The notes beneath the pieces were generated by a model that saw only the letters and a program-made list of their open reading frames with translations, made no database searches and was not told the DNA's origin. A program made the translations under genes and the position numbers. From a virus: a DNA stretch of 24,568 bases. Shown in pieces: positions 1-24,568 of this stretch (its first letter is position 1; each line of letters opens with the position of its first letter). The DNA is taken from positions 1 to 24,568 of IMG/VR virus record IMGVR_UViG_3300017967_007296. The stretch is one strand, 5' to 3'.

Positions 1-510
1 AGCCACTTCACAGTGGAAATTTGGTACAAGCCAACTTGGACCAGTGCCAACGAAGGTGGTACAGTTATTGCTGAAAACGGTGATGGCATACCAAGTAATA
101 CTTGGCACTATTCTTTAATCGAACATGAAAGAGCACCGTTCGGCGGATTGGCTTATGACTATGCTGGTATATGGACTGGGTCACTAACTGCTGTTAATCC
201 TTTTCTCACAGCAACTGGCTGGAGACAGATCACCTTAACTTATGATGGAACTAACGGCCGTTCTTACACTAATTATGGTGATACTAGTATTAGCCCAAGA
301 ACAGTTGCACTAACCAGATCGTTACCCTGGGATAACAGTGCAGGATATTATTTGATTATGGGTGCAGGTGATACTACCCAACAGTCTGGGTCGGGTGCAA
401 ACTATTTCAAAGGTGATATTGGTATTGTTCGTGCATATAACAGAGCATTGAGTGGCACTGAAATCAAATACAATTACGACAACACCAAGAGTCTTTACGG
501 GTTATCCTAG
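1..510 (+). CDS. LamG/concanavalin A-like domain protein, 3' part (5' end outside window)
   Basis: The reading frame is open from base 1 and ends at the TAG at 508-510, giving 169 visible residues. A GTG at 13 is in frame, but the codons before it (S-H-F-T) continue the same beta strand, so the gene almost certainly starts outside the window. The opening 'FTVEIWYKPTW' and the closing 'RAYNRALSGTEIKYNY' are the two ends of a laminin-G-like (Pfam LamG_3) jelly roll. In T4-like marine phages such domains usually sit in large virion or tail-fibre proteins and may bind carbohydrate on the host surface (family knowledge). Which residues bind ligand cannot be told from this fragment. It converges on the next gene with a 9-base overlap. 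The domain call is firm; the virion role is inference. Confidence 0.8.
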   Translation, partial: SHFTVEIWYKPTWTSANEGGTVIAENGDGIPSNTWHYSLIEHERAPFGGLAYDYAGIWTGSLTAVNPFLTATGWRQITLTYDGTNGRSYTNYGDTSISPRTVALTRSLPWDNSAGYYLIMGAGDTTQQSGSGANYFKGDIGIVRAYNRALSGTEIKYNYDNTKSLYGLS

Positions 511-1638
511 TTTCGTGTATCCTAAGGTTATGTTAGGATCAGTATTCTCATTAACAAATTCAAATATTTTTTCTATGTGATCAATATCTTCTTTGCTACT
601 AACACTGCATAGCTCATTTGCAAAGTGTAATTGTACATTGTTCTCAACTGCAAGATTCAGCAACTCATTTCTGCGTTGTTGATCATCCGGTAAGCAATAG
701 ATGCTACAACACACAATACCGTCAATGGTGTTTAAATTAATAAACTGCTCCAGGCCAGGTAACCAATCTAGATATTCATTTTCAAACTGATAATCGTTAA
801 TATTGATTTGATTTTTTGCACAATAATCATTTATAATTGCTCTTTGCATTGGCAGAGGAATAGGACTACTAAATTTACTGTTCCAACCTGCGTAGCTTAT
901 CCAAGACATATCTTCGGTGATGTTTATTTTTTTATCTCTTTCACCTGGAAAACGGAAGTAGCCACCCGGAGTTTTTCTGTGATAGTGACCATCTTTTACT
1001 AGTATTCTACCATCCATACTCCAGCGTGTTATATCTGTTTCATTGTTGAAATTGCCGTGTACGTGCATTTGCTGAAACAAATGCGCTTGTCCCGGCTGAA
1101 GTGTCACAGGGCGACTGCGGTCTGCACATTCTTGTTGAATTTTTTCAAAGTCCCATTCATGCTCGTAACACCTTTGCGTCAATCCTTTACTTGCTTGAAA
1201 ATCGCTAATCCACATGCTGTTGGTATCATAGCACTCTGTAAACGGTGTCCAGATAGTTCTGAGGCCTAACCCATTGCCTACCCATATGCCCTGGTGGAAT
1301 GCAAGCAGTCTGCCGACTTTTTCTTGATTAGGGATAACAATTCTAATTGTAAAGAATCGCTGTATCATCCACTCTTGATCAACTAACCCAGGAACATAAT
1401 CTCCAAAGTATGAATCTACTCTGTCTTGGAATTCCACTCGATCACAAGCACTTTGGCAATGCCTGCCTAATTCAGAAATTTGCGCAGGTGTAAGTATTTC
1501 GTGTACAGTTTCTAATTTTTCTATTTGTGGAAATTTTTCTTTTGCGACGTTTAACCAAAATTCTGGCCAATTGTGCTTGCTTAAATCGTAGTTGAGAGTT
1601 TGATTATCCCAGCGTGGATCGAGTGCGTTTGGATTCAT
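502..1638 (-). CDS. Fused 2OG-Fe(II) oxygenase-like and LIC12192-type carbohydrate-cluster protein
   Basis: The product has 378 residues and appears to have two parts. Residues ~1-245 resemble the 2OG-Fe(II) oxygenases found in sporadic carbohydrate clusters. They contain an 'FHQGIWVGNG' block (H115-Q116-G117), a distal 'HVHGNFN' block (H194), and a 'TRWSMDGR' block with R205 and R211 as candidate 2-oxoglutarate-binding arginines. Residues ~248-365 resemble the small LIC12192-type partner protein of the same clusters ('PLPMQRAIINDYCAKN', then 'IDGIVCCSIYCLPDDQQRR', then 'LHFANE'). The expected iron-binding HxD/E is HxG here, the change seen in Fe/2OG halogenases. A TATAAATA late box lies 29 bases before the ATG, so late expression is likely. 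The substrate is unknown, probably a sugar or glycan. Family assignment is from memory of the motifs and is moderately sure. Confidence 0.6.
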   Translation of the reverse strand: MNPNALDPRWDNQTLNYDLSKHNWPEFWLNVAKEKFPQIEKLETVHEILTPAQISELGRHCQSACDRVEFQDRVDSYFGDYVPGLVDQEWMIQRFFTIRIVIPNQEKVGRLLAFHQGIWVGNGLGLRTIWTPFTECYDTNSMWISDFQASKGLTQRCYEHEWDFEKIQQECADRSRPVTLQPGQAHLFQQMHVHGNFNNETDITRWSMDGRILVKDGHYHRKTPGGYFRFPGERDKKINITEDMSWISYAGWNSKFSSPIPLPMQRAIINDYCAKNQININDYQFENEYLDWLPGLEQFINLNTIDGIVCCSIYCLPDDQQRRNELLNLAVENNVQLHFANELCSVSSKEDIDHIEKIFEFVNENTDPNITLGYTKLG

Positions 1639-1667
1639 ATATTGTGTCCGTGTTTGTTTAGTACATA

Positions 1668-1675
1668 TATTTATA
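1668..1675 (-). promoter_or_regulatory. T4-type late promoter box, TATAAATA
   Basis: The minus strand reads TATAAATA, the T4 gp55-dependent late promoter -10 consensus. It lies 29 bases upstream of the ATG at 1638 of the oxygenase gene. The same spacing class (26-29 bases) recurs before the peroxiredoxin, nuclease and Sm-like genes, which supports a real promoter family. Confidence 0.65.
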
Positions 1676-1679
1676 ATGC

Positions 1680-1687
1680 ACTAAATA
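1680..1687 (+). promoter_or_regulatory. Possible degenerate late promoter box, ACTAAATA
   Basis: The box differs from TATAAATA in its first two bases and lies exactly 5 bases before the ATG of the GNAT gene. That is the same 5-base gap seen for the two divergent genes at 18413 and 18484. No Shine-Dalgarno sequence precedes this ATG. Weak on its own; it gains weight only from the repeated spacing. Confidence 0.3.
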
Positions 1688-1692
1688 GAAAT

Positions 1693-2157
1693 ATGTTAAC
1701 AAAACGGATAACTTTTGACGAGATTGAACAAGCATGGAAACAACATCTTTGGCAGGATAGAACAACGCCAATAGAAACACACAGTGTTATGACATGGCCC
1801 TTTGAAGGTAGCCCTCCGGAATATGATATGAGTATTTTTGAGTATACTCCTACCTTTTGGGGTACATACATAGACAACGTTCTTGTGGGTGTTAACAGCG
1901 GTCATCAAACCAGTAAAAATCACTATAGAAGCAGAGGGTTATGGGTACATCCAGAATATAGATTAAAAGGTGTATCGCAAACCTTACTTAATATGACTTG
2001 TTTGGAAGGAACGTTTAGGGGGTGTAATCTAGTATGGACGATGCCAAGAGAAACCGCATTGCCAGCCTATACTAAATTTGGCTTTAAAACAATTGGCGGT
2101 TTCTTTGGCACTGATACTTCAGAATCGAATATATATGCTTTTAAGCGTATTGCTTAG
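1693..2157 (+). CDS. GNAT-family N-acetyltransferase
   Basis: The 154-residue product has the GNAT acetyl-CoA-binding core: 'RGLWVHPEYRLKGVSQTLL' is motif A (beta4-alpha3, with a relaxed pyrophosphate loop), and 'ALPAYTKFGFKTIGG' is the beta5/alpha4 motif B. The enzyme should transfer an acetyl group from acetyl-CoA to an amine; the substrate cannot be told. The frame is open back to 1600, but the ATG at 1693 starts right where GNAT-like sequence begins, and the upstream part overlaps the divergent gene's start. No Shine-Dalgarno sequence is visible, and a late-box-like ACTAAATA ends 5 bases upstream, so the transcript may be nearly leaderless. It overlaps the convergent peroxiredoxin gene by 4 bases. 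In this context it could modify an amino sugar or a host protein (inference). Confidence 0.8.
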   Translation: MLTKRITFDEIEQAWKQHLWQDRTTPIETHSVMTWPFEGSPPEYDMSIFEYTPTFWGTYIDNVLVGVNSGHQTSKNHYRSRGLWVHPEYRLKGVSQTLLNMTCLEGTFRGCNLVWTMPRETALPAYTKFGFKTIGGFFGTDTSESNIYAFKRIA

Positions 2158-2684
2158 TTTTGCGCAACAGTTTTGAGATAGTTCATCATACTGTATGCAT
2201 CTGAAACTTCAAACGGATCAACTGGGCAGTCGTCCATCATGCCAGGCTCAATGAACATAGCTTCAATAGTTCCGTTATTAACTACAGCACTGTATCTCCA
2301 ACTACGCATACCGAACCCTAGGTTATCCTTTTTAACAAGCATGCCTAGCTTTCTAGTAAAGTCTCCTGAACCATCTGGTATAGGTTTAACATTTTGTACT
2401 TCTAAATGATCAAACCATGCATTCATTGTGAAGCTATCGTTTACGCTTAAACAGTAAACTTCGTTGACACCATATGACAAAATCTCATCATAGTTTGCAT
2501 CATATCCAGGTAAATGTGTGCTACTGCATGTGGGTGTAAATGCGCCCGGTAGTGCAATTAGCACTACTCTTTGACCTGCAAAGATATCACTACTAGTAAC
2601 ATCTTTCCATTCAAACCCTGGACTCTCGTCTGTTTGAACTCTGGTCTTAAATGTAACTTCTGGTACTTTTAAATCAAATGACAT
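2154..2684 (-). CDS. Prx5-type peroxiredoxin (redoxin family)
   Basis: The product has 176 residues and should reduce hydrogen peroxide or alkyl hydroperoxides in the cytoplasm. 'PGAFTPTCSSTHLPGY' carries the peroxidatic cysteine C53 and T50 of the PxxxTxxC signature. R130 in 'RSWRYSAVV' matches the conserved active-site arginine. C153 near the C-terminus, followed by 'PFEVSDA', recalls the Prx5 form that uses a glutathione/glutaredoxin system; a resolving role for C153 is uncertain. The ATG at 2684 has a strong Shine-Dalgarno (GAGGA, 7 bases away) and a TATAAATA late box 27 bases upstream. It lies directly after the suf genes, which suggests protection of Fe-S clusters or their assembly from peroxide during infection (inference). 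The family call is firm. Confidence 0.93.
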   Translation of the reverse strand: MSFDLKVPEVTFKTRVQTDESPGFEWKDVTSSDIFAGQRVVLIALPGAFTPTCSSTHLPGYDANYDEILSYGVNEVYCLSVNDSFTMNAWFDHLEVQNVKPIPDGSGDFTRKLGMLVKKDNLGFGMRSWRYSAVVNNGTIEAMFIEPGMMDDCPVDPFEVSDAYSMMNYLKTVAQN

Positions 2685-2711
2685 TGTGTTTTCCTCTGTG
2701 TGTGTCTGGTT

Positions 2712-2719
2712 TATTTATA
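2712..2719 (-). promoter_or_regulatory. T4-type late promoter box, TATAAATA
   Basis: An exact TATAAATA on the minus strand lies in the 40-base gap between the SufT-like gene and the peroxiredoxin gene, 27 bases before the peroxiredoxin ATG. It would let peroxiredoxin be made late independently of the suf genes. Confidence 0.7.
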
Positions 2720-2724
2720 TAGGG

Positions 2725-3045
2725 TTATAATATACCCATGTAATACTTGGCTGCATCTGAAATTTTTTCAGGATTCCATGGCGGGTCAAATGTTAAGTTT
2801 ATACTGACAACACCCACATTTTCAACTTTTTTACAGTAATAGTCTACCATGTCTAATATTTCTTCGCCAAATGGGCAGTTTGGAGCAGTTAATGTCATTA
2901 GCAAATCAACGTCTCCGAATTTATCTACTTCTAATTTGTATATCAACCCGAGATCCACAATGTTGATTCCAATTTCAGGATCAACAACTTTTTCAAGGTT
3001 CTCCATGATTTTATCATTTATTTCAGTCTGTTTATTGCTTTGCAT
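2725..3045 (-). CDS. SufT-like MIP18-family (DUF59) Fe-S assembly factor
   Basis: The product has 106 residues and is a single MIP18/DUF59 domain. It shows 'VVDPEIGINIVDLGLIY' near the N-terminus, 'MTLTAPNCPFGEE' with the conserved cysteine in the middle, and 'LTFDPPWNPEKISDAAK' near the C-terminus, all hallmark blocks of the family. Members such as SufT help Fe-S cluster maturation or delivery to client proteins. The start at 3045 overlaps the sufS stop by 28 bases and lacks a clear Shine-Dalgarno. An in-frame ATG at 3006, just before the conserved domain, is an alternative. As last gene of the suf run it completes a SufB-C-D-S-T order. In some bacteria a DUF59 gene closes the suf operon in the same way (family knowledge). 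Confidence 0.9.
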   Translation of the reverse strand: MQSNKQTEINDKIMENLEKVVDPEIGINIVDLGLIYKLEVDKFGDVDLLMTLTAPNCPFGEEILDMVDYYCKKVENVGVVSINLTFDPPWNPEKISDAAKYYMGIL

Positions 3046-4223
3046 AATTCATCTACAAGTTTTTTACAATCATCTTCTGTGTTATACACACCCCAACTAA
3101 TACGCATCACACCATTATTACTAATTTTTTGTACTAAAGGATGAGCACACAGTTTACCAGTTCTCACAGCAACATTTTTTGTACCTAAAATACTGCCTAC
3201 ATCGCCAGGATGCAATCCATCAAATGTTATTGATAAAATATTTTTAATTATTGTATGATCCTCTACAAAGTCAAGTTGATTACCAGGAATACTAATTCCT
3301 GAAATTGTGTGTAAACCGGCTTGTAATAACCATTTGTAAACTTTATCTATTTTATTACCGATAGTGTTATATCCTGTATAGTTTATCCATTCTGCAGCTA
3401 CGCCCATACCTATCATGCCTGCTATGTTAGGTGTTCCTGCTTCGTGCTTCATTGGGCCTGTATAAAATTCTATGTTACCGTGTAAATTATAACTGTGAAC
3501 TGTGCCGCCTCCATATGTCAGAGGGCGCAAATCATCAAAGCCAGCCCTACTGTATAATACACCGATTCCTGTAGGTCCGTACATTTTATGACCACTGAAT
3601 ACAGCAAAGTCTATGTTAGTATTTTCCACATCGAACCTGTGAGTACCAATAGTTTGACAAGCGTCAATACAAACTACCAACCCGCAACCTTTTGCTACTC
3701 CTGCAAGTAATCTCCATTGTGTAGAAAACCCAGTAACGTTACTAGTGGAAACAATACTTAACAGAGAATTAGGATATTTTTGAAACAGTTTACTGGCGTG
3801 ATCAATGTCTATTTCGCCTTTAAAATCTACAGGCAGAACCTGTAATCTACCGTTGTCTATGGTCCTTCCTTGTATTAACCATGGCAGTATGTTTGCTGTG
3901 TGTTCTGCATCGCTTATAAACACTGTTTCAACATCTTTGAACCACTCAGCAACCATGTTTAATCCAGCAGTAGCACCGTTTGTAAAACATATATTATCGG
4001 ATTTAGTGTTTATTAAATCAGCAATTTGTTCTCTAGCTGTGTCAACTTTATCGCTCACACTACGACTTATTTCGTAATCTCCTCTGTGTATATTGCACCT
4101 TTCGTTTTCGTAATAATTGTTCATTGCAGACAATACACTTTGATGTGTTTGAGTGCTGGCAGCGTTATCAAAATATGCCAGTTCGGGATTGTTTCTCAGC
4201 GTAGGGAATTCTTCTTTGAGCAC
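3018..4223 (-). CDS. sufS: SufS cysteine desulfurase
   Basis: The product has 401 residues, the normal length for a group II cysteine desulfurase. It takes sulfur from L-cysteine with PLP and passes it as persulfide to the SufBCD scaffold. Catalytic features are all present: the PLP lysine K213 in 'FSGHKMYGPTGIG', H108 in 'AEHTANILPW', D187 in 'DACQ', the persulfide cysteine C359 in 'RTGKLCAHPL', and R374 in 'MRISWGVYNT'. Translation starts at a GTG, which overlaps the TAG of sufD by one base (TAGTG) and has AGGAG 7 bases upstream. No sufE or sufU partner gene is in the window, so sulfur relay may be direct or rely on a host protein (inference). The enzyme appears intact and active. Confidence 0.96.
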   Translation of the reverse strand: MLKEEFPTLRNNPELAYFDNAASTQTHQSVLSAMNNYYENERCNIHRGDYEISRSVSDKVDTAREQIADLINTKSDNICFTNGATAGLNMVAEWFKDVETVFISDAEHTANILPWLIQGRTIDNGRLQVLPVDFKGEIDIDHASKLFQKYPNSLLSIVSTSNVTGFSTQWRLLAGVAKGCGLVVCIDACQTIGTHRFDVENTNIDFAVFSGHKMYGPTGIGVLYSRAGFDDLRPLTYGGGTVHSYNLHGNIEFYTGPMKHEAGTPNIAGMIGMGVAAEWINYTGYNTIGNKIDKVYKWLLQAGLHTISGISIPGNQLDFVEDHTIIKNILSITFDGLHPGDVGSILGTKNVAVRTGKLCAHPLVQKISNNGVMRISWGVYNTEDDCKKLVDELCKAINRLK

Positions 4224-5401
4224 TATATTTCTCCTAAAAACGCACTAATAATTAGTTCTTTTGCATCGTCGGGAGATATGCCGCGACTGTTCAGCAAGTA
4301 CATGGCATCTGCATCTACGGTGCTCACAGTACATCCATGACTGCATTTTATTTCTTTGGTTGCAATGTCTAGCCTGGGTTGTGTTATAACTTTTGCGTGT
4401 TTTGTTAGTTGTAAATTTTTATTAACCAAATCAGAGTCAACATGTTGCGCTTGCTTGTCAACTTTAATATTTCCTATAAAATTAAAGCAACCGTGATCGT
4501 TGACAACTGATCTAGCATTCACTCTACTAAAACTGTCTGATCCTTTATGATGTATGTTTATAATTACATCTTCGCTGTTGTGCTCATCGACATAATTTTT
4601 GCATTCTATGTCGGTGTATGTTTGTTGCATGCATTCAACATGGAAATCTTGATGGCAGTATTTGCTGGAAGCATACGATTTATTTGTGTCAATTTCAACG
4701 TGGCTCATAGGATGCTGAATAACTTCACTGCTTATAAATTGATGCGATTGTGTGTGTGAATCTCCTTTCACAATACGGGTAACAAACAGCTTTGCGCCTT
4801 CTCTCACAATGTACACATTTTTATAAAACTTTAACGATGCGTCTGCTTGAAATACTTCTGTTATTTCTATATCAGAGTATGGAGCAATGTCTATGAAGTT
4901 TGTAATACTTTCAAAGTTGCTGGGATCATCGTTCGTTTTGTTAGATACATAAAATATATCGTGATGCTGCTTGGTGTCAGACCTCAAAGAAATACCAGTT
5001 ATGCCAGTACTGGTAGCCATGGCCCAATCGCTTATTTTATCTTTTGTTTTAAAAAAGTTCTCGTACATTTTTGTACGCTTGTTATTTGTGTTAAATGTTT
5101 TGATATTTTGATCGCCCCATAGTCTGCCGTCTCTGTTTACAACTGCACCTTCAGATACAATTATTGCAGGGGTATACATAGTATCTAACTTAGTAGGACG
5201 AGGCCAGGGTTTTGACCAATCAAACGCTTTAACTAGGTTGAAATTTTCTAGTCGTTTTAACTGCGATGTGTTGTACAGTGGGTTGTTAAATATTTCAGTG
5301 TTGATATTGTGATCAAGCGAACTGGTAAAATATTTAAAGTATTTTGGTAAATTTTTAAATGAAATGTCTATTTCATTGTGTTTGGTATTGTTTAAAACCA
5401 T
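4223..5401 (-). CDS. sufD: SufD Fe-S scaffold subunit
   Basis: The product has 392 residues from the ATG at 5401, which has AAGGA 11 bases upstream. A longer frame to 5464 would overlap sufC by 92 bases and is less likely. SufD pairs with SufB and SufC in the SufBC2D scaffold where clusters are built. The C-terminus carries the diagnostic 'KCSHGCTVSTVDADAMYLL' with H355, equivalent to E. coli SufD H360, followed by 'SRGISPDDAKELIISAF'. An 'RDGRLWGDQNI' block is visible near residue 90. The N-terminal half is divergent from cellular SufD as far as I can judge, and the protein is a little shorter than the usual ~420 residues. Its place between sufC and sufS and the single-base overlap with sufS support the call. 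Confidence 0.93.
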   Translation of the reverse strand: MVLNNTKHNEIDISFKNLPKYFKYFTSSLDHNINTEIFNNPLYNTSQLKRLENFNLVKAFDWSKPWPRPTKLDTMYTPAIIVSEGAVVNRDGRLWGDQNIKTFNTNNKRTKMYENFFKTKDKISDWAMATSTGITGISLRSDTKQHHDIFYVSNKTNDDPSNFESITNFIDIAPYSDIEITEVFQADASLKFYKNVYIVREGAKLFVTRIVKGDSHTQSHQFISSEVIQHPMSHVEIDTNKSYASSKYCHQDFHVECMQQTYTDIECKNYVDEHNSEDVIINIHHKGSDSFSRVNARSVVNDHGCFNFIGNIKVDKQAQHVDSDLVNKNLQLTKHAKVITQPRLDIATKEIKCSHGCTVSTVDADAMYLLNSRGISPDDAKELIISAFLGEI

Positions 5402-6101
5402 TTGCACATATATCCTTAACAACTGACGTATCTGTAAACTGTGTTGCAGTGTTGTTTGCAACAACCGATACAGTAGTTGGTTGTAAACTTGTTAGTAATT
5501 TTTCATAATGACTGATTACTATCAAACACTTGTTATTGTTTTTTGTAAAATCTTTTAATGTTTTTATTAGTAAGTTAATAGAATCTATGTCTAATCCGCT
5601 GTCCGGTTCGTCTAGTATTGCAACTGATGGATCAAACATCAACATCTGTATAAGTTCGTTTTTCTTTTTCTCTCCGCCTGATGCATGAACGTTTAAATCT
5701 AACTTGTCCCATCCGTGTGACAAGTTAAAGTCTTTTGCAAGACCTCGAAATGCGTTCAAACTAGTTGCAATGCTTTTAGTAGAGTCTGCCCTCGGTCCTA
5801 TCATATTTTTAATTAATTGAAAGTTACTCAGTCCTTGTATAGGTGTAGGATTTTGAAAACTAAGAAAAATACCTTCCTGTGCTCTAATATGTGTTGGCTC
5901 ATCTGTGATATCTCTGTTATTGTGTAACACTGTGCCCGCTGTGTCGTATAGTGGATTACCCATAATTGCATGTGCAAGTGTGCTTTTACCTGCTCCGTTA
6001 GGGCCCATAATAAAATGTACACCTGTGCCAAACTCTAAATTCACATTATCGAGTATTTTTGTTTGTTCTCTGCTTATAGAAATATTTTCTAATTTTAACA
6101 T
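5373..6101 (-). CDS. sufC: SufC ATPase of the SUF scaffold
   Basis: The 242-residue product is an ABC-type ATPase that drives conformational change in SufBC2D. It has the Walker A at residues 33-41 ('GPNGAGKST'), the SufC-type signature at 141-150 ('SGGEKKKNEL'), Walker B with D-loop at 161-173 ('AILDEPDSGLDID') and the switch histidine H198. The 'EKKKNE' and 'DSGLDID' forms are specific to SufC rather than to transporter ATPases. There are no membrane segments. The ATG at 6101 overlaps the sufB stop by one base (TAATG) and has an AGGAG-type ribosome site inside the end of sufB, so the two are translationally coupled. Confidence 0.96.
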   Translation of the reverse strand: MLKLENISISREQTKILDNVNLEFGTGVHFIMGPNGAGKSTLAHAIMGNPLYDTAGTVLHNNRDITDEPTHIRAQEGIFLSFQNPTPIQGLSNFQLIKNMIGPRADSTKSIATSLNAFRGLAKDFNLSHGWDKLDLNVHASGGEKKKNELIQMLMFDPSVAILDEPDSGLDIDSINLLIKTLKDFTKNNNKCLIVISHYEKLLTSLQPTTVSVVANNTATQFTDTSVVKDICANGFKQYQTQ

Positions 6102-7537
6102 TATCCTACTGCTCCTTCCAGTGTTACACTTAGCAATTTGTTAGCTTCTGCAGCAAACTCCAGCGGTAACTTTTGAAATACATCTTTGCAAAATCCTGTG
6201 ACTATGCAACTTACTGCATCTTCCTCGCTAAGTCCTTTACATTGCAAATAGTACAATGCTTCTTCGCTTAATTTGCCGGTAGTGGCTTCGTGTTCTACAA
6301 TACTGGAGTCGTTTAGTTGTTTTACTGTGGGCAATGTAATTGCAACACTATCGTCAAGCATCAAACTGTCGCACTGCGTATAGTTTCTACTGTTCTCTGC
6401 ATTTTTACTAATTTGTACGAGACCTCTGTATGTATTACTGCTAGATCCACTGCTGATTCCTTTGCTGATAATGGTACTTTTTGTATTCTTACCGCTGTGT
6501 ATCATTTTGGTTCCAGTATCAGCTTGTTGCTTATTTTTAGTTACAGCAACACTATAAAACTCGCCAACACTGCCATCGCCTCTAAGTAAACAAGAGGGGT
6601 ACTTCCAAGTAACAGCAGACCCTGTTTCAACTTGAGTCCAAGTAATTTTTGAATTGTCACCTCTACAATCTCCTCTTTTAGTAACAAAGTTTAGTACGCC
6701 GCCGACTCCATTCTCATCACCTGGATACCAGTTTTGTACTGTGCTATATTTTATTTCTGCACCTTCTAGTGCTATGAGTTCCACAACTGCTGCATGTAAT
6801 GTGTTCTCGCTATATGCAGGAGCAGTGCAACCTTCTAAATAACTTACATAACTTTCATCATCACAAATAATCAATGTACGTTCAAACTGTCCTGTGTTGC
6901 GAGCATTTATACGGAAGTATGTGTTTAGTTCTAGAGGACAGCGCACACCTTTAGGAATATAGCAAAATGTACCGTCTGAAAACACTGCGCTGTTTAATGT
7001 AGCAAAATAGTTATCTTTATAAGATACTACACTTCCCAAATATTGTTTAACCAGCTCTGGATGATTTTGTACTGCTTCACTTATACTGCAAAATATAATG
7101 CCGTGTTTTTTCAATTCATCTTGGAATGTTGTTGCTATACTTACACTATCAAATACTGCATCAACTGCAACAGTGGGAATAACATTATTATCTTTTTCTA
7201 ACCCTAACAGTGCATCTCGCTCGTGCAGCGGCACACCTAATTTATCAAATGTGTCTAGTATTTCTTGAGGTATATCTTCTTTTTTTCTAAACTTTGGTGC
7301 AGAATAATACTTTAATTTTTGATAATCTATTTTGTTATATGTAACATTTGCCCAAGTAGGTTCGGTAAGTTTTTGCAAATGATTATATGCATCAACTCTA
7401 AAGTTTGTCAACCAGTTAGGTTCGTTTTTTATTTGACTGATCTTTCGAACAATATCAATTGATAAACCTGTTTCAAAGTCTTCGTTGTCAATGTCTGTTA
7501 TGAACCCCTCTGGGTATTCATAATTTTGTGTTTGCAT
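6101..7537 (-). CDS. sufB: SufB Fe-S scaffold subunit
   Basis: The product has 478 residues, close to bacterial SufB (about 480-495). SufB receives persulfide sulfur and carries the nascent cluster. 'SYLEGCTAP' (C237) matches E. coli C254, '[12 protein letters not shown]' (C389) matches C405, and '[15 protein letters not shown]' (H416-E417) matches the H433/E434 pair. The C-terminal '[20 protein letters not shown]' is typical of SufB. All residues I know to be needed are kept, so it should be functional. Its start is one base after the clpS stop, with no strong Shine-Dalgarno, so it is probably coupled to clpS translation. It heads the sufBCDS-T order. Confidence 0.96.
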
Positions 7538-7538
7538 A

Positions 7539-7841
7539 TTAAGTAGGTTCTACTATAATTTTTAAGGGATGTCCGTTGTGTCTTGCAATTATTGTTGATT
7601 CTTGTTGTTTTTGTTCTGCAATTTCTTGACCATATACACCTGCAATGCCTTTGCCTTTTTCGTGTATGTTGAGTGTAATTTCTTTAGACTCGTTTATGTT
7701 TTTATTAAAAACTTCTACCAGTAATTGAATTACAAATTCCATGGGCGTAAAGTCGTCATTGAGTAATACAACTTTAAATCTTTCTGGAAATTTAATATCT
7801 GTTCTTGTTCTGGTGCTTGTGTTTGTCTGTTGGTTAGCCAT
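7539..7841 (-). CDS. clpS: ClpS-like adaptor for Clp protease
   Basis: The 100-residue product matches ClpS along its whole folded core: '[20 protein letters not shown]' (N28-D29-D30, M34) and '[20 protein letters not shown]' (H60), then 'HPLKIIVEP'. In E. coli the equivalent Asn/Asp pair and His bind the alpha-amino group of N-degron substrates, and the Met gates the pocket; all are kept here. Residues 1-20 are the usual flexible tail. Host ClpS works with ClpA, which is not in this window; a phage ClpX is encoded 7 kb away. It sits between hsp20 and sufB and its stop nearly touches the sufB start. The ribosome site (TAGGT) is modest. It could redirect the host N-degron pathway during infection (inference). 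Confidence 0.95.
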
Positions 7842-7855
7842 ATCATTTACCTAGT

Positions 7856-7877
7856 GTTGCGGGGTTTCCCCCGCAAC
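7856..7877 (-). terminator. Perfect 9-bp hairpin with a GAAA tetraloop between hsp20 and clpS
   Basis: Bases 7856-7864 and 7869-7877 are perfect inverted repeats, mostly G-C. In the minus-strand RNA the 4-base loop reads GAAA, a GNRA tetraloop closed by G-C. No U-tract follows on the minus strand, so it may be a partial terminator, an RNA-processing or 3'-end protection element for hsp20 mRNA, or a control point for clpS-suf. The tetraloop exists only in the minus-strand sense, the direction of transcription. Confidence 0.6.
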
Positions 7878-7887
7878 ATGTGATTAT

Positions 7888-8370
7888 TTAAGAAGTAATT
7901 GCAATAAGTTTAGGTTTGGCAGCTTCCGGAATATTCCTCCACAGCCTAACACGCAAAATACCATTTCGCAAACTTGCGCTTTTAACTTCTACATATTCTG
8001 CTAGTTTAAATGTTCTGGTAAAACTACGTTCTGCTATACCTTTGTGTAGGTATTCAACTTCTTCTTCGTCGGTAGCATCAGTATCATTTAAACAGCCGCT
8101 TTTACCTGTAATTTTTAATGACCCGTTTTCAACAACAAGTTCAATGTCCTTTTCGGTAAAGCCAGCAAGTGCTAACACAATTTCATAATCAACTTCTTCT
8201 GTGTCCGTTTTTGTGATTTTATTAATATTAAAGGGCGGATACCCTGATGCTGATGCATTTGTAAATGCTGGGTCAGTTAAAAAATCATCTGCCAGCCTAT
8301 CGAAACCAACACTCATTTTGTAAAGTGGATTAAGTAATTCAGATGTGATGCGATATTGCTTAGTTGTCAT
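7888..8370 (-). CDS. hsp20: Small heat shock protein, IbpA/Hsp20 family
   Basis: The 160-residue product is an alpha-crystallin-type chaperone that holds unfolded proteins. The N-terminus ('SVGFDRLADDF' near residue 20, then 'YPPFNINK') follows the IbpA pattern. The crystallin domain runs from ~45 to 145 ('YEIVLALAGFTEKDIELVVENG', split here by family blocks), with 'ERSFTRTFKLAEYVEV' and 'LRNGILRVRL' as the conserved later strands. A strong ribosome site (AGGAG) precedes the ATG at 8370. Hsp20 is a common gene of marine T4-like phages. Here it leads the clpS-suf operon, with an early-type promoter and a late box in the 134-base leader region. The family call is firm. Confidence 0.95.
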   Translation of the reverse strand: MTTKQYRITSELLNPLYKMSVGFDRLADDFLTDPAFTNASASGYPPFNINKITKTDTEEVDYEIVLALAGFTEKDIELVVENGSLKITGKSGCLNDTDATDEEEVEYLHKGIAERSFTRTFKLAEYVEVKSASLRNGILRVRLWRNIPEAAKPKLIAITS

Positions 8371-8400
8371 GGTTATCTCCTATTATTAAGCAAGATTTAT

Positions 8401-8445
8401 GTAACACTTGTTGAACCCATTTGGCGAACAACAATAGTTCGTTAC
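8401..8445 (-). promoter_or_regulatory. Imperfect hairpin in the hsp20 mRNA leader
   Basis: Two nested inverted repeats are present: an outer 5-bp pair (8401-8405 with 8441-8445) and an inner 6-bp pair (8408-8413 with 8429-8434). The structure would begin almost at the 5' end of a transcript from the late box at 8451-8458. It does not cover the ribosome site at ~8376-8381, so a simple thermosensor is not obvious. It may stabilise the 5' end of the mRNA. Confidence 0.35.
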
Positions 8446-8450
8446 AAATA

Positions 8451-8458
8451 TATTTATA
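8451..8458 (-). promoter_or_regulatory. T4-type late promoter box, TATAAATA
   Basis: An exact TATAAATA on the minus strand, 80 bases before the hsp20 ATG and just downstream of a sigma70-type promoter. The hsp20-clpS-suf operon would then be read both early and late. Confidence 0.6.
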
Positions 8459-8480
8459 CAATTTTTTATTGTATTTTTAT

Positions 8481-8508
8481 ATTATACGGCAAAAATACAG
8501 ATTGTCAA
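8481..8508 (-). promoter_or_regulatory. Sigma70-type promoter, TTGACA-16-TATAAT, upstream of hsp20-clpS-suf
   Basis: On the minus strand the -35 is TTGACA (8503-8508) and the -10 is TATAAT (8481-8486), both exact consensus, with a 16-base spacer. Transcription would start near 8475 and run into hsp20. The -35 overlaps the 3' end of the preceding methyltransferase gene. Such a strong host-type promoter suggests early expression by host RNA polymerase. Confidence 0.75.
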
Positions 8509-9623
8509 GTGGTAAAAACATAAACACCTTCAAACTTTTCCACGCCGTCTTGTTTACCATTACCAACGCCGGGCCGGGTATTCAACATCATTTTAATGGT
8601 ATCAGTGTGTTTAAATCCTAACTTTTCTGCTGTTTCAATCCAGCGGTCAACCACTTTAAATTCTTCTTTAGGAGTTTTATAATCAGCGATGTTGGTGGCA
8701 AATATTCCGTCTGCATTAAGACCTTTTTTGATGTTGCGCATGGTTGGTACAACATATCCTTCAAACCAATTGTCCAAACTGTCATACCGATTCATACACT
8801 GTGTTGCTTCGTCTGAATACTTTTCTAAGTTAAAGTACGGTGGGCTACTAAACGCACAATCTATATTTTCGGGCTCAAACTCTTCACTTACGCTACAGTG
8901 TATTTCACCTTTGCGTCCGCCTGATTCAGCAATAAGCTCGTTAAGCAATTTTAAGTTTTCAACAGTTTCAGTATTAGGGTCAACACCAACATATTCTAAA
9001 TGTAAGTTACTAGCAGTGGTTCCTAACAGTCTGCCACCATACCCACAACTGTAATCATACATTCTACCCCACAACACAGGACAGCAATACTCTGCAATAG
9101 CACGAGCATTTTGTGCTTTGAAGTTTTGTATGTTCTCGCCGGTTACTAGTTCTAACGCACGGCGTAATGCTGTAGGGTATACTAAACTGTTACCTTCTCT
9201 AAACTCAAAACAAATACGAATAGCACGTTTAAGTTTGTTGTCATCTAAGAACCTATCACGCAAACTGTTAGAGCCTCTGCCTTTGGGCTCTGCTGTCATC
9301 ATGTTAGGGAAAAGAAAACGGTTGATAGTTTGGCCTCGGTTATTACCTAATCCTATTACACTATTTGATACGTTGTTATAATTGCTGTCTCTAAAGGATT
9401 TGATTGCTTGTACTACACCTGTTTCAGTGTAATACACTATAGGTACTAGATTGATACTGCGATATAATTCGAATACACGTTCTATTGTGCCTGCTGGGTC
9501 GCTATCGTATACTTCTTTGGTAAACTTATCGAACTCAGGATACAGAGGCTCGTACCCAGTAAATTCGTCACCGTGTATATGTTCCTGTTGTATACCCCAG
9601 GTGCCATAAATTTTACTCAGCAT
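8505..9623 (-). CDS. DNA methyltransferase (N4-cytosine/N6-adenine type, SPPY motif)
   Basis: The product has 372 residues. It shows the SAM-binding motif I 'DYSCGYGGRLLG' (190-201), an acidic strand 'YVGVDPNTETVENL' that holds the SAM ribose (211-224), and the catalytic 'SSPPYF' (259-264), the S/D/N-PP-Y signature of amino-methylating DNA MTases. SPPY is often cytosine-N4, but the base cannot be settled by motif alone. Residues 1-185 form a long N-terminal region with basic patches, probably for target recognition. No restriction enzyme gene is near, so it is likely an orphan enzyme for self-protection or regulation. It overlaps the small gene upstream by 11 bases. Confidence 0.85.
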   Translation of the reverse strand: MLSKIYGTWGIQQEHIHGDEFTGYEPLYPEFDKFTKEVYDSDPAGTIERVFELYRSINLVPIVYYTETGVVQAIKSFRDSNYNNVSNSVIGLGNNRGQTINRFLFPNMMTAEPKGRGSNSLRDRFLDDNKLKRAIRICFEFREGNSLVYPTALRRALELVTGENIQNFKAQNARAIAEYCCPVLWGRMYDYSCGYGGRLLGTTASNLHLEYVGVDPNTETVENLKLLNELIAESGGRKGEIHCSVSEEFEPENIDCAFSSPPYFNLEKYSDEATQCMNRYDSLDNWFEGYVVPTMRNIKKGLNADGIFATNIADYKTPKEEFKVVDRWIETAEKLGFKHTDTIKMMLNTRPGVGNGKQDGVEKFEGVYVFTT

Positions 9624-9816
9624 CTTTATCGGCTTTGCGTTTTACAGCACTCTCATCCATTGCAGTAGCTGCATCATCTACTGCCGAAGGTAAATCCTTT
9701 TTACCAAAGATTCTATCCCAATTATCTGCATATGCTTTTTGACTTGAGCTTTTTCTTGTTAAACTGCCTTTGCCGCCATGCCATGCACCTGAATTAGTAT
9801 CGTTGTTATTACTCAT
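9613..9816 (-). CDS. Small conserved phage protein of unknown function
   Basis: The 67-residue product has no domain I can name. It has a low-complexity N-terminus, an 'AWHGGKGS' block near residue 12, and 'YADNWDRIFGKK' near residue 29. This pattern is familiar from short hypothetical proteins of marine T4-like phages. The C-terminus is alanine-, aspartate- and lysine-rich and probably helical or disordered. It overlaps the DNA methyltransferase start by 11 bases, so the two are likely co-translated. A weak ribosome site (AGAAGA) precedes the ATG. A virion or DNA-packaging role is possible, but nothing here shows it. Confidence 0.75.
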   Translation of the reverse strand: MSNNNDTNSGAWHGGKGSLTRKSSSQKAYADNWDRIFGKKDLPSAVDDAATAMDESAVKRKADKDAE

Positions 9817-9870
9817 ATATTTCTTCTATATTAATAAAATGTTTTTTGCTAGTCTTTAAAAAATACATTG

Positions 9871-10458
9871 TCAAAATTTAATGTATGCTGATTGCTTATG
9901 GTTAAGTTTTACTCCGTCATAAACACAAGTCAGTGTTTTAAAAGGAAGTACTTCGTGTAACGCTTCTCCAACGCCATGTTCTAGCTGATTAATTTTGCCC
10001 AAAAACCATACGTCATCTATTATCATTACTCCTGGCTTGTTAAGACGTATTTCTGCATTTAATAAATCGCGTACAACTTGATCCTTTAAGTGCCCACCGT
10101 CAATATAGATAAAGTCATATGTCCTTTCACACTCATCAAAAAAATCATCAGACGACATTTTATAATATTCAATTTTAACACTGTTTTTACTTTGTGCTAT
10201 GTTTTCTATAAACTGTTGATGACGTGCTTCGTTTAGCAGTTTAGTTGCGTGATCATCTTCATCCTGTGTATACGGATCAACACAGTGTAATAGAGCGTTC
10301 TCATGATCCATCATATTATCAGAAAACCAGCAACTTGACCTCCCTTCGTACGTGCCTATTTCTAAAATAGCAATATCGGGTTTTCCAATCAATTTAAAGC
10401 ATCTTTTCCATAAAGGCACTGCTCTAGTTGTCCAGTCAACAGTAAAAGAATATGACAT
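9871..10458 (-). CDS. Class I SAM-dependent methyltransferase (Methyltransf_24-like)
   Basis: The product has 195 residues. 'AILEIGTYEGRSSCWF' (30-45) is the glycine-containing SAM motif I, 'LHCVDPYTQDEDD' holds the acidic residue for the SAM ribose, and 'YDFIYIDGGHLKDQVVRDL' (~113-131) is the post-motif typical of Methyltransf_24 / cephalosporin-hydroxylase-like enzymes. 'KPGVMIIDD' follows. These enzymes often modify sugars or small molecules in glycan clusters; the substrate is unknown here. The start is well set by GGAGG 7 bases upstream. A 24-base gap separates it from the zinc-ribbon gene, so they probably share a transcript. Confidence 0.88.
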   Translation of the reverse strand: MSYSFTVDWTTRAVPLWKRCFKLIGKPDIAILEIGTYEGRSSCWFSDNMMDHENALLHCVDPYTQDEDDHATKLLNEARHQQFIENIAQSKNSVKIEYYKMSSDDFFDECERTYDFIYIDGGHLKDQVVRDLLNAEIRLNKPGVMIIDDVWFLGKINQLEHGVGEALHEVLPFKTLTCVYDGVKLNHKQSAYIKF

Positions 10459-10482
10459 CTACTACCCTCCATGCTAGAAATG

Positions 10483-10641
10483 TCATTTGTTATCTTCGCC
10501 CGTCTCTAATTCAACGTCAATGCCTGTTGCACAGTAAGGACAAAATATAGGATCATCGGGGTATTTTTTAGAATTCCATGACACTGTGTACTCCACTTCA
10601 CAATGTTCGCAATAGTGTTCTGCTGTGGTTTTATTTGACAT
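10483..10641 (-). CDS. Small zinc-ribbon protein
   Basis: This 52-residue protein has two CxxC pairs ('YCEHC' at 10-14 and 'FCPYC' at 33-37), about 20 residues apart. That is the layout of a zinc ribbon which would bind one Zn(II). The ATG at 10641 has GGAG 7 bases upstream and the frame ends in TGA at 10483. The tail is acidic. Similar tiny ribbon proteins occur in many phages with no known role; binding to nucleic acid or RNA polymerase is possible but unsupported. It fills a gap of nearly 200 bases between the radical SAM gene and the methyltransferase. Confidence 0.8.
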   Translation of the reverse strand: MSNKTTAEHYCEHCEVEYTVSWNSKKYPDDPIFCPYCATGIDVELETGEDNK

Positions 10642-10656
10642 ACTTTTTCTCCAATA

Positions 10657-11934
10657 TCACAAAATGATATTACTGTTTTTTAATTTTAAAATTTCTTCGT
10701 ATAAATGAGGAATATAATTGCTTAACGAGCGATTCCTGAATTTGTCTGACTCTTCGACTAATTTTACTAGTTTTTTTACAAGCCGGGCTTCGGGTTTATT
10801 ATGTTTTTCTAAAAGCCACGCCTTGACTTCCTTGGCCCTCGAAATGGTATTTTCTCTTTGCAGTGTAGATAATTTGTTGTCAATATTTTCAATGCACTTC
10901 TGTTTGTATTCTTCTGAAAGCATTTCTATTGCAGTATAGTCCGGATTAGTCACTCTATTTAAATGTAGATGGTTATGGGTGTACTGATCCCAAAACACCA
11001 TAAGATCGATTACATCATGGGCATTAAATACACTTATCGTAGTGCTACATGAAAACGAATATCTATCGGGCTGTTCCATTGATAGATTTTTTATGCGTTC
11101 TAGATTCTTAGTTGTTTTAGTCCATTTAAATGGATATCTAATATACTCATTAACAGACTGGAAACCGTCTATCGAGACTGTAAGAGAAATACTTTTGAAA
11201 TGTTCCCAAAGTTTAATGTACTCATCTGTTATGTTTGACAAGTTAGTTACCATTTGTAATTGTATATTTGGGGCTCTGCCAGATTCGACTAATTTTGTTA
11301 TAAATTTACGATGTTGATCTGATACAGTAGGCTCTCCTCCGTATATATTGATAAACTTTAAATTAATACACTGGTTTACAATTTCTGTAATTGTTGCATT
11401 GTCTAAGATTAGATTCGTTCCATCACTTTCTGGCTCACCCCAAATTGCAATTTCTTCATCTCGCCATAAACTGCTTGCAGATGATCCGCATGTCATGCAT
11501 TTACTGTTACACACATTGTCAAATCCAATTTCTATATGAGAAACGTTTTCGGGCTGTATGTATTCGTTTTGGGTATTTAAATATGGGGGGATATCTCCGT
11601 TGTGCATCATCCTAAGATTAGTGTGCTCACCATTCCATCCCCGTCGCATGGAAAGGAATCCTTTTTCCTCTGCAACTTTGCAATGTGAGCATGGAAGCGG
11701 CCATTCATTTTGTGTTAATTTTCTTCTTATATCTACTAATTGTTCATTGTTAATAGCATCAACTAACGATATTTTGCTTGGCCTATCTGCGTGTTCCCAA
11801 AAGTTTGTGTCTATTCCGCAACACGGCATACAATCTGATTTGTTAGCGTTGATATTGAATCCATTGTATGCTAGGTAGCAGTAATTGGAATCTTTAAATT
11901 CGTCTTCTATAGATAGATCTTCTGAGTTATCCAC
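10657..11934 (-). CDS. Radical SAM protein with extra N-terminal cysteine cluster (twitch/SPASM-like)
   Basis: The product has 425 residues. The radical SAM [4Fe-4S] site is C142-x3-C146-x2-C149 in 'DNVCNSKCMTCGSS', followed by the SAM-binding 'YGGEPT' (198-203). An N-terminal group of cysteines (C35, C38, C39, C82, C85) precedes the barrel and recalls 'twitch domain-containing' radical SAM proteins found in phages and cyanobacteria. These may hold a second cluster. The chemistry and substrate are unknown. Translation starts at a GTG with GAGGA 7 bases upstream and overlaps the upstream gene by 8 bases. As an Fe-S enzyme it is a natural client of the phage SUF system (inference). Confidence 0.88.
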   Translation of the reverse strand: MDNSEDLSIEDEFKDSNYCYLAYNGFNINANKSDCMPCCGIDTNFWEHADRPSKISLVDAINNEQLVDIRRKLTQNEWPLPCSHCKVAEEKGFLSMRRGWNGEHTNLRMMHNGDIPPYLNTQNEYIQPENVSHIEIGFDNVCNSKCMTCGSSASSLWRDEEIAIWGEPESDGTNLILDNATITEIVNQCINLKFINIYGGEPTVSDQHRKFITKLVESGRAPNIQLQMVTNLSNITDEYIKLWEHFKSISLTVSIDGFQSVNEYIRYPFKWTKTTKNLERIKNLSMEQPDRYSFSCSTTISVFNAHDVIDLMVFWDQYTHNHLHLNRVTNPDYTAIEMLSEEYKQKCIENIDNKLSTLQRENTISRAKEVKAWLLEKHNKPEARLVKKLVKLVEESDKFRNRSLSNYIPHLYEEILKLKNSNIIL

Positions 11935-12352
11935 GTCTCATCCTCGAAATGTCTCTGGCCTGCTCATCATCGATGATTGGCACGGCATTAGACTTGTGCA
12001 TTGTTGCAATACCCTTAACCAGTGTACCTGTATACTCTTTGCGTTCGGGCTTCTCACAGACTATAGCTGTATTAGAAGTAACACTAGGGTATTTTTTTGT
12101 TTCCTGCGCTCGCATTTGTGCATATGATCGTGCTGGCTTGTACACTTCAAATTTTCTCTGTGGTTTAGGCACAATGCCATGGCGCATGTCAATATACTCA
12201 TCTAAACTGAGTCTGGACTCGTGTTGCTGTTTACGCTTTTTATTTTCTACCAATAATTCAGCAGCCCACTTTTCCATGTTGCTTTTAGTGTACTTAATTT
12301 TGGGCTTACGAGTGCTAAGAGAGCTATATCCTTTTGCAAGATGCATAGTCAT
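11927..12352 (-). CDS. Conserved phage protein of unknown function
   Basis: The 141-residue product is basic and mostly polar with no signal peptide or membrane segment. It shows 'STRKPKIKYTKSNMEKW' near residue 14, 'LSLDEYIDMRHGIVPKPQR' near residue 48, and a lysine/proline-rich middle. I recognise the 'DEYIDxRxG...PK' pattern from hypothetical proteins of T4-like marine phages but know no function. The ribosome site (AGGTG, 7 bases) supports the ATG at 12352. A TTGACT-16-TATAAT promoter lies just upstream. It overlaps the radical SAM gene by 8 bases, so the pair is co-transcribed. Its charge suggests nucleic-acid or virion binding (inference). Confidence 0.75.
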   Translation of the reverse strand: MTMHLAKGYSSLSTRKPKIKYTKSNMEKWAAELLVENKKRKQQHESRLSLDEYIDMRHGIVPKPQRKFEVYKPARSYAQMRAQETKKYPSVTSNTAIVCEKPERKEYTGTLVKGIATMHKSNAVPIIDDEQARDISRMRRG

Positions 12353-12382
12353 ACACAGTCACCTATCTGTTAATAGATATTT

Positions 12383-12410
12383 ATTATAACAAATTTTAGA
12401 AATTAGTCAA
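12383..12410 (-). promoter_or_regulatory. Sigma70-type promoter, TTGACT-16-TATAAT
   Basis: On the minus strand the -35 is TTGACT (12405-12410, one mismatch) and the -10 is exact TATAAT (12383-12388), with a 16-base spacer. The start would be near 12377, ahead of the gene at 12352 and the radical SAM gene. A late-like AATAAATA (12378-12385) overlaps the -10. Confidence 0.65.
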
Positions 12411-12430
12411 GTGTAAAAATGTCAATAAAA

Positions 12431-12871
12431 TCAACAACTTACAAAATCACGCAACATTTTTCGTATTTCTATTGCGTGTTGTTCTTCCATGCCAATTTGA
12501 CCCCTAGCATATTCTTCTAACATCACACTGCAATCAGCTACTTCGTTTAACAATTTCTTGTATAACGAAATAGCATGCTCTTCGTGTTTTAAACTTTCTT
12601 GCAATATTTGTTTTATGGAATGATCGTGGCTTTCTTCTATGGTAGCTATTTTTTGACTTGGGTGTCCGTTAAAACCTGTGATTAACTCGCCTGCTTGCAG
12701 AGCATGTGCTAAACTTTCGTTTGCTTGTTCTTGTAAAAATTGCACAATAGGCAAACGGTAAGGGCCAGATACCATCAGCGAACTGTGGGCGTATCTTACA
12801 ACGCCTGCCATTTCGTATTCTACAATTTGGTTAAGTATATCGTTGACTGCTGGGATATTAAGTTCATCCAT
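12431..12871 (-). CDS. Ferritin-like / bacterioferritin-type diiron protein
   Basis: The 146-residue product fits a four-helix ferritin-like bundle. Candidate diiron ligands are E20 (in 'EYEMAGVVRYAH', 7 residues before Y27 as in bacterioferritin), E52 with H56 ('NESLAHALQAGELI'), E97 ('LKHEEHAISLY') and an E129-xx-H132 pair ('GMEEQHAIEI'). It resembles the proteobacterial ferritin-like proteins annotated as bacterioferritin. Likely roles are iron oxidation and storage or protection from peroxide; cage formation cannot be judged. The ATG has AAAGGA upstream. It lies one base from the SGNH gene stop, so they are co-transcribed. With SUF and peroxiredoxin nearby it points to iron handling by the phage (inference). 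Confidence 0.88.
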   Translation of the reverse strand: MDELNIPAVNDILNQIVEYEMAGVVRYAHSSLMVSGPYRLPIVQFLQEQANESLAHALQAGELITGFNGHPSQKIATIEESHDHSIKQILQESLKHEEHAISLYKKLLNEVADCSVMLEEYARGQIGMEEQHAIEIRKMLRDFVSC

Positions 12872-12872
12872 T

Positions 12873-13646
12873 TTATTTTTCCTTTAGTATTTTTTGTTGT
12901 ATATGATCAGCAAGTAAACTTGCAATCAGCATGTGCCCTTTTGTACTTAAATGTGCAGAGTCCCATCCTTCGCTTTGATGCTGATCTCCTAAATCAGTGT
13001 CTTGCCCTTTCCCCCGTTTTACTATCCCTATTTCACTGAAGATATTATCTAAACAATCTGCAGGAAAATATTTTTGATGTGCTTCTTTTTTATAAAATTG
13101 TTCTAGTGTTAACCGGCAAACAAACGGGACATATATTACATTGTGCTTTTCGCATAGAGCTTGTATCATGTGTATCGATGTAATAAATTTATGATTGTTA
13201 AGATTGTCGTCGATACATCCATAGTCTTCGTATGCTCTGTGCAGTTTATCGTTTCCATTTACTTCCTGCCATTGCCAACTATGTACTTTGAAATCTGAAC
13301 TGTAGGCTTCTCCCCATGGAGTATTGTGAACTTCTACTTGTCCTGGCAGTGTAGAGTCCCACTCAAAATCTCGTTCTGGGTGCAATGTATTTTGTTCTGT
13401 TAGTGGATAACTGCCTAGCATATTGCGAGCTGTGTCTGTGTATTGTTGAATAACAATATCGCCTGCTGTTAAATTACCTGAAACAATATTACTAGCAATC
13501 TTGTAAAATGCTCGGTTGTTGCCTGAGCAACCTCTTGCAAGATGCAGATATTGATATCCAAGCATTTCTGCTAGATAGTCGCCGTATGATTTAGGTACTC
13601 GCGTTCTGTCTGAATAACTACAGCCTGCAACAGCAATAGTGGTCAT
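12873..13646 (-). CDS. SGNH/GDSL hydrolase-like protein
   Basis: The 257-residue product has the ordered SGNH blocks. 'VAGCSYSDR' near residue 6 matches block I with S10 as candidate nucleophile, 'GCSGNNRAFYK' near 39 matches the oxyanion Gly/Asn blocks, and 'DSAHLSTKGHMLIA' near 234 supplies the catalytic Asp-x-x-His. The 'GCSYS' form is a variant of GDSL seen in phage and marine genomes. Such enzymes remove acyl groups from glycans or lipids; the substrate is unknown. The ATG at 13646 overlaps the upstream gene's stop by one base (TGATG); a TTG codon at 13649 is also in frame but less likely. Its neighbour is the nucleotidyltransferase-cupin gene, which suggests glycan work. Confidence 0.75.
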   Translation of the reverse strand: MTTIAVAGCSYSDRTRVPKSYGDYLAEMLGYQYLHLARGCSGNNRAFYKIASNIVSGNLTAGDIVIQQYTDTARNMLGSYPLTEQNTLHPERDFEWDSTLPGQVEVHNTPWGEAYSSDFKVHSWQWQEVNGNDKLHRAYEDYGCIDDNLNNHKFITSIHMIQALCEKHNVIYVPFVCRLTLEQFYKKEAHQKYFPADCLDNIFSEIGIVKRGKGQDTDLGDQHQSEGWDSAHLSTKGHMLIASLLADHIQQKILKEK

Positions 13647-14434
13647 CAATCTTCTCCGTACATCTCTAGGCGTTCAATATCTTCTTCGTTAGTTTCATCA
13701 CCGTATTGTATTTCAATGATATGACAAGGTTTGCTGGTAGTGTTGTATGCTTGGTGCCATTGTCCTGCTTTAACAGTAAAAATTTGATCACAATCAAGTT
13801 CAACTATGGAGTACTGATCGGGCTGGTTGGTGTACTGCCCGAACTTAATCGAGCAGGACCCTTTACTTACAAACCAAATTTCATCACGCTTGAAGTGACG
13901 TTGGTAACTAATACCTTTGCCCGGCTCAATAATAAGTTCCTTGACCTTTACTACATCGTCTTGGAACAAATTACTGAACTCTCCCCATACACGTTTTTCA
14001 TTTGGGTACTGCCATTGCTTGAGGATCCAACTAGAACTATTCTTTTTGTTTTCGCCTCCTACCCCAAACATAAATTCTATGTTGGGGTCGTCTACATCCA
14101 TTTCGGGAATATTATCTTTTGTTCTGTCACCTCCGTTGCAAAAGATAATTTTATTAGTTGCGCTTGGAAAGCGTTTCCTAATTTGGATGATAGCATCTTT
14201 AGATGAGTTATCTGAGTCATTGAATTTGATAACTTCAGTAACACAATTCATTTCTTGTAATACTGCTTTGCGTTCTTCAAAAGGCATGAATGACGCACCT
14301 TTCTTACGGGCAAGCCATTCGTCTGAATTAAGTCCTACAACAAGTATTGTACCATGTTTAGCGGCTGATTTAAGATATGCTATGTGCCCAGAGTGAAGCG
14401 GGTCAAATCCGCCGGTAACTATAGAAATGTTCAC
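13646..14434 (-). CDS. Fusion of RfaE/TagD-like cytidylyltransferase and mannose-6-P isomerase-type cupin
   Basis: The product has 262 residues in two domains. Residues 1-~135 are a nucleotidyltransferase with 'GGFDPLHSGHIAYL' (the HxGH motif at 14-17) and 'VVGLNSDEWLARKKG', close to the HldE/RfaE2 type that makes nucleotide-activated sugars. Residues ~145-262 are a cupin like the C-terminal domain of type II mannose-6-phosphate isomerases ('RVWGEFSNLF', 'GKGISYQRHFKRDEIWFV', 'HQAYN', 'HIIEIQYG', 'EEDIERLEMYG'). The fusion would both activate and isomerise or bind a sugar. Translation starts at GTG with AAAGG 7 bases upstream, 2 bases after the bS21 stop. It may help decorate phage or host surface glycans (inference). 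Confidence 0.85.
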   Translation of the reverse strand: MNISIVTGGFDPLHSGHIAYLKSAAKHGTILVVGLNSDEWLARKKGASFMPFEERKAVLQEMNCVTEVIKFNDSDNSSKDAIIQIRKRFPSATNKIIFCNGGDRTKDNIPEMDVDDPNIEFMFGVGGENKKNSSSWILKQWQYPNEKRVWGEFSNLFQDDVVKVKELIIEPGKGISYQRHFKRDEIWFVSKGSCSIKFGQYTNQPDQYSIVELDCDQIFTVKAGQWHQAYNTTSKPCHIIEIQYGDETNEEDIERLEMYGED

Positions 14435-14436
14435 AG

Positions 14437-14844
14437 TTAACCTTTCTTACGGTTTTTAATTTTTTCAATTAATGTAACATGTTTTCTACGTTTACGTTTA
14501 GATTTTAACCAACTGGAATCTGCTTGCAAACTATCCACCCAGTTGCCTTGATTACGACTAGTATCTACTTTTCTGCGCCAACGACTTTTCGCAACATCTC
14601 TTGCACGTTTGCGTTTAACACTAGGTTTTTCATAATATTCGTGTTTGGCTAGATCTTTCTGTCTATTATCGTTCTCTAGCACTTTTTTAAGTTTTTTTAG
14701 TGCTTGATTGACGTCATCGTTCCATACTTCTATTTTGGTACCCGACAATCTATTATCTGTGTGGTCTTTATAGCTGTTTTTATAATGTTTCTTTGGATCG
14801 TTATAATTATTTTTTACTTTGTTATTCCAATTCGATGTTTTCAT
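14437..14844 (-). CDS. rpsU: Phage ribosomal protein bS21 with N- and C-terminal extensions
   Basis: Residues ~37-92 match bacterial bS21: 'KIEVWNDDVNQALKKLKK', then 'HEYYEKPSVKRKRARDVAK' and 'RWRRK'. bS21 sits on the 30S platform near the anti-Shine-Dalgarno helix and aids initiation. The protein has 135 residues, about twice the usual length. It has a polar ~36-residue N-terminal tail and a basic ~42-residue C-terminal tail ('SKRKRRKHVTLIEKIKNRKK'). bS21 genes are known from marine phages, including pelagiphages, and such proteins may replace the host copy and bias translation (family knowledge). The ribosome site AGAGGT is 5 bases from the ATG. It overlaps clpX by 23 bases. The role of the tails is unknown. 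Confidence 0.88.
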   Translation of the reverse strand: MKTSNWNNKVKNNYNDPKKHYKNSYKDHTDNRLSGTKIEVWNDDVNQALKKLKKVLENDNRQKDLAKHEYYEKPSVKRKRARDVAKSRWRRKVDTSRNQGNWVDSLQADSSWLKSKRKRRKHVTLIEKIKNRKKG

Positions 14845-16102
14845 TTATACCTCTAAAAAATGTGTAGTCTGTTAGTGTTTCTCGTCTTTCGTCATCGTAA
14901 ACGAGAATAGGTTTTATAGAGCTACTAGGATAATTATCAAACACTATCTTAGTTACTCCTTTTTCCTGGAGATCCGGCGCATTATACATTATATAGAACA
15001 GAGAGTTCTCAACAATATTTTTCAAGCCGCGGGCACCAATTTCAAGTGACACAGCCTTACTTGCGACTTGTGATACGTATTCTTCGCCAAACTCTATTTC
15101 GATGCTGTTGTACTCTAATAATTCTTGCATTTGCTCTAGCACGTTGTTTTTTACGCTGGTTAATACATATTTCATCTGTTCGGTGGAAAGTTTATTTAGG
15201 TTGCTTATTATTGGGATCCTGCCTACTAATTCAGGTATCAATCCATATTTTACAAGATCTTCTGACTCTAATTTGTTTAGCAAATCTTCTCTGTCTACTT
15301 TAGTAATAACAGTACTATTGAATCCTATACTAGAATTTTTTAACACACGCTTACTTATAACATCTTCTATCCCCACAAATGCTCCGCCTAATACAAATAG
15401 CACATTAGTTGTATCAAAATCAACGTATTCGTCGTTGAATTTTTTACCCGATGATATTTTTACTTTTGTTACTGTTCCTTCTATTAATCTTAGTAGTGCT
15501 TGTTGCACACCTTCGCCGCTTACATCTCTTGTGGTAGTTGAGCTCTCACTTTTTCTACTTTTTTTATCAATTTCGTCTATGTACACTATGCCTTTTTGTG
15601 CTAGATCAACATCATAATCTGCTATACTTAATAGTCTTTCGAGTACAGATTCAACATCATCGCCCACGTATCCTGCTTCTGTTAGTGTAGTAGCGTCTGC
15701 TACAGCAAATGGTACATTTAATTTTTTGGCAAGTGTTTTAGCAAATAATGTTTTGCCTGACCCTGTAGGTCCAACTATTACTATATTACTTTTTTCTATA
15801 GTGACCGCTTTATTTTTGCTGTTTATTCTTTTATAGTGATTATAGGCGCAGGTACTAAGTATTTGTTTTGTTTCTTGTTGGCCTATGATGTATTCATCTA
15901 AAAAACTATGAATTTCTTTTGGACTAGGGAGTACGCTGTTTCCTTCCTCTAGTATGTTTTCGTTTACTTCTGCTTCTAGTATTTCATAACTGATTGTTAT
16001 ACATTCGTTGCAAATATATACACCAGGACCTGCTATTAGTTTTTCAACATTGTCTCTGCTTTTGCCACAAAAACTACAATTAAGAGATTGTTCTGTTGTC
16101 AT
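14822..16102 (-). CDS. clpX: ClpX AAA+ unfoldase, full length
   Basis: The product has 426 residues, the same size as host ClpX. It has the N-terminal zinc-binding domain (C9, C12, C31, C34), Walker A 'GPTGSGKT' near 110, the pore loop 'GYVGDD', Walker B 'IVYIDEIDK' near 175, and the sensor-2 'EIGARGLK' near 370. The ClpP-docking loop keeps the IGF tripeptide ('SSIGFNS'). The RKH substrate loop of E. coli ClpX appears as 'SSGKKFND', so substrate choice may differ. No clpP is in the window, so it would have to use host ClpP or act alone as an unfoldase. The start overlaps the upstream gene's stop by 4 bases (ATGA). All ATPase motifs look intact. Confidence 0.96.
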   Translation of the reverse strand: MTTEQSLNCSFCGKSRDNVEKLIAGPGVYICNECITISYEILEAEVNENILEEGNSVLPSPKEIHSFLDEYIIGQQETKQILSTCAYNHYKRINSKNKAVTIEKSNIVIVGPTGSGKTLFAKTLAKKLNVPFAVADATTLTEAGYVGDDVESVLERLLSIADYDVDLAQKGIVYIDEIDKKSRKSESSTTTRDVSGEGVQQALLRLIEGTVTKVKISSGKKFNDEYVDFDTTNVLFVLGGAFVGIEDVISKRVLKNSSIGFNSTVITKVDREDLLNKLESEDLVKYGLIPELVGRIPIISNLNKLSTEQMKYVLTSVKNNVLEQMQELLEYNSIEIEFGEEYVSQVASKAVSLEIGARGLKNIVENSLFYIMYNAPDLQEKGVTKIVFDNYPSSSIKPILVYDDERRETLTDYTFFRGINENIELE

Positions 16103-16512
16103 TTTTTACCTATATACCTTTTAGTTGTGTCTGTAGTTATGCTGTCTTTAGGTAACGGTACTGCCCAAAAACCCATCCTTTTTTTAACTTCGTCTTCAGA
16201 AAATTTTTCTAACGCTTTTTCTATTTCTTCTACTGACAAGTCTTCTTTATTAAATTCACTGTTTACTAACAGTTTAGCAACAGAGTTAAAATTATTAGTA
16301 TTACTATTACTTACCTGTTTCTCTACTTCTACTTCTACTATTTTTTCTACAGTTTGAGGTTTGCTATTCAACTGATTTTGTAATTCTAAAATTGTTTTTT
16401 TAAGTTGCGCATTGTCCTCTAACAACAGATATGCGGCTTGCAATTTTTTAAGTGCAAGGAGATACTTTGCATTTAACTTATTAAATGCTTGCTGTATTTC
16501 ATCACGATTCAT
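16099..16512 (-). CDS. Coiled-coil protein of unknown function
   Basis: The 137-residue product has no named domain. Residues ~1-60 form a predicted coiled coil ('KLQAAYLLLEDNAQLKKTIL'), followed by 'VEKIVEVEVEKQV', which closely resembles a 'VEKEKIVEVEKKE' segment in the membrane protein two genes upstream. Its first 20 residues ('DEIQQAFNKLNAKY') resemble the start of the upstream neighbour ('EEIQKALDELWSKY'), so the two seem to be diverged duplicates. A second helical part covers ~80-115. There is no signal peptide. It overlaps clpX by 4 bases and the gene upstream by 11 bases, so it is tightly coupled to both. Confidence 0.75.
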   Translation of the reverse strand: MNRDEIQQAFNKLNAKYLLALKKLQAAYLLLEDNAQLKKTILELQNQLNSKPQTVEKIVEVEVEKQVSNSNTNNFNSVAKLLVNSEFNKEDLSVEEIEKALEKFSEDEVKKRMGFWAVPLPKDSITTDTTKRYIGKK

Positions 16513-16735
16513 TCGCTTGTCTGTTTAGTACAGTTTGTTCCAGCTGTGCAATAGCTGCTGGTGTAGACAGATCTAATTGTATATCTTCCCCTGCTTGCAC
16601 TGCTTGTTCTAATTCTGCAATTCTTTGATCTTTGACATCCATTTTATCAATAGCATCTGATAGTAACGACAATGTGTTACCGTATTTAGACCAAAGTTCA
16701 TCAAGTGCTTTTTGGATTTCTTCTTTACTTGCCAT
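16502..16735 (-). CDS. Small coiled-coil protein, paralogue-like to its downstream neighbour
   Basis: The 77-residue product is almost all helix, with heptad-like 'MDVKDQRIAELEQAV' in the middle. Its N-terminus ('EEIQKALDELWSKY') resembles that of the next gene, and its C-terminal 'TPAAIAQLEQTVLNRQ' resembles the last residues of the upstream membrane protein ('PPAIAELEKRLQEKLN'). It therefore looks like a link in a set of proteins that share short pairing segments. It overlaps both neighbours by 11 bases. No function is known. It may bind the other two through coiled coils (inference). Confidence 0.75.
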   Translation of the reverse strand: MASKEEIQKALDELWSKYGNTLSLLSDAIDKMDVKDQRIAELEQAVQAGEDIQLDLSTPAAIAQLEQTVLNRQANES

Positions 16736-18413
16736 TTAATTTCTCCTGCAGACGTTTTTCTAATTCTGCTATTGCTGGCGGAACACTAAAAGAAAAGTCT
16801 TCTTTCTTTTCCACTTCAACTATTTTTTCTTTTTCTACTACAACTTCTTTAGGTTTTTTTGCTAGTTCTTTTTGCAGTTTTTTTAGTTCTGCTTCTAGTC
16901 TTTTTTTTTCAGCAGTGTCTACACCATTAGATCTATCTTTCTTGGAACGCTTTTTACTAGTTGTCCCTTGTTGTTGTAAAAGTGATCTATCTCTAGCATT
17001 TGGTTGTTCCTCAGTTTCCGTTGCGTTGTTTTCTGTGTCAACTGTTGTTCCTTCGACTCCTTCATATTCTCCTGAGTCTGATTGGTTGTTTGTTTTGTGT
17101 GTATCGGTAGCGGATACTCCATCCGGGTTTGTATTGTTGACATCGTTTTTACCTTCCTCATCATCGGGTCCTGCTTTTTCTAAATTTATACCGTATCTTA
17201 ACAGTGTTTGGTTAGCAGCTATAACAAGCATAACAGCTAATGGGTCAAACACAAATACTAACATTAAAATAAACAGTGTAACTGCTTTGTCTAAATAGTC
17301 TGTGCTATCGGCACCGTATATAAGTTGGGCCACATATTTAATAGGTCCAACTTCAGTTTCTAAACTTCTCACTGCACTTTGTGCTTCAAACAGTTGATCT
17401 CTTAAATTACTTATCTGATCATAATAACCATCGATCTCTGTTTGTAGCAATCTTACTCGTTCTTCTCTTTCTTCTACGTTATCGTTAGATTGATTACGTA
17501 GATTGTTAATTTCTCTGTTAGCATCCTGCACAGTTTGCTCTGCTTGACTGCGATAGCGGTCAATGTTTGCTTGTTGTGCAGAAATATTGTTGTTTGCTTG
17601 AGTTCTTAATCTTTCTTTATTATCAGCGGCATCCTGTTGAAACTGTCTTTGCTCATTAGCAATCTGCTCACGCTCCGCACGTTGTTGTTCACGCACTTCG
17701 TTACCACGAGCAACATTATCAACCGTTTCTGTTTCAGCAGCTCTAAACACACCACCTGCTCTAGTCTCTGTTGTAGTAGTACCTTGGGTTGTATAACTTT
17801 CAACAATATCATCCAGTGCAGCAAGTCTCTCGTTGCCTATTAATAAATTACGTTCCAACTGAGCATCTATAGCTGCTAACTCTTGTGTTAACTGCTGACG
17901 TATATTATTAATCTGTTCTTGTGCGTAATCGATATCGCCTTGTACACGATCGTATGCACTATCTCTGATAGTTTCTTGCTGACGAATACTTTCACTAACA
18001 TCACTACTATCGCCGGATCGTAATTGTGCTATTCTATCTTCAGCAATTTCGATATTGTTTTCTTGTCTTTCGATCAGTCCTGATACACGCTCAACTTGCG
18101 CAAGAGCATCACCGCTTACAGCACTTTGATCTAAATGTGCCTTACTCAGATAACCAAAAATGCCCATGCTAGTAATAAGCATGAGTACACCTACAGCAAC
18201 ACACAAATATGATTTGAGAATAATACTAGTGTCATTCCAATAGCGATACAGCCAACTGGCTGTAAGCAGTTTGCCTACTTCTAATGACCCAGCCATAATA
18301 GCAATAGGTGTGGCACTAGCACTAAAGATTGCTATTAATCCTGCAATGCTAAACCATGCTGCTACCCCTGCAATCGTAAGGGCTGTTAATAAAGTTAGTA
18401 TTCCGAAAAACAT
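16725..18413 (-). CDS. Large membrane protein with long periplasm- or cytoplasm-facing coiled coil
   Basis: The 562-residue product starts with about three membrane segments (roughly 2-23, 24-47, 68-89). A long coiled coil follows at ~95-355, very rich in Q, E, R, N and A, then a fourth membrane segment ('AVTLFILMLVFVFDPLAVML', ~380-400). The tail (~405-562) is disordered and charged, then lysine/glutamate helical with 'VEKEKIVEVEKKEDF' and 'PPAIAELEKRL'. I do not know a characterised homologue, but this kind of membrane protein appears in marine T4-like phages. The ATG has no Shine-Dalgarno; a GATAAATA late box ends 5 bases before it. A role in the host inner membrane, such as superinfection control or lysis timing, is conceivable but unproven. 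Confidence 0.8.
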   Translation of the reverse strand: MFFGILTLLTALTIAGVAAWFSIAGLIAIFSASATPIAIMAGSLEVGKLLTASWLYRYWNDTSIILKSYLCVAVGVLMLITSMGIFGYLSKAHLDQSAVSGDALAQVERVSGLIERQENNIEIAEDRIAQLRSGDSSDVSESIRQQETIRDSAYDRVQGDIDYAQEQINNIRQQLTQELAAIDAQLERNLLIGNERLAALDDIVESYTTQGTTTTETRAGGVFRAAETETVDNVARGNEVREQQRAEREQIANEQRQFQQDAADNKERLRTQANNNISAQQANIDRYRSQAEQTVQDANREINNLRNQSNDNVEEREERVRLLQTEIDGYYDQISNLRDQLFEAQSAVRSLETEVGPIKYVAQLIYGADSTDYLDKAVTLFILMLVFVFDPLAVMLVIAANQTLLRYGINLEKAGPDDEEGKNDVNNTNPDGVSATDTHKTNNQSDSGEYEGVEGTTVDTENNATETEEQPNARDRSLLQQQGTTSKKRSKKDRSNGVDTAEKKRLEAELKKLQKELAKKPKEVVVEKEKIVEVEKKEDFSFSVPPAIAELEKRLQEKLNGK

Positions 18414-18418
18414 GCTTG

Positions 18419-18426
18419 TATTTATC
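18419..18426 (-). promoter_or_regulatory. Late promoter-like box, GATAAATA, 5 bases before a start codon
   Basis: The minus strand reads GATAAATA (one mismatch to the T4 late consensus), followed after 5 bases by the ATG of the membrane protein gene. Since T4 late transcripts start about 5-6 bases past the box, this mRNA would begin at or next to its start codon. Confidence 0.45.
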
Positions 18427-18470
18427 GTAATTTTTGCTGTTCTTTAAATAATTTTGTCATTAAAACTATA

Positions 18471-18478
18471 TATAAATA
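18471..18478 (+). promoter_or_regulatory. T4-type late promoter box, TATAAATA, 5 bases before a start codon
   Basis: An exact TATAAATA on the plus strand lies 5 bases before the ATG at 18484. No Shine-Dalgarno is present. It is divergent from the minus-strand box at 18419-18426, with both boxes in one 70-base gap and with the same 5-base spacing. Confidence 0.6.
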
Positions 18479-18483
18479 CTAAC

Positions 18484-19923
18484 ATGCCCAATATTGTTAT
18501 TGAAAAATTACGTCCAAATTGGACTCTTTTTAAACCAGCATCACAGTTTCATATAGACAATGTTTATCTAGTTGATATAGCAACGGCTCCATCTAAATGG
18601 CATGATACTATAACCTCTGCCAGAGAAGATATACATAAAAACTGGCCTATCAATTTATTTGAAAAACATCCGCATCAAACTGTGCATATTGGTAAAGTGT
18701 TTGGTCATCTTGGAGTGGCTGTGCAAAATATATCAACTGCAAAAGACACAATAAAAGCACAATATGGACAAGATTGTGTGATTATTTTTGAACTAGACGA
18801 AGTCTCTGTGTACAGAGCTTGCTGTAATGATCCGCTATTGCTGAATGAAATTTTTGAGCACAATAACATAATGATCACTGATTTAATGGAACCAAGTGTT
18901 GGCAGAATAAACACACTTAAATTAATGGCAGATATGCAAAAAATCAAGCCTACGCCACAACTGCCGTTTGGCTGGATAAATTGGATAGATCTTTTTGATA
19001 AATTTGAGATCAGTCCTAAATGCATCTTTGCTAACACCATAAACAGCTCAGAGATTAAGCCAGAAGCACAGGAATTTAGTAGGTACAATATTCATGTATT
19101 GCCTACTATACCAAGTTTTTGGTATTTTACACTAGCATGGCGCAACAACACAAAATTATTTACAGATTCAGTATTTAAACAAAATATTCTAGATAATATT
19201 TCACAGTCGTACTCTGCATTCGATGAGAAAAAAATATATGTGTTGCCAGCTAACAAAATTAAACCTGAACGGTTAAAATTTTTTGCAAAGTTGGACCAGC
19301 ATGATTTGCTAGACTATGGAGATTGGAGTTTACTTTTTAAAGATGTTGATTTAAAATCAAAAAGATTTTTTCATTGTAAAGAAGAACTTCTATTATTAGA
19401 AAAATACAAAGATCAACTCGGAAAAACTATCGAATCAAAAACCGCAGATAACATTGATCATGAAATTGTTATACACGCTTCACATGCAACTGGTGTTGGT
19501 GATGTTTATAGTCCTTTTGCTATAAAGTTTAATTGGATAAATGATTACAAGCATTACATTGTGTTGGAAACTAATGTTTACGAAAACAACTATCAGCTGA
19601 TATCAGAAAAAACATACAAAGGGTTTGGTGCAGGACTTAATATGGCATTTGTGTCGTGCGTTAATACCTGTAAAGAAATAAACAACTTAGGTTTCAAAAC
19701 ACCGTTTGCAGATATGTTAAACTATGACCACATAGTAGATACAAACGATAGACTTGACAAACTTGTGCGTCAGTTCAAAACACACATGCACGATGATGTT
19801 TCAGCTTATGCTACAGTTGCATGTGAAAACTTAGAACACTTTTCTAACACCAGCGAACTAATGAAAAGATTTTACAAACCTTTTGAAAGCATACTAAAGA
19901 AAAACCCTCAGCTCGTCAACTAA
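18484..19923 (+). CDS. Large protein with glycosyltransferase-like C-terminal motif
   Basis: The product has 479 residues from the ATG at 18484. A TTG at 18454 is in frame, but the late promoter box lies between them, so the ATG is preferred. I see no membrane segment and no firm domain in the first 350 residues. The C-terminal part holds 'LISEKTYKGFGAGLNMAF' and then 'NLGFKTPFADML' and 'DRLDKLVRQF'. The order S/T-E-K-x-x-K, a hydrophobic block, then (L/R)G-(F/Y)-K-T-F resembles the C-terminal donor-binding part of GT-B-like enzymes of phages and large viruses. The same pattern occurs in the protein at 20565-21728. A glycosyltransferase role is plausible, not proven. Confidence 0.7.
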   Translation: MPNIVIEKLRPNWTLFKPASQFHIDNVYLVDIATAPSKWHDTITSAREDIHKNWPINLFEKHPHQTVHIGKVFGHLGVAVQNISTAKDTIKAQYGQDCVIIFELDEVSVYRACCNDPLLLNEIFEHNNIMITDLMEPSVGRINTLKLMADMQKIKPTPQLPFGWINWIDLFDKFEISPKCIFANTINSSEIKPEAQEFSRYNIHVLPTIPSFWYFTLAWRNNTKLFTDSVFKQNILDNISQSYSAFDEKKIYVLPANKIKPERLKFFAKLDQHDLLDYGDWSLLFKDVDLKSKRFFHCKEELLLLEKYKDQLGKTIESKTADNIDHEIVIHASHATGVGDVYSPFAIKFNWINDYKHYIVLETNVYENNYQLISEKTYKGFGAGLNMAFVSCVNTCKEINNLGFKTPFADMLNYDHIVDTNDRLDKLVRQFKTHMHDDVSAYATVACENLEHFSNTSELMKRFYKPFESILKKNPQLVN

Positions 19924-19929
19924 GGGTTT
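19902..19929 (+). terminator. Possible weak terminator hairpin at the end of the 18484-19923 gene
   Basis: Bases 19902-19908 (AAACCCT) and 19923-19929 (AGGGTTT) form a 7-bp inverted repeat around a 14-base loop that contains the stop codon. No clear U-tract follows. Confidence 0.3.
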
Positions 19930-19965
19930 CCTCGTTCTAATCTTGTAATATATCTCTCATGTTGT

Positions 19966-19995
19966 GCTGTGATTGCTCGTCAGCAGGCACACAGC
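19966..19995. terminator. Interrupted hairpin between two convergent genes
   Basis: GCTGTG (19966-19971) pairs with CACAGC (19990-19995), and inside it TGCT (19974-19977) pairs with AGCA (19982-19985) around a CGTC loop. It lies in the 81-base gap between the convergent GT-like and QueD-like genes. It could end transcription from either side, but no U-tract is present. Confidence 0.3.
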
Positions 19996-20004
19996 AACGC
20001 CTTG

Positions 20005-20454
20005 TTATCCTTCATATATTGCTGAATTAGCACCGTGCTCTGCACATTCAACTTTTACACAATAACAACGATTATCTGTTGCTTCTCGTATAAGTTTGTC
20101 TGCAAAGTTGAATGCATGTTCTGCAAACTTCTCTGCACCTACGCCGTCAAAAACACGAACTTCTGCAAGTCCTTTATCTTGCAAATCAAACAAATCCATT
20201 AGGTGAGGATCTCTGTTGTCTGCGCAAACTTTATGATCAAAATTATCTTCTAACCATGCCTTAAGAGGTTTAAGTCCTCCAAAGTCTACTGCCCAGTTTT
20301 TGTTGTCTAGTTTATCACACCCAAATGTAAATGTGAATGCTAGACTGTAACCGTGTAGTAGATGACAGTGTGAATGATCTGCATTAGGTTGGCGGAACAC
20401 TGCACTAAGTCCAATGTTGTGCCCATAATGTTTTGTTGAATAATGTTTTGCCAT
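20005..20454 (-). CDS. queD: QueD-like 6-carboxytetrahydropterin synthase family protein
   Basis: The 149-residue product belongs to the PTPS/QueD fold. C30 and H34 in 'HSHCHLLHGYSL' match the catalytic Cys and a zinc His of QueD ('CxxLHGHS'). 'WAVDFGGLKPLKAWLEDNFDH' (H74), 'VGAEKFAEHAFNFADKL' and 'CAEHGANSAIY' (E139) complete the family pattern. Compared with E. coli QueD, the first zinc His is F20 and the last is Y36; H27 or H29 may compensate. The 'SHCxxLHGY' form is one I associate with alphaproteobacterial and phage members. QueD makes a precursor of 7-deazaguanines (preQ0, queuosine), but no other gene of that pathway is here. A perfect sigma70 promoter lies upstream, so expression is probably early. 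Confidence 0.88.
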   Translation of the reverse strand: MAKHYSTKHYGHNIGLSAVFRQPNADHSHCHLLHGYSLAFTFTFGCDKLDNKNWAVDFGGLKPLKAWLEDNFDHKVCADNRDPHLMDLFDLQDKGLAEVRVFDGVGAEKFAEHAFNFADKLIREATDNRCYCVKVECAEHGANSAIYEG

Positions 20455-20463
20455 TGTTATGTC

Positions 20464-20523
20464 CTAAATATGATAGGCCAGTTTAGCGGAATATTTTAAG
20501 TGGGGCGATGCCTTTGTATCCAT
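20464..20523 (-). other. Possible 19-codon upstream ORF in the queD leader
   Basis: A 19-residue frame (start 'MDTKASPHLKYSAK') begins at the ATG at 20523, about 5 bases after the predicted transcription start. It ends in a TAG 9 bases before the queD ATG. It has no Shine-Dalgarno, so translation would have to be leaderless-like. It may be chance. Confidence 0.25.
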
Positions 20524-20534
20524 CCACTGAACGT

Positions 20535-20563
20535 ATTATACTACGATTAATAACTGATGTCAA
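20535..20563 (-). promoter_or_regulatory. Perfect sigma70 promoter, TTGACA-17-TATAAT, upstream of queD
   Basis: On the minus strand the -35 is TTGACA (20558-20563), the -10 is TATAAT (20535-20540), and the spacer is 17 bases, a full consensus match. Transcription would start near 20528 and give a ~74-base leader for the queD-like gene. Confidence 0.85.
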
Positions 20564-20564
20564 C

Positions 20565-21728
20565 CTAATTGAGTATTTCGGTTGCTTTTTGATTTATGAA
20601 ATCTATGGTAAGTTTAGAGTTTTTAATCATGTTGTTTTTGTTGTGTGTTACAATTTCTTCTAATCCTGCATGATCTGTGCAAGATAACATTTGTTGTATT
20701 GCCTTAATTGCAGCTTCCATTCTGTTTTTGTCGTTTGTTTCATCATCGTAACTTTCGTCTATATAATCAGAAAAAGTTTTGTAGCCTCTAGATTTCAATG
20801 TATTAAGTGTACCTGGTGTTGAACTAACCACAAACGGATGCAGGTTGTAAATTGCTTTGTAAATTTTTTCAGTTATGAACATAGGATATTTTTCATCTTG
20901 TTTGGAAAAATATGTTTCAGGTATAACACTAAATTTACTATCTGTAAATAAGTTATGATCGTATGGATAACCTGGGCAATGATTAGTATTAAAACCTTTA
21001 TTGTTTCCTATAACAAGATTAACCAATTCATAATCAACATTGTCAGGGGAACCACCAAAGTTTTTAATATTATGTATCATGTTGTTGAGATCTACTGGTT
21101 TTTTATAGAATTTTAGATAAGTCCGTGCTGCACCTTTGCATGCTTCCTTTAAAGAAGAATCATCTATGATACAACCTGAATATGTGTTATCTAGCAGCCC
21201 GAGTTCAGTAAGTCTCTGTGTTAAAATCAATCTCGAAAATCTACCAATTAATTTTCCATAAACAAAACGATAGTTTTTATTTGCGTTATCACCATTATAT
21301 GCTTTGTTGTGAGGGTTGCCAAAATACTCATGAAAAAAATATGTTTGTAGTTCATAATAATCTATAGGAATAGTTCTACGGGAAATTTTACGCATATCCA
21401 TGTGTTCTCTTTGCAGATTAGAATAGATACTAGTAAAATAAATTACTTTTGAATAGTCTACTTTGTTTTTTTCAAAAAAATCAAATGATTCCAGTGATAC
21501 TCCGGTTTCACAGCTTAAATTTAGTGAATATGTTGTGTCAGGGTGATGTGTTATTTCACCGTTAAGTTTTTGTAGGTACGCAATATCACAAAAAAAGCCA
21601 GGCACACTCACTGGTTTAATATTACTTTGCCACAAAGGACTATTAATTAACCAGTGTAGAGATTGATTATATCTTGCATCAACATTAAGAGTATTTAGAC
21701 TATTACGGAATAACGCCTGCATCTTCAT
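20565..21728 (-). CDS. Glycosyltransferase-like protein (GT-B-type C-terminal motif)
   Basis: The product has 387 residues. The C-terminal third has 'MFITEKIYKAIYNLHPFVV', 'TPGTLNTLKSRGYKTFSDY' and 'DESYDDETNDKNRMEA', the order found in GT-B-like glycosyltransferases of phages and large viruses, where the Glu-Lys pair lies in the nucleotide-sugar site. The N-terminal ~250 residues are not recognised. The start at 21728 overlaps the nuclease gene by 26 bases; an in-frame ATG at 21722 is an alternative, and neither has a clear ribosome site. The end of the gene lies just past the -35 of the queD promoter. Together with the 18484-19923 product it may act on surface glycans or phage DNA (inference). 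Confidence 0.7.
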   Translation of the reverse strand: MKMQALFRNSLNTLNVDARYNQSLHWLINSPLWQSNIKPVSVPGFFCDIAYLQKLNGEITHHPDTTYSLNLSCETGVSLESFDFFEKNKVDYSKVIYFTSIYSNLQREHMDMRKISRRTIPIDYYELQTYFFHEYFGNPHNKAYNGDNANKNYRFVYGKLIGRFSRLILTQRLTELGLLDNTYSGCIIDDSSLKEACKGAARTYLKFYKKPVDLNNMIHNIKNFGGSPDNVDYELVNLVIGNNKGFNTNHCPGYPYDHNLFTDSKFSVIPETYFSKQDEKYPMFITEKIYKAIYNLHPFVVSSTPGTLNTLKSRGYKTFSDYIDESYDDETNDKNRMEAAIKAIQQMLSCTDHAGLEEIVTHNKNNMIKNSKLTIDFINQKATEILN

Positions 21729-22173
21729 AAGACATTGTCACAATGCCTTCCCGGATAAGTTTTTTACGATTAACTAAGTGCTTTTCTTGTATCTCGTCTT
21801 TGCTGCCGCCGAAGTAAGCAACTGCATGTCCTTCTTCCACTAGTATATCTGTTGCCGGGCGCCATGCATCTGATGTATGATGATACACTTGAAAGTCTCC
21901 AAGTATTCTACCAAACTTGCCTTTCATGTCTTCGCCATCTTTATTAACTTGTGTTTTTAAAACTGCTGTCTTACCGAGTAATTCTTTTAGTCTTGTTTTG
22001 GCTGCCAGTCCAAACTGTTTTTCAATCTTGTCCCTAGTCCTACTTTCGGGCGTGTCTATGCCCATCATTCTTACTCTTTCGTCTTTTAACCAAACACCAA
22101 ACCCTAAATCTATGTCGACATCTACTGTGTCTCCGTCAACGACTTTTATAATTTTTACTCTATATTCGTACAT
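21703..22173 (-). CDS. Staphylococcal nuclease-like (SNase/thermonuclease) protein
   Basis: The 156-residue product carries the SNase fold pattern. 'VVDGDTVDVDIDLGFG' gives D21 and the calcium loop, 'VRMMGIDTPES' gives R35, D40 and E43, and 'GKFGRILGDF' gives R89, equal to R87 of S. aureus nuclease. 'LVEEGHAVAYFGGSK' follows. The catalytic set is complete, so the enzyme should cut DNA or RNA with Ca2+. It has no signal peptide, which suggests it acts inside the cell, for example in host DNA breakdown. Such nucleases are common in T4-like cyanophages. The ATG has a strong AAAGGAG site, and a GATAAATA late box lies 27 bases upstream. Confidence 0.92.
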   Translation of the reverse strand: MYEYRVKIIKVVDGDTVDVDIDLGFGVWLKDERVRMMGIDTPESRTRDKIEKQFGLAAKTRLKELLGKTAVLKTQVNKDGEDMKGKFGRILGDFQVYHHTSDAWRPATDILVEEGHAVAYFGGSKDEIQEKHLVNRKKLIREGIVTMSYEDAGVIP

Positions 22174-22200
22174 GTTGTCTCCTTTGTGTACCTGTACGAA

Positions 22201-22208
22201 TATTTATC
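22201..22208 (-). promoter_or_regulatory. T4-type late promoter box, GATAAATA
   Basis: The minus strand reads GATAAATA (one mismatch) 27 bases before the nuclease ATG. The spacing equals that of the oxygenase, peroxiredoxin and Sm-like genes. Confidence 0.55.
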
Positions 22209-22223
22209 TATCCCAGATTTTAA

Positions 22224-23192
22224 CTACTCATCGCGATGTTCGGATAACCGAGTCAAAGAATCGAATGCAAATAACGTGTTGTTGACTGCATCTGTGTGTG
22301 CAATTTTGTAAACCTGTTTAAATATGTTACTATTTTTTTCTTCTAACGCCCAGTTATATAAAATATCTGTGTAACTATTGTTATAACCTGTAGTTGAAGT
22401 GTCACAATATCGTTCCCCAGTTTTAAAATAACCATAGTCATCTTTGAACTTATCTGATAAAATTTTTAATAGTTCTTCTATCAAATTACTGTTTATTGTA
22501 GAACTTGGCAAACTTTCAAAAAAATTGTAAATATCTTGGTCAACTGATAAAAATTTATCTAGATAGTTAGCCCATTCTTGTCTGTTTTTAGTTTTTAATT
22601 CGGTTTCGATAACATCTTTAAAGATTTTTCTAAAAGCAGGTGCCTGGCTGGACCTCCAGTTCTTTTGATCGCTCCATCCTGTGCTGGTTTCGTTTGCTCT
22701 TGTTGTGTATGCTGAACCAAACGTATCTGTTAGTAACTGATCTAAATTATTCAAATTAACCACATGTATTTCTTTGTTGGTTTGACACAACAATGATTGT
22801 ACTGCTACTAATTCTAATAATTTTCTATTACAGTGATAATCTAAATTAAAATTATATTTCGACACAGCAAAAATGTTTGCTACAAAATGGTAAAACCATT
22901 CAGTATTGTCAAACTCTAGCTGGTCCTCAAAACCTGAAAAAAAATCACTCATTGCTAGAATATAAAATGTAAAACCTGTGATGTAGCGATCTAATGGATC
23001 TCGGTACAAAAAATACACAGTGTGATCAGCAGGCACCATTTCTGCTACTGTTTTTGGATTGATTACTTGATCATGTTTATAGACTTCCCATGTGCTTTTG
23101 TGATGTTCTACAATATCATCTATTGTTGAAGACCCAACTTTAGGATAGGTTAAAATAGTTACTTTAGCATCAATTCCTTTGTATATTATCAT
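22224..23192 (-). CDS. Sulfotransferase-like protein (PAPS-dependent fold)
   Basis: The product has 322 residues. 'TYPKVGSSTID' (15-25) fits the 5'-phosphosulfate-binding loop of sulfotransferases (PKxGSTxL type), and 'VYFLYRDPLDRYITGF' (59-74) fits the 3'-phosphate-binding RDPxxRxxS/T motif. The order and ~45-residue spacing are typical of membrane-type carbohydrate sulfotransferases (Sulfotransfer_2). No membrane segment is visible. It would move sulfate from PAPS to a sugar or other acceptor; the acceptor is unknown. The start at 23192 overlaps the cell-wall hydrolase gene by 23 bases. Phage sulfotransferase-like genes are not rare in marine genomes. Activity is inferred from motifs only. 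Confidence 0.75.
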   Translation of the reverse strand: MIIYKGIDAKVTILTYPKVGSSTIDDIVEHHKSTWEVYKHDQVINPKTVAEMVPADHTVYFLYRDPLDRYITGFTFYILAMSDFFSGFEDQLEFDNTEWFYHFVANIFAVSKYNFNLDYHCNRKLLELVAVQSLLCQTNKEIHVVNLNNLDQLLTDTFGSAYTTRANETSTGWSDQKNWRSSQAPAFRKIFKDVIETELKTKNRQEWANYLDKFLSVDQDIYNFFESLPSSTINSNLIEELLKILSDKFKDDYGYFKTGERYCDTSTTGYNNSYTDILYNWALEEKNSNIFKQVYKIAHTDAVNNTLFAFDSLTRLSEHRDE

Positions 23193-23772
23193 AATTATAA
23201 TCTGCGTAAAACAGATGGTTACCTATAGTGCCTATCTGTTGTAGTTGCCAATTAGGATCTACAGATGTAGCATGATACCACATTGCTCCATTTGTGTTAT
23301 CCTCTGTTTCTCCTCTGAGTACAGCAGCGGCTATAGTCATTGCCCGCCCCCATGCCCACATGTCTCGGGGTTCGTCACTTCTACCGTCACACCACCAACT
23401 AAATTGGCATCTATGTCTTAGGGGTACAATTCTGTCATGCTCTTGTAAAAACCAATCTGATATAGGACCTTGATAGATTACACCACAAATATCATTTGGA
23501 AAATTAGGACTGTTTACTCTGTTCAGTACAACCTGAGAAACTGCAACTTGTCCGTCTAACGGTTCGCCTCTGGCCTCGAAATATATGTTTTTTGCTAAAC
23601 ACTCTAGTTCTGCAAAATCTATAGCAGGCGCCGGGTCAGGAAACTCAAATACAATGTTTATAGGCAACGCTGTTTTAGGTTCGTCATGCTGTACAGTAAA
23701 TAATGAAACAGTGCCATAGACAAACATGATGCCTACGGCAATTCCTAAAGAAAAAATAGACAATTTTCTCAT
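23170..23772 (-). CDS. SleB/CwlJ-type cell wall hydrolase with N-terminal signal anchor
   Basis: The Hydrolase_2 domain is clear: 'LAKNIYFEARGEPLDGQVAV' with the catalytic Glu of 'YFEARGE', 'SQVVLNRVNSPNFPNDICGV', 'CQFSWWCDG' and 'GAMWYHATSVDPNW'. The enzyme should cleave peptidoglycan glycan strands (lytic transglycosylase/amidase class). From the ATG at 23772 the protein has 200 residues and opens with a basic end and a ~20-residue hydrophobic stretch, a signal anchor that would place the enzyme in the periplasm (endolysin of the SAR type or tail-associated, inference). This start has AGGGG nearby. An in-frame ATG at 23820 adds 16 residues and overlaps the Sm-like gene's stop by 4 bases (ATGA) but lacks a ribosome site. 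Confidence 0.9.
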   Translation of the reverse strand: MRKLSIFSLGIAVGIMFVYGTVSLFTVQHDEPKTALPINIVFEFPDPAPAIDFAELECLAKNIYFEARGEPLDGQVAVSQVVLNRVNSPNFPNDICGVIYQGPISDWFLQEHDRIVPLRHRCQFSWWCDGRSDEPRDMWAWGRAMTIAAAVLRGETEDNTNGAMWYHATSVDPNWQLQQIGTIGNHLFYADYNYDNIQRN

Positions 23773-23816
23773 ATCATCCCCTAAAGTTATATTCTTTAAA
23801 AAACGTGTTATAAGTG

Positions 23817-24104
23817 TCATGCAAGTTTGATGTCTGTGGTTGCTTGGATATACTGGTCAGCAATTTCTTTCTGTGTAGAGCAGTGTGTAATTACTATGTC
23901 TTTATTTATAGAAATGGTATCTGGCAACCCGCTCATAAGCCACGGAACCATACCGACACCTTGAGCACCAGCTGCAAGCACTATAGGTTTAGTAATGTTC
24001 AATGAAGAGCTCTCCTCACCCTGATAACGAGCAATCAGTTCTTCGCCTGTTGTGAGTTTGATTGTGATTACTTCGTTTAATTTTATTGATTTTTCTATTA
24101 ACAT
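23817..24104 (-). CDS. Sm/Hfq-like phage protein
   Basis: The 95-residue product has an Sm-fold type start, 'LNEVITIKLTTGEELIARY', with strands 1-3 of an Sm1-like motif. It is followed by 'KPIVLAAGAQGVGMVPW' and a C-terminal strand 'INKDIVITHCS'. This is the pattern of the Hfq-like / Sm-like protein found widely in T4-like marine phages; its role there is not settled and may involve RNA binding or ring assembly. The ATG has AGG 9-11 bases upstream and a TATAAATT box 26 bases upstream. A second exact TATAAATA lies inside the gene at 23903-23910 (minus strand). It is co-directional with the SleB gene and touches it. Confidence 0.8.
   Translation of the reverse strand: MLIEKSIKLNEVITIKLTTGEELIARYQGEESSSLNITKPIVLAAGAQGVGMVPWLMSGLPDTISINKDIVITHCSTQKEIADQYIQATTDIKLA
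23903..23910 (-). promoter_or_regulatory. TATAAATA late-box match inside the Sm-like gene
   Basis: An exact late consensus on the minus strand, inside a coding region and about 130 bases before the SleB start at 23772. It could serve the hydrolase and the genes after it, or be chance in AT-rich DNA. Confidence 0.35.
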
Positions 24105-24130
24105 AGTGTTTTATACCTATTTTGATCTAA

Positions 24131-24138
24131 AATTTATA
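24131..24138 (-). promoter_or_regulatory. Late promoter-like box, TATAAATT, upstream of the Sm-like gene
   Basis: One mismatch to TATAAATA, 26 bases before the ATG at 24104. The same TATAAA also stands 16 bases after a TTGTAA, so a sigma70-type reading is possible too. Confidence 0.45.
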
Positions 24139-24256
24139 CATTTTGAACTGTTTTTTACAAAGTTTATTAAATATATTTGTTGGACAGCACTACGTGAGTC
24201 TAGCACAGTTTTTTTGCGTCCCTCTTAGTATACGCTATATAGTTCAGGAGAACTCA

Positions 24257-24304
24257 ATGACTGTACCAACAAACAATTTGCTTGGCGCCAATGCAAATTT
24301 ATAA
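24257..24304 (+). CDS. 15-codon mini-ORF with strong ribosome site, possible leader peptide or gene remnant
   Basis: The frame reads MTVPTNNLLGANANL and stops at TAA (24302-24304), directly followed by TAG. CAGGAGA lies 6 bases before the ATG, one of the best ribosome sites in the window, and TATATA lies about 20 bases upstream. The 3' end runs into the opposite-strand gene by 6 bases. It could be a true tiny peptide or the kept start of a plus-strand gene whose body was lost. No function is suggested. Confidence 0.35.
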   Translation: MTVPTNNLLGANANL

Positions 24305-24568
24305 TAGTAATACCTCTTCTTTTTGTTCAAAAGAGATGTTTAAATCTGTGGCAATATCTCTCATTGCTGCTAATCTATTTTCCTGATTCCTACTGCCGTG
24401 AAAATGCAAAATTTTTGCATCTTCGAATTTACAACTGTTAAAACTTTCTACTGCTTCTTTTGAGTATGGCAAATATTGAAATACCAAACTGGGATCTATC
24501 AGTGGATTAGGATTTGTATCGCTGTTTTTTTCGTTAGGATACTGACTCCAAAACATGTGGTTGTGTAC
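24299..24568 (-). CDS. Glycosyltransferase-like protein, C-terminal part (5' end outside window)
   Basis: The visible 89 residues are the C-terminal end of a longer protein. The frame is open to the window edge, with four codons (V-H-N-H) before the ATG at 24556, so that ATG need not be the start. 'FEDAKILHFHGSRNQENRL' near the end holds 'ILHFHG', which resembles the metal-binding His-x-Gly near the C-terminus of GT-A enzymes such as family 8. 'FNSCKF' just before it also fits this. The rest is too little to classify. If right, the product transfers a sugar, in line with the other glycan-type genes here. The call is tentative. Confidence 0.45.
   Translation of the reverse strand, partial: VHNHMFWSQYPNEKNSDTNPNPLIDPSLVFQYLPYSKEAVESFNSCKFEDAKILHFHGSRNQENRLAAMRDIATDLNISFEQKEEVLLL

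What the first reader, a model, noticed from the sequence alone, without database searches (positions are those of the whole stretch)
14822..16102. Full-length phage ClpX with intact ClpP-docking IGF loop but altered RKH loop, plus a phage ClpS
The unfoldase keeps the zinc domain, both Walker motifs, the GYVG pore loop and IGF, so it could plug into host ClpP. The E. coli RKH loop, which helps recognise ssrA-type tags, reads GKKF, hinting at different substrates. With phage ClpS in the same window, the phage seems set to reprogram host ClpP proteolysis from both the ClpX and ClpA sides.
Basis: partly seen in the sequence, partly recalled or inferred. Interest (0 to 1): 0.72.

Follow-up and report, generated by a model that had tools for sequence, protein, structure and literature searches.

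The report
Phage ClpX missing its ssrA-recognition loop
A fragment of a giant bacterial virus carries an intact protein-unfolding motor (ClpX) and a helper (ClpS); its relatives also carry the matching protein-shredding chamber (ClpP), so the virus probably runs its own degradation machine instead of borrowing the host's, with a motor that has lost the loop bacteria use to spot their standard 'destroy me' tag.

Summary
Window 14822-16102(-) encodes a full ClpX: zinc domain, Walker A/B, GYVG pore loop and IGF loop intact; E. coli GRKHP reads GKKF (R228K, H230F, P231 lost). A ClpS lies at 7539-7841(-). The GKKF change is not a private quirk: RKH is gone throughout one well-supported clade of phage ClpX (35 of 81 viral sequences) but kept in 79 of 80 nearest bacterial ClpX and in most other phage ClpX; the IGF-type loop is kept by all 81. 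The 'hijack host ClpP' reading is only partly supported. The window is a 24.6-kb fragment ending 14.8 kb downstream of clpX. In relatives with RKH-less ClpX, a catalytically intact ClpP with most of the ClpX-docking pocket lies 18-45 kb downstream; all 9 contigs reaching 35 kb or more have it, and at least six records also have a ClpA. Six contigs carrying the window's last gene show clpP 10-16 kb beyond it. So the phage most likely brings its own ClpXP/ClpAPS, with ClpX moved away from ssrA tags. Phage ClpX/ClpS/ClpA/ClpP sets are already published (Atu_ph07); the clade-wide RKH loss with matching ClpP looks new. The window also carries a SUF iron-sulphur operon.

The parts
14822..16102 (-). 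clpX, full-length AAA+ unfoldase (426 aa); zinc domain, Walker A/B, GYVG, IGF intact; RKH loop replaced by GKKF
7539..7841 (-). clpS, N-degron adaptor (100 aa); NDDFTPM and His66 kept, Met62 replaced by Thr
7888..8370 (-). Hsp20 small heat-shock protein, next to clpS in nearly all related contigs and in cultured phages Callisto (Pseudomonas) and, one gene apart, Phosso
14437..14844 (-). bS21-like ribosomal protein (135 aa), overlapping the 3' end of clpX; follows clpX in most relatives
16099..16512 (-). small coiled-coil protein, overlaps clpX start by 4 bp; conserved C-terminal stretch (..KKRMGFWAVPLPKD..TTKRYIGKK); fused to the membrane protein below in L028/L029, and that stretch also ends the fused protein of L010
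16502..16735 (-). small ORF between the two, found in a subset of relatives
16725..18413 (-). membrane plus coiled-coil protein (562 aa), upstream of clpX in nearly all related contigs and in Salicola phage SCTP-2; no Pfam or PHROG match

Best explanation
The gene encodes a working ClpX of a huge tailed-phage lineage that brings its own Clp protease. ClpX forms the usual ATP-driven hexamer (shown by sequence and fold only), docks through IGF on a ClpP encoded by the same phage about 18-45 kb downstream, beyond the end of this fragment (shown in relatives, inferred here), and feeds it substrates. Loss of the RKH loop weakens reading of host ssrA tags, so the phage ClpXP is kept for other substrates, probably phage-specific degrons or adaptors, and is not swamped by ssrA-tagged proteins made as host mRNA decays (inferred). 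ClpS would deliver N-degron proteins to a phage ClpA (present in several relatives) and/or host ClpA. Hsp20 and bS21 belong to the same conserved gene block.
For: Intact ClpX motifs and fold. [I/M/V]GF loop kept in all 81 viral ClpX examined. RKH-less sequences with the window form one clade: 24 rows SH-aLRT 100, 28 rows 96, tree built without the RKH columns. RKH kept in 79 of 80 nearest bacterial ClpX. Canonical ClpP with S97-H122-D171 and mostly hydrophobic docking positions in RKH-less records; 9 of 9 records reaching 35 kb or more downstream have it. The gene just beyond clpP in this lineage (alignment A1) is found in 5 records, all with clpP beside it, and in none without. Six contigs with a homologue of the window's last minus-strand gene (502-1638) have clpP 10-16 kb further on, same strand. 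ClpA N-domain hits in 6 RKH-less records; one read in full is a 732-aa ClpA with its own IGF loop. RKH residue roles: PMC7652416.
Against: No clpP or clpA is in the window itself. Contigs G085 and G084, close by SufB, show no clpP within 20 and 17 kb after the shared gene, so position varies or it could be absent. R228K is conservative and four other ssrA-contacting residues (Y153, V154, T199, V202) are kept, so ssrA recognition may be only weakened. No substrate, adaptor or expression evidence. The host, and so host ClpP, is unknown.
Confidence: 0.66

Rival explanations
1. Host hijack as first proposed: the phage ClpX and ClpS plug into host ClpP and ClpA and redirect them to new substrates; no phage ClpP is involved.
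For: IGF loop intact; clpP not in the window; ClpS is published as a likely route to host ClpAP in some jumbo phages (PMC7824862).
Against: All 9 clade contigs with enough downstream sequence carry a phage ClpP; ClpA present in several. The absence here is explained by truncation.
Confidence: 0.14
2. Mixed use: phage ClpX works with both phage and host ClpP, giving extra general proteolytic capacity during infection; RKH change is drift with little effect.
For: Docking residues of phage ClpP resemble bacterial ones, so cross-docking is plausible; R228K is conservative; RKH replacement sequences vary within the clade (KKF, KKY, KRL, KKS, NTK), as expected from relaxed constraint.
Against: Loss is clade-wide while the rest of the motor is strongly conserved, and RKH is kept in most other phage and nearly all near bacterial ClpX.
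Confidence: 0.14
3. ClpP-independent remodelling: ClpX acts as an unfoldase in virion assembly or replication complexes (as bacterial ClpX does on Mu transposase; own knowledge).
For: PMC7824862 suggests virion-assembly or translocase roles for phage ClpX; clpX sits beside topoisomerase genes in Atu_ph07 and SCTP-2.
Against: If ClpP were not used, the IGF loop should decay; it is kept in 81 of 81, with ClpP in the same genomes.
Confidence: 0.06

Closest known systems
Agrobacterium phage Atu_ph07 Clp set (ClpX gp2, ClpA gp292, ClpP gp676, ClpS gp708, ClpB; PMC6102473)
   Same: A jumbo phage encoding ClpX, ClpA, ClpP and ClpS together
   Different: ClpX only 43% identical to the window's, outside the RKH-less clade, loop reads GGRKNP; followed by IF-3 rather than bS21
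Pseudomonas phage Callisto / PA5oct group (Wroclawvirus)
   Same: Order clpX ... hsp20 - clpS on one strand; RKH also lost; joins the same clade at 96% SH-aLRT
   Different: 43% identity, very long branch, so placement is unsure; no bS21 annotated in the gap
Sinorhizobium phage Phosso
   Same: clpX, bS21, small heat-shock protein and clpS in this order within 18 kb
   Different: 47% identity; loop GGRKNP; ClpX groups with Atu_ph07
Bacillus phage G gp257-gp258
   Same: Phage-borne ClpP-like and ClpX
   Different: The genes are adjacent; ClpX keeps RKH and groups among bacterial (Bacillota) ClpX
E. coli ClpX (PDB 8e91, 6wrf, 3hte)
   Same: Same architecture, motor, pore and IGF loops; Z about 35
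   Different: R228K, H230F, P231 deleted
Human mitochondrial ClpX
   Same: Also a ClpX that departs from E. [quoted passage not shown]
   Different: Human also changes pore-2 T199 to Leu; the phage keeps Thr

Membership tests
ClpX (NCBIfam NF003745 / TIGR00382) | Whole-protein score above curated cut-off | tested here: met
   511.3 vs 359 and 489.4 vs 370.75 bits
ClpX (NCBIfam NF003745 / TIGR00382) | N-terminal C4 zinc domain | tested here: met
   PF06689 E=5.8e-18; C-X2-C-X18-C-X2-C
ClpX (NCBIfam NF003745 / TIGR00382) | Walker A/B, sensor 2, pore-1 GYVG | tested here: met
ClpX (NCBIfam NF003745 / TIGR00382) | IGF-type ClpP-docking loop | tested here: met
   SSIGFNS, aligned with E. coli IGFGATV
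ClpX (NCBIfam NF003745 / TIGR00382) | RKH loop (common, not defining: human ClpX departs from it) | tested here: not met
   GKKF
ClpX (NCBIfam NF003745 / TIGR00382) | Physical docking to ClpP and ATP-dependent unfolding | not testable with these tools
   needs biochemistry; complexes could not be predicted
ClpS adaptor | Pfam ClpS domain above cut-off | tested here: met
   94.5 vs 23 bits
ClpS adaptor | NCBIfam equivalog cut-offs (naming thresholds for bacterial ClpS, not defining features of the fold) | tested here: not met
   best 98.5 vs 112 bits; divergent member
ClpS adaptor | N-degron pocket: Asp35, Asp36, His66 | tested here: met
   NDD and H66 kept; Met62 is Thr, as in 14 of 14 ClpS from RKH-less records
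Self-contained phage Clp protease (as annotated in Atu_ph07) | Catalytic ClpP in the same genome | tested here: inconclusive
   absent from the 24.6-kb fragment; present in 9 of 9 clade contigs with at least 35 kb downstream
Self-contained phage Clp protease (as annotated in Atu_ph07) | ClpA in the same genome (partner of ClpS) | tested here: inconclusive
   not in the fragment; Clp_N hits in 6 RKH-less relatives

The most novel reading that the evidence does not exclude
This huge-phage lineage runs an insulated ('orthogonal') ClpXP: a ClpX blind to host ssrA tags, paired with its own ClpP, reading a phage-specific degron or adaptor. The membrane-anchored coiled-coil genes fixed just upstream of clpX (16099-18413) would be candidates for such an adaptor or tether.
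Probability: 0.27. Interest if true: 0.7.

Novelty: new variant of a known kind. Interest (0 to 1): 0.46.

Why it matters
Phage takeover of proteolysis is usually discussed as adaptors or inhibitors acting on host Clp. Here a whole viral lineage seems to carry ClpX, ClpP, often ClpA, plus ClpS, and its ClpX has lost the loop bacteria use to recognise ssrA tags. That gives a clean, testable case of a protease that may be separated from the host's tagging system, and a natural set of ClpX variants for studying degron choice. It also corrects an inference trap: 'no clpP in this window' came from a short contig.

Tried and rejected
(1) Phage tmRNA that could supply a matching tag: RF00023 scan of 36 records gave no hit at the gathering score; sub-threshold hits (35.7 bits or less against 47) looked like short tRNA-like or fragmentary matches. 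(2) Recent capture of host clpX: rejected; nearest bacterial ClpX is about 55% identical (Staphylococcus and relatives) against 67% for the nearest phage contig, so the top bacterial hits give no host. (3) Divergent PF00574 hits (E about 1e-35) in RKH-keeping phages were not counted as ClpP: poor docking residues, likely prohead-protease-like. (4) 'Phage' records with staphylococcal, Listeria or Enterococcus clpX/suf are unannotated for the most part, look like host DNA contamination, and were ignored; Microcystis phage MaAM05 suf lies beside panB/panC and also looks bacterial. (5) A first ClpP script used the wrong aspartate column; corrected. (6) Paper searches for a phage-encoded ClpX study, a phage SUF operon, and ClpS Met62 found nothing in the open-access library; absence there is not proof. 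(7) ClpX-ClpP complex prediction was not possible: only single chains can be folded. (8) A viral-contig scan with the clpP-neighbour alignment A1 gave only 5 loci, so bridging contigs were sought with the window's last gene instead.

Full report
WHAT IS THERE. The ORF at 14822-16102 lies on the minus strand and encodes a 426-aa protein. It is a ClpX by every sequence test run: NCBIfam equivalog NF003745 511 bits against a cut-off of 359, E. coli ClpX in the PDB at E=2e-126, PF06689 zinc finger and AAA_2. An AlphaFold2 model (24-sequence alignment, mean pLDDT 79.7, pTM 0.71) aligns with ClpX crystal chains at Z about 35 and 2.0 A over 313 residues. The zinc domain, Walker A and B, GYVG, pore-2 TRDVSGEG, SSIGFNS, the arginine finger and sensor 2 all read through intact. 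ClpS is at 7539-7841(-), with Hsp20 beside it at 7888-8370(-), and a bS21-like protein overlaps the end of clpX.

THE RKH LOOP. E. coli GGRKHPQQEF aligns with SGKKF-NDEY: R228 becomes K, H230 becomes F, P231 is missing. In E. [quoted passage not shown] R228A also shifts preference toward an N-degron substrate; [quoted passage not shown] The phage protein keeps Y153, V154, T199 and V202, so the likely effect is weaker rather than certainly absent ssrA recognition. I collected 80 related viral ClpX. All 81 sequences keep an [I/M/V]GF loop; 45 keep RKH, one has RRH, and 35 including the window lack it. Of the 80 bacterial ClpX nearest to the query, 79 keep RKH (this sample is biased to near relatives). 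A tree made without the RKH columns puts the window with 23 other RKH-less phage sequences (SH-aLRT 100), or 27 others including Callisto (96; Callisto is a long branch). SCTP-2, Atu_ph07 and Phosso also lack RKH but fall outside this clade. So RKH loss is an old trait of this lineage, not a quirk of one contig.

PHAGE CLPP. The window is itself a whole IMG/VR record, a 24,568-bp linear fragment, with no PF00574 hit. Its relatives do have clpP. Among 80 records with a related ClpX, 15 carry a canonical ClpP (E at or below about 1e-66), and 9 of 21 SUF-bearing records tested do so too (two more records in that call came from another search). The ClpPs examined keep the Ser-His-Asp triad. The docking positions Y60, Y62, I90, M92, F112, L114 and L189 of E. 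coli are mostly conserved in character (for example NYIMFLI), though position 60 is often Ser or Asn and position 112 is Lys in some. In the RKH-less clade clpP lies 17.8-44.7 kb downstream of clpX on the same strand in all 11 records that show both; all 9 records with at least 35 kb of downstream sequence have it, and none of those lacking it reaches that far (a few of these contigs are near-duplicates). The window ends 14.8 kb downstream of clpX. The gene just beyond clpP (alignment A1) occurs in five of 35 clade records, each time with clpP beside it, and never in a record without clpP. Finally, contigs holding a homologue of the window's last minus-strand gene (502-1638) bridge the gap: in G082, G104, G108, G109, G110 and G114 clpP follows 10-16 kb later on the same strand, in G105 and G008 about 30 kb later, and in G107 it lies on the other side. 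It is not seen in G085 (20 kb reach), G084 (17 kb), G118 (24 kb, distant) or G004 (that gene inverted). I put the chance that this virus encodes clpP at about 0.88.

CLPA AND CLPS. Clp_N hits in ORFs of about 740 aa occur in RKH-less records G017, G088, G092, G094, G097 and G103. The one read in full, L101:15722-17920, is 732 aa, scores best as ClpA (TIGR02639, 801 bits, below that model's cut-off of 993) and has its own IGF tripeptide (KRIGFGD). Thus ClpS has a possible phage partner. The window ClpS keeps NDD and His66 but has Thr for Met62, as do all 14 ClpS from RKH-less records examined; residue numbering and pocket roles of ClpS are from my own knowledge.

GENE BLOCK. The order membrane/coiled-coil protein - clpX - (bS21) - Hsp20 - ClpS is conserved across most of the 80 contigs and is recognisable in cultured phages: Callisto (clpX, hsp20, clpS), Phosso (clpX, S21, hsp20, clpS), Salicola SCTP-2 (membrane protein, clpX, clpS). 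Large terminase genes in contigs such as G088 (340 kb, with RKH-less ClpX, ClpP, a ClpA-like ORF and SufB) confirm that these are tailed phages.

MECHANISM. Shown: intact motor, docking loop, RKH loss across a clade, and ClpP and ClpA in relatives. Inferred: that this virus also has ClpP; that its ClpX prefers its own ClpP; that ssrA reading is weakened; and that the benefit is a protease kept free for phage-chosen substrates while ssrA-tagged proteins pile up as host mRNA decays. The last step is speculation with no direct evidence.

KNOWN AND NEW. Phage ClpX, ClpA, ClpP and ClpS are published for Atu_ph07 (PMC6102473) and discussed for jumbo phages in general (PMC7824862). I found no paper on RKH loss in phage ClpX, but only an open-access library was searched. 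I rate this a new variant of a known kind.

Noticed in passing
window 2154-7537 (-): SUF iron-sulphur cluster operon in phage DNA: SufB (6101-7537), SufC (5373-6101), SufD (4223-5464), SufS-like cysteine desulfurase (3018-4223, Cys in GKLCAHP), SufT/MIP18-like (2725-3045), then a peroxiredoxin. SufB found in 45 viral contigs at 60-81% identity, including contigs of 217-340 kb, some with a terminase; no paper on phage SUF found. Perhaps more novel than the ClpX finding.
   Followed up: partly
window 14437-14844 (-): Phage bS21 ribosomal protein, elongated (135 aa; S21 domain at about 39-90), directly after clpX in most relatives.
   Followed up: partly
window 16099-18413 (-): Membrane plus coiled-coil protein and a small partner with a conserved C-terminal stretch (GFWA.PLP), almost always upstream of clpX; fused into one protein in L010, L028 and L029. 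No Pfam match for the membrane protein, no PHROG match for either.
   Followed up: partly
window 7539-7841 (-): ClpS Met62 to Thr in all 14 RKH-less records; might alter N-degron choice.
   Followed up: partly
L106, L105, L117: Conserved block around phage clpP in this lineage; genes nearby in one or more of these loci include an IMPDH/GMP reductase-domain protein, an NAD synthase, a protein matching part of DNA pol III alpha and (L105) an A-type Fe-S carrier.
   Followed up: partly
L085, L086, L097, L101, L345 (ClpP): E. coli ClpP docking residue Phe112 is Lys in several clade ClpPs; possible co-change with the phage ClpX IGF loop.
   Followed up: no
window 12431-12871, 13646-14434, 10657-11934 (-): Ferritin-like protein (74-81% identical in relatives), a cytidylyltransferase-cupin fusion, and a radical SAM protein.
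   Followed up: no
phages collection, hits H1-H5, H78-H97: Many 'Staphylococcus/Listeria/Enterococcus phage' records, mostly without annotation, hold bacterial clpX or suf genes, apparently host contamination; Microcystis phage MaAM05 (MW495066) also looks bacterial around suf.
   Followed up: partly
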